Shown piece after piece: positions 1 through 64,000 of a DNA stretch of 64,000 nt; within the stretch, counting starts at the first letter, position 1, and every line of letters starts with the position of its first letter. The translations under genes were made by a program, and so were the position numbers. The stretch is from assembly GCA_021845645.1 (NCBI GenBank), contig JAJZVM010000018.1, positions 1 to 64,000 of the forward strand, read 5' to 3'. This DNA comes from Bacillota bacterium. Its GTDB lineage: Bacteria; Bacillota_E; JAJZYS01; JAJYTV01. The notes beneath the pieces were generated by a model. The model did not search any database. It was given only the letters and a program-made list of their open reading frames with translations, and was not told the DNA's origin.

Positions 1-518
1 GACCAGTTCTGCCGGACGTAGGCGAAGAACGCGGCCGCCGAAGCGTCACCGCAGCCCATGCAGCCGCCCGCCGTGGTGATCGAGACGAGCGGGCCGTGAT
101 AGGGGGACTTGGCCGGGTTGGCGCCGGGCGGGTAGAGCGTGACGCCGCCGCTGCCATCCGCGCCGTACATGCCGAGCCCCGTCCAGCCGGCGGGACCCAG
201 GAACACCGTGCCGGACCAGTACGCTGCGACCGCCCCCTGCCATGCGGCGGGAATGGAGACGGTGACGGAGCTGGGTGCCGTCCGGCCGTAGTCGACGGCG
301 AATCGTGTCGGAACTTTCTCGACCGGCAGGGTGACGGTGACGGTTCCTTGCGCCCCGGCGTGCGGCGGTCCATCCGGGACCGACCGGTAGGACACGTGGG
401 CGGGGGTGTGCTGCGTGGCTTTATGCGCCTTTCGCGGTGCGGTGGAAGGAGTGGAGCCGCAGGCGGAGAGCAGCAGGACGCACACGGAAGCCAGGGCAAA
501 CAGGGAGGCCCTTCGCAT
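1..518 (-). CDS. Hypothetical lipoprotein, C-terminus outside window
   Basis: The reverse strand is open from ATG at 516-518 to the window edge. The first 20 residues are a classical lipoprotein signal: MRR, a hydrophobic core, then LLSAC with Cys20 as the predicted lipidated residue. After a Thr/Pro/His-rich linker comes a beta-rich domain containing a CMGC Cys pair (about residues 152-155) close to the point where the window ends. An AAGGAC sequence lies before the start. I do not recognise the family. The role is probably at the outer face of the membrane. It is divergent in function from its neighbour SDR and separated from it by about 70 bases. Confidence is good that this is a gene, none for a function. 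Confidence 0.7.
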   Translation of the reverse strand, partial: MRRASLFALASVCVLLLSACGSTPSTAPRKAHKATQHTPAHVSYRSVPDGPPHAGAQGTVTVTLPVEKVPTRFAVDYGRTAPSSVTVSIPAAWQGAVAAYWSGTVFLGPAGWTGLGMYGADGSGGVTLYPPGANPAKSPYHGPLVSITTAGGCMGCGDASAAAFFAYVRQNW

Positions 519-589
519 GGGTTCACGTCCTTGACGGCGATTCGGTCCCGAGGCTCGCGGATGTGCGCGGCCTAAGCCGCTCACGCCGA

Positions 590-1357
590 TCAGGATCGGC
601 CCTGAACGTACTCCCGGTACCAGGCGTCGAAGTCTTTGGCCACGATGCGGGCCCCCGTGAGCCCCTCGGCTTCCTCGGAGGCCAGGAAGACGATCGGCGG
701 GCCCATGATCTCGGCAGGCAGCAGCCTCGACGCGTTGACGCCGTCCGGGATCATGCCGGTCAGGGTGGCACCACCGGGGAGGAGCTGGTTCACGGCGATG
801 CCGTACGACCTCAGGTCTTCCGTCATGATGCGGCTCAGGGCCTCCGCGCCCGCCCTGGCGGGCCCGTAAGGGACGAAGCCGCGGCGCTGCATGGTCTCCA
901 GGTTCATGGTGACGTTGACGATGCGGCCCCTGCCCTGGCGCACGAAGAGGGGCGCGAAGGCCCGCGCCACGAGAAAGTAGCCGGTGAGATTCGTGCGCAC
1001 GACGTCCTCGAAGCCGGAGACGGGCACCTCGAAAAAGGGGCGGGGGTCGGTCAGGAAGCTCGGGTTGACGGTGCGCATGCCGATGCCGGCGTTGTTCACG
1101 AGAAGGTTCAGACTGCCGAACTCGGCCTGCACCCGCTTGGCCAAGACTTCGACCGACGCCTGCTCCCGCACGTCGACCCCGGCCGCGTGGGCCCGGAGCC
1201 CGAGGTCGCGGAACTCCTCGACCACCTGCCGCAGGCGCTGGCCCGGGCGGGCGGCGACGAGCACGTCCATGCCCGCTTCCAGCAGAGCCGCGGCCATCGC
1301 CCGGCCTAGACCGCTCGTCGCGCCGGTGACGAGTGCGGTACCTTCGAGCTTCGCCAT
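590..1357 (-). CDS. SDR-family oxidoreductase-like protein with degenerate active site
   Basis: A 255-residue classical short-chain dehydrogenase/reductase fold. The N-terminal TGATSGLG nucleotide-binding motif (about residues 11-18) and NNAGIG are intact, so NAD(P) binding is likely. The catalytic YxxxK is changed: the sequence reads YGPAR, so Lys is replaced by Arg, and the expected Ser about 13 residues earlier is not seen (NVTMNLETM instead of an NVSS-type segment). The start ATG at 1355-1357 has GAGGAG upstream; longer open frames upstream lack such support and run antisense through the next gene. It could be a weakly active reductase or a non-catalytic cofactor-binding protein. The substrate cannot be predicted. 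Confidence 0.85.
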   Translation of the reverse strand: MAKLEGTALVTGATSGLGRAMAAALLEAGMDVLVAARPGQRLRQVVEEFRDLGLRAHAAGVDVREQASVEVLAKRVQAEFGSLNLLVNNAGIGMRTVNPSFLTDPRPFFEVPVSGFEDVVRTNLTGYFLVARAFAPLFVRQGRGRIVNVTMNLETMQRRGFVPYGPARAGAEALSRIMTEDLRSYGIAVNQLLPGGATLTGMIPDGVNASRLLPAEIMGPPIVFLASEEAEGLTGARIVAKDFDAWYREYVQGRS

Positions 1358-1522
1358 GCCATCACGCTCCTCGGCTGTCCTACGGCGCGTTCTCACGGGA
1401 TTCCTGCGCCAAGGCACGGCTGGAGGTCGTGGCTCGTGTGACGCAAAGCCGCGGCCGGTCGGCAGGAACCCTTGGCCGCACCTTGAAAGGAGTTGCCCAA
1501 AAGGGCAGCGGGAGGTGGCTGC

Positions 1523-3463
1523 GTGCGGTACAACACGGGCGGTGGAGCTGGTCGGACCAGATGGGCTGTCGGAGCGCTCGCCGCCATGGCCGCCATGTCC
1601 GTGGCCGCCTGCGGCACAGGTCCCGGTCATGCGGTGGCCCAGGGCACGAGCCTCAAGGCCCTCCTGGGCATGAAGCCGCGTCCCAGCGAGGTGCGGCTCC
1701 TGCCGGGTCAGCCGCCGCATCTCGCGGCGCTCGGGTTCGAGACGCCCGAGGACGGCTGGGCCGGTGGCCAGGGCGTCATCCTCGCGACCCGCGACGGCGG
1801 GCGGACCTGGCGGCCCCAGTACCTCGGCAGGGGCAACGTGAGCGGCTTCTCGATCCTCTCCCGGACCGTGGCCTTCGCCGCCACCAGCGTCGGGCTGCTC
1901 GGCACGAACGACGGCCAGACCTGGAAGAGGATCAGCGCGCAGCCGCTCTGGCAGGTCCAGTTCCTCACGCCCACGCAAGGGTATGGCCTCGGCGAGGCCG
2001 CCGGGACCTCGTATCCTTCGTCCTTCAGCCTGCTCGCCACGACGGACGGCGGACAGGTGTGGCAGAGGCTCCGGGTCGGCCCCGTCGAGCAGGCCTGCTT
2101 CTTCGCTGGCGGTGTCGGCCTCGCGGTGCCGACGACGCCCTACTTTGGCGGCGGCCTTACGGTGCGGCGCACCACCGACGGCGGCCAGACCTGGAGCACC
2201 GTGCTCCGTGTGCCTGCGGCGCACGCGGCGAACCTCGCCTGCACCGGGGACGGAGGCGCCTGGTTCGTGGCCGCGGGCGGTGCCAGCATGAGCCAAGAGT
2301 CCTATTCCGTCTTCCGCAGCGGCGATCGGGGCGCCACATGGACGGCGGCGCTCGCCGTTTCCACCGCGGGCGCCGGGCCGGCGCCGGGCGACACCAAGGG
2401 AGCCGCGATGGGGCCGGGGTCCTCGCCTGGGCCGATCGCGGCCCTCAGCAGGAACCAGGCGGCGATGACGGGTCTCTGCGAGGCCTGCACCGGCAGTGGC
2501 ATCGCGATGGTGGAGACGACCTCGGACGGCGGCGTCCACTGGCGCAAGACGCCCGCCCAGCCACCGGTCTCGGCGCCCGACGTGCTCTCCCTAGATGCCT
2601 TGACCCCCGAGGACATGTGGCTCCTCTTCAATGTCGGTTCGGGGCAGTCCGAGATCGCCGCGACCACGGACGGCGGGGCCGCCTGGCGCATCCTCTACAC
2701 CGTGCCGCGGACCTTGCCTCCCTTCTCCCTGACCTACGCGACGCCCAAGGTCGCCTTCGGCTTCGGCTCGAGCGCCTATTCCCTGCGTGTCGAGCGCAGC
2801 GACGATGGCGGCCGGACCTGGCGGACGGTCGGGCAGCTGCCCAAGGGCACGAACCCGTACAACTACAGTCCGATCGCGGCCGTGGGCACGCGCGACCTCT
2901 ATGTGGTGGCATCGGGCGTGCTGCTTCGTTCGAGCGACGGCGGGCGGAACTGGCGCGTCGTCCGCAAGGGCATCTCCGGCAATGTGCACGGACTCAAGTT
3001 CACGACGCCGCAGGCGGGCTGCTACTCGGTAATCGGGGCGGGCCAGTCGCGGCAGGACTTCGAGACCCGCGACGGCGGCACGACGTGGCGGAAGGCGGCC
3101 CTGCAGGGTGTGCCGGCGTCGGTCTGCGCTGTGGCCGGCGGCCACCCGGCGCTCGCCAGCGAGGCCGCGGGGCTGATCCGCCGCCTCACCGCCCCCACTG
3201 GTAACGCAGCCGTGCTCCCGGACTATCTGTCGCTCGCGGGCGCGACAGAGAGCAGCATCTGGCTCGCGTTCTCGAACGATCCCGGCAGCAGGCTCTACAT
3301 CCTCTCGGCCACCAGGCCGCCCGCGGTGACCGCGTGGCCGGACCAGGAGATCAATCCCGCCGCTCTCGTGCCGTTCGGGGACCGCGAGGCCTATCTTCTC
3401 ACGACGGACGGTCGGCTGCTGCGGACGACGGATCAGGGCAGGACGTGGACGCAGCAGCCTTGA
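1523..3463 (+). CDS. Asp-box (BNR/YCF48-like) repeat lipoprotein
   Basis: About 646 residues. The N-terminus has a basic stretch, a hydrophobic segment and a lipobox ending SVAAC, so it should be an exported lipoprotein. The body carries about ten copies of the Asp-box signature S/T-x-DGG-x-T/x-W (for example TRDGGRTW, TTDGGQTW, SDDGGRTW, TTDQGRTW), spaced roughly 45-70 residues, which is the pattern of a beta-propeller of the sialidase/Ycf48 type. Such proteins act in photosystem assembly in cyanobacteria, but in other bacteria the role is usually unknown; binding or scaffold function is most likely here. GTG 1523 was chosen over TTG 1493 because GGAGGTGG lies 5 bases upstream. A second, larger protein of this type is at 21871-23976. 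Confidence 0.85.
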   Translation: MRYNTGGGAGRTRWAVGALAAMAAMSVAACGTGPGHAVAQGTSLKALLGMKPRPSEVRLLPGQPPHLAALGFETPEDGWAGGQGVILATRDGGRTWRPQYLGRGNVSGFSILSRTVAFAATSVGLLGTNDGQTWKRISAQPLWQVQFLTPTQGYGLGEAAGTSYPSSFSLLATTDGGQVWQRLRVGPVEQACFFAGGVGLAVPTTPYFGGGLTVRRTTDGGQTWSTVLRVPAAHAANLACTGDGGAWFVAAGGASMSQESYSVFRSGDRGATWTAALAVSTAGAGPAPGDTKGAAMGPGSSPGPIAALSRNQAAMTGLCEACTGSGIAMVETTSDGGVHWRKTPAQPPVSAPDVLSLDALTPEDMWLLFNVGSGQSEIAATTDGGAAWRILYTVPRTLPPFSLTYATPKVAFGFGSSAYSLRVERSDDGGRTWRTVGQLPKGTNPYNYSPIAAVGTRDLYVVASGVLLRSSDGGRNWRVVRKGISGNVHGLKFTTPQAGCYSVIGAGQSRQDFETRDGGTTWRKAALQGVPASVCAVAGGHPALASEAAGLIRRLTAPTGNAAVLPDYLSLAGATESSIWLAFSNDPGSRLYILSATRPPAVTAWPDQEINPAALVPFGDREAYLLTTDGRLLRTTDQGRTWTQQP

Positions 3464-3479
3464 GGGAGGCAGGCGAGAC

Positions 3480-3962
3480 ATGCGCCTTTGGGACGGCGAT
3501 CTGCGGCTGCGCGAACTGCAGGCGGCCGACATCGACACGGCTCTCGGGTGGTACCAGGATCCCTACGTCTTGCGCATGTCGGAGGGGCCTGCGGCGGAGC
3601 CCTTCGACCGCCAGCGCGTCGAGCGCATGTACGCGGTCCTTGGAGAGCTCGGCGAGCTCTACGTGATCGAGGTGCCTGAGGGCGACGTCTGGCGTGCGAT
3701 CGGCGACGCGACGCTCGCGCGGGACACCTTGCCGATCGTCATCGGCGAGCGCAGGTACCGCGGCAAAGGCATCGGCGGGCGGGTCCTGGACCTCCTGATC
3801 GGGCGGGCGCGGCAGCTCGGCTGGCCACGCCTCGAGGTGAAGCACGTCTACGCCTACAACGAAGCGAGCCGCAGGCTCTTCCTGAGCCGCGGCTTCGTCC
3901 AGGCGGGAACCGGGGTCGAGGGTGTCGACACAGCTTACGAGCGGTATCGGCTGGAGCTTTAG
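3480..3962 (+). CDS. GNAT-family N-acetyltransferase
   Basis: 160 residues, the normal length for a single GNAT domain. The acetyl-CoA pyrophosphate-binding motif is visible as RYRGKGIGG (about residues 92-100), followed by the RLEVKHVYAYNEASRRLFLSRGF segment (shown here as the typical N-x-x-S/A-x-x-x-Y/F-x-x-x-GF end of the fold). Members transfer an acetyl group to an amine, often of ribosomal proteins, antibiotics or polyamines; the target cannot be told. It follows the Asp-box lipoprotein by 16 bases and may be cotranscribed. The downstream kinase gene converges on it with only 14 bases between stops and no clear terminator. Confidence 0.88.
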   Translation: MRLWDGDLRLRELQAADIDTALGWYQDPYVLRMSEGPAAEPFDRQRVERMYAVLGELGELYVIEVPEGDVWRAIGDATLARDTLPIVIGERRYRGKGIGGRVLDLLIGRARQLGWPRLEVKHVYAYNEASRRLFLSRGFVQAGTGVEGVDTAYERYRLEL

Positions 3963-3976
3963 CGGCCACTCCGCTC

Positions 3977-6133
3977 CTACGGCGCCTGCACGCCGCGCCG
4001 CATGACCGAGGGCACGAGTCCCCGGCAGAAACGGCCGAAGCGCACGTCCTGCAGGCTTTCGCACGCTTTTTGGGCCCTCGCCGCCTGCCAGCGCACCTCC
4101 CGGAGCCGGGCGCGCGCTGAGCGCATGGTGCCGAGAAACGCCTGAGCCTCGGCCTGCCAAGAGAGCGCAAGGCTCTTGCGCTCTCCCTCGATCGTCTGCA
4201 GCGTGCCCGCGGCCTGCGCCCTGAGACCTGCGACGTCCCGCAGGAATGCGCGCAAGGCCGCGTGGCGCTGCAGGCGGAGTTCCTGGAGCGCCTGGCGGAG
4301 TTCCTCCCCGGCCTTGTGCTCCTCGAGAGGCGGCAGGGCTGACGGCACGGCGGCGCGTGCCAAGGCCGCGACCTCGCGGTGCCACTGCGCGATGCGCCGC
4401 GCCCGTTCGCGATCGATCGCCTCGATGTGGTGCCGCCGCCCATCGCGGCCCACCGCAAGCTGCTCGCCGACTGTTTGGAGGTCGTAGGCGGACAGGATGC
4501 CCGCCGCGACCAGCTGCAGCTTCGCGACGCGCCGCACGTCGAGGAGCGGGTCGTCCATCACGCGGTGGCTTTCGAGAACGCGCCGCTCCTCGCTGGCCTG
4601 AAAGGCCCGCAGACGCTCCTCGCGGCGCCTCTGCGCGAGGTCGCGCAGCTCGCAAAGGCGCCGGTGGTAGCCTTGCAGCCCGAGAGCCTGGCGCAAGGCC
4701 CGCTCCTGCAGGCGCAGGTCGCCCTGCACGACCTGCGCCTGCGCCCGCAGCCGCTCCTCATGCCGCTGCCAAGCTGCCTGGGCCACGGCGTACCGCGACG
4801 AGGTCGCCTGCAGGAGGGCGACGGTCCTCCGCTCGTCCCTGCGCAGCCGGGAGACCCGCCGGCGCAGGGCGTGGGCCCTGCGGGCGTCGTCGCCCAAACG
4901 ATAGCGAAGGTAGAGGACGAGGGCCCCGAGACCGGCCCAGGGCAGGACGCCGAGGGCGAACCCCGTGCGCACGGCGGGACCCAGCGCGAGCGGCAGCCAG
5001 ACCCCGGCGAGCCACGCAGCCGCGATCCAGCGGTCGAGCGGGGCAGGACGCGAACGCTCCTCCGGCGGGGGCGCGGGCTCGGGCATGAGCCAGCCGGCGG
5101 CGCTCCCCACCCACTGCGTGGCATCGGGTGGCAGCCAATCGTCTGGCGCCCGGTCCACCTGAAGGGGCTTGGCGCGGGACGGCACCGGCGACGGCCGCGG
5201 GGCGGGCGAGACCCGTCCGGCGGCGGGTTTCGCGGCTTCGGCCAGGACGTCGCGCAGCGGCAGGGTGCGGGGCAGCGCTGGCACCTCCCGCGGCGGCCGC
5301 GACGCAGCCCGCAGCAGTCGCTCCCCGAGCTCCGTCAGGCCCGGACGCCCAAGAGCCCTCAGCCGCTGCCAGACGGCCGCATGGGGATCGAGAAAGTCCT
5401 CGCGGCGGAAGAGGAGACACTCGTCGCCCGCGCCCTGCTCCTGCCAGAGCTCAGGGCGACAGGCGAGCGCCGCGATCGAGAGGAAGACGACCCAGCCCGA
5501 GAAGCGGTCGAGCCAGGGACCGAAATCCTGGTGCGCGCGGCCTGGATGCTGATAGTTCGGGTGGCCAAGCTCGAGCGACGGCCGAGCGGCGAGCGAGGGC
5601 ACGTACATCCCGTCGTAGTCCAGGAGGACGAGGCGCCCGGAGTCCACGAGGACGTTGCCGTGCTGGAGGTCGCCGTGGGCGATGCCGCCCTGCTCGAGGT
5701 CATGCAGCAGGTGGAGCCACGAAACGGCCAGATCCTCGAGAGCCGACACGTCGCCGAGGTGGCAGCGCAGGTACTCGTCGAGACGTTCGCCTCCGGCCCA
5801 CGCCATCTTGACGATGGGCTGCCAGCTGCCGGCGACGAGCACGCCACGCTCCTGGAACGCGAAGGGGACGAAGTACGGCAGGTGACCGCCGCGCAGGCGC
5901 CTGGAGATCTCGGCGTAGCGCTCGCCCTGCTCGCCCTGGAGATGCTGGAAGCAGCGCACCGCCCAGTCTCCGCCCTGGCCCTGCAGGCGAAAGACGACGG
6001 CCATGTTGCCGCTTCGCGCCTTGGGCAGGCCCATGGCGTCGCACTCCGGCGCGCAGAGCCGGAGATCCGGGTCCGAAAAGACGAGATGAGGGTGCTCGAC
6101 CGCCTCCTGGTAGGCGCTCAGCTGCGCCGCCAT
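3977..6133 (-). CDS. TerY-P-type protein kinase with membrane and coiled-coil C-terminal region
   Basis: 718 residues. An N-terminal protein-kinase domain (about 40-270) shows family-specific forms of the motifs: WAVRCF at 57-62 in place of the beta3 Ala-x-Lys, HGDLQHGN at 153-160 for the catalytic loop, and DYDGM at 172-176 in place of DFG. This combination is typical of kinases that occur with VWA and PP2C partners (TerY-P triad). A Pro/Arg-rich linker (280-365) is followed by two probable membrane helices (368-386, 391-410) and a long Arg/Gln/Leu-rich coiled coil. Around residue 535-570 a VAAGILSAYDLQTV segment resembles a helix-hairpin-helix. The start ATG overlaps the end of the phosphatase gene by 16 bases, so translation is probably coupled. 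Predicted role: reversible Ser/Thr phosphorylation at the membrane; target unknown. Confidence 0.85.
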   Translation of the reverse strand: MAAQLSAYQEAVEHPHLVFSDPDLRLCAPECDAMGLPKARSGNMAVVFRLQGQGGDWAVRCFQHLQGEQGERYAEISRRLRGGHLPYFVPFAFQERGVLVAGSWQPIVKMAWAGGERLDEYLRCHLGDVSALEDLAVSWLHLLHDLEQGGIAHGDLQHGNVLVDSGRLVLLDYDGMYVPSLAARPSLELGHPNYQHPGRAHQDFGPWLDRFSGWVVFLSIAALACRPELWQEQGAGDECLLFRREDFLDPHAAVWQRLRALGRPGLTELGERLLRAASRPPREVPALPRTLPLRDVLAEAAKPAAGRVSPAPRPSPVPSRAKPLQVDRAPDDWLPPDATQWVGSAAGWLMPEPAPPPEERSRPAPLDRWIAAAWLAGVWLPLALGPAVRTGFALGVLPWAGLGALVLYLRYRLGDDARRAHALRRRVSRLRRDERRTVALLQATSSRYAVAQAAWQRHEERLRAQAQVVQGDLRLQERALRQALGLQGYHRRLCELRDLAQRRREERLRAFQASEERRVLESHRVMDDPLLDVRRVAKLQLVAAGILSAYDLQTVGEQLAVGRDGRRHHIEAIDRERARRIAQWHREVAALARAAVPSALPPLEEHKAGEELRQALQELRLQRHAALRAFLRDVAGLRAQAAGTLQTIEGERKSLALSWQAEAQAFLGTMRSARARLREVRWQAARAQKACESLQDVRFGRFCRGLVPSVMRRGVQAP

Positions 6134-6870
6134 GGCGCCGCCTCCCGGCATTTGAGGGCCAAAAGCGTCACGTCGTCGTTGCGCAGCTGCCCAGTGCGGC
6201 GCCGAACGGCTACCCAGCGGGCGAACTCCCGGGGACCGGCGTCCGCGAGGCGGAGCAGGGTGGGGAACGGCCGGCCGCGCCGCTCGGCCTTGCCGAGGCA
6301 CCAGTGGGCAAGGGCGTCGCTCATCAGGAGAAAGCTGTCGCCCGGCCGCCACTCGCCTTCGGCTTCGGCCAAAACGGTGTCGGCAGCGAGGCCCGAGCAG
6401 ATCGCCTGGGGCCGCAGCGGCAGATCTCCCTCCGCGCGGAACGGGAAGGACCTGACGAGTCTCCCGCCGCGCAGGTGGAAGAGGCAGCTGTCACCGATCG
6501 CGACGGCGCGCCAGCGCCGCGTGCCCGCCGCGCCGCCCACGGCGAGGCCGACGAACGTGGCGTAGGCACCCGCTCGCAGCTTCTCCTCGGCGTACCAGGG
6601 CAGGGGGCGGACGCTGACGGCGCCCTGCCAGCGCTGGCGCAGGTCCTCGAGGTCGGCCCCGTTCCCTGTCCCCGGCTGCCACTTACCCTGGGCGTAGGCC
6701 TGCACGAGCATGGACGCCCAGAGGCCCGCGAAGGACGACTCGGTCGCCCCGTCCGCGACCGCAAGCCGCCAGGTGCCGCTCCCGGGGTCTTCCTGGCAGG
6801 CCCAGGCGTCCTCGTACTCCCGGATGGACGAGCCCGCCTTTGGCAGGGCGTGCGCGCGGCAGGTCGGCAT
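6118..6870 (-). CDS. PP2C-family protein phosphatase (TerY-P triad)
   Basis: 250 residues, a compact PP2C/PPM domain. The metal-binding motifs are seen as YEDAW near residue 20, VADGATESSF around 39-48, MSDALAHW and a C-terminal NDDVTLLAL. PPM phosphatases use two Mn/Mg ions held by these Asp residues to remove phosphate from Ser/Thr. It lies between the VWA gene (6-base gap upstream) and the kinase gene (16-base overlap downstream), an arrangement that says it opposes that kinase. No transmembrane segment is seen, so it should be cytoplasmic. Confidence 0.88.
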   Translation of the reverse strand: MPTCRAHALPKAGSSIREYEDAWACQEDPGSGTWRLAVADGATESSFAGLWASMLVQAYAQGKWQPGTGNGADLEDLRQRWQGAVSVRPLPWYAEEKLRAGAYATFVGLAVGGAAGTRRWRAVAIGDSCLFHLRGGRLVRSFPFRAEGDLPLRPQAICSGLAADTVLAEAEGEWRPGDSFLLMSDALAHWCLGKAERRGRPFPTLLRLADAGPREFARWVAVRRRTGQLRNDDVTLLALKCREAAPWRRS

Positions 6871-6876
6871 GGAGGG

Positions 6877-7722
6877 TCAGCGGAGATTCGCGGGGCGCGT
6901 GCCGATGTCGAGGAAGCTCACGAGCGCCGCCGGCTCCGCGTTGAAGATGAAGCCGCGGGCGCCGGGCCCCGCCGGGTAGCCCTCGAGCTGGAGGTGCGAG
7001 CGCATCGTGTCGGGGAGGTCGCTCGAGATCTCGTAGAGCATGTGCGCGTAGGGGTCCTCAACCCCGGGATCCGCGGCGGGGAAACTGATCTCCCGGCTGG
7101 CGTGGGATGAGATGTGCACGTTGAAGAGCATCAGGTTGCCGTCGGTGGTGGCGAGGCCCCGCAGGCTCTCGGCCGCGAGGGAGGGATCGCCGTCCGTCGA
7201 CTCGCCGTCGGTGATGTGGAAGACGATCGGGGGGTGGCTGAAGGGGTGGGTCTGCACCCAGTGGTCAAGGACGCGGCGGGCCTCCGCGAACGCCTCGCAC
7301 ATCGGCGTGCCGCCGTGCGCGACGGGGTCGAACCAGACGGGGAACTTGACGTCCTGCTCGACGGTGCCGCCGGCGCCGTCCGGGATCTTGCGCCGCCGCG
7401 TCTCGATGCGCAGGGGCGCGTCCGCGAGATCGGCGACGGCCACGAGCTGCCGGCCCGTGAGCGGTCCGCCGTAGGCCGGCCCCACCTGGTCGCAGTAGCC
7501 GAGCACGCCGACGTCGAAGTAGTTGCGCACGCCTTCGTCCTTGGAGCACTTGAGCACGATGTTGCGCAGGAGGTTGTTGACGATGGTCGCCACCTCCTGC
7601 GCCTTGCTCTCGTGCACGCCGCCTTGCGCTCCGCCCCAGGGGTCCGCCATCGATCCGGACTGGTCGATCAGGAACAGGAAGCAGGACGGGTTCGCCCGGC
7701 TGATCTCGGCACTGTACGGCAT
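6877..7722 (-). CDS. TerY-like VWA-domain protein
   Basis: 281 residues, essentially one von Willebrand factor A domain. The MIDAS metal site is complete: DQSGS at 20-24, a Thr in HGGTPMCEA, and Asp in HITDGEST. TerY-type proteins are cytoplasmic VWA domains that act with a PP2C phosphatase and a protein kinase; the VWA partner is thought to bind or be the substrate of the other two. It is the first gene of the minus-strand unit VWA-PP2C-kinase. The start ATG at 7720-7722 is preceded by GGAGGTGG at good distance. No ter resistance genes (terZABCD) are seen next to it, so the triad is stand-alone in this window. Confidence 0.9.
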   Translation of the reverse strand: MPYSAEISRANPSCFLFLIDQSGSMADPWGGAQGGVHESKAQEVATIVNNLLRNIVLKCSKDEGVRNYFDVGVLGYCDQVGPAYGGPLTGRQLVAVADLADAPLRIETRRRKIPDGAGGTVEQDVKFPVWFDPVAHGGTPMCEAFAEARRVLDHWVQTHPFSHPPIVFHITDGESTDGDPSLAAESLRGLATTDGNLMLFNVHISSHASREISFPAADPGVEDPYAHMLYEISSDLPDTMRSHLQLEGYPAGPGARGFIFNAEPAALVSFLDIGTRPANLR

Positions 7723-7892
7723 GGACCCACCTCCAGGTTGTCGGCCAGGACCCATAGGTGGCCCTGCGCGCCGAGAGAGGTATATGCCGAAAGGGGTCGT
7801 CCAAAGGCCGATCCAACCACCGGTCAGGCAGGAGCCGGGGCCAGGGCGCCATATCTCTTCTCGTGGACACGGATTTGGAGGAGGCCGGGACG

Positions 7893-8180
7893 ATGGTCGC
7901 ACTCGTGGCGAGGTACCTGGTCCGGGAAGGCATGGCGGACGACGTGGCGAGGCAACTGCGGGACTTCGCGCCCTTCGCGCGGTCGGAGCCGGGCTGCAGC
8001 CAGTACGTCGTGCATCAGGATCCCGCGGAGCCCAGGCGCATCATGCTCTACGAGCAGTATCTCGACGAGCGGGCGCTCGAGGCCCACCGCGAGACCGAGC
8101 ACTTCAAGTCGGTGATCGAGGGTCGGGTGCTGCCGCTGCTCGAGCGGCGCGAGCGGGAGATCTACACCGTCATCGGTTAG
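7893..8180 (+). CDS. ABM-family (antibiotic biosynthesis monooxygenase-like) protein
   Basis: 95 residues, the usual length of a single ABM/YgiN-like ferredoxin-fold domain. Features are the MVALVARYLVREG start, the EPGCSQYVVHQD segment and MLYEQYLDERALEAHRET, which matches the E-x-Y-x-s/d-x-x-A-x-x-x-H signature of the family. Members are homodimers that oxidise small aromatic or quinone-like compounds without cofactor, or degrade haem, but many have no known substrate. GGAGGAGG upstream supports ATG 7893. It is transcribed away from the VWA gene and sits about 150 bases ahead of trmFO. Confidence 0.85.
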   Translation: MVALVARYLVREGMADDVARQLRDFAPFARSEPGCSQYVVHQDPAEPRRIMLYEQYLDERALEAHRETEHFKSVIEGRVLPLLERREREIYTVIG

Positions 8181-8336
8181 GGCCAGAGTGGATGTCCGCC
8201 GCCGGCACCGGTTGGTGCCTCTGCCTCGGCGGTGCTAAGGTGGAGCCCATGGAGCGCATGGCGCGGCGGCGGGTTCTCGGCCCCGAAGACCGGCCGGGAC
8301 GCCGCCTGCTTGGTCGCCGCAGGAGAGGAGTCTGAC

Positions 8337-9701
8337 ATGTCCGACGTCACCGTCATCGGCGGAGGGCTCGCGGGCAGCGAGGCCGCCTGGCAGCTGGCAG
8401 AGCGCGGCCACCGCGTGCGGCTCGTGGAAATGCGGCCGAGCCGCTCGACGCCCGCCCACCACACGGGGGAGTTCGCCGAACTCGTCTGCAGCAACACCTT
8501 CCGCTCCGACGCGATCGATCACCCGGTCGGACTGCTCAAGGAGGAAATGCGCCGCCTCGGCTCGATGATCATCGAGGTCGGGGAGCGCCGCCGCATTCCT
8601 GGCGGCACGGCCCTGACCCTGGACCGCGACGACTTCAGCGCCGACGTGAGCCGCAGGCTCACGGAGCACCCGCTGATCGAGGTGGTGCGCGAGGAGGCCG
8701 AGGGCATTCCCGAGGGGCCGACGATCATCGCCACGGGTCCCCTGACGTCCCCTGCCCTGCACGAGGCGATCGTCGCGTTCAGCGGGCAGGGCGAACTGGC
8801 GTACTGGGACGCCGCTTCGCCGATCGTGACAGAGGACTCGATCGACTGGTCCCGGGTCTACTTCGCGAGCCGCTACGGCAAGGGCGAGGCGGACGCCTTC
8901 GCGAACTGCCCGATGAGCGAGGAGGAGTACAGGGCCTTCTGGCGGGAACTCCGGTCGGCCGAGACCCACGAGCGCGAAGCCTTCGAGGACGAGCGCTACT
9001 TCGAGGCCTGCCTGCCGGTCGAGGTGCTGGCTGGGCGTGGCGAGGACACACTGCGCTTCGGTCCCCTGCGCCCTGTCGGCCTGCGCGACCCGAAGACGGG
9101 ACGGCCACCGTACGCCGTGCTGCAGCTCAGGCGCGAGAACGCCTCAGGGACCCTCTGGAACCTCGTCGGCTGCCAGACAGGCCTGCGCTTCCGCGAGCAG
9201 CAGCGCGTCTTCCGCATGATTCCCGCCCTGCGGGAGGCGGAGTTCGAGCGCTACGGCGTGATCCACCGCAACACCTTCCTGAAGAGCCCGGCGGTGCTTC
9301 TGCCGACCTTGCAGGCGCGCATGAGGCCGGACCTCTTCTTCGCCGGCCAGATCATCGGCAGCGAAGGGTACGTCGAGGCGGCCGCGGGCGGCCTTGTCGC
9401 GGGCATCAACCTCGGCCGCCTGCTGCGCGGCGAGGCGCCTCTCGTCTGGCCGGCCACCACCGCGATCGGCGGCCTCATGCGCTACGTCTCGGCCTCGGAT
9501 CCGGAAGGGTTCCAGCCGATGCACGTCGCCTTTGGCCAGATGGATCCGCTGCCCGATCCGCCCAGGCGCAAGGAGCGGCGCAAGGCCGAAATGGCCGAAC
9601 GCGCCCTGCGCGATCTCGCGAAGTTCGCTGAAGAGCGGGGTATCGAGCTTGGACCGGGTGCGGCGCGGTCTGCGGACGAGGGCGAGGAGGGGGCGCGATG
9701 A
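8337..9701 (+). CDS. trmFO: Folate- and FAD-dependent tRNA (uracil-54-C5) methyltransferase TrmFO
   Basis: 454 residues, full length for the family. It makes 5-methyluridine at position 54 of the tRNA T-loop using methylenetetrahydrofolate and FADH2. The FAD-binding motif is VIGGGLAGSEAAW at the N-terminus; ELVCSNTFRSD near residue 50 carries the cysteine linked to catalysis, and a second conserved cysteine lies in YFEACLPVE near 223. RPYGLRDP-like, IHRNTFL and GQIIGSEGYVEAAAGG blocks are also family landmarks. ATG 8337 has AGGAGAGGAG upstream. TrmFO is widespread in Bacillota, Cyanobacteria, some Proteobacteria and Thermus-group bacteria, so it is one clue to the host lineage. Its stop overlaps the next start (ATGATG), implying translational coupling to an unknown protein. 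Confidence 0.96.
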   Translation: MSDVTVIGGGLAGSEAAWQLAERGHRVRLVEMRPSRSTPAHHTGEFAELVCSNTFRSDAIDHPVGLLKEEMRRLGSMIIEVGERRRIPGGTALTLDRDDFSADVSRRLTEHPLIEVVREEAEGIPEGPTIIATGPLTSPALHEAIVAFSGQGELAYWDAASPIVTEDSIDWSRVYFASRYGKGEADAFANCPMSEEEYRAFWRELRSAETHEREAFEDERYFEACLPVEVLAGRGEDTLRFGPLRPVGLRDPKTGRPPYAVLQLRRENASGTLWNLVGCQTGLRFREQQRVFRMIPALREAEFERYGVIHRNTFLKSPAVLLPTLQARMRPDLFFAGQIIGSEGYVEAAAGGLVAGINLGRLLRGEAPLVWPATTAIGGLMRYVSASDPEGFQPMHVAFGQMDPLPDPPRRKERRKAEMAERALRDLAKFAEERGIELGPGAARSADEGEEGAR

Positions 9702-10318
9702 TGTTCGCAGGCGGCAGACGGTTCGGAGAGGAGCCGGAGGGACCGTACGGCGAGGAGGCCCTGCGCATCGATCGGGAGATCTGCCGCCTCGTGGCCGAGC
9801 GCGACCGCCTGGCGGCGGGGGAGCGGCTGCATCCGGGAGCGGCGCGGCTCCTCGAGTGGTCGAAGGAATTCGGCGTCGGTGAGCTGAGCCTCAGGAACCT
9901 CTTCGCCCAACTCGCCGCCACGCCGCGGCTGGAAGCGCTGCCGCCGACGCCCGAGGGTCTGCGGCGGGTGCTCGAGGTCATGCGCCGCGTGGAGCGCGAC
10001 GGCCTCGCCGTCACCTTGACGCACTGCATGCAGTACGTGAACGCGAGCGTCATCCACTGCGAGATCGAGGCTCTAGGCTACCGGATTCCGCACGGCTCGG
10101 TCCTGCTCGAGGTGGAGGGGACCGGTTACGAGTCCCGCCACCACCATGCGCAAGGCGGCGGTGGCAAGTGGAGCGCCGCATTCGTCATCTGGCCGGCCCT
10201 GCCCGACGACCTCCGGGAGGTGACGTTCATCCTGCGCCAGGGCGTGGCCATGGAACCGCCGGTGGAGACGCCGCTCGAGATCGGCGCCCCCCTCGTGTTC
10301 GGGCCCGCTCAGAAGTAG
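9698..10318 (+). CDS. Conserved-looking hypothetical protein coupled to trmFO
   Basis: 206 residues, no signal peptide or membrane helix. The N-terminal third is acidic and helical; the C-terminal part (about 105-205) has Cys/His residues (THCMQYVNASVIHCEIEALGY, then ESRHHHAQGGGG) that could bind metal, followed by beta-strand-like segments. The start overlaps the trmFO stop by 4 bases, so the two are made together. I do not recognise the family; a link to tRNA modification is only suggested by position. Confidence 0.7.
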   Translation: MMFAGGRRFGEEPEGPYGEEALRIDREICRLVAERDRLAAGERLHPGAARLLEWSKEFGVGELSLRNLFAQLAATPRLEALPPTPEGLRRVLEVMRRVERDGLAVTLTHCMQYVNASVIHCEIEALGYRIPHGSVLLEVEGTGYESRHHHAQGGGGKWSAAFVIWPALPDDLREVTFILRQGVAMEPPVETPLEIGAPLVFGPAQK

Positions 10319-10403
10319 AGGTTCAGGGTCTTCCACCGCATGGTGGCACAGCACGAGCAGCGGGCCGCGAAGCGCCGCCGCTCGGATCGTTCGTGGCCTG
10401 GGT

Positions 10404-11051
10404 TCAGCGAACGAGAGGCCGCATGCTGGTCGCGAACTTCTCCAGCGTCGCCACCGACACCCCGCGCCCCGTGAGGTAGACGAGCACCTGCCTATGGTAG
10501 GTACGGCCGACGCCCCGATAGGTCGTCTTGCCGCCCAGGTACCAGACGAGGTGGAAGTTGCCCGAAGGGCCCTGTGCGAAGTGGATTTGCCCCACGCCGA
10601 CGGAGAACTTGCCGAGCTTGGTCAGCCTGAGGTGCTTGGCGGCCGTCAGGAAGCGGATCGCGCCAAGCAGCGAGGTCTGCACCGTCGGCAGCTCGCTGAC
10701 GCCCACGACGCCGGGCAGCATCGCGCCGGTCTTGAGGTCGGAGGAGAGCTTCTCGGGCGCGCAGGTCAGCCCGAACTGCCAGAACGGCAGTTCCTGCTCG
10801 GACGTGGGTGTCAGGGGCCCGATCGCCACGCGCTCCGCGGGCTCATAACCGCCCACGCAGCGGTAGTGCGGCACCTCGGGCGCGAGCAGGCCGAGCGACG
10901 CGGGCAGGGACGTCATGCGCTTAGGCGCCGAGTCGTTGCGCTCGAGCCAGACCGGTACCGAGGGCGAGCTCGATGGCTGGGGCGTTCTGGTGGCACACCC
11001 GGCGAGGAACACCAGCGCCAATGCGCCCAGCAGTACAGCGGAAGCTTTCAC
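10404..11051 (-). CDS. Hypothetical lipoprotein
   Basis: 215 residues. Signal peptide with lipobox LAGC (Cys19) followed by a Ser/Pro linker, so it is predicted to be anchored on the outer face of the cytoplasmic membrane. The mature part has two further Cys residues (YRCVGGYEP and LTCAPEKL) that could form a disulfide. No known domain is apparent. It follows the membrane-anchored protein at 11106-11966 by 54 bases on the same strand, and the two may be one operon. Confidence 0.72.
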   Translation of the reverse strand: MKASAVLLGALALVFLAGCATRTPQPSSSPSVPVWLERNDSAPKRMTSLPASLGLLAPEVPHYRCVGGYEPAERVAIGPLTPTSEQELPFWQFGLTCAPEKLSSDLKTGAMLPGVVGVSELPTVQTSLLGAIRFLTAAKHLRLTKLGKFSVGVGQIHFAQGPSGNFHLVWYLGGKTTYRGVGRTYHRQVLVYLTGRGVSVATLEKFATSMRPLVR

Positions 11052-11105
11052 GTCGACCCTCCGTTCTCGGCGGGGCTGGCCTCCGGGCTCAGGACCTTGA
11101 CCATG

Positions 11106-11966
11106 TCAACGCGTGAACCGCCACCAGTTGAACGCCGTCGGGGTCATCCCGGTGCCGGACCAGAAATCAGTCTGTGCGATGGTGCCCGTCTGCCCCCGCG
11201 AGCGCACCTGGAGCATGGGCTGGAAGACGTAGACGCGGGGTCCCGTGGGCGGTCTACCGGCCAGGACGAGCGCCTGGGGCCCCTTCGGCCGGTCGCAGGC
11301 ATCGGGCGTCATGGCGCGCAGTACGGCCGCGAGATGTTGCGGGGTGCCCTGCGTTGCCGCCGTCGCGTTGGACACGGAGACGCAGCGCGGGCTCTGCCAA
11401 GGGCCTGCCACCGGGTTCGCGGCGGCCACCGCAAGGACGTCCTGCGGCACCCTGCTCAGGATCACGGCGAGGGGAGAGGCCTGGCCAGGAGCATACGACG
11501 TGACCAGGGACACGAACCCGGGCATCGTCTGCACCGTCTGCGCGGGCATGGCCCAAAGGTGTTTCATCGGACGGAAAGTCGCTCTATAGCCCGACCAGGC
11601 GATGCCGATGCTGGCGATGTTCCCGGCTTCCAGCACAGGCGCGATGCCGTCGACGCGCAGGTTGACCGCCACGGCCCGCGGCGCGAAGAAGGACACCGGT
11701 GCGGCTTGCGCCGCGGCCGAGAGCTGTCCGCTCGGTGTGTCAAGGAAGACAGTGGCCGGCGGTGGCGCGGTGTCCCATGGCCACGTCCGCACCCAGAATG
11801 CGATGACATCCGGCGGCTCCATCGAGAGGACTCCGCGGGTGTCGGGAAGGTAGTAGCCCGGTCTGGCACGCGCCGGCAGCCACCAGGCGAGCAGCGCGAG
11901 AGCGGCGGCCGCCACCAGCGCTGCCGCGGTCCAGGCCAGGGCGCGCAAGTACTGTCCTGCGGCCAT
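11106..11966 (-). CDS. Membrane-anchored hypothetical protein
   Basis: 286 residues. One N-terminal transmembrane helix (about 8-31) with no lipobox or obvious cleavage site, then an extracytoplasmic domain rich in Ala/Pro/Val. The start ATG has GGAGGTG upstream at normal spacing. Two cysteines (SPRCVSVSN and PDACDRPK) could pair. No recognisable family. Transcribed divergently from the acyl-CoA synthetase gene, and upstream of the lipoprotein gene on the same strand. Confidence 0.7.
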   Translation of the reverse strand: MAAGQYLRALAWTAAALVAAAALALLAWWLPARARPGYYLPDTRGVLSMEPPDVIAFWVRTWPWDTAPPPATVFLDTPSGQLSAAAQAAPVSFFAPRAVAVNLRVDGIAPVLEAGNIASIGIAWSGYRATFRPMKHLWAMPAQTVQTMPGFVSLVTSYAPGQASPLAVILSRVPQDVLAVAAANPVAGPWQSPRCVSVSNATAATQGTPQHLAAVLRAMTPDACDRPKGPQALVLAGRPPTGPRVYVFQPMLQVRSRGQTGTIAQTDFWSGTGMTPTAFNWWRFTR

Positions 11967-12074
11967 ATCGGCAGCACCTCCGACTAGAAGACTATTCCTG
12001 GATGCGAGGGAAGTCTACGGAATCCCGGGGGAGAGGGGACGCAGGATCCCGCACGGTCTTGGCGAACCTCCCGC

Positions 12075-12090
12075 ACCAACCGGTCGGTCT
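12075..12090. promoter_or_regulatory. Probable TetR operator before acyl-CoA synthetase
   Basis: ACCAACCGGTCGGTCT is a near-perfect palindrome around ACCGGT, about 65 bases before the acyl-CoA synthetase start. Its right half CCGGTCGGTCT recurs exactly in front of the TetR gene (27237-27247), and a 12-bp perfect palindrome of the same type precedes the acyl-CoA dehydrogenase. Inference from sequence only. Confidence 0.55.
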
Positions 12091-12154
12091 GGCATCCTGC
12101 GGCTGTCCGGTGCCGCGGGCGCGGCCGGCCTCTCGCGCGGGGGAGGACGACGGG

Positions 12155-13732
12155 ATGAAGGTGCCACTGAACGTGCGGCGGTTCCTCGATCACGCGGCCA
12201 GCATCTACGGCGACAAGATCGGCGTCATCGACCAGGACGGCCAGTGGACCTACCGGGAGTTCAAGGAGCGCGCGTGGCGCCTCACGAACGCCCTCAAGGC
12301 GATGGGCGTCCAGGCGGGCGACCGGGTCGCGGTGCTTGGCTACAACAACCACCCTCTGCTCGAGGCCTACTACGGCGTCGTGCAGTTCGGCGCGGTGCTC
12401 GTGCCGCTCAACATCCGGCTGACGCTCGAGGAGATCGCCTACATCGCCTCGGACTGCCAGCCCAAGGTGCTTCTCTTCGACTCCGACTTCGAGGCATGGG
12501 CGGTCGAGTTGCGCACCCGCCTGCCCGGTCTCTCGCTCGTCGAGATCCGCATCGAGGGCGGCCACCAGGGCTACCAGGGCTACGAGGAGCTTTTGGCGCA
12601 GGGGTCGCCGGAGCCCCTTTTGGACATGGTGGACGAGGACAGCGTGGCGGAGATCTTCTACACCTCCGGCAGCACCGCCCGGCCGAAGGGCGTCGCCCTG
12701 ACGCAGCGCAGCCTCTATCTGCACGCTCTGCAGTGCGGCTTCGGCATGGGCATCGACGACACGATGGTGCTGCTGCACACGATCCCGCTCTTCCACGTCA
12801 ACGGCTGGGGCACGCCGCACTACGTCACGGCCCTTGGCGGCACGCACGTCATGCTGCGCCGCTTCATCCCCGCGCAGGTGCTGGAACTCGTGGAGCGCTA
12901 CCGCGTGACCAACGCCGCCTTCGTCCCGACGATGGTCGGCATGCTGCTTTCGGAGCCGACCCGCGAGATCCGGGACCTCTCGAGCCTGAGGCAGATGAAC
13001 GTCGGCGGCGCGCCGTCGCCCTCGAGCTTCGTCGCGGCGAGCATGGCAGCGCTCGGCGGGGAGTATCTCGGCGGCTACGGTCTCTCGGAGAGTTCCCCCG
13101 TCGTCTCCGTCTCGCGCCTCAAGTCCAGCCTGCGCGACGCGCCCCGGGAACTGCAGGACCGCCTCAGGGGCTTCGCCGGCCTGCCGATGGTCGGGGTGGA
13201 GGTGCGCCTCGAGGGGCCGCTCGGCGAGGAGCTGCCCTGGGATGGGGAATCGGTCGGGGAGCTTCTGGTGCGGGCGGACAGCGTGATGCAAGGCTACTGG
13301 AACCTCCCGGAGGAGACGGAGGCCGCCCTGCGCGGCGGCTGGCTGCACACCGGGGACATGGCCTTCATCCACCCCGAGGGATACATCAAGATCGTCGACC
13401 GCAAGAAGGACATCATCATCTCCGGCGGCGAGAACATCAGTTCCACCGAGATCGAGGACGTGCTCTACGGTCACCCGGCGGTGCGCGAGTGCGCGGTGGT
13501 GGGCCGGCCGGACGAGAAGTGGGGCGAGGTCGTGCACGCAGCGGTCTCCCTGAAGCCGGGCCTGGCGGCGGCGACGCCCGAGGAGATCCTCGCGTATGTG
13601 CGCGGCCGGGTGGCGTCCTTCAAGGCGCCGCGCACGATCGAGATCTGGGACGATCTGCCGAAGACCGGCACGGGCAAGGTGCTCAAGACGGCCATCCGCA
13701 GCCGCCTGCGCCAGGAGGCGGAGGGGCGGTAG
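12155..13732 (+). CDS. Acyl-CoA synthetase (AMP-forming, FadD-like)
   Basis: 525 residues, standard length for the ANL superfamily. It activates a carboxylic acid to acyl-CoA through an acyl-AMP. The P-loop YTSGSTARPKG is at 169-179 (TARPKG instead of the commoner TGxPKG), GGYGLSESSPVV follows near 308, the hinge region reads GWLHTGD and DRKKDIIISGGENIS, and the C-terminal catalytic Lys is in PKTGTGKVLK. The start ATG 12155 has GGGGGAGG upstream; a longer frame to 12002 has no such site and would include the operator. Its place before a complete beta-oxidation operon suggests medium- or long-chain fatty acids as substrate. Confidence 0.92.
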   Translation: MKVPLNVRRFLDHAASIYGDKIGVIDQDGQWTYREFKERAWRLTNALKAMGVQAGDRVAVLGYNNHPLLEAYYGVVQFGAVLVPLNIRLTLEEIAYIASDCQPKVLLFDSDFEAWAVELRTRLPGLSLVEIRIEGGHQGYQGYEELLAQGSPEPLLDMVDEDSVAEIFYTSGSTARPKGVALTQRSLYLHALQCGFGMGIDDTMVLLHTIPLFHVNGWGTPHYVTALGGTHVMLRRFIPAQVLELVERYRVTNAAFVPTMVGMLLSEPTREIRDLSSLRQMNVGGAPSPSSFVAASMAALGGEYLGGYGLSESSPVVSVSRLKSSLRDAPRELQDRLRGFAGLPMVGVEVRLEGPLGEELPWDGESVGELLVRADSVMQGYWNLPEETEAALRGGWLHTGDMAFIHPEGYIKIVDRKKDIIISGGENISSTEIEDVLYGHPAVRECAVVGRPDEKWGEVVHAAVSLKPGLAAATPEEILAYVRGRVASFKAPRTIEIWDDLPKTGTGKVLKTAIRSRLRQEAEGR

Positions 13733-13810
13733 GCGGGAGGCCTTTTCTACCACGGCGGCAGGATCCTGGCCGCACGCTCGCGAAGGCCATGGCAGCAGAG
13801 AAGAAGCGGG

Positions 13811-14176
13811 GTGGCCCTCTTGCCTTCGGACGATGACGAGATCTTCTCACCGGATGACGAGATCTCGTGGATGGCCCTGACGGCCGGCACCAAGGTGGTC
13901 ACGAGCGACGGCAGGCACGTCGGCCACGTGACGCACGTGCTCGGCGACCTCTCCGAGGACGTGTTCGACGGCATCGGCGTGAGCCATGGCCTGCTAGGGC
14001 AGGTGATGGTGCCGAGGCGCGCGATCGCGCGGATCACGCGCGCGGCCGTGCATCTCTCCGTTTCCGAGGCGGAACTCGGCCAAGTCACGAAGGCCTACGC
14101 CGAGGAGCGCATCTACGACGCCAAGGAAGGGCGCAAGCCGCGCTGGAACCGCGAGGAGGACGACGAGCGGTTCTGA
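13811..14176 (+). CDS. PRC-barrel domain protein
   Basis: 121 residues with a single PRC-barrel-like domain (about 22-85): TAGTKVVTSDGRHVGHVTHVL, then VPRRAIARIT. An acidic N-terminus (DDDEIFSPDDEISW) and a basic/acidic tail KPRWNREEDDERF flank it. PRC barrels are small protein-interaction modules, found for example in RimM. The start is GTG 13811, supported only by a weak purine stretch, so the true start could be a little further on. Position between acyl-CoA synthetase and dehydrogenase may be incidental. Confidence 0.72.
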   Translation: MALLPSDDDEIFSPDDEISWMALTAGTKVVTSDGRHVGHVTHVLGDLSEDVFDGIGVSHGLLGQVMVPRRAIARITRAAVHLSVSEAELGQVTKAYAEERIYDAKEGRKPRWNREEDDERF

Positions 14177-14219
14177 CGCTTGGGCGGACGCCCCGGCGTC
14201 CGTCTCCGCGTCCGGCATA

Positions 14220-14231
14220 CCGACCGGTCGG
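14220..14231. promoter_or_regulatory. Palindromic operator (TetR type) before beta-oxidation operon
   Basis: CCGACCGGTCGG is a perfect 12-bp palindrome 41 bases before the acyl-CoA dehydrogenase start. It matches the core of the site before the acyl-CoA synthetase and the half site before the TetR gene. Likely control point of the whole 14273-21802 operon; inference. Confidence 0.58.
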
Positions 14232-14272
14232 CTTGCTCCCCTGATCCGAACGCGACGAGGAGGGCCCAAGGG

Positions 14273-15445
14273 ATGGATTTTCGCCTCTCGCCCGAAGAGA
14301 AGCTGATCCTCGAGACGGTGCGCACGTTTGTGGACACGGAGCTGATGCCGCTCGAACGGGATCTCCAGCAGGCGGAGCTCGAAGGGCGCGGCGGGGACTT
14401 CCCCGACGACGGGACCTTGCGCCGCCTGCAGGGGAGGGCGCGCGATCTCGGGCTCTGGGCGCTCCAGGTGCCGGAAGAGTACGGGGGCCTCGGCCTCGGC
14501 CAGCAGCTCATGGCACTGATCACGATGGAGGTCCACCGCTGCCTCGTGCCGTTCCAGTTCGGCGGCGGCGCGGACAACATCCTCTTCGCGGGCACGGAGG
14601 AGCAAAGGCGCGCGTATCTCCTGCCGACCATCGCCGGCGAGCGGCGCTCCTGCTTCGCCTTGACGGAACCGACGGCGGGCTCCGACGCGACGAACATCCG
14701 CCTGCAGGCCGTCCCCGACGGCGACGACTTCGTCCTTACGGGCGAGAAGATCTTCATCACGGGCGGCAGCGAGGCGGACTACGCCATCGTCTTCGCCGTC
14801 ACCGACCGCGAGAAGGGATCGCGCGGCGGAATCACCTGCTTTCTCGTGGACCGCTCGATGGGCTTCACCTCGCGTCCCATCCAGACGATGGGCGCGTGGT
14901 CTCCCGCGCGCCTCACGTTCGACGGCGTGCGGGTGCCGCGGCGCAACGTGCTGGGGGAAATGGGGAGGGGCTTCGAACTCGCCATGCGCTGGATCGTCAA
15001 CGGCCGCGTGATCATCCCCGCGCGGGCGGTCGGGAGGGCGCAGCGCCTCCTCGAGATGGGCGTCGACTACGCCCGGCAGCGCGTCGCGTTCGGACACCCG
15101 ATCGGCGACTACCAGGCGATCCAGTGGATGCTCGCCGATTCCGAGGTGGAGATCGAGGCGGCCCGCTGGCTTGTCATGCACGCCGCCTGGCTGCAGGACG
15201 AGGGCATCGACAACCGCCACGAGGCGTCGATCGCCAAGCTGCACGGCGCGCAGATGGTGAACCGCGTCGCGGACCGCGTGCTGCAGATCCACGGCGGCAT
15301 GGGCTACACGAGGGAGCTGCCGATCGAGCGCGTCCTGCGTGACGTGCGCGTCTTCCGCATCTACGAGGGGACCGACGAGATCCAGAAGCGCACGATCGCG
15401 AAGGATCTCCTGCGGGGCACGGCCGGACTCGGACGCTGGGAGTAG
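14273..15445 (+). CDS. Acyl-CoA dehydrogenase
   Basis: 390 residues, full length. It introduces the alpha-beta double bond into acyl-CoA using FAD and passes electrons to ETF, encoded in the same operon. Landmarks: CFALTEPTAGSDA in the FAD/substrate region, QIHGGMGYTRELPIER near the C-terminus, and the catalytic base Glu365 in RIYEGTDEIQ. ATG 14273 is preceded by GAGGAGGG. It is the first gene of a run of eight or nine close genes to 21802. The exact chain length cannot be read from the sequence. Confidence 0.94.
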   Translation: MDFRLSPEEKLILETVRTFVDTELMPLERDLQQAELEGRGGDFPDDGTLRRLQGRARDLGLWALQVPEEYGGLGLGQQLMALITMEVHRCLVPFQFGGGADNILFAGTEEQRRAYLLPTIAGERRSCFALTEPTAGSDATNIRLQAVPDGDDFVLTGEKIFITGGSEADYAIVFAVTDREKGSRGGITCFLVDRSMGFTSRPIQTMGAWSPARLTFDGVRVPRRNVLGEMGRGFELAMRWIVNGRVIIPARAVGRAQRLLEMGVDYARQRVAFGHPIGDYQAIQWMLADSEVEIEAARWLVMHAAWLQDEGIDNRHEASIAKLHGAQMVNRVADRVLQIHGGMGYTRELPIERVLRDVRVFRIYEGTDEIQKRTIAKDLLRGTAGLGRWE

Positions 15446-15459
15446 GGGGGCTCGGACGC

Positions 15460-15867
15460 ATGGTCGACCGCTCGCTGATCGGGCGCAGGTCGGAGGTCGA
15501 GGTCCACGAGGTGGAGCGCGGGGCGATCCGGCGCTTCGCGGCTGCGATCGGTGACGAGGCGCCCCTGCATCGCCAGGGCGAGATCGCGCCGCCCACCTTC
15601 CCGACGACCATGCGCGGAGAGATTCCAGGGCTCGAGCTCGACAAGAAGCGGATCCTGCACGCCGGCGAGGAGTACCGGTACCGCCGGCCCCTGCGGGCGG
15701 GCGACGTCCTGCGCGTCGTCAGGCGGGTTGAGGATGTCTATGAGAAGCGGGGCAGCCTCGGCCCGATGACCTTCATCGTACTGGCGGCAGAGGGCCGGGA
15801 CCCCTCTGGGGAGATCGTCTACGAGAGCCGCACGACCATCATTTACCGTCAGGAGGCGGAGGTATGA
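15460..15867 (+). CDS. MaoC N-terminal-like dehydratase subunit (FAS1-type)
   Basis: 135 residues with the hot-dog fold pattern of the MaoC N-terminal dehydratase family: KRILHAGEEYRYRRPLRAGDVL is its best-conserved stretch, with YEKRGSLGPMTFIV after it. In actinobacterial and other two-part enzymes this subunit lacks the catalytic Asp-His pair and forms the binding tunnel for the acyl chain together with a catalytic partner. The partner is the next gene, whose start overlaps this stop by 4 bases. Confidence 0.85.
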   Translation: MVDRSLIGRRSEVEVHEVERGAIRRFAAAIGDEAPLHRQGEIAPPTFPTTMRGEIPGLELDKKRILHAGEEYRYRRPLRAGDVLRVVRRVEDVYEKRGSLGPMTFIVLAAEGRDPSGEIVYESRTTIIYRQEAEV

Positions 15868-16274
15868 GGAGCCTGCCGCAGGCGGGCGAGGAGATCCCGT
15901 GCCTCGAGAAGGAGCCGATCGGGAAGCTGCAGCTGCTGCACTACGCCGGCGCCTCTGGCGACGACAACCTGATCCACGTCGACATGGAGACGGCCAGGGC
16001 CGCAGGGCTCGAAGGCGTGATCGCCCACGGCATGCTCTCGATGGGCTTTCTCGGCCAGCTCCTCACGGACTGGGCCGGCGCCGGGACGGTGCGCTCCATC
16101 ACGGTGCGCTTCTCGCGCATGGTGCGCCTTGGCGACCGCCTGACCTGCCGCGGCGTTGTGCGGGAGGTGCAGGAGGAGGCGGGAGGCGCGCTGGTCCGCC
16201 TCCTCGTCTACGCGGAGAACCAGGCCGGCGAGCAGGTGACGGAAGGCGACGCGGAGGTCTTCCTCCAGGACTGA
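15864..16274 (+). CDS. MaoC-family (R)-specific enoyl-CoA hydratase subunit
   Basis: 136 residues. The hydratase-2 motif is complete: YAGASGDDNLIHVD, giving the catalytic pair Asp33 and His38, followed by GVIAHGMLSMGF. Such enzymes add water to trans-2-enoyl-CoA to give (3R)-hydroxyacyl-CoA. With the overlapping upstream subunit it should form a heterodimer. No (S)-specific crotonase (FadB/EchA type) is encoded in the operon, so this pair is probably the hydratase of the pathway. Confidence 0.88.
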   Translation: MRSLPQAGEEIPCLEKEPIGKLQLLHYAGASGDDNLIHVDMETARAAGLEGVIAHGMLSMGFLGQLLTDWAGAGTVRSITVRFSRMVRLGDRLTCRGVVREVQEEAGGALVRLLVYAENQAGEQVTEGDAEVFLQD

Positions 16275-16300
16275 GATCGGACGCCTAGGGAGGGCTTTGC

Positions 16301-17053
16301 ATGGGTCAAAGAGTGGCGATCGTGACGGGCGGCGGGCGCGGCATCGGCGCTGCGACGGCGAGGATTCTCGCGGCGCGGGGCGATCGCGTGGCGGTGACGG
16401 ACCTCGACCGCGCTCCGGCCGAGGAGACGGCCGCGGCGATCCGCGCGGCGGGCGGCGAGGCGATCGCGATCGCCTGCGACGTGTCGCGCCGGGCGGACGT
16501 CGAAGGGGCGGTCGGGCGGGCGGTGGAGACCTACGGCCAGCTCGACGTGCTCGTGGCCTGCGCTGGGCTGACGCGCGACAATCTCCTCCACAAGATGACG
16601 GACGAGGACTGGGACATCGTCGTCGCGACGCATCTCAAGGGGAGTTTTCTCATGGCGCAGGCGGCCCAGGGCCACATGGTGGGGCGCCGCTACGGCAAGA
16701 TCGTGCTCACGTCCTCCACCTCGGCGCTCGGCAACCGCGGCCAAGCCAACTACGCGGCCGTCAAGGCGGGCATCCAGGGACTGACGCGGACGCTTGCGAT
16801 CGAGCTCGGACCCTTCGGCATCAACGTCAACGCCGTGGCGCCGGGCTTCATCGAGACCCGGATGACGCGCGCGACGGCCGAGCGGATCGGCGTCGACTAC
16901 GAGGCGATGAAGGAGCACGCCGCGAAGGAGATCCCCTTGCGGCGCGTGGGCCAGCCCGAGGACGTCGGGCACGTCGTCGCGTTCCTCTGCAGCGACGAGG
17001 CGAGCTTCGTCTCGGGGCAGATCATCTACGTGGCCGGCGGGCCGCGCGGCTAG
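16301..17053 (+). CDS. FabG-like SDR, probable (3R)-hydroxyacyl-CoA dehydrogenase
   Basis: 250 residues, classical SDR. TGGGRGIG (about 9-16) binds NAD(P), the active site is LTSSTSALGNRGQANYAAVK with Ser, Tyr and Lys in place, and GFIETRMT follows. FabG-type enzymes act on (3R)-hydroxyacyl thioesters, which fits the (R)-specific hydratase just upstream (gap 26 bases). In this operon it most likely works in the oxidative direction; a role in fatty acid synthesis or another substrate cannot be excluded. Confidence 0.88.
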   Translation: MGQRVAIVTGGGRGIGAATARILAARGDRVAVTDLDRAPAEETAAAIRAAGGEAIAIACDVSRRADVEGAVGRAVETYGQLDVLVACAGLTRDNLLHKMTDEDWDIVVATHLKGSFLMAQAAQGHMVGRRYGKIVLTSSTSALGNRGQANYAAVKAGIQGLTRTLAIELGPFGINVNAVAPGFIETRMTRATAERIGVDYEAMKEHAAKEIPLRRVGQPEDVGHVVAFLCSDEASFVSGQIIYVAGGPRG

Positions 17054-17063
17054 GGGGCGGCGG

Positions 17064-17855
17064 ATGCACCTCGTCGTCCTCTTGAAGCGCGTGCTCGACC
17101 CCGAGATCCCGCAGAGCGCCTTCTCGCTCGATCCGGAGCGCAAGGAGCCGACCGTCCTGCGCCACCCGTTCGTCCTCAGCGTCTTCGACGGCAACGCGCT
17201 CGAACTCGCCCTCAGGCTGCGCGACGCGCGGGCCGATGCGCGCGTCACGGCGCTCACCTTCGGGCCGAGGGCGGCGGAGGACGTGCTGCGCAAGGCCCTG
17301 GCCCTCCAGGTCGACGAGGCCGTGCACCTTCTCGGCGACGAAACCGGCCTGCCGGCGGGACGCAAGGCCCGGGTGCTGGCGGCGGCGATCCGCCGGCTGC
17401 CGCCGGCGGACCTCGTGCTCTGCGGCCGCCAGGCCGCCGACTGGGAGGCGGGCCAGCTCGGTGGCATGCTGGCCGAGGCTCTGGGGTGCCCCTGCCTGCC
17501 GTTCGTCTCCGGCCTCAGCCTTGCGCCGGGCGGTTTCGAGGCGGTCCAGCAGGTGGAGAGCGGGCAGGCCGTCTACCGCCTGCCAGGCCCTGCCGTCCTG
17601 ACCGTGACGAACGATCCCGGCAACGTGCTACGCCCCGCCAGGATCAAGGACGTGATGGCGGCCCGCGGGCGCGAGCTTACGACGATCCCGCTCGAAGAGC
17701 TGCTGCCGGGAACAAAGAGCGACGAGGCCCGTGTGGAGACGCTCGACCTGCGCCTGCCGGCACCCAGGCGGCGGGCGGAGATCCTGGACGGAGGCGGTGC
17801 GGCGGGGACCGCCGCCCTGCTCGCGCGGCGGCTGCGGGAGCTTGGCGCCGTCTGA
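17064..17855 (+). CDS. etfB: Electron transfer flavoprotein beta subunit
   Basis: 263 residues, normal EtfB length. MHLVVLLKRVLDPEIP at the start, the ALxL...VTALTFGP block, LVLCGRQAADWEAGQLGGMLAEALG and the signature VLRPARIKDVMAAR are typical. With EtfA it carries electrons from the acyl-CoA dehydrogenase to an ETF-quinone oxidoreductase or another acceptor. It begins 10 bases after the SDR gene and its stop touches the etfA region. Confidence 0.93.
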   Translation: MHLVVLLKRVLDPEIPQSAFSLDPERKEPTVLRHPFVLSVFDGNALELALRLRDARADARVTALTFGPRAAEDVLRKALALQVDEAVHLLGDETGLPAGRKARVLAAAIRRLPPADLVLCGRQAADWEAGQLGGMLAEALGCPCLPFVSGLSLAPGGFEAVQQVESGQAVYRLPGPAVLTVTNDPGNVLRPARIKDVMAARGRELTTIPLEELLPGTKSDEARVETLDLRLPAPRRRAEILDGGGAAGTAALLARRLRELGAV

Positions 17856-17869
17856 TGGGAGGGGAACCC

Positions 17870-18853
17870 TTGACGAACATCGTGACGGCCGTCTGGGCCT
17901 GGGGCGGCCGCGTTTCCGCGGCAGCCAGAGACCTGGTGCAGTCCGCGGGCACGCTCGCGGCCGAAACGGGCGGGGAACTCGGGGTCCTGGCGCTCGGCAC
18001 CGGCGCGCAGATCGCGGCGGACACCTTGCGGGCGGCCGGCGCGGACGTGGTGCTGACCTGCGAGGAGGAAGCGCTCGACACGGCTCCGGGCGAGGCGGGC
18101 CTTGCGGCGCTCGTCGCCGGGTGCGAAGTCTTGCGGCCGTCCCTTGTGCTGCTCCCCGCCGACAGCCTCGGACGCGACTGGGCGCCGCGCCTCGGCTACC
18201 GCCTTGGCGCAGGGCTCGTCACGGAGGTGACGGACTGGTCGCTGGAGGAGGGCCGGCCGGTCTTTCAGCGGCTCGTCTTCGGCGGCAAGGCCATCGCGAC
18301 CATGACGGTGGCGGGCGGGCCGGCCATCGCCACCGTGCGCCCCGGCGCAGGCCGGCGGGACGAGCCGCCGCGGGCCGGTCGGGGGGAGGCGCGGGATCTC
18401 GGCCTCGCCATCGAGGCATGGCCGAGTTGGCCGCGGCTCTTGCGGCGCCAGACCGAGGAACGCCAGGGGCCGGGCCTCGAGGAGGCGAGGGCGATCGTCT
18501 CCGGCGGGAGGGGCCTCGGCGGTCCGGAGGGCTTCGAGCCGCTCGGGGAACTCGCCCTCACGCTCGGTGGAGCGGTCGGGGCGTCGCGGGCGGCCGTGGA
18601 CGAGGGCTGGGCCCCGCCCACCTGGCAGATCGGCCAGACCGGCAAGACGGTGGCGCCGGATCTCTACGTCGCGGTCGGGATCTCGGGGGCGAGCCAGCAT
18701 CTTGTCGGCTGCTCGCGCGCCAAGACGATCGTCGCGATCAACCGGGATCCCGAAGCTCCCATCTTCGACTACGCCAGGCTCGGCGTCGTCGGCGACTGGC
18801 GGGAGGTCTTGCCGGCCCTGACAGTGGCCCTGAAGGAGATGCTTGCGGATTGA
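17870..18853 (+). CDS. etfA: Electron transfer flavoprotein alpha subunit
   Basis: About 327 residues. The C-terminal FAD-binding domain has the family signature APDLYVAVGISGASQHLVGCSRAKTIVAINRDPEAPIF (positions about 262-300), preceded by GGRGLGGPEGF and SRAAVDEGWAP. Two starts are possible: ATG 17855, overlapping the etfB stop by one base but without a well-placed ribosome site, and TTG 17870 with GGGAGGGG 5 bases upstream; I prefer the latter, which gives the usual short EtfA N-terminus. Function is as partner of EtfB in electron transfer from acyl-CoA dehydrogenase. Confidence 0.92.
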   Translation: MTNIVTAVWAWGGRVSAAARDLVQSAGTLAAETGGELGVLALGTGAQIAADTLRAAGADVVLTCEEEALDTAPGEAGLAALVAGCEVLRPSLVLLPADSLGRDWAPRLGYRLGAGLVTEVTDWSLEEGRPVFQRLVFGGKAIATMTVAGGPAIATVRPGAGRRDEPPRAGRGEARDLGLAIEAWPSWPRLLRRQTEERQGPGLEEARAIVSGGRGLGGPEGFEPLGELALTLGGAVGASRAAVDEGWAPPTWQIGQTGKTVAPDLYVAVGISGASQHLVGCSRAKTIVAINRDPEAPIFDYARLGVVGDWREVLPALTVALKEMLAD

Positions 18854-18867
18854 TCCTGGAGGAGACG

Positions 18868-19806
18868 GTGGCCGAGAACGCGTGGCGGCTTGAGGATGGA
18901 CTCTACCGCATCCTGCTGCCGATGCAGTGGTCCGTGCCGTTCGTCAGCGTCTACCTGGTGGAGAGCCGGGGGCAGAGGATGCTGATCGACGTCGGCATCA
19001 ACGCGGAGACAAGTCTTCGAGCGCTCGGACGGGCGCTCAAGGCGATCGGCGTGCCGGACGGCGCCCTCGACCTCCTGCTGCTGACGCATCGCCACCCGGA
19101 CCACGCCGGCGGCGCGGCGGCCGTGCGGCGGCGCTGGGGCGGGCAGGTCCTGCTCCATCCCGCGGATCTCGCGCCGCGCGCCGGGGGAGAACGCGAGGCC
19201 GCCACATGGGCGGCGGAGCAAGGTGTGCCGGAGCAGGTCATCCGGGAGTTCGCCGGCTTCAAGCCGAACGGCGGCATCGAGCTCGGCGACGCCGTGACGC
19301 CGCTCGATGCCAGTCGGGCGATCCGCGTCGGCGACCTGAGTTTCGAGGTGGTGGAGGTGCCGGGCCATTGCCCGGGCCAGGTGATGCTCTTCGAGCGCAG
19401 CCGCGGCTGGCTGTTCTCCGCCGACCAGGTGGTGGAGCCTGAGGCGCCCAACGTCTGGATGAGCCCCGGGGTGACGGGCGATCCCCTGGGCGGATACCTC
19501 GCGAGCCTGCGCCGCACCAGGGAGATCGAGGCGAAACTCGTGCTGCCGAGCCACGGCGTGCCGCTGCGCGAGGGGCTTAGGGAGTTCGTCGCGCGGCAGC
19601 TGCGCTTTCAGGAGGAGTTCCTCGGGCGTACCCTCGCGGCGCTGCCGCCGGAGGGCCTCTCCACCTGGCAGGTGGCCCGGCGGCTGGCGCCACATCGCCA
19701 GGACCCCTCGGCGCTCGCGGAGACGCTCGCGGCGCTCAGCCGCCTGGAGGCCACGGGGATGGCGCATCGCGGAGCGGACGGTCTCTGGACCGCGGCGGCT
19801 TCGTAA
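18868..19806 (+). CDS. Metallo-beta-lactamase-fold hydrolase
   Basis: About 312 residues. The metal-binding signature [10 protein letters not shown] (HxHxDH is here HRHPDH) lies about 65-75 residues in, followed by [11 protein letters not shown] and a C-terminal LPSHG histidine, all expected for a zinc hydrolase of the glyoxalase II/RNase Z-like superfamily. A C-terminal helical region resembles the winged-helix tail of MBL proteins found in fatty-acid operons, which may be acyl-CoA or acyl-thioester hydrolases; this is inference. GTG 18868 is chosen because GGAGGAG precedes it; TTG 18850, overlapping the etfA stop, is an alternative. Confidence 0.85.
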
Positions 19807-19832
19807 GGGCGATGGCGGAGGAGGCGGCAACG

Positions 19833-20615
19833 ATGGGCGAAGGCGGACTCGACGAACTCTTCAGCCTCAAAGGGAAGGTGGCCCTCGTCACCGGTGGATC
19901 GCGCGGTATCGGGCTCGAACTGGCCGAGGGTCTCGGCGAGGCAGGGGCCCGTCTCGTGATCACCGCGAGGCGCGAGGAGTTTCTGCGCGAGGCCGAGGCA
20001 TCCCTGAGGGCCCGCGGCATCGAGGTGGCCGCGATGCTTGGATCGGTGGCGGAGGAGGCGGACGTCCGGCGCTGGCTCGATCAGACCATCGCCATCTATG
20101 GGCGCATCGACATCCTCGTGAACAACGCCGGCATCAGTTGGGGCGCGCCGACGCTCGAGATGCCGTTCGAGCGCTGGCGCCAGGTGATGGAGACGAACGT
20201 CGACGGCACCTGGCGCCTGACGCAGGCCGTCTGCCGGCAGATGGTGGCCCAAGGCGACGGGGGGCGCATCATCAACGTCGCCTCGATCGCCGGGCTCGCC
20301 GGTGGCCGTCCGGACGAACTCTCGGCGATCGGCTACTCGGTCTCGAAGGCGGGCGTCATCGGCCTGACGCGCACGCTCGCGACGCACATGGCCCCGTACG
20401 GCATCCTCGTGAACGCGATCTGCCCCGGGTTCTTTCCGACACGCATGACGCGCGGCATCCTGCAGGAGGCGGAGGCGATCATCGCCCAGCGCACGCCGAT
20501 GGGACGCATCGGCCGGCCGGGGGAACTCAAGGGTCTCGCCGTCTTCCTGGCCGCACCCGCGAGTTCCTACATCACCGGCCAGGCCATCGCCGTCGACGGC
20601 GGCGCCACGGCCTGA
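19833..20615 (+). CDS. SDR-family oxidoreductase
   Basis: About 260 residues, classical SDR with TGGSRGIG near the N-terminus, NNAG, and an intact catalytic site (NVASIAG, then GYSVSK). The C-terminus ends with [14 protein letters not shown], as in FabG-like enzymes. Two in-frame ATGs exist; 19833 is preceded by GGAGGAGG at good spacing, whereas 19812 has none. It is a second dehydrogenase in the same operon and may serve substrates of different chain length or branching from the one at 16301. Confidence 0.88.
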
Positions 20616-20635
20616 GCGGCGGAGGAGGCCTTGTC

Positions 20636-21802
20636 ATGAGCGATGCCGTGATCGTGAGCTCGGTGCGCACCGCGATCGCCCGATCGCCCGGGGCGCTGCA
20701 GGACGTGCCGGTGGAGAGGTTCGGCGCCGCCGCGATGCTCGAGGCCCTGCGCCGCGCGCGGCTGGAGCCGGGCGAGGTGGAGGACGTGATCTGGGGCAAC
20801 GCGATGGCCGGCGGCGGCAACGTCGGGCGCCTGACGGCGCTCGAGGCGGGCTTGCCGGTCGAGGTGCCGGCGATGACGGTGGACCGGCAGTGCGGATCGG
20901 GGCTGCAGGCGATCTGCCTCGCGGACCAGGCGGTGCGGGCCGGGCAATGCGAGGTCGTGCTGGCCGGTGGCAGCGAGTCGATGACCAGGGCCCCCTACCT
21001 GATGGAGCGGCCGACCGGCGCCTATCAGCGCATGCCGCCTGCCTTCGTGCGCGCGAGGCTGGCGCCGGACGCCGTCGGCAATCCGCCGATGGGCGTCACG
21101 GCGGAGAATGTCGCGGAGCGCTACCGGGTGAGCCGCGAGGATCAGGACGCCTTCGCCCTGCGCTCGCAGGAGCGGGCCGTGCTGGCGATCCGCGAAGGTC
21201 GCTTCAAGGACCAGATCGTACCGCTCGAGCTGCCCGCGGGCCGTGGTGCCAGCCGAACCTTCGACGTCGACGAGAACCCCCGCGCGGACACGACGCTCGA
21301 GCGCCTGCAGGCGCTGCGGCCCGCCTTCCGCCAGGGTGGCACGGTGACGGCGGGCAACTCGTCGGGCATCAACGACGGCGCCGGCGCGGCGGTGGTGATG
21401 TCGGCGGCGCAGGCCTCGCGACGCGGCCTCGAGCCGCTCGGCCGGCTTGTGGCCTGGGCCGTCGCCGGCGTCGATCCGAACCTCATGGGCATGGGTCCGG
21501 TGCCGGCCGTGCGCAAGGTGCTGGAAAAGACCGGCATGGACCTCGACGCCATCGACCTTGTGGAGCTCAACGAGGCCTTCGCGAGCCAGACCCTGGCCTC
21601 GATCCGCGAGCTCCGGGTCGACATGGAGAAGGTGAACGTGAACGGTGGCGCGATCGCCCTCGGCCACCCGATCGCCGCTACCGGCGCGATCCTGACGGCG
21701 AAGCTCCTCTACGAGCTGCGCCGTTCGGGCGGCAGGTACGGGATCGTGACGGCCTGCATCGGCGGCGGGCAGGGCATCGCGGCCATCTTCGAGCGGCTCT
21801 GA
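20636..21802 (+). CDS. Acetyl-CoA acyltransferase (thiolase)
   Basis: 388 residues, normal for biosynthetic/degradative thiolases. The catalytic residues are Cys86 in DRQCGSGL, His344 in GHPIAATGA and Cys374 in ACIGGGQG. It cleaves 3-ketoacyl-CoA with CoA to acetyl-CoA and a shortened acyl-CoA. As the last gene of the operon it completes the cycle: dehydrogenase, hydratase, 3-hydroxyacyl dehydrogenase, thiolase. GGAGGAGG precedes ATG 20636. Confidence 0.94.
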
Positions 21803-21870
21803 GCCTGAAATCCCAAACAGGAACCGCCTGCGGCATCCGCCGTGGGCGGTCCCCGCACGATCGGCCAGCT

Positions 21871-23976
21871 TTAGCGCGAGAGCGCTACCTGAACCCAGGC
21901 GACACCGCCGTCGGCGGTCGCGTAGAGCTGCCCGTTCGAGAGCAGCCAGCCGTGCGTCCGGTCCGCGAAGGTCAGGGCGGTGGGGTAGAGCTGCACGGAT
22001 GAAGGGAGGTTCACCCTGGTCCAGGTACGGCCTGCGTCCGTACTGCGCAGGACCCCGCTGTCACCGAAGAGCCAGATGTTCGTGCCCACGGCCGCCACCA
22101 CCGACGCTCCCACCTGCCCCTTGGCCGGGGGCCAGGGCCAAGCGGCCATGGGCTGCCACGTCTTGCCGCCGTCGCTCGACGCGACGAGTCCGTATTGGCC
22201 GGTGACCTCGGGCTTGCCCGCCGACTTCTTGACCGTCTTGAGAAAGACGGTGGCGTAGGCTTCGTGCGGGCTTGCCCATGCCACCTGCTGCGGGTGGCCG
22301 AGGGGGAAGGAGCCGACCTCCGTCCAGTGCCGCCCGCCGTCGGCGGTGCGCCAGGCGTTGCCGAAGTCGTCCATCGCAAGCCCCGCCTGCGGGGTCGTGA
22401 AGGCGAGCTGGGAGATCTGGATCGTGCCGAACTGCCCCTTCGGGAGCATGATGGGCCGGAAGCTCCGGCCGCCGTTTCCCGTGTAGAGGAGCACGTTCAG
22501 GCCCTGGTGGGTGCCGTAGAGAAAGCCCTCCCGCGAGGTGAGGAAGTCGATCGCCGAGAGGGTCAGCCCGTCCGGCGCCGTCAGGTACGAGTGCCAGGTG
22601 CGGCCCAGGTCGGTCGTCTCGAGGACGCTGCCGACCCGCAGTTGAGGCACGGCGAACCCGACCTTCGGATTGACGAGCGACACCGCCGCGAGTTGCCCGG
22701 GACCCGAGGAGGGCCAGATCCGCGTCCAGGACATGCCGCCGTCCCTGGTCGCGAAGACGCCGGACTGCGTCGCGGCGAAGCCTCGCTCCCGACTCAGGAA
22801 GTCGAGCGTCGGGATGCACTGCGCCATGGTGCAGAGCTGCCCGCCCGTGGACCAGCTGCGGGCGCCGTCGGTGCTGCGGGAGACGCCGCTCGGGGCGGCC
22901 CGCCACGCCGCGTCGCCCAGGAAGAAGAGCGGACTTTCGCTGCCGCCCATGCCCTGGCAGCCCATCGCGCAGCCTTGGGTGGACCACGCGAGCTGCCAGG
23001 ACGCGCCGCCGTCGGCCGTGTGCATGACGGCGAGCATGTCAGGGTTGATCTGGTTGCAGACAACGGTGAGCCAGGCGTCCTTGCCGCCGGTGGACTGGGC
23101 CGAGCCCGCGCTGCAAGCGGCCGCCGCCTTGGCGGGACCGCCGATGTACTTTGCGAGGCCGGAGACCTGGATGAACGTGTCGAACGCCGGGGCGATCTCC
23201 GGCGCCTGCAGCCCCGCGATCCAGGGCGACCACGCGACGCCGCCATCGTTGGTGCGGTAGGCGCAGACTCCTTGGGCGCCCTGGCCCACCGCGATCCCGA
23301 CGGGTCCTTTGAAGCTGACCTGCTGGAAGGTGCAGGTCTGGCTCGAAAGGGCCTGCGTCCAGGTGCGCGCGCCGTCCGTCGAGCGGAGGAGCGCACCGCC
23401 CGCCACGGCCCAGGCGTCGGCGCCCGACTGGAACGCGAGACTCGAGAGGGTTTTCGTTCCCTGGTAGCGGAGTGCCCACGTCCGGCCGCCGTCCCTGGTG
23501 GCGAAGATCCTGGTCGGACAGCCTGCGTATGGACAGTAGCCGGAAGCGGTCCAGGCGAAGCCGTCGGCAGGGCTCGGAAAGGTGAGCCGGCCGATCTGCA
23601 CCTTTGTGCTGAACTCGCGATGCCAGGTCGCGCCGCCGTCGGATGTGCCGATGATCGTGCAGGGGCTGAGCGGGGAGGGAGCGCCGGGAGCGGCGGGCTG
23701 CCCGTAGCCGCAGCCGACGATGGCCGAGCCTTGGCTGGGAGTCTGGAACTTGAGGTCCACGGCGGGCTGCTGCGCCTGGGCGGCGGAACCTGAGGCCGCC
23801 TTCACGGTGCCCTTTAGGCGCCGCACGATGTTCGGCGCCGGGGCGGTGCCGGACGGGCTCGCCACCCCGGCCGGCGGGCGCAGGGGCAGGTTCAGGAAAA
23901 CGACGAGACCCGCGACCGCCAACACCGCGAGGACCACGGCCACCGCTCCCAGGATCCGCAAGCCGCGCCGCACCAA
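21871..23976 (-). CDS. Large membrane-anchored Asp-box (YCF48/BNR-like) repeat protein
   Basis: 701 residues. One N-terminal transmembrane helix (about 7-29) followed by a Pro/Ala linker and a long extracytoplasmic region with about thirteen Asp-box repeats (for example TSDGGATW, TRDGGRTW, STDGARTW, TADGGRHW, SSDGGKTW, STDAGRTW), the pattern of one or two beta-propellers. Several Cys pairs (CPYAGC, CAMGC, CTMAQC) suggest disulfides. The start codon is TTG at 23976 (or GTG 23973). Paralogous in architecture to the lipoprotein at 1523-3463 but with a helix instead of a lipobox. Function unknown; binding or assembly role likely. Confidence 0.84.
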   Translation of the reverse strand: MVRRGLRILGAVAVVLAVLAVAGLVVFLNLPLRPPAGVASPSGTAPAPNIVRRLKGTVKAASGSAAQAQQPAVDLKFQTPSQGSAIVGCGYGQPAAPGAPSPLSPCTIIGTSDGGATWHREFSTKVQIGRLTFPSPADGFAWTASGYCPYAGCPTRIFATRDGGRTWALRYQGTKTLSSLAFQSGADAWAVAGGALLRSTDGARTWTQALSSQTCTFQQVSFKGPVGIAVGQGAQGVCAYRTNDGGVAWSPWIAGLQAPEIAPAFDTFIQVSGLAKYIGGPAKAAAACSAGSAQSTGGKDAWLTVVCNQINPDMLAVMHTADGGASWQLAWSTQGCAMGCQGMGGSESPLFFLGDAAWRAAPSGVSRSTDGARSWSTGGQLCTMAQCIPTLDFLSRERGFAATQSGVFATRDGGMSWTRIWPSSGPGQLAAVSLVNPKVGFAVPQLRVGSVLETTDLGRTWHSYLTAPDGLTLSAIDFLTSREGFLYGTHQGLNVLLYTGNGGRSFRPIMLPKGQFGTIQISQLAFTTPQAGLAMDDFGNAWRTADGGRHWTEVGSFPLGHPQQVAWASPHEAYATVFLKTVKKSAGKPEVTGQYGLVASSDGGKTWQPMAAWPWPPAKGQVGASVVAAVGTNIWLFGDSGVLRSTDAGRTWTRVNLPSSVQLYPTALTFADRTHGWLLSNGQLYATADGGVAWVQVALSR

Positions 23977-24045
23977 GCATCACCATCCTTGCCCGCATCG
24001 TACCGGAGCGAGGTGACGGACTCGCCGATCGTTGTTGCGGAGTTG

Positions 24046-25434
24046 TTACAGTTCCCCGGGCGGCGCGGTCTCGGGCAGCACGAGCGAGACCTCGAGTCCG
24101 CCGCCCTCCCGCAGGCGGAAGGCGATGTCGCCCTGGTGGCGCCGCAGTACGTCGCGCGCGATGGCGAGTCCGAGTCCTGCGCCGCCGGTGGCGCGCTCCC
24201 GCGAGGGCGAGAGGCGGCCGAAGCGTTCGCCGAGCCGGCCGAGGTCTTCTGCCGGCACGCCGGGGCCGCGGTCCGCGATGACGATCTCCGCGCGGTGACC
24301 GTCGCCGCGGATGGATACGTCGAGAGGCTCGCCGTCGGACGAGTGCCTGACGGCGTTCTGGAGCACGTTCAGCACGGCGCGCAGGAGCCAGTCCGGGTCC
24401 GCGAGGACCCAGACCTCGCCTGTCTCGACGCGCAGGTCCAGGTGGCGCTCCGCGATGGCCGGCCCGAGGACCCAGAGCGCCTCCCGCAGGCAGTCGCCGA
24501 GGCGCAGAGGATGCAGATCGAGGGCGATGTCCGGATTGTCGAGCTTCGCGAGCTCCAGGAGCTGCGCCACGAGGCGTCCCAGCCGCTCGCTCTCGCCGGC
24601 GATGCCCTGCAGGGCGTCGCGCACATCTCTTGGGAGGCCGCGGTCGGTCTGGAGCAGGGATTCCGCCAAGGACTCGATGCCCGCGACCGGCGTGCGCAGT
24701 TCGTGCGCGGCGTCGGCGACGAAGCCGCGGCGCAGGGCGTCCAGCGCCGCGAGGCGGGCGGCCATGTCGTTGAAGACCCGACTCAGCACCGCGACTTCGC
24801 CCTGGCCTTGTGGCGGCACCCTTTGGCCCAGGTCACCCTCCGACATGCGGCGTGCGGCCAGCGTGAGCCGTTCGATCGGTCCCGCGATCGAGCGCGCGAG
24901 CAGAAACCCGAGCAGGGCGAAGACCAGGGCCGCCAGAAGGCCGACGGCCCAAAGGCGCCTCTGCAGGGCCGTCAGCTCCTGCTGGACCGCGGCGAGCCGG
25001 CGGACGAGAATCACCTCGCCGCGGGCGGAGAGGCCGGCGCCCACCGGTGCCGCGGCGATGACGGTCCAGGTGCCGTGCGGCGTCAGGAACGTCGCTTCGG
25101 GGTAGGCGGGACCCGAGAGACTCGAAGGAATCGCGGGCCCGGGTCCGCCGACGCTGGCGGCGAGCACCTTGCCGCCTTGGAGCCAGTAGACGGCGCCGCC
25201 GGCCGCCTGTGCCGCGCTGCGCGCGACAGGGCCGAACGCCTTCGCGTGGCGCCCGATGGCCGCCGCGAAGGTCTCGGACACGCCCTGGACGGCGGTGAGG
25301 GCGCTCGCCTGGGCGCGAGTGAACTCGGCCTGCGAGATGGCCTGCACGCTGAGCCCGGTCAGGAGCCCGGTGAGCAGCAGGGCGCCCAGGCCGAAGAGGG
25401 CGGCGATACGCCAACGCAGGCTAGCGCTGCGCAA
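24046..25434 (-). CDS. Two-component sensor histidine kinase
   Basis: 462 residues. Two transmembrane helices (about 11-33 and 158-180) enclose an extracytoplasmic sensor of about 125 residues. Then HAMP (181-235), HisKA with the H-box AAHELRTPVAG, N-box NVLQNAVRHS, G1 DRGPGVP and G2 GGAGLGLAIA. The TTG start lies inside the end of the response-regulator gene (14-base overlap), so regulator and kinase are translated together. The signal is unknown; the sensor has no recognised fold. Confidence 0.9.
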   Translation of the reverse strand: MRSASLRWRIAALFGLGALLLTGLLTGLSVQAISQAEFTRAQASALTAVQGVSETFAAAIGRHAKAFGPVARSAAQAAGGAVYWLQGGKVLAASVGGPGPAIPSSLSGPAYPEATFLTPHGTWTVIAAAPVGAGLSARGEVILVRRLAAVQQELTALQRRLWAVGLLAALVFALLGFLLARSIAGPIERLTLAARRMSEGDLGQRVPPQGQGEVAVLSRVFNDMAARLAALDALRRGFVADAAHELRTPVAGIESLAESLLQTDRGLPRDVRDALQGIAGESERLGRLVAQLLELAKLDNPDIALDLHPLRLGDCLREALWVLGPAIAERHLDLRVETGEVWVLADPDWLLRAVLNVLQNAVRHSSDGEPLDVSIRGDGHRAEIVIADRGPGVPAEDLGRLGERFGRLSPSRERATGGAGLGLAIARDVLRRHQGDIAFRLREGGGLEVSLVLPETAPPGEL

Positions 25435-26110
25435 GGTAGTAGCCGACGCCGAAGCGCGTCAGAATGAGGCGCGGCTCGGCCGGGTCCCGCTCGAGCTTGC
25501 GCCTGAGACGCCGCACGTGGACGTCCACGGTGCGCAGATCCCCCGGAAAGTCGTAGCCCCAGACATCCTCGAGCAGGCGACTGCGCGGGAACACCTGTCC
25601 CGGGTGTCGCGCGAGGTGCGCGAGCAGGGCGAACTCGGTCGGCGTCAAGGGCCTGGGCTGGCCCTCGACGCGCAACTCCTGCAAAGGGAAGTCGAGCTCG
25701 ACCCGGCCGTCGTCGAGCCGGAGAGGCTGTCCCGTGTAGGTGGCGCCCAAGCGGCGCAGGATGGCGCGAATGCGCAGCACGAGCTCGCGGGCGTGGAACG
25801 GCTTCGTGAGGTAGTCGTCCGCGCCCAGCTCGAGACCCAGGATGCGGTCGACGTCGTCGTCGCGGGCGGTCAGCATCAGGATCGGGACGTCCGACTCCTG
25901 GCGGACGCGCCTGCAGACCTCGAGCCCGTCCATGCCAGGCAGCATCAGGTCGAGGAGCAGGAGGTCCGGCCGACGCGCGCGCAGGGTCTCAAGCGCGCCC
26001 GGACCATCGTCCGCGGTGTCGACCTCGTAGCCGCTTTCGCGCAACGTGCGCGCGACGCCGTCGCGCAGTGCCTCCTCGTCATCGACCACCAGGATGCGTT
26101 GGGCCGCCAC
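25421..26110 (-). CDS. OmpR/PhoB-family response regulator
   Basis: 229 residues. N-terminal receiver domain with acidic pocket VVDDEE, phospho-acceptor Asp in LLLLDLMLPGMDG, Thr in LTAR and Lys in YLTKPF; C-terminal winged helix with LTPTEFALLAHLARHPGQVF and VDVHVRRLRRKLE. GTG 26110 has GGGAGGTGG upstream. First gene of the two-gene unit with the kinase at 24046-25434. Confidence 0.93.
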   Translation of the reverse strand: MAAQRILVVDDEEALRDGVARTLRESGYEVDTADDGPGALETLRARRPDLLLLDLMLPGMDGLEVCRRVRQESDVPILMLTARDDDVDRILGLELGADDYLTKPFHARELVLRIRAILRRLGATYTGQPLRLDDGRVELDFPLQELRVEGQPRPLTPTEFALLAHLARHPGQVFPRSRLLEDVWGYDFPGDLRTVDVHVRRLRRKLERDPAEPRLILTRFGVGYYLAQR

Positions 26111-26330
26111 CGAACCACCTCCCCCGGGCGTCGTCGACGGACATGCCGCGATCCTGTCGCAGGAGGCCGGGACGTGCCCCTGCTCTTAAGTTCTCAAGGC
26201 CATGCTAGCCGCGTTCGGCAGTGCGGTCAAAGCGCCCGGGGGCCGTCCGGCGGCGCATGGGCGGTCGTGCGCCGAGGCGATCGGTGGTTCTCCCCGGTTA
26301 CGCCGCCGCAAGTCGCGACCGGACATGGCG

Positions 26331-26356
26331 AGGGCGCCGCCCGGGGGCGGCGCCCT
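26331..26356 (-). terminator. Hairpin downstream of small membrane protein gene
   Basis: Perfect 12-bp inverted repeat AGGGCGCCGCCC / GGGCGGCGCCCT with a 2-base centre, 18 bases after the stop of the 60-residue membrane protein. There is no T-run, as is common at this GC content. The gap 26111-26373 otherwise shows only the regulator's ribosome site. Confidence 0.5.
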
Positions 26357-26373
26357 GCGGGTCCACGGCCACG

Positions 26374-26556
26374 CTAGCCGAGCCGGCGCCGGATGCCGGA
26401 CCAGACGGCCAGCCCGAGGACGACGCCGACGACGACGGCCGCCAGGGCCAAGAGCAGGCGCATGAGCAGGCTCAGCAAGACGGCGAGCGTGATGACGACG
26501 ACAAGCAGGACCAGGATCGAACTGCCGGAGCCGCCCCTGGAAGGCTGTCCCGCCAT
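26374..26556 (-). CDS. Small membrane protein
   Basis: 60 residues. After MAGQPSRGGSG there is a continuous hydrophobic run of about 40 residues, enough for one long or two short transmembrane helices, then a basic tail IRRRLG that should stay in the cytoplasm. GGGAGG lies at good distance before the ATG and a hairpin follows the stop, both supporting a real gene. Function unknown. Confidence 0.65.
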   Translation of the reverse strand: MAGQPSRGGSGSSILVLLVVVITLAVLLSLLMRLLLALAAVVVGVVLGLAVWSGIRRRLG

Positions 26557-26624
26557 GACGCAACCTCCCTCGTTCGTGTCCTATGCCGGTCGACAGAATC
26601 TGGCGACGGTTCGGTTTCCTGGGC

Positions 26625-27221
26625 CTAGCGTGGCCGCCCTCCATCGATGACCATGCGGAAGAGCGTCGAGGCCATCTCGCCGGGCGGAAGGGGCCCGTCG
26701 GGCCTGTACCAGCGGAAGGCCCAGTTGAAGACGCCCAGTACCGCGAGACTGAACAGCTTGGCGTCGAGGTCCGGCCGCAGCTGGCCCCGGTCCTGGGCCT
26801 CCTCCACCAGGCTGCGCACCGCGAGTTCGTAGCGGTCGCGCTTCGCCTGGACGATGCGGAACTTTTCGTGGGTGAGAAAACGGGCCTCGTTGTGGAAGAC
26901 GGCCATGTGGTCGTGGAATGTCGACATGCTCTCGAGGTGGTGGCAGAGGATGGCCATGAGGCGGTCGAGCGGGTCGCCGTCCTCCTTGGCCATCCGCTCG
27001 GCGTACTCGAGCAGATGGTCGATGAAGGTGTCGTGGAACAGCAGCAGGAGGTCTTCCTTCGAGTCGAAGTAGTGGTAGAAGGCGCCCTTTGAGCATCCCG
27101 CCGCGTCGATCACGTCCTGGAGCGACGTCGCGTGGTAGCCCCGCTCGCCGAAAAGGCGCAGGGCGGCGTTCAGGAGGTTCGTGCGTGTGTCGTCAACCGG
27201 ATTCCTGGCCTGCCTCGATAT
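26625..27221 (-). CDS. TetR-family regulator, no canonical start codon visible
   Basis: The frame is open from a stop at 27228-27230 to the TAG at 26625. From about 27190 it reads a full TetR N-terminus: TRTNLLNAALRLFGERGYHATSLQDVI (split here for length: helix 1 TRTNLLNAALRLFGERG, then YHATSLQDVIDAAG), followed by the recognition helix SKGAFYHYFDSKEDLL. The ligand domain of about 140 residues follows. No ATG, GTG, TTG or CTG occurs in frame before helix 1; the first one (GTG 27111-27113) would remove half of the DNA-binding domain. Either a rare start (ATA 27219-27221) is used, or one base is wrong or shifted near 27196. A half operator CCGGTCGGTCT lies just upstream, identical to the site before the acyl-CoA synthetase. 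Likely a repressor of fatty-acid degradation that responds to acyl-CoA; inference. Confidence 0.75.
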   Translation of the reverse strand: MSRQARNPVDDTRTNLLNAALRLFGERGYHATSLQDVIDAAGCSKGAFYHYFDSKEDLLLLFHDTFIDHLLEYAERMAKEDGDPLDRLMAILCHHLESMSTFHDHMAVFHNEARFLTHEKFRIVQAKRDRYELAVRSLVEEAQDRGQLRPDLDAKLFSLAVLGVFNWAFRWYRPDGPLPPGEMASTLFRMVIDGGRPR

Positions 27222-27236
27222 GACCGCTCACGTCCT

Positions 27237-27247
27237 CCGGTCGGTCT
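27237..27247. promoter_or_regulatory. Half operator before the TetR gene
   Basis: CCGGTCGGTCT, exactly the same 11 bases as at 12080-12090. It lies about 16 bases before the open frame of the TetR gene, which fits autoregulation. The left arm of the palindrome is poorly kept (GTCCT). Confidence 0.45.
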
Positions 27248-27365
27248 ACTGGGACTGGTCCCTTTGATCATCATAGCGCAGAGTGGCGACCGCGGCCCGA
27301 GGCCGCCGCCCGCCCCTGTCGCCCAACATGTCCACCCGGGCCGCTCCTAGCCAGGTGCGGCTCCC

Positions 27366-27500
27366 TCAGGGGTCCGGCCAGACGGCGAAATGCTTTGAAC
27401 CCGGGAGTCCCCCGGTGTGCAGGTAGTCGCCGTCGGCCTGCATGTGCAGGCCAAGGGCGCCCGTATAGAAGTCGCGCGCGGCGGCCGCATCCCTCGACAC
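27366..27500 (-). pseudogene. Remnant of a VOC/glyoxalase-family gene
   Basis: A 44-codon frame starting at GTG 27498-27500, with GGGAGG upstream, reads a typical VOC N-terminus: VSRDAAAARDFYTGALGL, then ADGDYLHTGG and a TGA at 27366-27368. Intact VOC domains have about 120 residues and a second metal-ligand half, absent here. So this is a truncated copy; the region between the TetR gene and the MMPL gene holds nothing else I can support. Confidence 0.55.
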
Positions 27501-27717
27501 GGCGTGGCACCTCCCGGAGCGGGTACGTGACGTTCGCTCAGCCCGCCTGGACCGGCCGAGCGCCTATCTGCGTGTGCGTCGCGGGATAGGTTCGCCACGA
27601 TGGGACGCGCCTTCCCCCGGCTGGGCCGGATCGCCTTGCGCCCGAGGGGCGTACATGCCATTGTGATCAGGACTGCGCTTTGCGAAAGCGCCAAAGCAGA
27701 CGAAGGACGGTGCCCGA

Positions 27718-29778
27718 TTGCCGCTCACGGCGAGGCGTCCCTGGGTCACGATCGCTCTAGGGTTCCTGCTGCTCGCCGCCGCGGTGCCGCTGCTCTCTCA
27801 GGTGACCGATCACCTGGGATCCGGCGGCTTCTCCGCCCCGCACAGCGTGGCCGCCAAGGCCGACGCCAGCGTGGGGCACCTGGTCCAGCCGGCATCCGTG
27901 CCGACGACGCTGATCGACGGTTTGTCGGCGAGCCGGCTGCAGGGCATGGCGAAAGTCTCGGGCATACCGGCGCAATGGCTGCACGCCCTTGGCCCGCGCT
28001 CCGAGGTGCTGGTGCCCGGACAGGACAACGCGGCCGCGAAGCGCTTTCTCACCCTGGCCAGGCGGGGCGGCGCCACGCTGACGGCCGTCAATGCCGATAG
28101 CCTCGGCCGGGCTGTCAGCCACCAGGCCATCCAGGCGTTCAGCTCCAGCACGGTGGTGGCCGTGCCCGCGCTGCTCATCCTGCTGCTCCTGGTCTTCGGG
28201 GCCGTGCTGCCCGCCTTGCTGCCGCTTGTCACGGCCGGAGCCGGCACCGTCCTGACCTTGGCCGTCGTGGCGATCGTCGAGCGCTACGTGCCGCTCTCCG
28301 TGTATCTCCTGCAGATCGTCAGCTTCCTCGCGCTCGGCGTCGGCGTCGATTACGCGCTCTTCGTCTCGACGCGTTTCAGGGGCGCGCTCGAGGCCGGAGC
28401 GGGCGTGGAGGACGCGCTCTCGCTCGCCATGCGCACCTCCGGGCGCTCCGTGCTGTTCTCGGGCCTGGCCGTCGCGCTCGCGATCGGGGCGCTCGTCCTC
28501 GGCGGCACGGCGTACTGGCGCGGCATGGCCCTCGGCGGCGGCGCGGCGGTGGCTTCGGTGCTGCTCGTGACCCACACCCTGCTGCCGCCGCTCTTGCGGC
28601 TGATGGGCCGCCGGGCGAGCCTCGGCCGCATCCGCTTCGCCATGCCGGAGTGGCGTCTATGGCGCATCCTGGCCAACTGGGCGACCGCGCGACCCGGCAT
28701 GGCCCTGACGCTCGGGCTGCTGGTGCTGGCGGTGCCCGCCGTGGCGGCGCCGGCCATGCGAGCCAGCATACCGGCCGACATCGCGGCGATGCTGCCGCGG
28801 AGCTCGCCGCTCGCGCGGGCGCAGGCGGTGGAGCAGCAGGTGCGGGGCGCCGGCGAGATCGCGCCGTTCGTCGTGGCCCTTTCGCTGCCGGAGAGCGTGA
28901 CCTCGCCGTCGGCCTGGCAGACGGTCGGGCAGGTCACGGACAAGCTCCGTGCGATGCCGGGCGTCAAATCGGTCGCATCGCCGAGCGGACAGCTCAGTCC
29001 CGAGGTGCTCGCGGCAAGCGCCGCGAGGCCGCAGAGTCCCTTGCGGGCGTTCGTCAGCGGGCCACGCTCCGTGGACCTCTTCGTGACGCCGACCTCGGGA
29101 CCCGATAGCCAGGCGACCTTGAGCCTGCTCGGCCGCATGCAGGCGGGCCTCGGCCGGACGCAGGGCGCCCGGGTGGCGATCGGCGGCCAGGTCGCGGCGG
29201 TGCAGGAGTTCAACAGCTATCTTGCGGCAAGGCTCCCGGCGATGGCGCTGGCGGTGGTGCTGGTCGCTCTCCTGGTGCTCTGGCTCGCGACGGGCTCTCT
29301 GCTGCAGGCCGTGCTCGGCGTGCTGATGAACGCCCTCGTGACGCTCGCGACCGCAGGCATCCTCGTCACGGTGATCGAGCGCGGCGCCTTCGGCATCACG
29401 CCGCAGCCACTGAATCTGGCGGTCACGCCGCTCGTCTTCGTGATGCTGTTCGGCCTCTCGATGGATTACGAGGTGATCCTGCTGCACCGCATCCAGGAGC
29501 GTCTCCGGCAGGGCGACCTGCCGAGGCACGCCGCGACGCACGCCGTCGCGACGACGGGCGGCATGATCACGGGCGCAGGCCTCATCATGGTGGCCGTGGT
29601 GGCGGCGCTGCTCGTCAGTCCCTTCGTGGTCCTGCAGACGCTCGCGATCGGACTCGTCAGCGCCGTCCTGCTCGACACGCTGGTCGTGCGCACATTCCTC
29701 GTCCCGGCCGCCGTGACGCTGCTTGGGCGCCACGCCTTCTGGCCAGGCCGGAGCCAGCCGAGGCACCTGGCGAAGTAG
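27718..29778 (+). CDS. MMPL-family RND transporter
   Basis: 686 residues in two homologous halves, each with one N-terminal helix, an extracytoplasmic loop and a block of five helices. The first block contains GVGVDYALFVSTRFR (about residue 207), the second LFGLSMDYEVILLHRIQERL (about 578), both carrying the GxxxDY motif used for proton coupling in MmpL-type exporters. Family members export lipids, siderophores or toxic compounds. Start TTG 27718 with AAGGACG upstream. It is divergent from the TetR gene, but a VOC remnant lies between, so control by that regulator is uncertain. Confidence 0.9.
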   Translation: MPLTARRPWVTIALGFLLLAAAVPLLSQVTDHLGSGGFSAPHSVAAKADASVGHLVQPASVPTTLIDGLSASRLQGMAKVSGIPAQWLHALGPRSEVLVPGQDNAAAKRFLTLARRGGATLTAVNADSLGRAVSHQAIQAFSSSTVVAVPALLILLLLVFGAVLPALLPLVTAGAGTVLTLAVVAIVERYVPLSVYLLQIVSFLALGVGVDYALFVSTRFRGALEAGAGVEDALSLAMRTSGRSVLFSGLAVALAIGALVLGGTAYWRGMALGGGAAVASVLLVTHTLLPPLLRLMGRRASLGRIRFAMPEWRLWRILANWATARPGMALTLGLLVLAVPAVAAPAMRASIPADIAAMLPRSSPLARAQAVEQQVRGAGEIAPFVVALSLPESVTSPSAWQTVGQVTDKLRAMPGVKSVASPSGQLSPEVLAASAARPQSPLRAFVSGPRSVDLFVTPTSGPDSQATLSLLGRMQAGLGRTQGARVAIGGQVAAVQEFNSYLAARLPAMALAVVLVALLVLWLATGSLLQAVLGVLMNALVTLATAGILVTVIERGAFGITPQPLNLAVTPLVFVMLFGLSMDYEVILLHRIQERLRQGDLPRHAATHAVATTGGMITGAGLIMVAVVAALLVSPFVVLQTLAIGLVSAVLLDTLVVRTFLVPAAVTLLGRHAFWPGRSQPRHLAK

Positions 29779-29966
29779 ATCCCAAGGACTCCGCGGTCGG
29801 CCCTGGCATCGGTCCGGTCCCGGCGGAGCGGATCCCGGTGACGGCAAGTCGCTCCGGTCGGCGCGGGCCTTGCCTTGACGTCGACTGCAGGAAGAGCGGC
29901 AACGGGCGCGAAGAAATATGAGTACATAGGTGATGATTATCGGATCGGTATCAGGGGGGAGTTTCC

Positions 29967-31574
29967 GTGGCGGACGGGTCGTCCCGGACCGCGGCGGACG
30001 GGGCCAGTGGCCCGATCCGCGTGTTCGGCGTCGATGACCACCAGGGTGTGCTCGAGGGACTGAGGCAGATCATCTCGGACCAGAGCGACCTCAGCTGGGT
30101 GGGTCAGGCGAGCTCGATTGGCGACGCGCAGAGCAGGCTCGCAGCGCTGCGGCCGGACGTGATGCTGCTCGACAGTCGGCTGAAGAGCGAATCCGGCCTC
30201 GATCTCTGCGCCTGGACGCGGGAGCGGCTGCCCGAGGTGCGGGTCCTGATGCTCACGGGCTCCACCGATGCCGCCCTGCTGCTGCAGGCCCTGGCGGCGG
30301 GAGCCACAGGCTTTCTGATCAAGCAGGCCAGGGGCCGCGACATCGTCGACGCGATCCGGCGGGTGCGCCAGGGCGAGGTCGTCTGGGACGTGCGCATGGG
30401 CCAGGCGGTGCTGCAGCACTTCCGGGAGGTCGGGGGCCAGGGCGTCGGCAACGAGCGCCTCGAGCGCTACCGCGAGCGCGTGCACAGCCTCTACCAGGGC
30501 ATGACGGCCATCGCGGGCATCCGCAGCGTCGAGGAGATGCTGCAGCGGGTGCTCTCCCTGGCCCGCGAGCTGACCGGGGCGCGCTACGCGGCGCTCGCCG
30601 TGCTGCTGCCGGACGAGTCGATCGCCCAGTTCCTCACGGAGGGGCTGACGCCCGGGGAGATGCGGGCGATGGGGGCCCTGCCGCGCGGCAAAGGGCTTCT
30701 GGGCGAGGTGATCCATACGCGCCGGCCCCTGCGCGTCAACGACATCCCTTCACATCCGCGGGCCTCCGGCTGGCCGCCCGGCCACCCGCCGATGCGCACC
30801 TTCCTCGGCATGCCGATGCTGGTCCACGGCGAGGTGGTGGGGCACCTCTACATGACCGACAAGCGGGGTGGCGAGGCGTTCTCGGCCGAGGACGAGGAAC
30901 TTGTCGGCCTGCTCGCGAGCCTGGGCGCCGTCCTCGTGAAGAACCAGCGCCTCAACGAGGACCTGGGCAGGCTGGCCGTTGTGGAGGAGCGCCAGCGCAT
31001 CGGCATGAACCTGCACGACGGCACCTTGCAGACGATCTACTCGGTCCTGCTCGGGCTCGACGCGCTGCTCGGCGAGATGCCGGAAGGCAGCCGCACCTAC
31101 GATGCGGTGAACCGCCTCGCGGAGCGGCTGCGGGAGGTGACGGACGAGATCCGCCGCTACGTGCTCGACCTCAAGTCCGACGCGCGCCCGCTGATGAGCA
31201 CGGTGGAGGAGATCGCGCAGGAGCTCGGCCTCGGCGAGAAGCTGCGCATCCATTCCTCCGACATGTCCTATACGCAGCTGCCGGAGGAGACGGTGGAGCA
31301 CCTGGCGCGCTTCACGCAGGAGGCCCTCAGCAACGTGGCGCGCCACGCCCAGGCGACGCGGGTGGACGTGACCTGGCGACGGGTGGGCGACGAGTTCCAG
31401 CTGATGATCGACGACGACGGCGTCGGCTTCGACACGAGCCAGCCTTCGCCGCCTGGCCACCATGGCCGCCGCCATCTCGAGGAACGCGCGCGGCTGGCCG
31501 GTGGCCGGCTGCAGGTGGACAGCCGGCCGCACGAGGGGGCGCGGATCCTGCTGACGGCGCCGATGCCGCGCTGA
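29967..31574 (+). CDS. Receiver-GAF-histidine kinase hybrid (NarX/HisKA_3 type)
   Basis: 535 residues. Residues 17-135 are a receiver domain of the NarL/FixJ kind, with acidic pair Asp23-Asp24, phospho-acceptor Asp69 in MLLDSRLKSESGLDL, Thr97 and Lys119. The usual LuxR-type HTH is missing; instead a GAF domain (about 185-325) and a HisKA_3 kinase follow, with His350 in EERQRIGMNLHDG, N-box SNVARHAQATRVDV and G-box DDDGVGFD. There is no membrane helix. So a phosphorylated receiver probably sets the activity of a soluble kinase that senses a small ligand. No separate regulator is adjacent. GTG 29967 has GGGGGGAG 6 bases upstream. A terminator follows. Confidence 0.88.
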   Translation: MADGSSRTAADGASGPIRVFGVDDHQGVLEGLRQIISDQSDLSWVGQASSIGDAQSRLAALRPDVMLLDSRLKSESGLDLCAWTRERLPEVRVLMLTGSTDAALLLQALAAGATGFLIKQARGRDIVDAIRRVRQGEVVWDVRMGQAVLQHFREVGGQGVGNERLERYRERVHSLYQGMTAIAGIRSVEEMLQRVLSLARELTGARYAALAVLLPDESIAQFLTEGLTPGEMRAMGALPRGKGLLGEVIHTRRPLRVNDIPSHPRASGWPPGHPPMRTFLGMPMLVHGEVVGHLYMTDKRGGEAFSAEDEELVGLLASLGAVLVKNQRLNEDLGRLAVVEERQRIGMNLHDGTLQTIYSVLLGLDALLGEMPEGSRTYDAVNRLAERLREVTDEIRRYVLDLKSDARPLMSTVEEIAQELGLGEKLRIHSSDMSYTQLPEETVEHLARFTQEALSNVARHAQATRVDVTWRRVGDEFQLMIDDDGVGFDTSQPSPPGHHGRRHLEERARLAGGRLQVDSRPHEGARILLTAPMPR

Positions 31575-31595
31575 GATCCCCGCTGGACCCGTCAC

Positions 31596-31625
31596 GAGGC
31601 GCTCGCCCGCTTGGGCGGGCGCCTC
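31596..31625 (+). terminator. Rho-independent terminator after hybrid kinase
   Basis: 13-bp hairpin GAGGCGCTCGCCC / GGGCGGGCGCCTC (one G-U pair) with a 4-base loop, followed by GCGCTTCTTT. It begins 22 bases after the kinase stop and separates it from the next operon. Confidence 0.75.
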
Positions 31626-31728
31626 GCGCTTCTTTGGACCGGGCGTGCCGCACCCCGGCAGGCTCTCGGCCGTCGCTGGCGAAGGATGAGGCCTGTCCCC
31701 AGAGTGAGCGCGAAGGAGTGCGACGGAT

Positions 31729-32556
31729 TTGGCGCGGCTCGTCCTTGGACTCGTGCAGATGAACCTCTCGGTCTCGGTGGCCGAGAACCTCGAGAAAGCC
31801 GAGACCCTCCTCCGCGACGTGCGCAGGCAAGGAGCGTCGATCGCCCTTCTGCCCGAGCTGTTCCCGCTGCCCTGGGTCGCCGCGGGGGAAGACAGCCGGG
31901 CGTTCGCCTTCGCGGAGGACGAGGACGGCCCGACGCTCGGCCGCATGCGCGCCATAGCGGCGGAGGCGGGGATCGCCCTCGCGGTGCCCATCTACGAGCG
32001 CAGCGGCGAGCGGCGCTTCAACACGACGTTCGTCCTCTCGGAGCACGGCGACATCCTGATGCGCTACCGCAAGAACCACGTGCCCTACCACCCGGGCTGG
32101 TACGAGAAGTACTACTACGAGCCGGGCGATCTCGGCTTCCCGGTCTTCCGCCACCAGGGCACCACCTTGGGCGTCCAGACCTGCTGGGACAACCTCTTCC
32201 CCGAGGGCAGCCGCATCCTTGCCCTGAAGGGCGCGGCGGTCATCCTGGCGCCACGCGGTTCGGGCGACTACTCCCTGGGCCGCTGGCGGACGACCCTTGC
32301 GGCGAATGCGATGGCCAACAACTGCTTCGTCGCGACGGTGAACCGCATCGGCATGGAGAGCGGCGGCTACATGTTCGGCGGCGACAGCCTCGTGGTCGGA
32401 CCGGATGGCGAGGTGGTCGCCGCGGTCGAGGGCGAGGATGTGGCCCTCGCGGTCGAGATCGATCTGGGGAAGGTGCAGGAAAGCCGCGTTGAATGGCCGT
32501 TCCAGGGGGACCGGCGCCCTTCGCTCTATCGCGAGATCTCTGAGGGTCCCCGCTGA
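31729..32556 (+). CDS. Carbon-nitrogen hydrolase, N-carbamoylputrescine amidase-like
   Basis: 275 residues, one nitrilase-fold domain. The catalytic triad is visible: Glu in LLPELF (near 42), Lys in RYRKNHVP (near 115), and Cys in VQTCWDN (near 149). The YHPGWYEKYYYEPGD segment and the CWDNLFPE form resemble enzymes that hydrolyse N-carbamoyl amines to amine, CO2 and ammonia. Start TTG 31729 has GAAGGAG upstream. The following deiminase gene overlaps it by one base (TGATG), which suggests both act on the same compound. Confidence 0.9.
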   Translation: MARLVLGLVQMNLSVSVAENLEKAETLLRDVRRQGASIALLPELFPLPWVAAGEDSRAFAFAEDEDGPTLGRMRAIAAEAGIALAVPIYERSGERRFNTTFVLSEHGDILMRYRKNHVPYHPGWYEKYYYEPGDLGFPVFRHQGTTLGVQTCWDNLFPEGSRILALKGAAVILAPRGSGDYSLGRWRTTLAANAMANNCFVATVNRIGMESGGYMFGGDSLVVGPDGEVVAAVEGEDVALAVEIDLGKVQESRVEWPFQGDRRPSLYREISEGPR

Positions 32557-33488
32557 TGCGCGTCGAGGGGGATCGCTGGCTGCCCGATCCCGCCACCTTC
32601 GCGCAGGACCAGGACCGCCTCTGGGGCGACTTCTACGTCGATTCCGAGGTCGGTCGGCTGCGCTCGGTGCTGATGCACCGTCCGGGTCCGGAACTGGGGC
32701 TCGTGTCGGGCGAGGGCTACCGTGACCACCTCTACGACGCCCCGATCGACGAAAGGCGCTTCCTGCGGCAGTTCGACGGCCTCTGCGAGACGTATGAGCG
32801 GCTGGGCGTCTCGGTGCGCCTGGTCGAGGGGCAGGTCGCGGATCGGCCGAACGCCGTCTACATGCGCGACCTCTACACGATGACGCCGGAGGGCGCCATC
32901 CTCGCCCGTCCCGCGACGCGCCAGCGCCGCGGCGAGGAGCGGGCGGTCGCCGCCACCCTGGCCGCGCTCGGCGTGCCCATCCTCAAGACGGTGAACGGCC
33001 AGGGCACGTTCGAGGGGTCGAACGTCGTCTGGCTGGACCGGCAGACCTGTCTCCTCGGAACCTCGAGCCGGACGAATCAGGCCGGCGCCGAGCAGGTGGA
33101 GCGGGAACTGAGGGGGATGGGGGTCTCGGACATCCTGCCGGTCGCGGTGCCCTACGGCCAGATCCACGTCGACGGCTTCATCTCGCCCGTGGACCGCCGC
33201 CGCATCGTCGTCGCGCCCTGGCTTCTGACCTGGGATCTCCGGCTTGCGCTCCTCGCGCGCGGCTTCGAGCTGATGGTGCAGGAGGACCTCGATGAGGTGG
33301 GACGGCTCGGCACGAACTTCGTGACCGTCGCGCCGGGGGTGGTCGTCATGGCGGAGGGCTTCCCCGAAACGCTCGCACTGCTGCGCGGCCATGGCGTCGA
33401 GGTGCATCTCGTGGCGATGGACGAGATCCTGCGCGGTGGCGGCTCCGTGCACTGCTGCACCGGCTTCCTGCGTCGCGATCCCGTGTAG
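32556..33488 (+). CDS. Amidinotransferase/deiminase-fold protein (DDAH/arginine deiminase-like)
   Basis: 310 residues, guanidino-group modifying enzyme superfamily. Landmarks: VYMRDLYTM (Arg-Asp), GTFEGSNVVWLD (Glu-Gly-x-Asn), GQIHVDGFIS (the His-x-Asp motif) and the C-terminal nucleophile in GGSVHCCTGFL. Family members convert a guanidino or methylguanidino group to a ureido group and ammonia or amine. With the preceding carbamoyl-amine hydrolase, a two-step removal of a guanidino group is possible: guanidine to ureide, then to amine. The true substrate is unknown. Confidence 0.88.
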   Translation: MRVEGDRWLPDPATFAQDQDRLWGDFYVDSEVGRLRSVLMHRPGPELGLVSGEGYRDHLYDAPIDERRFLRQFDGLCETYERLGVSVRLVEGQVADRPNAVYMRDLYTMTPEGAILARPATRQRRGEERAVAATLAALGVPILKTVNGQGTFEGSNVVWLDRQTCLLGTSSRTNQAGAEQVERELRGMGVSDILPVAVPYGQIHVDGFISPVDRRRIVVAPWLLTWDLRLALLARGFELMVQEDLDEVGRLGTNFVTVAPGVVVMAEGFPETLALLRGHGVEVHLVAMDEILRGGGSVHCCTGFLRRDPV

Positions 33489-33507
33489 CGGCGGAGGAGG
33501 CGGGCAG

Positions 33508-34416
33508 TTGGCGAGGCTTCTTGCCCCGATCCAGGGGCGACTCGTCCGGCGGGGCGGTCGTCTTACGACACCGTACGGCCACGACCTCGAGAGTCCCTTC
33601 TGGGCAGGGGCGGAGATCGGCTTTCTCGAGAGCCGGGAGGCGGCCGCGGAGGCGGCCGCCGAGACCCTGCGCCGCGGCTGGATCCTGGGCGTGCACTATC
33701 CGCTGGTCCAGGCCCACGCCTGGGACTGGGCGCCTTTCTGGCTCGCGCCGCAGAGCCCCGTGCGCCAGGAAGCGCGGCGTACGGCGCAACGGGCGATGGT
33801 GCAGGCGAAGGAACTCGGCGCGTCCTACATCCTCTTCCACTATCCTTGGCCCGCCCTCGTCGACCGGGCCGTGCCCTACGAGTCTCTCGGCTGGAAGATC
33901 CCGCCCACGGCTCAGGAGGAGCGGCTCTGGCCGCGGGAGCGCCTCGCGGGCCTCTCCGAGGAGATCTTCGCGGAGCTCGAGGCGGTGTCCCGGGAGCTCC
34001 GCCTGCGGGTCGTCCTGGAGCTCGACGGGCCGAACCGCGTCTGGTTCGATCCCGATCCGGAGCGGGACCTCTGCGCGGCGCTCTTCACCGCCCACGGGGG
34101 CCTCGATCTCTGCCTCGACACGGGACGGCTCGGCCTGCTCGCCCGTCAGCACGGCGGCGACCCGCTCGGCTACACCCGGCGCTGGCTCGACTTCACGCGG
34201 CATGTGCATCTGCACGGAGCGTGTTGGGAGCGGCGCCAAAACCACTTGCCGCCGCTCCCGGAGCACGAGGGGGACGGGGACTACACCCCGGCGGTGGCGA
34301 TCGCGCGCCTGGTACTCCGCGCCCACCCTGAGACCCTGACGGTGCTCGAGACGGATCCGCGGGGCAGGTCGGCCGAGGAGGCGGAGCGCAGCATGCGCTA
34401 CTGCGCCGGGCTCTGA
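33508..34416 (+). CDS. Sugar phosphate isomerase/epimerase-like TIM-barrel protein
   Basis: 302 residues of the xylose-isomerase-like/AP endonuclease 2 superfamily. Metal-ligand type segments are LGVHYPL, ILFHYPW, VLELDG, DLCLDTGRLG and HVHLHG, arranged in order along the barrel. Start TTG 33508 is preceded by GGAGGAGG at 7 bases. It follows the deiminase gene by about 20 bases, so it belongs to the same unit. It could be an isomerase, epimerase or metal-dependent hydrolase acting on the same nitrogen compound; not clear. Confidence 0.82.
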   Translation: MARLLAPIQGRLVRRGGRLTTPYGHDLESPFWAGAEIGFLESREAAAEAAAETLRRGWILGVHYPLVQAHAWDWAPFWLAPQSPVRQEARRTAQRAMVQAKELGASYILFHYPWPALVDRAVPYESLGWKIPPTAQEERLWPRERLAGLSEEIFAELEAVSRELRLRVVLELDGPNRVWFDPDPERDLCAALFTAHGGLDLCLDTGRLGLLARQHGGDPLGYTRRWLDFTRHVHLHGACWERRQNHLPPLPEHEGDGDYTPAVAIARLVLRAHPETLTVLETDPRGRSAEEAERSMRYCAGL

Positions 34417-34515
34417 GCCTGTGTCCGATGAGTCCCGGGGCATGGGGGAGACGCGCCGCAGGGAGTCCAGGGCGGCGGTGCGGAGTGGCCCTGGCATGGG
34501 CCGCGGGGAAGGACG

Positions 34516-34545
34516 GGGCCGGTGCGGCCAAAGCCGCGCCGGCCC
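34516..34545. terminator. Bidirectional terminator-like hairpin
   Basis: 13-bp hairpin GGGCCGGTGCGGC / GCCGCGCCGGCCC with CAAA loop, between the convergent TIM-barrel gene and the beta-hydroxyacid dehydrogenase gene. No T-run. Confidence 0.6.
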
Positions 34546-34564
34546 CCGCGTTCGCGCTGCTGGG

Positions 34565-35431
34565 TCAACTGTCGCGGTGCTTCAGGATCTCCTGCAGCAC
34601 GGACGCGTAGTCCGCTCCGCCCCGTCCGGACTCTTCCACCTGCCTCAGCCAGGATTCCGCCGCTCTGAGCAGCCTCAGGTCCCGGCCGCCCTCGGCCCCT
34701 GCGGCGGTGACGAGTCCGGCGTCCTTGAGCGCGAGCGACAGGGCGAAGCGGACGGGGAGGGCGTCCTGTTCCGTTGCGGCTCGCCGGCGCTCCGCCTGCG
34801 CCCCTAGGGGCGTGTGGGCGAGAACGCTGAACGCCGTGTCGCGCGGCAGGCCAAGTCCGTCGGCCAGAGACAGGACTTCCCCGAGCAGACCGAGCACGCC
34901 GATCAGCGAGGCGTTCGCGACGAGCTTCGCCCGCGCGCCGTGCCCGAGGCGGCCGACGTGCAGCGGCGTGCCGAGCGCCTTGAGCAGGGGCTCAGCACGG
35001 GCGAAGTCGTCGCCCGTGCCGCCGACGAAGATGGTGAGCGCCCCGGCCTCCACCTCACCGAGACTGCCGAGCACCGGCGCGTCGACCATGCCGGCGCCAG
35101 GCGGCAGAACCCTGGCGAGATCCGCCACGGCCCTTGGCCCGACGGTGGACATCTCGAGAAGCAGCGCGCCCGCGCGGAGCCCCGCGAGGAGGCCGCCCTG
35201 GCCTTCGGCGACCTCCCGCAGGGCGTGCCCGTCGCGAAGCATGGTGATCACGAACTCAGCGTCCTGTGCGGCCTCGCGGGGCGTCGAGGCCCTCCGTGCG
35301 CCTTGCGCGAGAAGATCCGCCGTCCGTTCATGGGTCCGGTTCCATACGGTCAGCCGGTGGCCAGCGGCGAGAAGTCTCGTCGCCATGCGACTGCCCATCG
35401 CGCCTGTGCCGAGAAACGCTATTTCGCTCAT
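34565..35431 (-). CDS. NAD(P)-dependent beta-hydroxyacid dehydrogenase (3-hydroxyisobutyrate type)
   Basis: 288 residues. N-terminal Rossmann motif FLGTGAMGSRMATRL (about 5-19), substrate-binding VDAPVLGSLGEVEAGALTIFVGG (about 115-137), and the catalytic Lys in GARAKLVANASL. These match 3-hydroxyisobutyrate/tartronate semialdehyde reductase-like enzymes. The ATG at 35429-35431 gives the expected N-terminus; the ribosome site is weak. Divergent from the GT-C-like gene. Substrate could be 3-hydroxyisobutyrate or an imine; not determined. Confidence 0.88.
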   Translation of the reverse strand: MSEIAFLGTGAMGSRMATRLLAAGHRLTVWNRTHERTADLLAQGARRASTPREAAQDAEFVITMLRDGHALREVAEGQGGLLAGLRAGALLLEMSTVGPRAVADLARVLPPGAGMVDAPVLGSLGEVEAGALTIFVGGTGDDFARAEPLLKALGTPLHVGRLGHGARAKLVANASLIGVLGLLGEVLSLADGLGLPRDTAFSVLAHTPLGAQAERRRAATEQDALPVRFALSLALKDAGLVTAAGAEGGRDLRLLRAAESWLRQVEESGRGGADYASVLQEILKHRDS

Positions 35432-35540
35432 GGCATCAGCATAGCCGATCCGTGCGGACGGGACACGGAGGCCCGGCAGGACACGCCGCGCCGCCGGGCG
35501 AAGTGGGGCCGAAAGGCGATCCAGCGGGGGAGGGCGGTCC

Positions 35541-36647
35541 TTGGCGGCGGAACTGCGTCGGGACAGGCTCGTGCGGGCGCTCGGCACGGCGATCCTCGTT
35601 CTCCTTGCGCTCTACATCGCCCACCATGCGGTGGTATCGGATATCGGCATCTACCAGCGGTACGCCAGGGGCTTCTCCTTGCACGGGAGCTTCCCGCGCG
35701 AGTATCCGCCGTTGGCCCTCGTGCCCATGCTGCTCGCAAGGTCGCTCGCGCTCGCCTTCCATCTCAGCTTCACGCAGGCCTGGCTCCTGCTCTCGGCCGT
35801 CGTGCTCTACTTCCTGGCCCTCACGATCGACCGCCCGACGGTGCTGGTCGCGCTCCTGCCGCTCGCGTCGCCGCTCCTTGGCACCTACGACATCTGGCCG
35901 ATCCTCTGCCTCGTGCTGAGCTACCGCCTGCTCGAGCGGCAGCCGACCCTGAGCTGGTTCCTGCTCGGCGTCGCGATCGCCCTGAAACTCTTTCCGATCC
36001 TCTTCATCCCGCTCTGGTGGCAGCAGACGCGGCGGGGTTGGGGCTACCTGCTCTTGCCGCTCGTCACCTTCTACCCGCCGGCCTTGGCGTCGGTGGTGCA
36101 CTACCAGTTCGCTCGCCAGGCGGAGTGGGAGTCCACCGTGTCCCTCCTGAGCGCCATCCTGACGCCGTCCTTGATGGTGCTCAGGCACGCGTTCGGCTCG
36201 GTCGAGTACTACAGCCTGTGGTCGGACCGCCTGAGCCTTTTGCTCGACGGCGTCTACCTGGCCTTCTTCGTCTGGATCGCCTTCCTGCGCAGGGATCTCC
36301 GCCTGATGCCGCGCATGCTGCTGCTGCTCTCGCTCTGGTTCCTCACCAACAAGGTGCTCTCGGTGCAGTACGTCTTCTGGGTCGTCTGCCTCGCCTATCT
36401 CGAGGGGCAGAACCTCTGGGCGTTCGGCGCGCTCGCCTGGGCGACGGCCCTTCTCTACCCCTGGCTACCCGCGGTCTACCAGGGGGCACAGGCCCTCCTC
36501 GGCCTGCCGGCGACCCTGCAGGCCGCCATGCGCCTCGCCATGACGCTCGTCGCGGTGCGCCTCGCGGTCTGGCTCGGCATCGTCGTGGCTCTCCTGCGCC
36601 CGCGGGTCGCAGCGCCTGCGCTGCCGGCGGGAGAGGCGGCGGACTGA
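35541..36647 (+). CDS. Polytopic membrane protein, GT87/GT-C-like
   Basis: 368 residues with about nine to ten transmembrane helices. An early extracytoplasmic loop has DIGIYQRYARGF and REYPPLAL, resembling the acidic residue and YPP motif of DUF2029/GT87 polyprenyl-phosphate-mannose glycosyltransferases. This suggests sugar transfer from a lipid donor at the outer face, but the similarity is short. Start TTG 35541 lies close to the divergent dehydrogenase gene (110 bases). Confidence 0.72.
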   Translation: MAAELRRDRLVRALGTAILVLLALYIAHHAVVSDIGIYQRYARGFSLHGSFPREYPPLALVPMLLARSLALAFHLSFTQAWLLLSAVVLYFLALTIDRPTVLVALLPLASPLLGTYDIWPILCLVLSYRLLERQPTLSWFLLGVAIALKLFPILFIPLWWQQTRRGWGYLLLPLVTFYPPALASVVHYQFARQAEWESTVSLLSAILTPSLMVLRHAFGSVEYYSLWSDRLSLLLDGVYLAFFVWIAFLRRDLRLMPRMLLLLSLWFLTNKVLSVQYVFWVVCLAYLEGQNLWAFGALAWATALLYPWLPAVYQGAQALLGLPATLQAAMRLAMTLVAVRLAVWLGIVVALLRPRVAAPALPAGEAAD

Positions 36648-36723
36648 CCCAAGGTCGGGCGGAAGGACAGGGCCGACCGGAGGCGAAGGAGAATCTCCCG
36701 GCCAAGATGAGGAGTGACGATCG

Positions 36724-37725
36724 ATGGCTCTGCCTGACCGCTTTCCCGCGCTGCTCGTGGAAAAGGACGAGAGCGGCTTCCGCTTCGGCGAGAAGGAACT
36801 GACGCCTGCGGACCTGCCCCAGGGGGAGGTGACGATCGAGGTTCGCTACTCCGCCGTGAACTTCAAGGACGGCCTCGCCACCATCCCGAAGGGCAACGTC
36901 GCGCGCGGCTACCCGCTCGTGCCCGGCATCGACCTCGGCGGCGTCGTGGTGGAGTCGGAAGACGGAAGGTTCCGCGCGGGCGACCAGGTGGTGGCGACCG
37001 GCCACGACCTCGGCGTAGCGCACCACGGCGGCTACGCCGCCTACGCGCGCCTGCCCGGGGACTGGGTCTTCAAGCTGCCGAGAGGTCTCGACCTGCGCCA
37101 GGCGATCGCCATCGGCACCGCCGGGGTCACGGCGGCGGAGGCCATCCTGCGCTTCGAGCGCGAAGGCCTGCGCAAGGAGATGGGACCGGTGCTGGTCACG
37201 GGTGCGACGGGCGGTGTCGGCTGCCTCGCGGTCGACATGCTCGCGGGCCTCGGCTACACGGTCGAGGCGAGCACGGGCAAGCCGGAAGCCGAGGCATTCC
37301 TGAAGGCCCTCGGCGCGCAGGCGATCGTGCCGCGCGTGGAGCTGCAGCCCGAGTCCCCGCGGCCCCTCGACCGGCAGCGCTGGGCGGCCGCCATCGACCC
37401 CGTCGGTGGCAGGACGCTCGCGACCGTGCTCAGCCGCCTGCGTTACGGCGGGCTCGTGGCGTCGGTGGGACTCACCGCGGGCTCCGGCTTCGAGACGAGC
37501 GTCTTCCCCTTCATCCTGCGCAACGCCACGCTCTTCGGCGTGGAGTCCGCCTACCTGTCGCGCGCCGAGCGCGAGGTGATCTGGCGGCGCATGGCCGACG
37601 ACCTGCGGCCCGCCCATCTCGACAGCCTGATCACGCATGAGATCGCCTGGCCCGAACTGCCAGCTGCCCTCGAACGCATTCTTCAGGGCGGGGTGACGGG
37701 CCGGATCGTCGTGGCCCTGCCCTAG
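36724..37725 (+). CDS. YhdH/AcuI-like quinone oxidoreductase (acryloyl-CoA reductase family)
   Basis: 333 residues, zinc-free medium-chain dehydrogenase. The N-terminus MALPDRFPALLVEKDESG and SAVNFKDGLATIP, GYPLVPGIDLGG and the nucleotide-binding VLVTGATGGVGCLAVDML match the YhdH/YhfP/AcuI group, which reduces acryloyl-CoA or related enoyl compounds with NADPH. In the middle GHDLGVAHHGGYAAYA is also typical. It could take part in propionate or dimethylsulfoniopropionate-type metabolism or in enone detoxification. An AGGAG-type site precedes the ATG. Confidence 0.9.
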   Translation: MALPDRFPALLVEKDESGFRFGEKELTPADLPQGEVTIEVRYSAVNFKDGLATIPKGNVARGYPLVPGIDLGGVVVESEDGRFRAGDQVVATGHDLGVAHHGGYAAYARLPGDWVFKLPRGLDLRQAIAIGTAGVTAAEAILRFEREGLRKEMGPVLVTGATGGVGCLAVDMLAGLGYTVEASTGKPEAEAFLKALGAQAIVPRVELQPESPRPLDRQRWAAAIDPVGGRTLATVLSRLRYGGLVASVGLTAGSGFETSVFPFILRNATLFGVESAYLSRAEREVIWRRMADDLRPAHLDSLITHEIAWPELPAALERILQGGVTGRIVVALP

Positions 37726-37778
37726 GCGACCCCGGGGCCAGGGAGTCCAGGGCGGTGACGCGAGGGGAGGCGGAGGAG

Positions 37779-38252
37779 ATGGCAGGGAACCCGCACGAGG
37801 GCTGCCCCTTCTGCAACTGGGCTGCGGGCACGCCCTTCGTGCACGAGGACCCGCTGGCCGTCGCGCTGATCGATAGGCGCCCGATCAACCGCTACCATGT
37901 GCTGGTCGTGCCGAGAAGGCACGTGGTGAACTTCGTCGACCTGCCGCCGGAGCTCCTGACGCATCTCTTCCGGCTGACGCAGGTCCTCTCGCAGGGCATA
38001 CGGGACGTCTGCCGACCGGATGCCATCCAGCATCTCACCGACGACGATCTCGCGGGCCATGGTTTCAACCTGGTCCCACACTTCAAGATCCACATCATTC
38101 CCAGGTTCCAGGGGGACCGGGTGCGCATCGACTGGGGCCGGGGGCCCGAGCCCAGCCTCGCCGATCGGGGCCAGTGGGCGGCCGAGCTGCGCGCGGCACT
38201 CGCGGGCGAAGGCGGTGCGGCAGGGCCCGGCGCGCCTTTCCGAAGCCGATGA
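37779..38252 (+). CDS. HIT-family protein lacking the catalytic histidine
   Basis: 157 residues. The start has CPFC and VHEDPLAVALIDRRPINRYHVLVVPRRHVVNF (about 22-53; typical HIT block). The signature HxHxHxx reads His101-Phe-Lys103-Ile-His105, so the middle His, which becomes AMP-linked in working HIT hydrolases, is Lys. Thus it may bind nucleotides without hydrolysis, or use other chemistry. ATG 37779 is preferred over GTG 37755 because GGGGAGG lies 8 bases before it. The stop overlaps the start of the methyltransferase gene by 4 bases. Confidence 0.85.
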   Translation: MAGNPHEGCPFCNWAAGTPFVHEDPLAVALIDRRPINRYHVLVVPRRHVVNFVDLPPELLTHLFRLTQVLSQGIRDVCRPDAIQHLTDDDLAGHGFNLVPHFKIHIIPRFQGDRVRIDWGRGPEPSLADRGQWAAELRAALAGEGGAAGPGAPFRSR

Positions 38253-39016
38253 CGCCGGGCAAGGCAGCCAATGGGAACCGCGAGTGGTTTCGCCGCTATT
38301 ACGGCGACGACTATATGGACTCCGTACGACAGATCCTCGGCTGGGAGCGCACAGAGCGCGAGGCGGACTTCGTGCTGCGGGTGACGGGCCTGCGGCAGGG
38401 GGCGCGCGTCGCGGATCTCGGCTGCGGCGAGGGACGCCATGCCCTCGCCCTCGCGGCAAGGGGCATGCGCGTGACGGCGCTCGACATCAGTCCGTCCTTC
38501 ATCGAACGGGGGCGGGCCGAGGCAGTGCGCCAGGGACTCCACGTGGACTGGGTCCTGGGCGACATGCGCACGCCGCGCCCGGGACCGTACGATCTGATCG
38601 CGCTCCTCTTCCAGATCTTCGGCTACTTCTCGGACGAAGAGAACCTGGAACTCCTGCGGGACTGGCGCAACGCGCTCGCGCCGGACGGCCGCCTGATCGT
38701 CGATGTCTGGAACCGCGAGCGCATCCTGGCCGACTTCGTTCCGCACGCGGAGTGGACCGCGGCCTCGGGCCTCGCGGTCCGGGAGGAGCGGACCTGGGAC
38801 GCGGCGACAGGACGCCTCGCTGTGCGCTACCGGTACCGGCGGCGGGAGGGGCCGGCGCGCGCATACGACGCGAGCTTCCGCCTCTACGGCAGGGAGGAGA
38901 TCACGGCGCTTCTCCGGCAGGCGGGCTTCGCTCTGGACCGCGTCTTCGGCGACCTCCAGGGGGCTCCATGGCGCCCGGACAGCCCGCGCCTCGTCGTCCT
39001 CGCCGCCGGGATCTGA
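38249..39016 (+). CDS. Class I SAM-dependent methyltransferase
   Basis: 255 residues. Motif I is VADLGCGEGRHALALA (about 54-69), motif II ALDIS, then GDMRTP and the long PDGRLIVDVWN strand. This is a Rossmann-fold methyltransferase of the Methyltransf_25 type; the substrate is unknown. It is translationally coupled to the HIT protein (ATGA overlap), and M20 amidohydrolase follows after about 85 bases. Confidence 0.88.
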   Translation: MTPGKAANGNREWFRRYYGDDYMDSVRQILGWERTEREADFVLRVTGLRQGARVADLGCGEGRHALALAARGMRVTALDISPSFIERGRAEAVRQGLHVDWVLGDMRTPRPGPYDLIALLFQIFGYFSDEENLELLRDWRNALAPDGRLIVDVWNRERILADFVPHAEWTAASGLAVREERTWDAATGRLAVRYRYRRREGPARAYDASFRLYGREEITALLRQAGFALDRVFGDLQGAPWRPDSPRLVVLAAGI

Positions 39017-39100
39017 TGGTGGTTTTCGGGGCCTCGCGGCGAGGAGATCGCCTGCGGGCCCAGAAAGCATTGCGAGGAGCCGGAGCGGGGAGGTAGGGAC

Positions 39101-40303
39101 ATGTCGGCGGGAGATCGGATCACGGCAAGCGCCGAGGCCCTTGCGGGGCAGCTCACGGAGTGGCGGCGCCACCTGCACGAGCATCCGGAATTGAGTTTCC
39201 AGGAGTACGAGACGACGGACTTCCTCGAGCGCACGCTGCGGGGCTTCGGCGTCGACCCGGTGCGCAAGACCGAAACCGGCCTCTGGTTCGATATCGAGGG
39301 CGCGAGGAGCGGGCGCACCGTGCTGGTGCGCGCCGACATCGACGCCCTGCCGATCGAGGAGGAGGCGGACGTCCCGTACAGGTCGGGACGGCCCGGCGTC
39401 ATGCACGCCTGCGGTCACGACGGGCATACCGCGATCGCGCTTGGCGTGACGAAACTCCTGCTCGAGCGGCGGGCAGCGATCGCCGGGCGCGTCCGGGTCC
39501 TGTTCCAGCCGGCCGAGGAAAAGCTGCCCGGCGGAGCGCCGATGATGATCCGCGCCGGGGTGCTCGAGGGCGTCGACGAGGCCGTCGGCCTGCACCTCAT
39601 CCCGATGCGGCTATGGGCCCCTGGCGGCGTGTTCCCCGTCGGGAGGGCGGCCCTGATCGACGGTCCGGCCATGGCCGCCGCCGAGGAGTTCCGCATCCGC
39701 ATCCGGGGCGTGGGCGGGCACGGGGCGGCGCCGCATACGGCGGTGGACGCCATCGCCTGCGCGACGCAGGTGGTGAACGCTCTGCAGCATATTGTCAGTC
39801 GCCAGGTGGATCCGCTGCAGCCGGCCGTCGTCACCGTGGGCACGTTCCACGCGGGATACAACTTCAACGTCATCGCGCCGCAGGCCGAACTGACCGGCAC
39901 GGTGCGGGCGTTCGACGAGTCCGTCCGGGACCGCATGGAGGAGAGTCTCAGGCGCATCGTCCGGCAGACGGCGGACGCGTTCGGCGCGGCGGCGGACGTC
40001 GAGTACATCCGCGGCTATCCGCCGCTCGTCAACACCCCCGAGCAGGCGGACGTGGTCCGGGGGGTCGTCCGGGATCTCTACGGGTCCGAGGCTCTCGAGC
40101 CGGCGGTGCCGATGATGGGGGCGGAGGACTTCGCCTACATCCTGCAGGAGCGCCCCGGGGCATTCCTCTGGCTGGGCTGCGGCAGCGAGGAACTCGAAGC
40201 CACCTACGCGAACCACCACCCAAAGTTCGCCATCGACGAACGGGCCCTCCCCATCGGCGCGGCCGTGCTGACGACAGCGGCGCTGCGTCTGCTGGAAAGG
40301 TAG
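39101..40303 (+). CDS. M20-family amidohydrolase (hippurate/N-acetyl-amino-acid hydrolase type)
   Basis: 400 residues, two-domain metallopeptidase-like enzyme. Metal ligands lie in VMHACGHDGHTA (Cys and His), in FQPAEE, HLIP and near the C-terminus in MGAEDFAYIL. The dimerisation/lid domain contains GVGGHGAAPHTAVDAI. Enzymes of this type (AmaA, HipO, ThiN-like, IAA-amino acid hydrolase) split N-acyl amino acids. AGGTAGGG lies before ATG 39101. Two strong hairpins follow the stop. Confidence 0.92.
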   Translation: MSAGDRITASAEALAGQLTEWRRHLHEHPELSFQEYETTDFLERTLRGFGVDPVRKTETGLWFDIEGARSGRTVLVRADIDALPIEEEADVPYRSGRPGVMHACGHDGHTAIALGVTKLLLERRAAIAGRVRVLFQPAEEKLPGGAPMMIRAGVLEGVDEAVGLHLIPMRLWAPGGVFPVGRAALIDGPAMAAAEEFRIRIRGVGGHGAAPHTAVDAIACATQVVNALQHIVSRQVDPLQPAVVTVGTFHAGYNFNVIAPQAELTGTVRAFDESVRDRMEESLRRIVRQTADAFGAAADVEYIRGYPPLVNTPEQADVVRGVVRDLYGSEALEPAVPMMGAEDFAYILQERPGAFLWLGCGSEELEATYANHHPKFAIDERALPIGAAVLTTAALRLLER

Positions 40304-40306
40304 CGA

Positions 40307-40348
40307 GACGCCACCTGAGTCCCCCCGTTCGGGGGAGCGGGTGGCGTC
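40307..40348 (+). terminator. Hairpin after M20 gene
   Basis: 9-bp outer stem GACGCCACC / GGTGGCGTC enclosing an inner CCCCC/GGGGG stem with GTTC loop, 4 bases after the stop; followed by CCTCGGTTTCTTC. Probably a terminator. Confidence 0.6.
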
Positions 40349-40366
40349 CCTCGGTTTCTTCGCGAT

Positions 40367-40412
40367 GCGCAGCAGGAAGCGACGCTCTTCTGGGCGTCGC
40401 TTCCTGCTGCGC
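40367..40412. repeat. Perfect 19-bp inverted repeat
   Basis: Left arm 40367-40385 (GCGCAGCAGGAAGCGACGC), 8-base loop, right arm 40394-40412 perfectly complementary. It is longer than needed for a terminator, lacks a T-run, and stands just after a first hairpin. The 325-base gap 40304-40628 holds further small hairpins (40550-40605) and no gene. Confidence 0.7.
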
Positions 40413-40628
40413 GAGGCCGCAGACGTGGCTGGGCGGAGAAGTTTTAGCAAGGTGGACAGCGCGATGCCGCGCCAGGGTGGTGCGCCAAGACAAGAAGCCG
40501 CTAAGAAATAGGGGCCGGCCCCCTCGAAACCCCCAGAGACCCTCCGCTTGGTTCGCATTGCTCTAGCGAACCACCTTACTGCAATGCGCCCCGCCTCTTG
40601 GCGGGTGCGTCACGGGAGGGATTCTCTC

Positions 40629-41483
40629 TTGGGTACGTTATCGCTCCTTTGGGAGCTTCTCGCCGATCGCAACGCGCGTCGCGTGATCTTTGCGGTCACG
40701 GTCGGACTCGTGCCGCTGGCCACGCTCGTGCCGGCGGCCCTGGCGCCGGGACTGGGCACCGCAGGTGGCCTTGGCGGTTTTCTGGCTCTCCTTGTCTTCT
40801 CCGCCTTCAGCACCGGTCTACTGCTGCTCGGGTCGAGCGCGGCCGTCGCTGCCGTCACGGTTCGGCTGCAGGGTCTCTCCTGGCAGGAGTTCAGGGCGCG
40901 CACGCTCGCCGCGGCCATCGGCGGACTCCTGGGCCTGGCCGTGGTGGGCGGCGTCGTGGTGCCGGCACTGGCGCTGGTGTTTGCGCTTGTGCCGCTCCTG
41001 CGCTGGCCTGCCTTCATCGTCGGCCTGATGGCCGTCGGCTGGCTCGCGATGCTGTCGGCCGCCGCGGCCGACGTCGGTCCCGTGAACGCGCCCAGGGCGT
41101 TGCTTGAGCTCTGGCGCCGGCAGGTGCTCCATGTTTCGCTCCGTCTTGCCGTGCTCTGCCTCCTGATCGCGACGGTGCTCGGCATCCTCGTGCGCTCGGG
41201 GGTGCAGGCGACCCTGGCCGTATGGCTCGCGGCCGCCGTCGTCTGTCTGGCGCCGGCCGGCGCCGGATTCGTCTGGCAGGGCGCCTGGCGCCTCGAAGGC
41301 CTGCCGCTTTGGGTGGACAGGTACCTGCATGAGACCGAGGAAGGCGTCATGCGCTCGGTGACCACGGCCCTGCGCGATTGGATCTTCGTCTCGCAGCAGG
41401 AAGAAGAGCCCCCGATCGCAAAATCGCCCTCGCGGCGAACCGCGCTTGCGGGTAGCGGCCGATTCGGTTCCGACAGGGCCTAG
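40629..41483 (+). CDS. Polytopic membrane protein of unknown function
   Basis: About 284 residues with five to six transmembrane helices (around 18-38, 47-70, 98-120, 122-142, 168-188, 195-215) and a hydrophilic C-terminal tail of about 60 residues (RYLHETEEGVMRSVTT, then QQEEEPP) that is probably cytoplasmic. It looks like a DUF-type integral membrane protein. TTG 40629 has GGGAGGG 8 bases upstream, while the open frame extends back into the hairpin region without support. No assignment. Confidence 0.65.
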   Translation: MGTLSLLWELLADRNARRVIFAVTVGLVPLATLVPAALAPGLGTAGGLGGFLALLVFSAFSTGLLLLGSSAAVAAVTVRLQGLSWQEFRARTLAAAIGGLLGLAVVGGVVVPALALVFALVPLLRWPAFIVGLMAVGWLAMLSAAAADVGPVNAPRALLELWRRQVLHVSLRLAVLCLLIATVLGILVRSGVQATLAVWLAAAVVCLAPAGAGFVWQGAWRLEGLPLWVDRYLHETEEGVMRSVTTALRDWIFVSQQEEEPPIAKSPSRRTALAGSGRFGSDRA

Positions 41484-41574
41484 CAGGCCGTCGCCCGTGT
41501 CCGGTGGCGGCCAGGGCGGACCGTATCGTCCGGGCCCAAGGCACGGGTCCTCGCCGCGTGAGGGGGGAGCCTCG

Positions 41575-42141
41575 ATGATGCGCAAGACCTGGATGCTGGC
41601 CCTGCCTCTGATGTTCCTGCTCGCCGCCTGCGGCACGACCGCGAGCGCGGCGAGCGGGCAGCATCACGCGAAAAAGGCCGGCTCCTTCCAAAGCAGCGGC
41701 GCTACCGCCAGCGGTACGGGCTCCGTGGCCATAGGGACGGTCACGGTGGGTGGCAAGAGCGAACAGGTGCTGACGACGCCGTCGGGCCTGACGCTCTACT
41801 ACTTCACGCCCGATACCGCGACCCAGGCCACATGCAGCGGCGCCTGCGCCAAGATCTGGCCGCCGCTCGTGCTCGGGTCGGGCCGGCCGTCGGCACCGCC
41901 CGGTCTCAAGGGGACGCTGGGCACCGTGCAGGGCGCGAACGGCCTGCAGGTGACCTACAATGGCCATCCGCTCTACGCCTTCTCGGGCGACAAGAAGCCG
42001 GGGCAGGCGAACGGCGAGGGACTGCAGGGCAAGTGGTACGTCGCCACCGTAGGCCTCGCGAGCGGGGCGGGCGGCGGTGTCGGCACCTCGTCGAGCGGCG
42101 GTTCCTCGAGCAGCGGCTCGTCCGGCAGTTCCGGCTGGTAA
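41575..42141 (+). CDS. COG4315-type lipoprotein with secreted repeat
   Basis: 188 residues. Lipobox LLAAC (Cys19) follows a short basic start. The core has two repeats of the secreted-repeat family: LTTPSGLTLYYFTPDTATQATCSGACAKIWPPL, given here as Leu-Tyr-Tyr-Phe followed by D-x(6)-C-x-G-x-C-x-x-x-W-P-P, and then YNGHPLYAFSGDKKPGQANGEGLQGKWYV. The tail is a low-complexity Gly/Ser run. Such proteins occur in acidophiles and soil bacteria; function unknown, envelope location. ATG 41575 has GGGGGGAG upstream. A strong terminator follows. Confidence 0.88.
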   Translation: MMRKTWMLALPLMFLLAACGTTASAASGQHHAKKAGSFQSSGATASGTGSVAIGTVTVGGKSEQVLTTPSGLTLYYFTPDTATQATCSGACAKIWPPLVLGSGRPSAPPGLKGTLGTVQGANGLQVTYNGHPLYAFSGDKKPGQANGEGLQGKWYVATVGLASGAGGGVGTSSSGGSSSSGSSGSSGW

Positions 42142-42152
42142 CCGAGAACTAC

Positions 42153-42182
42153 GAAGGCGCCCTCCCGGCGGAGGGCGCCTTC
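42153..42182. terminator. Bidirectional terminator
   Basis: Perfect 12-bp hairpin GAAGGCGCCCTC / GAGGGCGCCTTC with 6-base loop, between the convergent lipoprotein and MFS genes. Stem ends with TTC on one side and GAA on the other, serving both directions. Confidence 0.75.
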
Positions 42183-42195
42183 ACGCCGCAAAGCG

Positions 42196-43563
42196 TCAGA
42201 TGCGGTCTTCGGCGGCCGCGATCTCGAGCGGCAGTCCCTTCGGTTCCGGCAGGGCGTAAATCGTGAGCAGCGCGCCGAGCAGCGACACGACGGCCAGGAT
42301 CGCCATCGTGCCCGCCAGCTGCAGGTGCAGCACGAGCAGTGGCATCAGGAAGGCCCCCAGGAACGCGCCGAACTTGGCGCTGCCGGCCGAGATGCCGTCG
42401 CCGAGTCCACGGATCTCCACGGGGAAGACCTCCGCCGGGAAGATGAACGTGGTGACGTTGGGGCCGAACTCGATGAAGAAGTAGCTGACCGCGTAGACGG
42501 CCAGGAAAACGATCGGCAGGGCGCGCACGGCCGGGATCAGGGCGATGACGCCGTAGGCGGCGGTCATCACGAGGAAGCCGCGCCACTGGATGCGCTTGCG
42601 GCCACTCTTGTCCACGCGGCGGACGGCGAGCCAGTAGCCTGGGACGGCGGCGACGAGGAAGATCAGCGCCGCGATCAGGGTCGAGAAAAGGAGCGAGGCG
42701 CCCGGCAGCAGGGCGCGCAGGATGATCTGCGACGAGACGCCGGTGCCATAGAACGCGATGTCCATCAGGAACCATGCGCCAGCCGTGCCGAGCAGGCGTT
42801 TGCGGTAGATCGGATCCGTGAGGCGCGCCTTGCGGCTGCGGCTCTGCACCGTCGCGTTCTGGAGGTCGATGCCGGCGACGTCGTGCACCACCTGCGCAGC
42901 CGACTGCGCCTCGCCGCGGACGGTGAGCGCGTAGCGAGGGGTCTCCTTGATGGTGCGGCGGAGGTAGATCACGGAGGCGGCGGGGATCGCGCCGATGGCC
43001 AGCATGAGGCGCCACGCGAGGTCGTGCGGCACGCCGGTGGCGAGGAGCAGCGCGGCCATGGCCGGTCCGGCGAGAAGGCCGAGCCCCTGCATCGAGAAGA
43101 CGGTGCCGATCATCTGGCCGCGGTTCGAGCGGTTTGCGTACTCGCTCGTGATGATCGCCGAGCCCGCGTAGTCGCCGCCGACGCCGAAGCCCACCAGGGC
43201 GCGGAACAGCATCAGCTGCCAGACCGTGTGCGAGAAGGCAGAGAAAACGGCACCGAGCGTCAGCAGAATGACCTCGATGCCGTAGATGCTCTTGCGCCCG
43301 AGAAGGTCCATCGCCCGGCCGAAGACGATGGCCCCCAGCATGGACGCCAGGAGGGACGTCGAGTTCAGCCACATCAGGTCCGTGGTGGATAGGTGCCAGA
43401 TCGGTGTCAGGATCGCGGTGACCGTGCCGATGATGAAGAGATCGTAGGCGTCTGTGAAGAAGCCCATGCCGGCGATGAGAACGGTGCGCCAATGGTAGCG
43501 CGAGAAATCTGCCTCGTCGAGCGCGTGGTACACCGACTGGATATCCGACGTCTCCGTCAGCAA
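42196..43563 (-). CDS. MFS transporter, phosphate:H+ symporter-like/sugar-porter superfamily
   Basis: 455 residues, 12 predicted helices. GMGFFTDAYDLFIIG near residue 32 and the GRAMDLLGRKSIYG loop (motif A) recall the PHS group, along with GVGGDYAGSAIITSEYANRSNRG, typical for that group. Proton-coupled uptake of phosphate or a related anion is the best guess. The start is TTG at 43563. It is divergent from the tusA region with a 490-base gap; a role in sulfur-compound transport is possible but unproven. Confidence 0.84.
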   Translation of the reverse strand: MLTETSDIQSVYHALDEADFSRYHWRTVLIAGMGFFTDAYDLFIIGTVTAILTPIWHLSTTDLMWLNSTSLLASMLGAIVFGRAMDLLGRKSIYGIEVILLTLGAVFSAFSHTVWQLMLFRALVGFGVGGDYAGSAIITSEYANRSNRGQMIGTVFSMQGLGLLAGPAMAALLLATGVPHDLAWRLMLAIGAIPAASVIYLRRTIKETPRYALTVRGEAQSAAQVVHDVAGIDLQNATVQSRSRKARLTDPIYRKRLLGTAGAWFLMDIAFYGTGVSSQIILRALLPGASLLFSTLIAALIFLVAAVPGYWLAVRRVDKSGRKRIQWRGFLVMTAAYGVIALIPAVRALPIVFLAVYAVSYFFIEFGPNVTTFIFPAEVFPVEIRGLGDGISAGSAKFGAFLGAFLMPLLVLHLQLAGTMAILAVVSLLGALLTIYALPEPKGLPLEIAAAEDRI

Positions 43564-43705
43564 GCAGCGGTCGCTCCCTTGACCTGACGCACTGCGATGC
43601 CCCAGGACGCTCCTGGGCCGGGTCCGAGCACGCCCATCGTGCCCCTTGCAAGACTAGCGTATCACGTTTGGCCCCGCAATGGGCCCGCGGCGGATTCGGG
43701 GGCCT

Positions 43706-43765
43706 GCGGGACGGGCGTGAACACAGCCCCGCGGGACGGGCGTGAACACAGCACCGCGGGACGGG
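43706..43765. repeat. 25-bp tandem repeat, 2.4 copies
   Basis: Units GCGGGACGGGCGTGAACACAGCCCC-like at 43706-43730 and 43731-43755 (one base different), then a partial copy GCGGGACGGG at 43756-43765. (Each unit is 25 bases; key core GACGGGCGTGAACACAG.) It lies in the 493-base gap 43564-44056 upstream of tusA. Nothing else clear is in this gap. Confidence 0.75.
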
Positions 43766-44056
43766 CCGGCGAACCTGGGTGGCCCTGCTTGCATGCCCGG
43801 TGGCCGCTCAGGCGTGACAGACGGCCCTCGGGGGAAGGTTCCGGACGGTCGTTTGTCGCCCATTTCTTCGTTTCCGGGCCGATAGGCCCTAGCGCGGCGA
43901 CTTTTTGGGCGTTTGGACCATGGCATTGGAAGTAGGGCGAAGGGAGTAAGCATTGACCCCGTTTGGTGATGGGATGGGACAGTTGCTCGACGTACATTGC
44001 AATTGGGAACGAAATCACAAGGCGCCGACACGGTGCCATGTGGGAGGCAGAACAAG

Positions 44057-44311
44057 ATGTCGGTTGTGGAACTGGCGACGCTGCAGGTCAGCAAGACGGT
44101 GGACGCGCGCGGAACTTCGTGCCCCGGTCCGATCCTGGCGGCCAAGAAGGGCATCGTGGACGTGAAGGTCGGGGAGATCATGATGGTCCTCGCCACCGAC
44201 AGCGGCACCAAGAAAGACCTGCCCGCCTGGGCCAAGAAGATGGGTCACGACTACCTCGGCGTCCTCGAGGAAGGCGGCATCTTCAAGCTCTACGTCAAGC
44301 GCCTCAAGTAA
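44057..44311 (+). CDS. tusA: TusA-family sulfur carrier protein
   Basis: 84 residues. The signature CPGPIL (Cys22 as persulfide carrier) sits in VDARGTSCPGPIL, and the C-terminal half has the expected DLPAWAKKMGH helix. TusA relays sulfane sulfur between proteins; in sulfur oxidisers it works with DsrE-type proteins and the Hdr-like complex. ATG 44057 is chosen for GGGAGG 9 bases before it; an in-frame TTG at 43997 is less likely. It opens the sulfur cluster, followed by a 283-base gap without a gene before the DsrE2-like gene. Confidence 0.92.
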   Translation: MSVVELATLQVSKTVDARGTSCPGPILAAKKGIVDVKVGEIMMVLATDSGTKKDLPAWAKKMGHDYLGVLEEGGIFKLYVKRLK

Positions 44312-44594
44312 GCTGATCGCTCGGTAGCTGCGCGAGCTGCCGCAAACGGACGACCCAACCTGCGAGCCAGAGCACGCGAGCGCCCGAAGAGGGCGCCGCG
44401 GGGCCCTGTGGGTTCCTCTACCCGCAAACGGCAGATGCGCAGGACGCGCAGCGTGCCCCGCAGCCCGGGAACCGTCACGCGCAGGGCAAGAAGGAAGAGG
44501 CGCGACGCATCTCGGGCGGGGCGCGCGATCCGGCTGGCCGGAACTTGCCTGCGTCAAGCCCTGGAAGGCTTGGTGCCAGAGGAGGCAATCGTCG

Positions 44595-45071
44595 ATGGAT
44601 ACCACCAAGAAGACCATCATCCTGTTCAGCGGGGATTTCGACAAGGCCCTCGCCGCGTTCATCATCGCGAATGGCGCAGCCGCGATGGGTGACGACGTGA
44701 CCATGTTCTTCACGTTCTGGGGTCTCAACGTCCTGCGCAAGTCGGTCGCGCCGCCGCACAAGAAGAGCTTTCTGCAGGGCATGTTCGGCGGCATGATGCC
44801 GAAGGGTCCGGGCAAGCTCGGGCTCTCCAAGATGAACTTCGCGGGCATCGGCCCCAAGCTGATGCGGCGGGTGATGCGCCAGCAGAACGTGAGCTCGCTG
44901 GAGGAACTGATCGCCACCGCCCGCGAGCAGGGGGTCAAGATGATCGCCTGCAAGATGTCGATGGACGTGCTCGGCCTGAGTGAGGACGAGTTGATCGACG
45001 GGCTCGATTACGTCGGCGTCGCCACGTACCTGGGCGAGGCGGACGAGGCCGGCGTCAACCTGTTCATCTGA
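44595..45071 (+). CDS. DsrE2-like sulfurtransferase (DsrE/DsrF/DrsH-like family)
   Basis: 158 residues. The fold features are KTIILFSGDFDKALAAFIIANGAAAMG, FFTFWGLNVLR and the C-terminal IACKMSMDVLGL with Cys119 as the likely sulfur-binding residue. A Gly/Met/Lys-rich loop (56-95) is typical of DsrE2. These proteins pass sulfane sulfur to and from TusA. GGAGGC precedes ATG 44595. Two strong hairpins separate it from the following redox genes. Confidence 0.9.
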   Translation: MDTTKKTIILFSGDFDKALAAFIIANGAAAMGDDVTMFFTFWGLNVLRKSVAPPHKKSFLQGMFGGMMPKGPGKLGLSKMNFAGIGPKLMRRVMRQQNVSSLEELIATAREQGVKMIACKMSMDVLGLSEDELIDGLDYVGVATYLGEADEAGVNLFI

Positions 45072-45081
45072 TGCATCCGGA

Positions 45082-45145
45082 GCCGACGCGGCGCCGCGTG
45101 GCGCCGCGTCGGCAGGATCCGCGGGCCGCCCGGCAGGCGGGCGGC
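45082..45145 (+). terminator. Two tandem hairpins between dsrE2-like and Hdr genes
   Basis: First: perfect 14-bp stem GCCGACGCGGCGCC / GGCGCCGCGTCGGC (45082-45113, GCGT loop). Second: 8-bp stem GCCGCCCG / CGGGCGGC (45125-45145). No T-run. They may terminate part of the transcripts or protect the upstream tusA-dsrE2 message. Confidence 0.55.
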
Positions 45146-45198
45146 ATTCCCAGACGCCCGGCATGACGAAAGGTCATCGACGGCAAGGAGGGCTTGAA

Positions 45199-45597
45199 GT
45201 GAGTCAATCGGCCACGACCCGCGTCCTCGTCTTCTCTACGAACAACATCTCCGACCCTGGCATCGACCTGGCCGGGAGCAGGCACCTGCACTACTCTCCC
45301 GGTGTCGTCGTGATCAGCCTGCCGTGCGCTAGCGGCATCAAGCCGAGCTGGATCGTCCACGCGCTCACCCACGGCTTCGACGGCGTCTTCATCGCCGCGG
45401 ACGGGGACGAGTGCGCCTACCTCACCGACTGCAGCAAGCGGTCCGCCGGCATCGCAGAGCAGGCGCAGGCCGAGCTCGTCGAACGCGGGCTATCGCCGAA
45501 CCGGGTGCGTCTCGCGGCCGTCTGCTCGGTCTGTGCCGAACCGTTCACCAAGCAGGTCACCGAATTCGTCGAGGATCTCTCGGAGGCGGTGGTATAG
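45199..45597 (+). CDS. MvhD/FlpD-like hydrogenase iron-sulfur subunit homologue
   Basis: 132 residues. It aligns by eye with the MvhD delta-subunit family: VVISLPCASGIKPSWIVHALTHGFDGVFIAADGDECAYL compares with the PCSGRVDPxxILxAxxxGADGVxVxGCxxGDCHY core (written here in outline). Cysteines are at 43, 72, 78, 109 and 112; the set differs from classic MvhD, so cluster type is uncertain. MvhD-like domains transfer electrons between an electron donor and HdrA, and form the C-terminal part of QmoB. GTG 45199 has AAGGAGGG 7 bases upstream. Its stop is directly followed by the next ATG. Confidence 0.82.
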   Translation: MSQSATTRVLVFSTNNISDPGIDLAGSRHLHYSPGVVVISLPCASGIKPSWIVHALTHGFDGVFIAADGDECAYLTDCSKRSAGIAEQAQAELVERGLSPNRVRLAAVCSVCAEPFTKQVTEFVEDLSEAVV

Positions 45598-48318
45598 ATG
45601 GACTACGACGTCCTGGTTGTCGGCAGCGGCATCGCGGGCATGGAGTCCGCGATCAAGCTCGGCGACATGGGCAAGAAGGTCCTGATGGTCGAGCGGGAAG
45701 GCAGTGTCGGCGGCCGCGTCATCCTGCTCAGCAAGGTCTTCCCGACCCTGGACTGCGCGAGTTGCATCACGACGCCGCGCATGGCGGCTTCGATCCACCA
45801 CGACAACATCACGCCCTGGACCTACACCGAGGTGGAAGCCATCCGGCGCAATCCGGACGGCACCTTCAAGGTCAAGGTGCAGCGCAAGGCACGCTACGTG
45901 GACGAGTCCGCCTGCACCGGCTGCCAGCTCTGCGAGCCCGCGTGCACCGTGGCGGTACCGGACGAGTTCAACTATGACCTCATCGCGCGCCGGGCCGCGT
46001 ACATCCCCTTCCCGCAGGCGGTGCCGAAGAAGGCCGTCATCCAGCGCGAGGGCACCTCGCCCTGCACGGACACCTGTCCCGCGGGCATCAAGGCCCACGG
46101 CTACGTCTCCCTGACCCGCAGCGGCAAGTACGAGGAGGCCTTCCAGCTCATCCTCGATGCCACGCCGCTGGTCGGCACGCTGGGGCGCGCCTGTTACGCG
46201 CCGTGCGAGGGCGAGTGCACGCGCGGGGACCTCGAGGGCACATTGCCGATCCGCCGGATCAAGCGCTTCGTCGCCGACCGGCACTACGCGAACTACGACG
46301 GACCGAACGTCACGCCCGACGAGCCCAACGGCAAGGCGGTGGCGATCGTCGGTTCCGGCCCCGCCGGCCTGACGGCGGCATGGCAGCTGGCCCGCAAGGG
46401 CTATCGCGTCAAGATCTTCGAGGCCGACAAGGAGCCGGGCGGCTTCCTGCGTTACGCCCTGCCGACCTACCGCCTGCCGCAGGAGGTCGTCGCGCAGGAC
46501 ATCGGCAACGTGACGGCGCTCGGGGTCGAGATCGCCGTGAACTCCCCGGTGCAGGACCTCGATGCCCTCAAGCTGGACGGCTTCGACGCGGTCCTGCTGG
46601 CGACGGGGACGCCCCTCTCGACCAGCATGGGCGTGCCGGGCGAGCAGTTGAAGGGCGTGCTCGGCGGCCTCGACTTCCTGCGCGACGTGCGCCACGGCGT
46701 GACGGCGGACATGCGGGGTAAGAAGGTCGTCATCGTCGGCGGCGGCAACGTGGCGATGGACGCCGCGCGCACCGCGCGCCGCCTGGGCGCCCAGGAGACC
46801 CTGGTCGCCTACCGGCGCGGGCGCGAGGAGATGCCGGCGCACAAGGCGGAAGTGGACGACGCCGAGGCCGAGGGCGTGAAGTTCCAGTTCCTCGTCGCTC
46901 CTGTGGAGGTCCTTGGGGACGCTTCCGGCAAGGTGACGGGCCTCAAGTGCCAGCGCATGGAGCTCGGACAGCCCGACGCGTCGGGCCGCCGCCGGCCACA
47001 GCCCGTCAAGGGCAGCGACTTCGTCATTCCGTGCGACGTGGTCGTGGCCGCGATCGGCATGTCGCCCGACACCGCGATGTTCACGCGCCTGCTCTCGCTG
47101 GGCGAAGGACGGCGCATCAAGGTCGACCCGAAGACCCTGCAGAGCGAGGTTTCCTACATCTTCGCGGCCGGCGACGTCGTCACCGGCCCGTCGGACATCA
47201 CGCAGGCCGTCGGACACGGCCGCCGCGCCGCCCACTTCATCGACCGCTGGCTGCAGGATCAGCCGATGGACGGCTTCTTCGCGCTCGACGACCGGCTCGA
47301 GGTGATCGACAAGGCCAAGGTCATGGCGCGCCAGAAGTCGTTCTCGCACCGGGACCCGGTCACGCTGAACCTCCAGCACGAGAAGGCGCCGCAGGACTTC
47401 CACGAGATCGAGCCGGCGCTGACGGAGGAGGAGGCCCTGAGAGGAGCCGGAAGCTGCCTCGACTGCGGCGTCTGCTCCGAGTGCGGCCAGTGCGTCGCGG
47501 TCTGTCCGCCGGACGCCATCCACCTGGACGCGAAGCCCGAGACCTTCGAGCTGGAGGTCGGGGCCGTCGTCCTGGCCACAGGCTTCCAGCTCTTCGACGC
47601 CGCCCTCAAGGAGGACTACGGCTTCGGCAAGTACCCCAACGTCATCACCGCGACGCAGATGGACCGCCAGCTCGCGCCGACGCGCCCGTTCAACAACATC
47701 CTGCGCCCGAGCGACGGCAGGGTGCCTGACCGCATCGCCTACGTCTCCTGCGTCGGCTCGCGCGACAAGACCGTCGGCAACCCGCTCTGCTCCAAGATCT
47801 GCTGCATGTACACCGCGAAGCAGAACCAGCTGATCATGGGCGCCCTGCCGCTCGCCGACGTCTCAGTCCACTACATGGACGTCCGCGCCGCCGGCAAGCG
47901 GTACGAGGAGTTCTACGAGCAGGCCAAGGCGATGGGCGCCAACTACATCAAGGGTCGCGTCTCCAAGATCACGGAACTCGAGAACGGCAACCTGATCCTG
48001 CGCTACGAGGACATCGACAACGGCGGCGCGATCACCGAGGCCGAGTACGATCTCGTGGTGCTCGCCGTCGGCGTGCAGCCGAACCACGAGGCCGAGAAGC
48101 TGTTCCCGGACGAGACCTTGCACCTCGACGACTTCTTCTTCGTCAACGAGCAGAACGACGACCTCAGCCCGGGCGAGACCAACCTGCCAGGCGTCTTCGT
48201 GGCCGGCGCGGCCTCAGGCGCCAAGGACATCGTGGACTCCATCCTGCATGCGGGATCCGCCGTGGCCCAAGCGGCGTCCCATCTCGAGAAGGCCAGCGCG
48301 AAGAAGGTGTCCGTATGA
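45598..48318 (+). CDS. HdrA-like flavoprotein with inserted GltD/NfnB-like NAD(P)H module
   Basis: 906 residues, much longer than plain HdrA/QmoA. In order: HdrA N-terminal FAD motif GSGIAG (8-13) and a [4Fe-4S] set Cys106-109-112-116; then a complete GltD/NfnB-type module with cluster cysteines 156, 160, 199, 203, 207, FAD motif GSGPAG (252-257), NAD(P)-binding GGGNVAMD (381-388) and FAAGDVVTGPSDITQAVGHG around 520-540; then a Cys-rich ferredoxin segment (620, 623, 626, 629, 632, 636); then the HdrA C-terminal half with CVGSRDK (718) and PLCSKICC (731-736). Two FAD, several clusters and an NAD(P)H site suggest electron transfer between NAD(P)H, the Hdr core and a third partner, perhaps by flavin bifurcation (inference). 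It starts one base after the MvhD-like stop and overlaps the next gene by 4 bases (ATGA). Confidence 0.9.
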   Translation: MDYDVLVVGSGIAGMESAIKLGDMGKKVLMVEREGSVGGRVILLSKVFPTLDCASCITTPRMAASIHHDNITPWTYTEVEAIRRNPDGTFKVKVQRKARYVDESACTGCQLCEPACTVAVPDEFNYDLIARRAAYIPFPQAVPKKAVIQREGTSPCTDTCPAGIKAHGYVSLTRSGKYEEAFQLILDATPLVGTLGRACYAPCEGECTRGDLEGTLPIRRIKRFVADRHYANYDGPNVTPDEPNGKAVAIVGSGPAGLTAAWQLARKGYRVKIFEADKEPGGFLRYALPTYRLPQEVVAQDIGNVTALGVEIAVNSPVQDLDALKLDGFDAVLLATGTPLSTSMGVPGEQLKGVLGGLDFLRDVRHGVTADMRGKKVVIVGGGNVAMDAARTARRLGAQETLVAYRRGREEMPAHKAEVDDAEAEGVKFQFLVAPVEVLGDASGKVTGLKCQRMELGQPDASGRRRPQPVKGSDFVIPCDVVVAAIGMSPDTAMFTRLLSLGEGRRIKVDPKTLQSEVSYIFAAGDVVTGPSDITQAVGHGRRAAHFIDRWLQDQPMDGFFALDDRLEVIDKAKVMARQKSFSHRDPVTLNLQHEKAPQDFHEIEPALTEEEALRGAGSCLDCGVCSECGQCVAVCPPDAIHLDAKPETFELEVGAVVLATGFQLFDAALKEDYGFGKYPNVITATQMDRQLAPTRPFNNILRPSDGRVPDRIAYVSCVGSRDKTVGNPLCSKICCMYTAKQNQLIMGALPLADVSVHYMDVRAAGKRYEEFYEQAKAMGANYIKGRVSKITELENGNLILRYEDIDNGGAITEAEYDLVVLAVGVQPNHEAEKLFPDETLHLDDFFFVNEQNDDLSPGETNLPGVFVAGAASGAKDIVDSILHAGSAVAQAASHLEKASAKKVSV

Positions 48319-50039
48319 GCGAGCGTCGCATCGGCGTCTTCATCTGCCACTGCGGCGGCAACATCTCCGACTATGTCGACGTGGCGGCCGTGCGGGACGC
48401 CATCAAGGACGAACCGGACGTCGTGGTGGCGGAGACGACGATCTTCGCCTGCGCCGACGCCACCCAGACCGACATGGTGCAGGCGATCAGGGACCACAAC
48501 CTCGACGGGCTCGTGGTGGCATCGTGCTCGCCGAAGCTGCACACCTTCACGTTCCGCGGCGTCTCCCGGCGCGCGGGCATGAACCCGTACCTGTACACGC
48601 AGGTCAACATCCGCGAGCAGAACTCGTGGGCGCACACCGACGACCACGAAGGCGCGACCCGCAAGGCGATCCAGCTCGTCAGGGCGGGCATCGCCAAGAC
48701 GCGCCTCTCGACGCCGCTCACGCCGCTCGAGGTGGAGACGACGCCGAAGACGCTCGTGATCGGCGGCGGCATCGCGGGCCTCAGGGCCGCCGTCGGCCTC
48801 GCGGACATCGGCCTCGGGGTCTTCCTGATCGAGAAGGAGCCGGAGATCGGCGGCTGGGTCAAGAAGTTCGGCACGATGTACCCGAGCGGCCGTCAGGGCG
48901 GCAAGCTGATCGACGAGCTGATCGAGGAAGTCCGGCGGCGGCCGGAGATCGTGGTCTTCACAAACGCCGAACTCGTCTCGAAGTCCGGCAGCTTCGGCAA
49001 CTACAAGGTCGAGATCAAGATCAGCGGCGAGAAGTCGATGGGCCTCGCGCTCGACGTCGGCTCGATCGTCGTCGCCACGGGCTTCGACACCTACCAGCCC
49101 GAGGTTGGCGAGTACGGCTACGGCATCGACGGGGTCGTCACCCTGCCGAAGTTCAAGCAGATGGTCGACAGCGCGAAGGGCGAACTCGTCTACCATGGCC
49201 GGCCCGTCAAGAACGTCGCCTACATCTACTGCGTCGGCAGCCGCCAGCCCGAAGGCAACGCCTACTGCTCCCGCTACTGCTGTGCCGCGACGGTCCACGC
49301 CTCGCTCGAGGTGGCGGACGTCGATCCCGGCATCCACCAGTACCACCTCTACCGGGACATCCGCACCTACGGCAAGTTCGAGCTCATGTACACGCAGTCG
49401 CGCGAGCGCGGCTCGGTCTACATGAAGTACCCCGAAGAGACGCCGCCTACGGTGACGCGCAGATCATCGGGCCAGCTCACGGTCACGACGCGCGACCTGC
49501 TGACGGGTGGCGAGGAGCTGGAGATCCCGGTCGACCTCGTCGTGCTCGTCACCGGCATGGTGCCGCGCAAGAACGAGAAGCTCACGAACGCCCTCAAGCT
49601 GCCTGTCGGCAGCGACGGGTTCTACAACGAGATCCACCCGAAGCTCCGTCCGGTCGAGACCGTCGTCGACGGCGTCATGATCGCCGGCGCCTGCCAGGGG
49701 CCGAAGAGCTCGTACGAGAGCGTCGCGTCAGGCCTCGCGGCCGTGACGCAGAGCGCGACGATGCTCAAGAAGGGCGTCGCGGAGCTCGACCCGATGGTTG
49801 CGCAGGTGACGCCGGAGTCCTGCACGATGTGCGGACTCTGCGAGGAGACCTGTCCCTACGACGCCGTCAGCCGGACCGAGTACGAGGGTCACGAAGTGGC
49901 CCAGATCGACGCGGCGGTCTGCAAGGGCTGCGGTGGCTGCGCCCCGGTCTGCCCCGAAGACGCCATCGACCTCAGGGGCTACACCGACGCGCAGATCCGG
50001 GCCATGATCGAGAACCTGGCGGAGGTGCCTGTCGTATGA
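48315..50039 (+). CDS. HdrA/QmoA-like heterodisulfide reductase subunit A homologue
   Basis: 574 residues. N-terminal HdrA domain with ICHCGGN (10-16) and ASCSPKLHTFTF, FAD motif GGGIAG (150-155), IYCVGSRQ, and two C-terminal [4Fe-4S] motifs: Cys503-506-509-513 and Cys536-539-542-546. This is a plain HdrA, the flavin and cluster hub of Hdr-type complexes. Cytoplasmic. It overlaps both neighbours by 4 bases (ATGA), so all are made in step. With the fused HdrA upstream and the membrane HdrC-like gene downstream the order resembles qmoA-qmoB-qmoC. Electron direction cannot be read from sequence. Confidence 0.92.
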   Translation: MSERRIGVFICHCGGNISDYVDVAAVRDAIKDEPDVVVAETTIFACADATQTDMVQAIRDHNLDGLVVASCSPKLHTFTFRGVSRRAGMNPYLYTQVNIREQNSWAHTDDHEGATRKAIQLVRAGIAKTRLSTPLTPLEVETTPKTLVIGGGIAGLRAAVGLADIGLGVFLIEKEPEIGGWVKKFGTMYPSGRQGGKLIDELIEEVRRRPEIVVFTNAELVSKSGSFGNYKVEIKISGEKSMGLALDVGSIVVATGFDTYQPEVGEYGYGIDGVVTLPKFKQMVDSAKGELVYHGRPVKNVAYIYCVGSRQPEGNAYCSRYCCAATVHASLEVADVDPGIHQYHLYRDIRTYGKFELMYTQSRERGSVYMKYPEETPPTVTRRSSGQLTVTTRDLLTGGEELEIPVDLVVLVTGMVPRKNEKLTNALKLPVGSDGFYNEIHPKLRPVETVVDGVMIAGACQGPKSSYESVASGLAAVTQSATMLKKGVAELDPMVAQVTPESCTMCGLCEETCPYDAVSRTEYEGHEVAQIDAAVCKGCGGCAPVCPEDAIDLRGYTDAQIRAMIENLAEVPVV

Positions 50040-50290
50040 GCCGCACGACGCCCCGAGACGTTCGGGAGGTCATCCGCGAGGAGCCTCTGATGCACCGGCC
50101 CATCCTCGAGGCGGTGGCGGCGGGGCCCATGACCGTGCCCCAGATCGCGGAGGCGATCGGCCGTCCGCCGCGCGAGGTGCTCTACTGGGTGATGGGGATG
50201 CGCCGCTACGGCAAGCTGGTGACCTCGGCGGATCCCGACGACGATGGCTACTACACGTTCACCGCGGTGGACGGGGGGGTGCCCTCATGA
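50036..50290 (+). CDS. Small winged-helix-like protein within the Hdr/Qmo operon
   Basis: 84 residues. The middle (about 20-62) reads like a winged helix: RPILEAVAAGPMTVPQIAEA, then IGRPPREVLYWVMGMRRYGKLV, followed by a hairpin DDDGYYTF. It has no cysteine, so it is not an electron carrier. It overlaps both neighbours by 4 bases (ATGA), showing it is translated together with the redox subunits. It may be a DNA-binding regulator of the operon or have been recruited as a structural subunit or assembly factor. I know of no named family for it. Confidence 0.75.
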   Translation: MSRTTPRDVREVIREEPLMHRPILEAVAAGPMTVPQIAEAIGRPPREVLYWVMGMRRYGKLVTSADPDDDGYYTFTAVDGGVPS

Positions 50291-51459
50291 GTTCTCTGGT
50301 CGACGCGAGTCTCCTGACCGACATCAAGAAGTTCGGTGCGGCCGACGTCTCGGCGTGCTTCAGCTGCGGCAACTGCACCGCGATCTGCCCGCTCTCCACC
50401 AACGACGGGGCGTTTCCGCGCCGCATGATCCGCTATGCCCAGGTGGGCATGAAAGACGCCCTGCTTTCGAGCAAGGAGCTCTGGACCTGCTACCACTGCG
50501 GGCTCTGCTCCGACACCTGCCCGACGCAGGCCGATCCCGGGGGCTTCATGGCGGCGGCGCGCCGCTACGCCATCGCGAGCTACGACCGCACGCACCTCGC
50601 CTGGACGATGTACACGCGGCCCGTGCTGGCGTCCCTGATCGCGATCGTGCTGGCCGTCTTCTTCGCGGTGTTCATGTACGCGTCGCACGGCGCCCAGAGC
50701 CGGACCTCGATGGCGCTCTTCGGCTTCATCCCCGAGCCCCTGATCCACTACACCGGGCTTGTGGTCATGGTGATCGCCTTCCTGGCGGGTCTCGCCGGCA
50801 TCATCACGATGGTGCGCGGTATCTCGCGACGCGAGGTCAAGCTGCGCGGCAAGAGCCGGGTCACCGGCTGGAAGGCGCTCTGGTCCGCCATCGGCGTCGA
50901 GTCGATCGGGCAGAAGCGCTACCGCCAGGACTGCTCGGCCGTGCAGGAAGTGAAACCCTGGTACCGCCGCCGCTGGCTCGTCCACTCCCTGACCATGTGG
51001 GGATTCCTCGGCCTGCTCGTCGCGACCGTGGTCGACTACGGCCTCAGCCTGATCGGCGTCAAGATGCCGGGAACCCCTGTGGCGATCTGGTACCCGACGC
51101 GCCTGCTGGGCACCCTCGCCGGTCTCGCGATGATCTACGGCGTGACGATGTTCTTCATCGACCGGGTGCGCAAGGATAACCAGTCCGCGAAGAACTCGGA
51201 GCCGGCCGACTGGATGCTGCTCGTCCTGCTCTGGGTGGTGGGTGTGAGCGGCTTCCTGATCGAGATCTCCCTCTACCTGCCCCAGCCGCCCGCCTGGGGC
51301 TACTGGCTCTTCCTCTTCCATGTCTCCGTGGCCATGGAGCTCATCCTGCTCGCGCCATTCATGAAGTTCGCCCACGCCATCTACCGTCCGGTGGCCCTCT
51401 ACTATCTGGCGCGCGCCGGAGAGACGGAGGGCATGGCCGGGGAGAGCGCGGCCGACTGA
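50287..51459 (+). CDS. QmoC-like membrane protein (HdrC ferredoxin domain fused to membrane anchor)
   Basis: 390 residues. N-terminal HdrC-type domain with two [4Fe-4S] motifs Cys24-27-30-34 and Cys68-71-74-78. From about residue 108 onward there are six transmembrane helices (near 110-130, 148-170, 228-250, 272-292, 312-332, 338-360) with His residues (LIHYTGL, WLVHSLTMWG, FLFHVSVAMEL) that could hold haem b, as in QmoC/HdrE. This should anchor the complex and exchange electrons with quinone. No HdrB (CCG-domain) gene is nearby. It ends the ATGA-linked run of four genes. Confidence 0.9.
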   Translation: MSSLVDASLLTDIKKFGAADVSACFSCGNCTAICPLSTNDGAFPRRMIRYAQVGMKDALLSSKELWTCYHCGLCSDTCPTQADPGGFMAAARRYAIASYDRTHLAWTMYTRPVLASLIAIVLAVFFAVFMYASHGAQSRTSMALFGFIPEPLIHYTGLVVMVIAFLAGLAGIITMVRGISRREVKLRGKSRVTGWKALWSAIGVESIGQKRYRQDCSAVQEVKPWYRRRWLVHSLTMWGFLGLLVATVVDYGLSLIGVKMPGTPVAIWYPTRLLGTLAGLAMIYGVTMFFIDRVRKDNQSAKNSEPADWMLLVLLWVVGVSGFLIEISLYLPQPPAWGYWLFLFHVSVAMELILLAPFMKFAHAIYRPVALYYLARAGETEGMAGESAAD

Positions 51460-51494
51460 ACGAAGCGGACCGAGAAGGCCTTCGGGAACCACGA

Positions 51495-51521
51495 GGCGGG
51501 GGCCGAGCGAGCGCCCCCGCC
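51495..51521 (+). terminator. Hairpin after qmoC-like gene
   Basis: Perfect 9-bp stem GGCGGGGGC / GCCCCCGCC with a 9-base loop, 35 bases after the stop, followed by TTGCCTATC. Likely ends or attenuates the main redox transcript before the DsrE genes. Confidence 0.55.
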
Positions 51522-51569
51522 TTGCCTATCGGGCCGTGTGGAGGAGTGTGGCGGGAAGGAAGCGATCCT

Positions 51570-52004
51570 GTGGCAAGGATGGTCATCGGCATCGGGAACG
51601 GAGCGCCGGAGCAGCTGGTGCTTTCCGCAGCGCTGGCCACGAAGGCGGTGGAGATCGGTCTCGACGTGGACATCTTCCTCTTCCAGGGCGGCATGGGCGC
51701 GTTCCGCGACCGCGGCGTCCGCAGGCACCCGCTCGCCAACTCCGCGGAGGTACCGGACCCGTTGCAGGGGTTCGCGCGACTTCACGCGACCGGCAAGGCC
51801 AGGATCCACGCCTGCCCTACGGAAGGCGGCAGGGCGCGCGCGCGACTCAAGGACTTCTCGCCGCTCGTCGACGACGTGGTGGGTCTCGGCAGCTACGTGG
51901 ACAGTTCGGAAGGGCCTGGGGTGCTGCACGCCTACTTCGGGCCGTGCGCCGAGGAGAAGGCGCAGGAACCAGAGCCACGCAAGCCGACGCTTCAGGTCCT
52001 CTAG
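51570..52004 (+). CDS. DsrE-family protein 1
   Basis: 144 residues with MVIGIGNGAPEQLVLSAALATKAVEIG, VDIFLFQGGMGAFR and ARIHACPTEGG, where Cys82 is at the position of the sulfur-binding residue of DsrE/TusD-type proteins. A second cysteine lies near the C-terminus (GPCAEEK). GTG 51570 is the likely start (AAGGA 10 bases upstream); ATG 51579 is possible. It is paralogous to the protein at 52247, and both probably hand sulfane sulfur between TusA, DsrE2 and the Hdr complex. Confidence 0.84.
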   Translation: MARMVIGIGNGAPEQLVLSAALATKAVEIGLDVDIFLFQGGMGAFRDRGVRRHPLANSAEVPDPLQGFARLHATGKARIHACPTEGGRARARLKDFSPLVDDVVGLGSYVDSSEGPGVLHAYFGPCAEEKAQEPEPRKPTLQVL

Positions 52005-52246
52005 CCGGGAGGTCCCTCCGCGATAGGCCTGATCCCGCAGCCGGCGGCATACGCTGCGATGGCGCAAGAGCGTGCCGGCTCGGCGGCGGGGAGGACCAGA
52101 CGGGCCGCCTTCGCCTCTTGGCCAGCGCAGGGAGCGGACGCGCACAGTCCGACGTGCACTTGTTCATCCGATCACTAGTGCTCCCTGACGCAGTGGCTCC
52201 GCCCCGATCCAACAGGGGTCGGGATGACACGAAGGGAGGACCCGAT

Positions 52247-52660
52247 ATGTCCAAGATGGTCGTCGGCATGGCGAGCGGCAGCGTCGAGAAGCTCATCGTC
52301 GCCAGCACCATGATCGGGGGGGCGGTGGCGCTCGACACGGAGGTGGACGTCTACCTGCTGCTCGGCGGCGCGCGCGCCTTCCGCAAGGACGTGGCGGGTA
52401 CCGACAGGATGGTCCACGACTATCCCCAGCTGCGGGCGGAGATGGAGGCCGGGCTCAAGGCGAACCAGATCCCGGACCCGTACGGGTTCCTGCGTCAGCT
52501 CAAGGCGGACGGCCGCTTGCACATCCACGTCTGCGCCACCGCGGGCAAGATCTGGGGCGCGACGGCGCTCGAGGACTTTGTCGACCTGGTCGACGACATC
52601 GTCGGCATCGGGGAGTATGTGATCAAGTCGGGCGAAGCCGACAGCGTGCAGGTACTCTGA
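52247..52660 (+). CDS. DsrE-family protein 2
   Basis: 137 residues, clearly related to the preceding gene: MVVGMASGSVEKLIVASTMIGGAVALD, VDVYLLLGGARAFR and LHIHVCATAGKIWG with Cys96. The C-terminal DFVDLVDDIVGIGEYV is alike in both. AAGGGAGGA lies 6 bases before ATG 52247. The 242-base gap before it (52005-52246) shows nothing I can name. A pair of DsrE paralogues could form a mixed oligomer like DsrEF. A terminator hairpin follows. Confidence 0.86.
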   Translation: MSKMVVGMASGSVEKLIVASTMIGGAVALDTEVDVYLLLGGARAFRKDVAGTDRMVHDYPQLRAEMEAGLKANQIPDPYGFLRQLKADGRLHIHVCATAGKIWGATALEDFVDLVDDIVGIGEYVIKSGEADSVQVL

Positions 52661-52672
52661 GCCAAGGTCCAA

Positions 52673-52706
52673 GGCGGGGGCGCTCCCTTCGGGGGGCGCT
52701 CCCGCC
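52673..52706 (+). terminator. Terminator of the sulfur cluster
   Basis: 15-bp hairpin GGCGGGGGCGCTCCC / GGGGGCGCTCCCGCC with TTCG loop (two G-U pairs), then TCTTCG, 12 bases after the last dsrE stop. The remaining gap 52707-52970 contains no feature I can support. Confidence 0.7.
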
Positions 52707-52970
52707 TCTTCGATGGGTCGACAGGTCTGCCGAGAATCGGTTTCCGCCCCCGTACCCGGAACCTCTTGAACGAATGCGCCGCGGCAGGGTGGTACGGGCT
52801 CTACCGCTTGCCCACGGCGCCAAGACAACCTTCGTGGAGCCCAGCGGAGGTCCGCCGCGTGGTGGTCGGCGGCGCCGTCTCGCAGGGATGTGCTGCAACC
52901 CGATCACGTCTGCGTGATCGGGCGTGGGACGTTCGCGCGTCTCGGCGGCATGGCGCGATGCCCCCATCGG

Positions 52971-53708
52971 TCACAACCGCGCGAGCAGAATGTCGGCGCA
53001 CCTCAGGGGAAGGCTCGCCATCAGGCGGCCGTCCGCTCCGATCACCATGGCGCCGCCGACGTAGTCGTCGTCCAGGTAGTTGACGAGAAGCGCCGTCGTC
53101 TGGGCCTTGCGTACCTGGGCCTCGTACTGTGGCAGCTCGTCCTGATCCCACCGCGTCTGGTCGTGCCCTTCGCCCGCCAGGGCGCGGGCGAAGGGCACGA
53201 GGAGTAGAACCGGCCGCTCTTCTCGCACCCGCCCGACGAGGCGTTCGTCGAAGAGGTCGCCGCAGATGAGAAAGGCCACGCGGCCAAATTCGGCCTCGAA
53301 GCATGCCACATCGCGGCCCTCGCCATAGATACGCGGATCGGCGTCGGGGCCGTGCCAGCCTGGGCTGACACGTCGGTAACGGAAGACGGGCTTGCCACTG
53401 CGGTCGATCAGGAGCGCTGAGTCGTAGAGGCGGCCCTGGTCCTCTTCGAGCAGGCCGAGGGCCACATGCAGCCGAAGACGCTTTGCCTCGGCGCACACCG
53501 CCTGGACCAGGGCGCCAGCCACAGGTGTTCCCAGAGCCGCGTCGTGGTCAGGGACGTCGTCGTTGGCCAGTCCCGTGAACGACGCCTCAGCGAACACCAC
53601 CAGATCCGCCCCGCGCTCCGCCGCCCGTCGCATGGAACGGAGCAGCTCTTCGAGGTTTTGATCCAGACTCGTCGTCACTCGTTGCACCGCGAGCGCAGCG
53701 CGCATCAT
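52971..53708 (-). CDS. Carbon-nitrogen hydrolase (nitrilase superfamily)
   Basis: 245 residues. Nitrilase fold with Glu in LVVFAEASFTG, a Lys/Arg region at FRYRRVSPGWHG (the usual catalytic Lys is Arg or missing here) and Cys in VAFLICGDLFDE. Substrate unknown; the family includes omega-amidases, cyanide hydratases and carbamoyl-amine hydrolases. The absence of a clear Lys in the RYRK-like place is unusual. Start at ATG 53706-53708 with GGGGAGG upstream. Different in sequence from the nitrilase at 31729. Confidence 0.84.
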   Translation of the reverse strand: MMRAALAVQRVTTSLDQNLEELLRSMRRAAERGADLVVFAEASFTGLANDDVPDHDAALGTPVAGALVQAVCAEAKRLRLHVALGLLEEDQGRLYDSALLIDRSGKPVFRYRRVSPGWHGPDADPRIYGEGRDVACFEAEFGRVAFLICGDLFDERLVGRVREERPVLLLVPFARALAGEGHDQTRWDQDELPQYEAQVRKAQTTALLVNYLDDDYVGGAMVIGADGRLMASLPLRCADILLARL

Positions 53709-53828
53709 GAGGCCTCCCCGCGCATCATGCCACTGGCGAGGGCACGACGCCGTCATGTAGACGCAGGATGCCAGCCCAGTCCAAGACGATTGTGCCATAA
53801 ACAGGTATTCGTATGGGACCGTTGAAGA

Positions 53829-54868
53829 GTGGGGCAAGAGACAGCCAAAGTGGGTGGCCGAGTGTTCAAACGCTGTCTCGGGACGCTACTTCTGCTCGGT
53901 GTGGCGCTCGCGGTAGGGCTCGTCGGTGGGTGCTCCGCGCAAACGGCGCCGACGCAACGGCGCAAGGCGGTCTCGCGATCCCGCCGGCAACGTCAAAGGC
54001 GGATGGAGAGCCGATCAGCCTCAAAGCGGTGTCCCTGCCCGCGGCTATCGCCCGCCACCTGCCCAAGGGTCTGCAGGTCTTCAGCCTCTTCTACTGGAGC
54101 CGCGGCGTGCGCTGCCAGGCTTATCTCGACGTTCCCGCAGGCAAGGAGGCGCTCCCTCTGCTGTTGGAGCTCCACGGCGGGGAGCTTTGGAATGGCTATC
54201 CGCCAGGCTACACGGCCTACGCCGTTGATCCATCCATCGCCGCGGGCATCGCCACCAACCGCGCCATCTCCTTCCTGCCGAACTACGCCGGGTACGGGCC
54301 GAGCCGGGGATCCCCCGGCGATCCGCACCAGAACTATCTCGACGTCGCGAACGGGCTCGCGGCCCTGGGCCGTATTTCGGGCCTCCACGTCCTGCCCCGC
54401 GCCACCTACCTCTTCGGCCTCTCCATGGGCGGAGACGTCGCCATGATCCTGGCGGCGCACGACCGCAATGTGCGCGCGGCCGAACTCGTGAGTCCCTATC
54501 CGGGGCCCGTGGCGATGATGGAGTGGATGAACGCGCAGGGAGTAGGCTCGCTCACCGCCTTGGACTCACTCGACTTGGCAGCCATGGTGGATCATTACGG
54601 CGGCGACCTGAACGCCGCGGCATACCGTAATGACTCGTATGTGTACAGTTCGATCCACGTCCCGGTCCTGATCATCGGCGGGACGAACGACCCAGGTTTC
54701 CCGCCGCCACTTCTGCGGACCATGTACCATGGCCTCAAGCGCTACGACAGCCATGTGACCATCCGGTTCTTCAATGGCAGCCACGCCCCGGACTCCACAG
54801 CCGTGAACCAGGCGGAAGCCGCCTGGTTCAACGCGCATGGGCTCAAGTTTGCCTGGCCCTGGTCTTGA
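53829..54868 (+). CDS. Alpha/beta-hydrolase lipoprotein, frame broken near N-terminus
   Basis: Two frames are needed. The frame beginning at GTG 53829-53862 encodes a lipoprotein signal: VFKRCLGTLLLLGVALAVGL, then VGGCSAQ with Cys codon 53931-53933. The hydrolase domain from about 54020 to the stop at 54868 is in another frame: LLLELHGGELW (oxyanion region), LFGLSMGGDVAM with nucleophile Ser, VLIIGGTNDPGF with Asp, and FNGSHAPD with His. A single missing base between about 53935 and 54020 explains the shift. It is either a recent mutation or a sequencing error. If whole, it would be a surface-anchored peptidase- or esterase-like enzyme of about 340 residues. Confidence 0.72.
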
Positions 54869-54941
54869 CTCGAGCCTGGCGCCTACGGACGGCCCATGGC
54901 CAGGATGACGACGCATCATGCTCCACAGGGAGGGCGACGGC

Positions 54942-55622
54942 TTGAACCTGCCCAAGGAACCCGCTCTGCCGCCGAACCTTTTGGCATACGCCGACGCGCT
55001 GACCAGTGCCGTCTTTCTCGACGAGATCGCTCCGTCGCCCTGCGACGTGCTGTTCGTCTTCGGCGGCACCCATCCGGGCCACTGGCAGACCGCCTTGCGG
55101 GCGTATCGCAGCGGATACGCCGAGCGGATCGTGGTGACGGGCGGCGTCAAGCCCGGAGTGGAGAGGCACCCGGACTGGACCTGGGGTGAGGTGCCCGAGG
55201 CCCACGTCATCGTGCGGGAACTCCTGGCAGGCGGTGTGCCGGAAGAAGCCATCGCATGGGAAGATCAGTCCAGGAACTCACTCGAGAACACGCTCTATGC
55301 GCGGAACGTCTTCGACTTCCGTGCGGTGCACCGTCTCATGTTCGTCGGCAAGAGTCTGGGCGCCGGCAGGCAGCAGGCCACGCTGCTCAAGGTCCTGCCG
55401 GCTGGGATCGAGGTTCTGCCCTATACCTTCGACGCGGTGTTCCGAGGTGAACTCGTGAGCAGGCGAAACTGGACGGACACCAAGGTGGGCCCAGCGCGGG
55501 TTTGGGGCGAGTACCTGCGCATGCGCATCTACGGCGCTCGCGGCGACATCGTGGACAGCGCTCCTAGGTGCGATGGCCTGGAGGCGTTCGTTACGCCCTA
55601 TCTTGGGAGCGTTGCGCCATAG
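54942..55622 (+). CDS. DUF218 (YdcF/SanA-like) family protein
   Basis: About 226 residues. DUF218 landmarks: CDVLFVFGGTHPGHWQTALRAYRSGYAERIVVTGG at the N-terminus, the SRNSLENTLYARNV motif (Glu-x-x-S-x-N-T-x-E/L-N type) and a C-terminal region with LRMRIYG. Members are linked to envelope polysaccharide metabolism or bind SAM; the exact role is unknown. No membrane helix is visible. TTG 54942 is preferred over ATG 54918 because GGGAGGG lies 7-8 bases upstream of it. Confidence 0.83.
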   Translation: MNLPKEPALPPNLLAYADALTSAVFLDEIAPSPCDVLFVFGGTHPGHWQTALRAYRSGYAERIVVTGGVKPGVERHPDWTWGEVPEAHVIVRELLAGGVPEEAIAWEDQSRNSLENTLYARNVFDFRAVHRLMFVGKSLGAGRQQATLLKVLPAGIEVLPYTFDAVFRGELVSRRNWTDTKVGPARVWGEYLRMRIYGARGDIVDSAPRCDGLEAFVTPYLGSVAP

Positions 55623-55754
55623 GCGCGGAGGTGCCGACAACGCTGAAAGCGCCTGGGGCAGCGCTAGCAAAAAGTCCGCGTTCCTTGCCACGGGAGACCT
55701 CTACGGGGCGTCACCTTTGAGGAGGTCCCGAGTCCGAGGCGCACCTGCTGCCAG

Positions 55755-57128
55755 TCAGGGCTCCGCGTCCAGGTAGTGCGCCGCCACCTGGCGCAGGGCC
55801 GCATCCGGCGCCAGGGTGAGATCGATCGGGCAGAGATCCGCATGGAACCAGTCGTCGACGAAACGATGTGCCTGAAAGCCCTTCATCTGCCCTGCGCGCT
55901 CGAGCAGGAAGGCGGCGAAGTCATTCGGCCCACCGCCTGGCGTACCTGCCCAGGCGGAGAGGACGTTTATGGTGTCAGGGATGCCGATGGTGCGGGCAAG
56001 GGCCCAGAGCGCAAGGGGGCCCTTCTCACGCGAGATGGTTTCTAGAGCGGGATGCGAGCCCGCCCCGGCGAGAGGCGCCTTGGCCGCCTCGGGCTGGCGG
56101 CCAAGAGCCGCCATGTGGCTCGCGATGGCGGCGTCGACGGCCGTGGGCTCACCTCGCAGCCCTTCAAGATAGTCCTGGAGGAAGTGGGCGATGGCCTCGG
56201 CAAACCGGTCGGGATCATCCTCGAGAGGGGTCCAGAAGTGGGACACTTCGTGGGCCACTTCGCGGAACGTCCGCGCGGAGTCTTCCTCGGCTGTCTGGGT
56301 GATGATGTCGAAGAGGTTCTGCGAGCCCCAGCCAGGCGGTATGGCGACGAAGGTTGCACGGCCCTCGCCGACTGGCGGCGCTCCCAGCAGCCGTTCGAGT
56401 GCCTCGAGCGCGAAGGCGCCTGCGGCGGCGGCCGACGCGGCCCAGGATTCGCCGCCGGGGAGGTAGTGGACCGAGACCGGCCCTTCGCGTCGCGCCACGT
56501 AGCGTCCGGCGTAGAGATGGATGCCCGGCGTGGCCGCGGTGCCCGTGCTCTCGAAGGTGAAATGGCCATCCGGGTGCTCCGAGCGTCGGGCGCCCGCCAC
56601 AAAACAGTTCCAGTCGGCGGGACAGCGCACTCTGAGCGCGAACGTCGCCCGCGACCAGGTCCCCGTGAAGCCCTGCCAGGACAGGGGGCCAGGCACCGGA
56701 TACCACAAGACCTCCGGCCGCAGGACGGCCACATCGCGCTGGACGGAGTCGTGCATGTAGGGCCCGAGTTCGCGGTAGCCGACCAGGGTACCGCCGTAGT
56801 GGAGGGTGAGCGTGGTCTCCGTTCCGGGCTCGACAGCCTTCTCGAGCGTGACCGTCACGCGATTGACGAAGAGCGCGTCCGTCCAGTCGAGCGGAATCCT
56901 GCGCTGGGCCTGCCGCAGCGCGAGGGGTACGCCGGACGTCTCGGCGGACGTGACCTCGAGCAGGCGGTAGAGCAGGAGCCGCACCTGGCGCACGGGCCTT
57001 GCGCCCTCGTTGCGCAGGCGCAGCGTGCCCACAAGGTCGACGCTTCCGGGAGCGTCCGCGATCGGGCTCTCGGGCGGCACCGGCGAGAGGGTCAGGCTGA
57101 GGTCGTAGTGAACTACACGCATGGACAA
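55755..57128 (-). CDS. M1-like (gluzincin) metallopeptidase family protein
   Basis: 457 residues. The N-terminal half is a beta-sandwich like that of M1 aminopeptidases (GTLRLRNEGARPVRQVRLLLYRLLEV onward). The zinc motif HEVSH is at 293-297, and Glu311 in RFAEAIAHFLQ is the probable third ligand, though spacing (13 residues instead of 18) is shorter than in M1. A helical C-terminal region follows. No signal peptide, so cytoplasmic. Start TTG 57128 or ATG 57122; GAGGTGA fits the first better. Substrate unknown; it could also be an inactive relative. Confidence 0.8.
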   Translation of the reverse strand: MSMRVVHYDLSLTLSPVPPESPIADAPGSVDLVGTLRLRNEGARPVRQVRLLLYRLLEVTSAETSGVPLALRQAQRRIPLDWTDALFVNRVTVTLEKAVEPGTETTLTLHYGGTLVGYRELGPYMHDSVQRDVAVLRPEVLWYPVPGPLSWQGFTGTWSRATFALRVRCPADWNCFVAGARRSEHPDGHFTFESTGTAATPGIHLYAGRYVARREGPVSVHYLPGGESWAASAAAAGAFALEALERLLGAPPVGEGRATFVAIPPGWGSQNLFDIITQTAEEDSARTFREVAHEVSHFWTPLEDDPDRFAEAIAHFLQDYLEGLRGEPTAVDAAIASHMAALGRQPEAAKAPLAGAGSHPALETISREKGPLALWALARTIGIPDTINVLSAWAGTPGGGPNDFAAFLLERAGQMKGFQAHRFVDDWFHADLCPIDLTLAPDAALRQVAAHYLDAEP

Positions 57129-57299
57129 GCACGGTCACCTCGTGGGCCGTTCTTTCGCGATCGGTGCGTCCGCCACCTTGTCAGCCGCTGGAAGATGCCC
57201 TGAGGTGGCGAAGGATGTGGGGCGGCGATCGCAGTGCCCGTGCGGCTGTCGAGCGGGAAGGTACCGGAATGGAACCGAAACTGCAGGGAGGGATCCCGT

Positions 57300-57854
57300 G
57301 TGCAAGCGGCATTGCTCGCGATCGATGCCCAGCAGGAATACTTCGCTCCCGTAGGCGGCCTCGTGGTCGAGGGCGGGCCCGAGGCGCTCTCGAAGATCAA
57401 GCAGCTGCTCGCCGCGTTTCGCGCCGCGGGGCGTCCTGTCGTGCACGTCGTGCACGAGGCGCTGGATCCGGACTCCTCGGACTTCCGCGCCGGGTCGGAA
57501 GGTGCGCGCATGCATCCGGAGCTGCAGACGCTGGCAGGTGAGCCTGTCGTGAAGAAGCACTTCCCCGGCGCCTTTAGTCAGACACCGCTCGAGGCGTACC
57601 TGCGGCGCGCCGGTGTCGACACCGTCGTGATCACAGGCTTCCAAACGCAGCACTGCTGCGACACGACCGCCAGGCAGGCCAGGGAGCGCGGTTTCAAGGT
57701 GCTCTTCACCTCGGACGCGACCGCCACACGGAACCTGCTCCTGCGCGGGGAGGTCGTGGCGGCCGAGGACATCCAGCGGGCGACGCTCGCCGCCATGACC
57801 GGCTTCGCCGAGATCGTGACCGCCGCCGAGGCGGCGGGGGCCGTCGGCGCCTGA
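57300..57854 (+). CDS. Isochorismatase-family cysteine hydrolase
   Basis: 184 residues. Catalytic triad: Asp9 in LAIDAQQEYF, Lys in VVKKHFPGAF (near 85) and Cys119 in FQTQHCCDTTARQA, with the cis-peptide region VVITGF just before. Family members hydrolyse isochorismate, nicotinamide, carbamoyl compounds or other amides. The amide-type enzymes are more common next to formamidase-like genes, as here. GTG 57300 has AGGGAGGG 7 bases upstream. Terminator downstream shared with the convergent formamidase gene. Confidence 0.9.
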   Translation: MQAALLAIDAQQEYFAPVGGLVVEGGPEALSKIKQLLAAFRAAGRPVVHVVHEALDPDSSDFRAGSEGARMHPELQTLAGEPVVKKHFPGAFSQTPLEAYLRRAGVDTVVITGFQTQHCCDTTARQARERGFKVLFTSDATATRNLLLRGEVVAAEDIQRATLAAMTGFAEIVTAAEAAGAVGA

Positions 57855-57881
57855 GAGCGGCCAGGGAGATGGGGAAATAGG

Positions 57882-57912
57882 CTTAGGGCGCGGCCGACGG
57901 TCGCGCCCTAAG
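57882..57912. terminator. Bidirectional terminator
   Basis: Perfect 11-bp hairpin CTTAGGGCGCG / CGCGCCCTAAG with 9-base loop between the convergent isochorismatase and formamidase genes. Confidence 0.75.
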
Positions 57913-57939
57913 GCATATTGCGCGGTGCGGTCGGGACTC

Positions 57940-58866
57940 TCAGGCGCCGCCCAGGAGGATGTCGAGGTCGAGATGCATCGAGACGACCCAGTGCGGCTGG
58001 TCGACGATCTCCGAGATCTTGAGGTCCCCCGCGACGGAGGCGAGCAGATAGGCGTCAAGTGGCTCGAGCCCCGTGCGGCGGCCGATCTCCTCAATCATAC
58101 CTTGCGTCGCGTCGCGCGCCGCCTGGTAGAGGTCGGGTCCGATGCCGGTCGTGGCGATGGCGTGGCCGGAGCGCAGCGACATGGGGTGGGTCTCGAGCAT
58201 CGGGTATCTGAGCCCACGCTGCTTTTGGAGATGGACCCTCATGGTCACCTCGGAACTCGTCTCGATGGCCGTGCCGCAGACCTCGCCGTCGCCCTGGGCG
58301 GCGTGCGTGTCCCCCAGTGACAGCAGGGCGCCTTCGACGGCTACCGGCAGGTAGAGCGTCGCGCCCGGCGTCACGTGCCGGATGTCCATGTTGCCGCCCT
58401 GTGGCCCGGGCGGGACGATGGGGTGGTCGCCGGCCTCGGCCGGCGCCAGGCCGAGCGTACCGATGAACGGCACCACCGGGATCCTGAGACCCGGCAGCAT
58501 CTCGGCCCGTCGCTCCCCGACCTGTGAGATTCTGAGGTGCGGCTGCCGGTAGACGTCGGCGAGCAGGCCGAACCCGGGGATGTTCGCGGTCCAGCCCCAG
58601 TTGTCGAGATCGATGGACAGGATCTCGACGACGAGGGCGTCGCCTGGTTCCGCACCACGGACATAGACGGGCCCCGTAACGGGATTCACGCGGGAGAAGT
58701 CCAGCGACGCGACCGCCGCCACGGTCGCGTCGCGGTCGAACTGTCCGCCGGACGCGTTCGCCACCTCCAGGCGCACGGTGGCGCCGGGGTCCACGACGAC
58801 GGCCGGCACCTGGTTCCGGTTCCAGGTTAAGTGGGCCGTGCTCCTGGGCAGATGGAACGATGGCAT
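57940..58866 (-). CDS. Acetamidase/formamidase family protein
   Basis: 308 residues, full length. Landmarks: the N-terminal VVVDPGATVRLEVANASGGQ, GDALVVEILSIDLDNWGW, GPQGGNMDIRHVTPGATLYLPVAVEGALLSLGDTHAAQGDGEVCGTAIE (about 155-205; metal- and amide-binding core with Asp and His), and a conserved end. It hydrolyses formamide or acetamide to ammonia and acid. ATG at 58864-58866 is preceded by GAGGGGGGTGG; the open frame extends far upstream but without support. Nitrogen salvage is the likely role. Confidence 0.92.
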   Translation of the reverse strand: MPSFHLPRSTAHLTWNRNQVPAVVVDPGATVRLEVANASGGQFDRDATVAAVASLDFSRVNPVTGPVYVRGAEPGDALVVEILSIDLDNWGWTANIPGFGLLADVYRQPHLRISQVGERRAEMLPGLRIPVVPFIGTLGLAPAEAGDHPIVPPGPQGGNMDIRHVTPGATLYLPVAVEGALLSLGDTHAAQGDGEVCGTAIETSSEVTMRVHLQKQRGLRYPMLETHPMSLRSGHAIATTGIGPDLYQAARDATQGMIEEIGRRTGLEPLDAYLLASVAGDLKISEIVDQPHWVVSMHLDLDILLGGA

Positions 58867-59130
58867 CGGGCCACCCCCCTCGGGCAGATCTCGAGCCGTA
58901 TTCTTCGGAAGGGGCGCGATTCCCCTGTCGCAGCTCAGAAATGACGAAGCGGCGGCGAGGTACAGATAGATGCCGCGCCAGTCCAAGTGCACCCGGAGAC
59001 CAACACCGTACGGGCCTCGAGACCTAGGGCCGTTCGGTCCTACTTTGATCCGGCAAGCCCTGGCCGCGAGGGATCCAGCCGGCAACCGCAAAGTTGCAGG
59101 CAGAGGACGGCCGACGGGAGGCGTCGCGGC

Positions 59131-60219
59131 GTGGACTTCGCCTTTCATGGGACGGCGTGGGACCTTTGCATGGTGCACTTCGACGACGCACTCGCCGCGG
59201 CGCTCGAAGCCGCCGGACATCGGCGTGTGCTGCTGTCGAGCCACGGGGCTCGTCTCGTCCTGGCCCATGTCGACCCGGTGGACCCCAGGCCCTACCATCG
59301 GCCGGACGGCAGCGTGGTCGTGGTCGCATTGTTGCGCGAGCCGCGCGTGCCCGAGGATCCCGACGCCTTCGCGCGGGGCTGGCTGATGCGGTCGCTAGCC
59401 AACCTGGCCATGGTCGTGTCCGGTCCCGAGGACGCGCCAGAGATCTGCCTGCGCTCCCCCGACAGGCCCGTCGAACACTTGTCGGCGCCTGCCTGGAGCC
59501 CGCGCCTCTTCGCGCAGATCGTCGACCGTCTGCGCCTCCTGGACGTCCATCTCGTGCTCGACAACATTTTCGACCGCGATCTTGAACCAGAACTCCTGCA
59601 GGGCGGAGAGGCCTTGCCCGCGATGCGCCGCGTCGCCCGGGCGCTGGCGGCGAGCGGAGCGTTATCGCTCGGCCCGCCTGCGGGCGAGTTCCTCTCGCAC
59701 CAGGACCGCCGGCATGTGGAGCGCCTGTACCAGGGCAGCCGGATGTCGTTTGGCAACCTGAGCCTGCGCCATGACCTCCATCGCTTCTGGATGTCGACGA
59801 GCGGCGTGGACTGGGAGCACATGGAGGTCGTGGGGCGCGACGTGCAGCTCGTCAAGGGCTACGACGCCCCGAGCCGCGCGCTCCTCGTCTCGGTGCCGCC
59901 CGGTGTCCGACCGCACCGCGTGTCCGCCGACGCCTTGACGCACCATCTGGTCTATCGCGCGCATCCGGGGATCGGCGCGGTCGTCCATCTGCATGCCTGG
60001 CTCGAGGGAGTCCAGGCCTTGGTGCCCGACTACGCGCGCGGCAGTCTTGAGCGCGCGCAGGCCGTCGCGCAGTTCGTCGCGGCGGCGGAGGATCCCGTGC
60101 ACGCCGTCGTCGGCATCGATCGCCATGGGCTGATCGCAACCGGCGAAAATCTGGACGAGATCGTGGAGCGCCTTTCCGCTGCGGGCATCGTGCCCGTACC
60201 GGCCGAAGGCGCCTGCTAG
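59131..60219 (+). CDS. Class II aldolase/adducin-like protein with extra N-terminal domain
   Basis: 362 residues. The C-terminal two thirds (about 180-362) is a class II aldolase domain: SFGNLSLRHDLHRFWMSTSGVDW, then HHLVYRAHPGIGAVVHLHAW with the paired His metal ligands and HGLIATG near the end. Family members are fuculose-phosphate aldolases, ribulose-5-phosphate epimerases or methylthioribulose dehydratases. The first about 170 residues (HFDDALAAALEAAGHRRVLL, then LVLAHVDPVDPRPYHRPDG) are not a known part of the family. GTG 59131 has GGGAGG 9 bases upstream. Stops of this gene and the next overlap (CTAG). Confidence 0.83.
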   Translation: MDFAFHGTAWDLCMVHFDDALAAALEAAGHRRVLLSSHGARLVLAHVDPVDPRPYHRPDGSVVVVALLREPRVPEDPDAFARGWLMRSLANLAMVVSGPEDAPEICLRSPDRPVEHLSAPAWSPRLFAQIVDRLRLLDVHLVLDNIFDRDLEPELLQGGEALPAMRRVARALAASGALSLGPPAGEFLSHQDRRHVERLYQGSRMSFGNLSLRHDLHRFWMSTSGVDWEHMEVVGRDVQLVKGYDAPSRALLVSVPPGVRPHRVSADALTHHLVYRAHPGIGAVVHLHAWLEGVQALVPDYARGSLERAQAVAQFVAAAEDPVHAVVGIDRHGLIATGENLDEIVERLSAAGIVPVPAEGAC

Positions 60220-61424
60220 GCCGTTTCGGCTCTCGACCGCGAGACGGCAGGCAGCGCGAGCATCAGGAGCAGCGCCGCCGCGAGCGCCACGAGGGCGGCG
60301 TAGCCGTACGCGTAGGCGGCGCCAAGGGCGTAGAGCAGTCCCAGGGCCAGGTTGGCCACGAAAAGGCCCGCGGCCCGCGCGGCGGAAAGTGCGCCGAAGC
60401 CCTTCCCGGCGGCCCCTTGCGGGCCCAGCATGGCGATCAGGGAGGGCTCCAGCGTCTCCACGACGGCGAGCGCGAAGCCGATAAGGACGATGCCGAGGAA
60501 GAGCGACGGCAGTCCAAGGCGCAGGCCGTAGGCCGCCGCGATCAGGGCGGACCCCAGACCGGCCGCCAGGTAGCCGTAGAGCGAGAGGTTGCGGTAGCGG
60601 ACCGCGAGCGTGCGTCCCAGCCTGCCGCCGATCAGGTAGCCCGTGAGGGCGGAGACGGCCTGCAGGACCAGAAAGGCGGCGATGCCGGCCAGCGGGGAGT
60701 GTGCGCCCTGCGCGACGGTCAGGACCGGGAAGCCGACGCTGTAGGAGCTGAAACCGTAGAGCGCCGCCGCCACGAGGAGTGGGCGCAGGCCGACGGCTGG
60801 ACGTCTCGATGCCCCTTCCACCTGCGGCTCCGGCTGTGCCTCCGACACCCGGCGGGTGCGGCTGAGGGCGATCGTGGAGGCGACAAGCGGCAGGATCGTC
60901 GCGAGGAAGACCCAGCGCCATGCCAGGTGGCCGAGTACGGCGAGCAGCACGTAGGCGGCGGCGAGCATCGCGCCACCGATGTCGAGCGCGTGCAAAAAGC
61001 CGAACGCGCTGCCGTGCTCGGGCTCGTCGACGATGCGCGCCAGCATCACGCGGCGGGAGGGCGTGCGCAGGTTGCGGGCCCACCAGCCCAGCGTCAGGAG
61101 CGCGACGGCCGGGGCCGCGGCCGGCACGATAGCCGAAAACGACAAAAACGGGATGAAGGCGTTGCCCCAGAGGGCGAGCCGGCGATGGCCCAAGCGGTCC
61201 CCGAGCCGCCCGCCGAGGTAGGCCACGAGGGCGCCGCCGCCGTAGCTGAGGGCTGTGGCGAGGCCGAAGAGCCAGACCGGCGCGTGGAGGTAGAGCACGA
61301 GGAAGAGGGGGAAGCCGGCCAGGACCGCCTGGTAGCCGAGGTCCGCGAAGAAGGCCGAGAACGCTATGGCGAGCACGTCCGGCGTACGCCAGGCCGGACC
61401 GCCTGAAGAGGTCACCGCACGCAC
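60216..61424 (-). CDS. MFS transporter
   Basis: About 402 residues with 11-12 helices. Motif A-like loop GGRLGDRLGHRR (near 75) and a second at GGRLGRTLAVRYR are visible, and the central loop (RTRRVSEAQPEPQVEG) divides the two halves. Substrate not predictable; it resembles drug/metabolite exporters. GTG 61424 fits a GGAG site; ATG 61472 is possible but has GGAGG touching the start codon. Convergent with the aldolase-like gene, stops overlapping by 3 bases. Confidence 0.82.
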   Translation of the reverse strand: MRAVTSSGGPAWRTPDVLAIAFSAFFADLGYQAVLAGFPLFLVLYLHAPVWLFGLATALSYGGGALVAYLGGRLGDRLGHRRLALWGNAFIPFLSFSAIVPAAAPAVALLTLGWWARNLRTPSRRVMLARIVDEPEHGSAFGFLHALDIGGAMLAAAYVLLAVLGHLAWRWVFLATILPLVASTIALSRTRRVSEAQPEPQVEGASRRPAVGLRPLLVAAALYGFSSYSVGFPVLTVAQGAHSPLAGIAAFLVLQAVSALTGYLIGGRLGRTLAVRYRNLSLYGYLAAGLGSALIAAAYGLRLGLPSLFLGIVLIGFALAVVETLEPSLIAMLGPQGAAGKGFGALSAARAAGLFVANLALGLLYALGAAYAYGYAALVALAAALLLMLALPAVSRSRAETA

Positions 61425-61658
61425 CCTCTCTCCGGGGAGGTGAATCAGCGTTCTCTTTCGACGGGTCGCCATCCTCCAGGTCCCGGCCGGGGTGGTCCAA
61501 CCCAAGCCGCACGCCGGACGCAGGGCGCCGCGTCCCGCCGGCATCGGCAGATGCACCGCGAGGACGCCCGCATGTGGCCGCCAGCCAGGGGCCGCTCGGC
61601 GGCTTTCCCTGCCGAACGGCTCCGCTATACTCGGCGGTGGCCTTGAACGACAGCTAGG

Positions 61659-62948
61659 ATGTGGACAACGACGATGGTCGACATGGTATCGATGGACCAG
61701 GCGATGCAGCTCATCGAGAGCGGCATGCGGGTCTACGTGCAGGGGACGGCGGCGACCCCCCTCAGCCTGCTCCAGGCGTTCACGCGCCGCGGTCCGCAGC
61801 TCTCGGACGTGACGCTCGTGCACATGCACCTCGAGGGCCCGGCGCCATGGGTGACAGGGGACTGTCTCGGACATGTGCACGACGTCTCGCTCTTCGTCGG
61901 CCCGAACCTGCGCGCGGCCATGCGCGACGGCACCGCCTCGTACATCCCGCTCTTCCTCTCCGATGTGCCCTGGTATCTTTCCCAGCCCGAGACGCGGCCG
62001 CACGTGGCCCTGATCAACGTGAGCCCGCCGGACCGGCACGGTTTCGTCAGCCTCGGCCCGTCGATCGACGCCAGCCTCACCGCGATCGAGCAGGCCGACG
62101 TCGTCATCGCGCAGGTGAACCCGCAGGTGCCGCGCGTCCTGGGCGATGCGTGCATCCCCATGGACCGCATCACGGTCGGCGTGGCGGTCGACGAGCCGCT
62201 CTCGGTGCTGCCCGAGCGCCCCGTGGACCAGGCGGTGGTGGCGATCGGGCGCCTTGTCGCGGAGCTCGTGCCGGACCGCGCCTGTCTGCAGATCGGCATC
62301 GGGCGGGTCCCGGACGCTGTCCTTTCGTCGCTCCAGGACCACCGCGATCTTGGCGTGCACAGCGAGATGATGTCGGATGGCGTGCGCCGCCTGGCCAAGA
62401 AGGGCGTCATCACGGGGCGCTACAAGGTCACGGACCCCGGCAAGATCGTGGCGAGCTTCGCGCTCGGCAGCCGGGAACTCTACGACTTCGTGGCCGACAA
62501 CCCGGTGATCTCGCTGCACGGCGTCGACTACACGAACGACACGGCGGTGATCCGCCAGAACCCGCGCATGGTCTCGGTGAACTCGGCGGTCGAGGTGGAC
62601 ATCACGGGTCAGGTGGCCGCAGAGGCGATCGGTCCGTACGTCGTCTCGGGCGTCGGCGGTCAGATGGACTTCGTGCGCGGCGCCAGCCTGTCCCCGGGAG
62701 GACGCTCGATCATCGCCCTGCCGGCCAGGACCGGGAGGGGCGAGTCGCGCATCGTCGCGGCGCTGCGCCGCGGGGCGGCTGTGACGACGACGCGCAACCA
62801 CGTCCAGTACGTCGTGACGGAGTACGGCGTCGCGGAACTCAAGGGCGCGACGATCGAGGAGCGGGCCAGGCGGATGATCGCGATCGCCCATCCCGAGGAT
62901 CGTGAACGGCTCTGGCGCGAGGCCAGGGACCTCGTTCCCGGACTCTAG
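61659..62948 (+). CDS. Acetyl-CoA hydrolase/4-hydroxybutyrate CoA-transferase family
   Basis: 429 residues, normal for AbfT/Cat2-type family I transferases. The catalytic Glu236 lies in GVHSEMMSDG; other landmarks are GIGRVPDAVLSSL, ISLHGVDYTNDTAVIRQNP, GVGGQMDFVRGASLSPGGRSI (around 335-355) and YVVTEYGVAELKG near the end. It moves CoA between acetyl-CoA and 4-hydroxybutyrate or another short acid. A TATACT sequence at 61624-61629 could be a -10 box, leaving a very short leader; ATG 61674 is an alternative start. Next gene 47 bases downstream. Confidence 0.92.
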   Translation: MWTTTMVDMVSMDQAMQLIESGMRVYVQGTAATPLSLLQAFTRRGPQLSDVTLVHMHLEGPAPWVTGDCLGHVHDVSLFVGPNLRAAMRDGTASYIPLFLSDVPWYLSQPETRPHVALINVSPPDRHGFVSLGPSIDASLTAIEQADVVIAQVNPQVPRVLGDACIPMDRITVGVAVDEPLSVLPERPVDQAVVAIGRLVAELVPDRACLQIGIGRVPDAVLSSLQDHRDLGVHSEMMSDGVRRLAKKGVITGRYKVTDPGKIVASFALGSRELYDFVADNPVISLHGVDYTNDTAVIRQNPRMVSVNSAVEVDITGQVAAEAIGPYVVSGVGGQMDFVRGASLSPGGRSIIALPARTGRGESRIVAALRRGAAVTTTRNHVQYVVTEYGVAELKGATIEERARRMIAIAHPEDRERLWREARDLVPGL

Positions 62949-62994
62949 CCGGCAGGGAACCCCAGGCAGACCGCGGAAGGTCTCCGCCGGGGGG

Positions 62995-63714
62995 ATGGAC
63001 GTGAAGAAGGAGTCGGTCCTGATCGTGGGCGCCGGGCCGGGACTTGGCCGGGCGCTCGGCTTCGCGTTCGCGCGCGCGGGCTGGCCCGTGGGGCTCACCG
63101 GGCGCTCGGAGGCTGTCGATGCGCTGGCCGGGGAGATCGACGGGGAGGGACTCGCCGCCCAGGCCCTGCGCTACGATGCCGCCGACGAAAAGGCGGTGGC
63201 CGAGGCGGTCGCCGAGGCGCAGGCCGCGCTCGGCCCGATCGGCGTCCTTGTCTACAACGCGGGCAACATGGTGCGAGGCGACGTGCAGGAGATCGAACCG
63301 GACGCCTTCCGCGCCGCCTTCGCGGCGGGACCGTACGGCGCCTTCCTGCATGCGCGCGCGGTCCTGCCCGGCATGCTCTCGCGGGGGGGAGGCTCGATCC
63401 TTTTCACCGGTGCCACTTCCGCCCTCAGGGCGCCCGCCCGGGCGCCGGCGTTCGCGGCGGCGAAGTTCGGCCTCAGGGGACTGGCCATGTCGCTCGCCCG
63501 CCGCTGGGGACCGGAGGGCATTCACGTGGCGCACGTCGTGGTGGACGGCGTGATCCGCACCCCCCGCAGCGCCAGCTATCTCGGCCCGGACGAGCCGGCG
63601 ATCCTGCCCGACGACCTCGCCGCGGGCTACGTGGCGCTCGCTTTGCAGCCAAGGTCGGCGTGGACCTTCGAGCTCGACCTGAGGCCGGCGGGCGACGACA
63701 TCGGCGACAACTGA
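62995..63714 (+). CDS. SDR-family protein (FAAAK-type)
   Basis: 239 residues. The nucleotide-binding motif is GAGPGLGRALGFAFARAG (shown: GxxxGxG at about 11-17), with YNAGN instead of NNAG. The active-site stretch reads FTGATSALRAPARAPAFAAAK, so the Tyr of YxxxK is Phe; a divergent SDR subgroup keeps this FAAAKFGLRGLAMSLAR block with GIHVAHVVVDGVI, so the change is probably a family trait. The reaction is unknown. It may form an operon with the CoA-transferase gene. Confidence 0.86.
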   Translation: MDVKKESVLIVGAGPGLGRALGFAFARAGWPVGLTGRSEAVDALAGEIDGEGLAAQALRYDAADEKAVAEAVAEAQAALGPIGVLVYNAGNMVRGDVQEIEPDAFRAAFAAGPYGAFLHARAVLPGMLSRGGGSILFTGATSALRAPARAPAFAAAKFGLRGLAMSLARRWGPEGIHVAHVVVDGVIRTPRSASYLGPDEPAILPDDLAAGYVALALQPRSAWTFELDLRPAGDDIGDN

Positions 63715-63861
63715 GGAGGAGGAACCGGGTCGGGCGGCCTTTCGTCAGGGGCCTCCAGTGGCTAGGATGGGCTCGGCCAGGGAGGAACCGTTACGCCGTC
63801 GGGCGCAGACCCGGCCGACGGCGGCATGCGGTGTCCGGGAGGCCGGAAGGAGTCTTCCGTC

Positions 63862-64000
63862 GTGGTCATACCGGTGCTTAATCCGTCGACCGATCCACCG
63901 TACAATCTCGCGCTCGAGGAATACGCGCTCCGCAACCTCGACCCCGGGCGCGATTACCTGATCCTCTGGCAGAACCGTCCGGCCGTGATCGTCGGGCGCT
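63862..64000 (+). CDS. lplA: Lipoate-protein ligase/transferase, N-terminal part only
   Basis: The first 46 codons before the window ends. The start reads MVIPVLNPSTDPPYNLALEEY, and YLILWQNRPAVIVGR follows; this is the N-terminus of LplA-type enzymes (biotin/lipoate ligase fold), where the WQNxPxVxxG loop binds lipoyl-AMP. It attaches lipoate to the E2 or GcvH proteins, or to lipoate-binding proteins of sulfur oxidation. GTG 63862 has GGAAGGAG 9 bases upstream. Only a fragment is seen, so LplA, LipM or LipL cannot be told apart. Confidence 0.85.
   Translation, partial: MVIPVLNPSTDPPYNLALEEYALRNLDPGRDYLILWQNRPAVIVGR

Follow-up and report, generated by a model that had tools for sequence, protein, structure and literature searches.

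Gene content of the locus

Profile searches of the open reading frames (ORFs) of the window, i.e., the whole stretch of 64,000 nucleotides analyzed here, identify nine genes at positions 44057–52660, all on the plus strand (Table 1), the content and direction described in an earlier note on this DNA; the G+C content, 66–73%, likewise agrees with the high GC reported there. The same note called the genes mostly overlapping, and this stands for the tightly coupled core, which runs from mvhD through the gene for a QmoA/HdrA-like protein carrying a GltD insert, hdrA, and a small winged-helix-like gene to qmoC, and where three junctions have a 4-base overlap and one is abutting; the remaining four junctions are gaps of 119–283 bases. 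The arrangement from mvhD to qmoC suggests translational coupling, which we count in favor of the complex proposed below. The start of mvhD is uncertain, the first ATG being at 45163 and a GTG at 45199 being the likely start.

The absence of HdrB, LbpA, Apr, Sat, and Dsr from the neighborhood, also noted earlier, is borne out by a Pfam scan of the 15 flanking ORFs of the window; two GcvH/LbpA-like queries yield no window match better than E 0.27.

Table 1. Genes of the operon and the divergent neighboring gene
Product	Position	Strand	Length, aa	Profile match or remark
MFS transporter, divergent	42196..43563	−		PF00083; next to the operon at 6 of the 12 loci inspected in relatives; candidate neighbor only
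TusA sulfur carrier	44057..44311	+	84	PF01206, E 1.6e-21; CPGP motif
DsrE2-family protein	44595..45071	+	158	PF13686, E 1e-63; NCBIfam DsrE2, 95.6 bits (below the 210-bit cut-off)
MvhD/FlpD-like protein	45199..45597	+		PF02662, E 6.2e-26
HdrA/QmoA-like flavoprotein with inserted GltD-type NAD(P)H module	45598..48318	+	906	Family profiles
HdrA (QmoB-like, without MvhD domain)	48315..50039	+	574	Best solved match HdrA 5odc_A, E 1.3e-115
Small winged-helix-like protein	50036..50290	+	84	No Pfam or NCBIfam match at E 1e-3
QmoC-like membrane protein	50287..51459	+	390	NCBIfam qmoC, 205 bits (below the 300-bit cut-off)
DsrE-like protein a	51579..52004	+	141	PF02635, E 0.29, below cut-off
DsrE-like protein b	52247..52660	+	137	PF02635, E 0.0091, below cut-off

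Conserved components and the exchangeable outlet

One scan found at least 573 stretches encoding relatives of the operon; the best 80 loci, picked by similarity to the window, therefore lean to its kin. Among these, which span about ten phylum-level labels, TusA, DsrE2, MvhD, both HdrA, and the small protein are recurrent, core content and order are kept in the 70 scorable loci, and no further gene family is common to many of the 80. Since the HdrA profile picks up the fusion protein too, and those of QmoC and HdrC cross-match at the Fe-S part, such cross-matches are excluded from the HdrA and HdrC counts given here; the residue counts leave out rows of unusual length.

TusA is present in 77 of the 80 loci, upstream, co-directional, and with both forms of the outlet described below; its C22, P23, and P25 are at least 95% conserved (52 aligned rows). 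DsrE2 is found in 73 loci at E 1e-10 and in 68 at E 1e-15, with C119 kept in 60 of 60 rows; the window copy lacks hydrophobic segments at the threshold applied. The seven loci with no DsrE2 found within 8 kb, some of them cut off, weigh against the proposal. The DsrE-like proteins a and b share 35–36% identity, and C96 of the latter is kept in 12/12 rows.

MvhD, with five invariant Cys (41 rows), occurs in 78/80 loci, and its profile matches the C-terminal part of all eight apr-linked QmoB tested; the 574-residue HdrA, found in 77/80 loci (the other three run off contigs), aligns to apr-linked QmoB as well. The first HdrA carries the GltD-type insert at approximately residues 151–611, with QmoA aligning unbroken on either side. 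Of 79 rows, 59 have YRR as the cofactor motif of the module (in the window at residues 405–407), 10 have CLE, 8 SLE, and 2 another; in the QmoC-form rows, YRR is kept in 38/41. By the account in PMC7596348, this motif holds the phosphate of NADP(H) in NfnB, and it distinguishes DsrL-2 as NADP(H)-using. The earlier note passed over YRR in the inserted module, which makes NADP(H) a likely third partner of the complex. CxxC and Fe-S motifs of HdrA are present, as in the methanogen-type bifurcating Hdr.

In trees built from 18/78 and 18/58 rows drawn at random, plus those of the window, HdrA-GltD and HdrA each form one clade, apart from seven apr-linked QmoA and eight apr-linked QmoB. The earlier note had left room for an ordinary Qmo lying beside unrelated DsrE genes, and the trees speak for the other outcome; together with the retention of TusA and DsrE2, they support its description of the system as distinct.

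The small protein is seen in 70/70 scorable loci at E ≤ 3.9e-28, after the fusion gene and before QmoC or HdrB, and shows weak matches to HTH families across its members. Against solved structures, its profile matches 8vd6_A (CAP REPEAT) at E 3.3e-5, with no single stretch passing; the other matches, several to winged-helix regulators, are at E 0.034 or worse, and the "winged helix" label is based on the weak profile matches to HTH families. We infer that the protein is a subunit or an activator rather than a DNA-binding regulator; DsrD, a small winged-helix activator of DsrAB, is a possible analog. Its distribution is patchy (4/299 genomes of a phylum sample).

The QmoC-like protein has two [4Fe-4S] motifs and, by hydropathy, six hydrophobic segments. 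Eight Fe-S Cys, C216, and the heme-type H233, H345, and H363 are invariant (41 rows); C24, C68, C216, H233, H345, and H363 are also present in 5/5 apr-linked QmoC, while H134 and H154 are not. Among the best 80 of at least 573 loci, 40 have this membrane outlet, 30 have a soluble HdrC with an HdrB (a single CCG domain in the copy scanned), and 10 are unscored; none of the 70 scorable loci has both forms. On the tree of the fusion protein (79 rows: fusion ORFs longer than 850 aa plus that of the window, with forms taken from the gene lists of the loci), the outlet changes four to five times. The QmoC locus of one family genome holds decayed HdrB and DsrE remnants, and its contig provides the sole HdrB-profile match in a QmoC-form locus (22.8 bits). 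Both forms are carried by four of ten family genomes. Hence, the lack of HdrB, which the earlier note pointed out for this locus, is rejected as a defining one, given that HdrC and HdrB replace QmoC in 30/70 scorable loci.

Genomic context of the carriers

Co-occurrence was assessed in 60 carriers, comprising 50 genomes of the 80 loci and 10 family genomes; the genome statements rest on the latter, four of which are only 76–82% complete. No dsrA match is seen in any of the ten family genomes; among the 60 carriers, dsrA is over the cut-off in 13 and not in the other 47. aprA is over the cut-off in none of the family genomes (eight have weak sub-cut-off matches), in 15 carriers, and not in the remaining 45, and soxB in 0/60, with weaker matches in 16, none of these being family genomes. 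Markers of the classical Dsr, Apr, and Sox pathways are accordingly absent from all ten family genomes at the cut-offs used; one of them does have a separate sHdr-type cluster and two GcvH/LbpA-like proteins. Used as queries, these two have no match among the ORFs of the 80 loci at E 1e-3; the stretches inspected show no cysteine, in contrast to most LbpA that PMC6067878 describes.

The heme-copper oxidase family PF00115, which also takes in other members of the oxidase superfamily, is present in 10/10 family genomes (in one, the only match is low, 167 bits). Of 46 loci genomes tested (the four with an unscored outlet being left out), it occurs in 21/26 with the QmoC form versus 4/20 with the HdrB form. 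A kinship-aware test has only four independent pairs, on average 2.4 agreeing and 0.2 opposing, and is not significant; the association of the oxidase with the QmoC form, which in itself favors the proposed complex, is not independent of kinship.

Sulfur-related neighbors within approximately 10 kb are a type III SQR over the cut-off at one locus and SQR-like genes in four more, rhodanese-like genes in 7, and a CsoR/CstR-type repressor in 8 of the 80 loci; such neighbors favor the proposal, but their being found in a minority of loci counts against it. A plasmid-borne system is rejected, since in none of 181 plasmid records with a match does coverage of the fusion protein reach 80%. No description of the operon was found in the searchable literature.

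Proposed function and known systems

Our preferred reading, tentative and drawn from sequence, is that the operon may encode an Hdr/Qmo-type electron-transfer complex serving sulfur bound to TusA and DsrE2, with NADP(H) and either a quinone or a disulfide outlet. The proteins would presumably form one physical complex, in which both HdrA flavoproteins would make up the constant core together with MvhD and the small protein; the GltD-type module of the first HdrA would swap electrons with NADP(H), the QmoC outlet of the window with menaquinone (quinone as the partner of this form being suggested by homology), and the HdrC–HdrB outlet would have a soluble disulfide as its substrate. For the window's family, the likeliest net flow, in a direction that we infer, would take electrons of protein-bound sulfane sulfur into the quinone pool and onto NADP+. 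As to the site acting on sulfur, the QmoC-form operons have neither HdrB nor LbpA, which weighs against the proposal. A little more tentatively, the system might add to sHdr and Qmo/Dsr a third Hdr-type route by which carrier-bound sulfur is handled, with an NAD(P)H-linked core of paired HdrA, joined by TusA/DsrE2 and by the small winged-helix-like protein as a subunit, and an outlet exchanged between QmoC and HdrCB several times, suiting aerobic or anaerobic life.

The same complex could also run reductively, with electrons of NADPH (and quinol) reducing either a disulfide or persulfide on TusA/DsrE2, so that sulfide is formed or the carriers stay reduced, and HdrA possibly bifurcating to ferredoxin; we regard this as unlikely, although it deserves weight. 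The oxidative reading is argued against here, as YRR identifies DsrL-2 as an NADP(H)-using enzyme, one that PMC7596348 ties to the reductive direction, sulfite reduction. The HdrB form occurs in sulfate reducers and other genomes, with no PF00115 over the cut-off in 16/20, and the first HdrA keeps the CxxC of methanogen HdrA where seven apr-linked QmoA have PxxC. Reduction is less consistent with the quinone-type outlet of the window's form and with PF00115 in every family genome; the SQR and rhodanese neighbors are compatible with either direction. A rather improbable reading assigns the carriers to cofactor synthesis or stress sensing, and gives the complex a general role in balancing NADPH against quinone (or against a disulfide). 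In its favor, OsmC and CsoR-type genes occasionally lie nearby, and the operon occurs in actinobacteria, e.g., Cellulomonas and Actinotalea, to our knowledge not known as sulfur oxidizers; against this, TusA is upstream and co-directional in all but three of the 80 loci, whichever the outlet.

On sequence grounds, the system is neither an ordinary Qmo nor an sHdr, given the separate HdrA clades, YRR, and no dsrA, aprA, or soxB over the cut-off in the ten family genomes. That it is a variant of sHdr sulfur oxidation is very unlikely: TusA, DsrE-type carriers, and Hdr proteins are in common, but according to PMC6067878, LbpA invariably accompanies the Hdr-like pathway, and we reject the variant for want of any LbpA-like ORF at E 1e-3 across the 80 loci; the single CCG domain of the second-form HdrB and the separate sHdr-type cluster of one family genome point the same way. 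An ordinary Qmo adjoining sulfur-carrier genes by chance is the most improbable of all and is rejected on the tree and on the carrier linkage (77/80 loci for TusA, 73/80 for DsrE2). It would explain the presence of QmoA, split QmoB, and QmoC counterparts, the matching QmoC ligands, and the grouping of QmoC of one minor lineage with an apr-linked QmoC, but not HdrA clades apart from those of apr-linked QmoA and QmoB, or carriers without aprA over the cut-off (45/60, and all family genomes).

If the preferred reading of a complex serving carrier-bound sulfur is true, an overlooked sulfur–electron pathway would exist in numerous actinobacteria, Chloroflexota, Bacillota, and other bacteria lacking Dsr or Sox markers, and the exclusive swap of a quinone and a disulfide outlet on a constant core would be a natural experiment in Hdr-type electron routing. 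Marker genes could be those of the fused HdrA and of the small protein; cultured carriers include Actinotalea lenta SYSU T00b441, with the QmoC form, and Desulfofundulus thermobenzoicus DSM 14055, with the HdrB form.

Among known systems, the YTD cluster, or DsrEFH type II, in which a YedE/YeeE transporter accompanies tusA-dsrE, shares tusA and dsrE-type genes, whereas here there is an Hdr core and, by a general family listing, no further widely shared neighbor family. Methanogen HdrABC–MvhAGD shares HdrA with CxxC, HdrC, HdrB-type, and MvhD parts; MvhA and MvhG are absent among the widely shared genes here, HdrB has one CCG domain, and HdrA has the GltD insert. DsrL and NfnB have a GltD-type module with YRR, or with (C/S)LE as in 18/79 rows here, but in our case the module is inserted inside the HdrA/QmoA protein, and 47/60 carriers have no dsrA over the cut-off. 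sHdr with LbpA shares Hdr proteins, TusA, and DsrE-type carriers; it differs in LbpA, in the two-CCG HdrB, and in the HdrC1B1A plus HdrC2B2 set, absent from the 80 loci, where HdrB belongs to the second form only. QmoABC shares the QmoA frame, the content of QmoB (as HdrA and a separate MvhD), and QmoC with the main ligands; the GltD insert, split QmoB, TusA/DsrE2, small protein, and separate HdrA clades set the operon apart, and aprA, for the QmoABC partner AprAB, is over the cut-off in only 15/60 carriers. Type II Qmo, as described in PMC10504309, resembles HdrA too and in part lacks Apr/Dsr; compared by description only, it may overlap with the present system. In the QmoAB–HdrBC of Gram-positive sulfate reducers, QmoC is likewise replaced by HdrBC; there, by the account in PMC4148979, the partner is AprAB, while here it would be TusA/DsrE2, together with an NADP(H)-type module.

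Composition and spread of the operon

The nine genes of the operon are tusA, dsrE2, mvhD, a fused hdrA (906 aa, with an inserted GltD-type module), hdrA (574 aa), the gene of a small 84-aa winged-helix-like protein, qmoC, and two dsrE-like genes; family scans assign TusA, DsrE2, MvhD/FlpD, the HdrA with the GltD-type module, and the QmoC-like protein, bearing out the gene content described in the earlier note. The genes, there called mostly overlapping, do abut or share 4 bases at the junctions from mvhD to qmoC, but 119–283 bases separate tusA, dsrE2, and the two dsrE genes from their neighbors. A divergent MFS transporter adjoins both forms of the operon in the window's family; its closest models, phosphate:H+ symporters, score it below their cut-off.

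Features and their coordinates
Feature	Sequence	Position	Strand	Remark
Studied operon	window	44057-52660	+	nine genes
MFS transporter	window	42196-43563		divergent
Secreted-repeat lipoprotein (PF03640)	window	41446-42141		upstream of MFS transporter
Decayed HdrB C-terminal piece	L017	8181-8441		just before dsrE2
Decayed DsrE piece	L017	9055-9162		just after dsrE2
Type III SQR	L087	18178-19419		adjoins operon
QmoA, QmoB, HdrB/HdrC-like protein, QmoC	L105	6688-12885		apr-linked

A scan of the named genomes with a 20-sequence alignment yields at least 573 stretches encoding a relative, of which the best 80 loci were kept; statements on the insert concern these 80. These are labeled Bacillota, Chloroflexota, Actinomycetota, Acidobacteriota, Armatimonadota, Aminicenantes, Dormibacterota, Zixibacteria, LCP-89, and "Deltaproteobacteria" (Myxococcota in the taxonomy used for the kinship-aware outlet/oxidase test). 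The only gene families common to many of the 80 are those of the studied set: TusA (77), DsrE2 (73), MvhD (78), and the second HdrA (77, the remaining three loci running off contig ends). The small protein occurs in all 70 scorable loci (E ≤ 3.9e-28) and is rare in a sample of the window's phylum (4/299 genomes). In G001, the closest genome, the operon's proteins are identical to those of the window (99.8% for HdrA).

Exchange of the electron outlet

In the window's family there is a second version of the operon with a 100-aa HdrC and a 320–340-aa HdrB (one CCG domain in the copy scanned) in place of QmoC, the fused protein being ~62% identical between versions. Over the best 80 loci the outlet is QmoC in 40, HdrB in 30, both in none, and cut off or unclear in 10; every HdrB-form locus (30/30) has a match to HdrC just behind the small protein. 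Among the ten family genomes, eight have QmoC, six HdrB, and four both; QmoC without the second-version HdrB is seen in G006, G008, G009, and G010 (completeness 99, 96, 95, and 82%). Hence, the lack of HdrB, earlier noted for this locus, does not characterize the system.

The fused-protein tree requires five outlet changes, at least four of them on starred branches. The QmoC tree, whose long branches leave the joins unsure, divides into a main clade (33 rows), a second lineage (7 rows) that groups with an apr-linked QmoC, and a single isolated row. Decayed pieces flank dsrE2 in the QmoC-form locus L017 of G008, an arrangement that matches the 3' gene order of the HdrB form; we regard them as a trace of exchange between forms.

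Proposed working and sulfur pathways

What stays constant is the two HdrA proteins, MvhD, and the small protein, together with TusA/DsrE2; QmoC and HdrCB look like exchangeable electron outlets. As loci lacking HdrB keep their sulfur carriers, we infer that the step touching carrier-bound sulfur probably lies in this core, not in HdrB. The small protein, encoded 3' of the fusion gene and 5' of QmoC or HdrB, has invariant E11, R14, and W51 (68 rows); family matches are weak and of HTH types, and database names, where present, are MarR-type, DprA-type, or hypothetical. Its retention through outlet exchange and its place within the coupled block favor a subunit or activator, although a regulator is conceivable.

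Residues 405–407 of the fused HdrA are YRR, a motif that, in passages of PMC7596348, holds the NADP(H) phosphate in NfnB and accompanies NADP(H) use in DsrL. The motif suggests NADP(H) use here as well. Over 79 rows we find YRR in 59, CLE in 10, SLE in 8, and others in 2; YRR occurs in 38/41 QmoC-form rows vs. 15/30 HdrB-form rows, and 15 of the 18 CLE or SLE rows are of the HdrB form. The (C/S)LE type resembles, by motif, the NAD(H)-type DsrL-1, and the replacement may mark a change of cofactor, NADP(H) giving way to NAD(H). For the window's family we favor an electron path that leads from carrier sulfur to both quinone and NADP+; the reductive direction of the same system, for which YRR can also be read, is a close rival.

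Of 60 carrier genomes, 13 score over the cut-off for dsrA, 15 for aprA, 36 for PF00115 (heme-copper oxidase family), and none for soxB. In the window's family, dsrA, aprA, and soxB are each over the cut-off in 0/10 genomes and PF00115 in 10/10. PF00115 is present in 21/26 QmoC-form genomes and absent in 16/20 HdrB-form genomes (Fisher p 6.7e-5, kinship ignored); by independent pairs, only four in number, significance is not reached. No GcvH/LbpA-like ORF was found in the best 80 loci. Locus L114 (G009:C32) combines CCG proteins of the Hdr type with two GcvH/LbpA-like proteins and TusA, and is read as a separate sHdr-type cluster in a genome also bearing the QmoC form; such a cluster was recognized in one of the ten family genomes, G009. 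G007 has a second full GcvH-type match; the family's remaining CCG proteins measure 240–300, 400–550, and ~650 aa.

The SQR of L087 is over the cut-off of a type III sulfide:quinone reductase, selenoprotein-subtype model; SQR-like genes lie near the operon in four further loci of the best 80 (one scanned, below cut-off), and rhodanese-like neighbors in 7/80. A CsoR/CstR-type repressor (PF02583 in one copy scanned) stands beside the operon in 8/80 (L052, L055, L062, L064, L065, L067, L073, and L098), in seven of them no more than 1.8 kb away from the fusion gene. A copper sensor of this type is expected to have His in the region of the second Cys; the L052 and L055 repressors have none there, which would fit a persulfide sensor.

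Comparison with Qmo

No description of the gene set was found in the open-access literature covered, including passages of PMC10504309, PMC4378227, PMC5114278, PMC6776052, PMC12998232, PMC13293266, PMC8528874, PMC7596348, PMC6067878, and PMC4148979. The type II Qmo of PMC10504309 may overlap with it. In the HdrA trees that the earlier note had proposed (18 randomly drawn rows each of fused and second HdrA plus the window's own), the fused (support 100/99) and second HdrA (100/100) each form one clade apart from apr-linked QmoA and QmoB. In G086, which also contains locus L063 (Desulfofundulus thermosubterraneus), the QmoC of the apr-linked locus L105 lies near a minor lineage among the QmoC proteins of the studied system.

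Both ends of the 906-aa protein match HdrA or QmoA and are collinear, unbroken, with seven aligned apr-linked QmoA; the middle matches GltD/NfnB-type proteins, the extra module (residues ~151–611) sitting between two Fe-S motifs. Its first CxxC (C53, C56) matches that of methanogen HdrA, whereas all seven QmoA have PxxC. In the QmoC-like protein, eight Fe-S cysteines, C216, H233, H345, and H363 are invariant (41 rows); when eight positions are checked against five apr-linked QmoC, 24, 68, 216, 233, 345, and 363 are common to all and the window's QmoC, but 134 and 154 are not. The 574-aa HdrA is alignable to QmoB, and the MvhD profile matches the C-terminal part of 8/8 apr-linked QmoB (E 1.5e-12 to 8.9e-20); thus, the set resembles Qmo, its QmoB being divided between two proteins.
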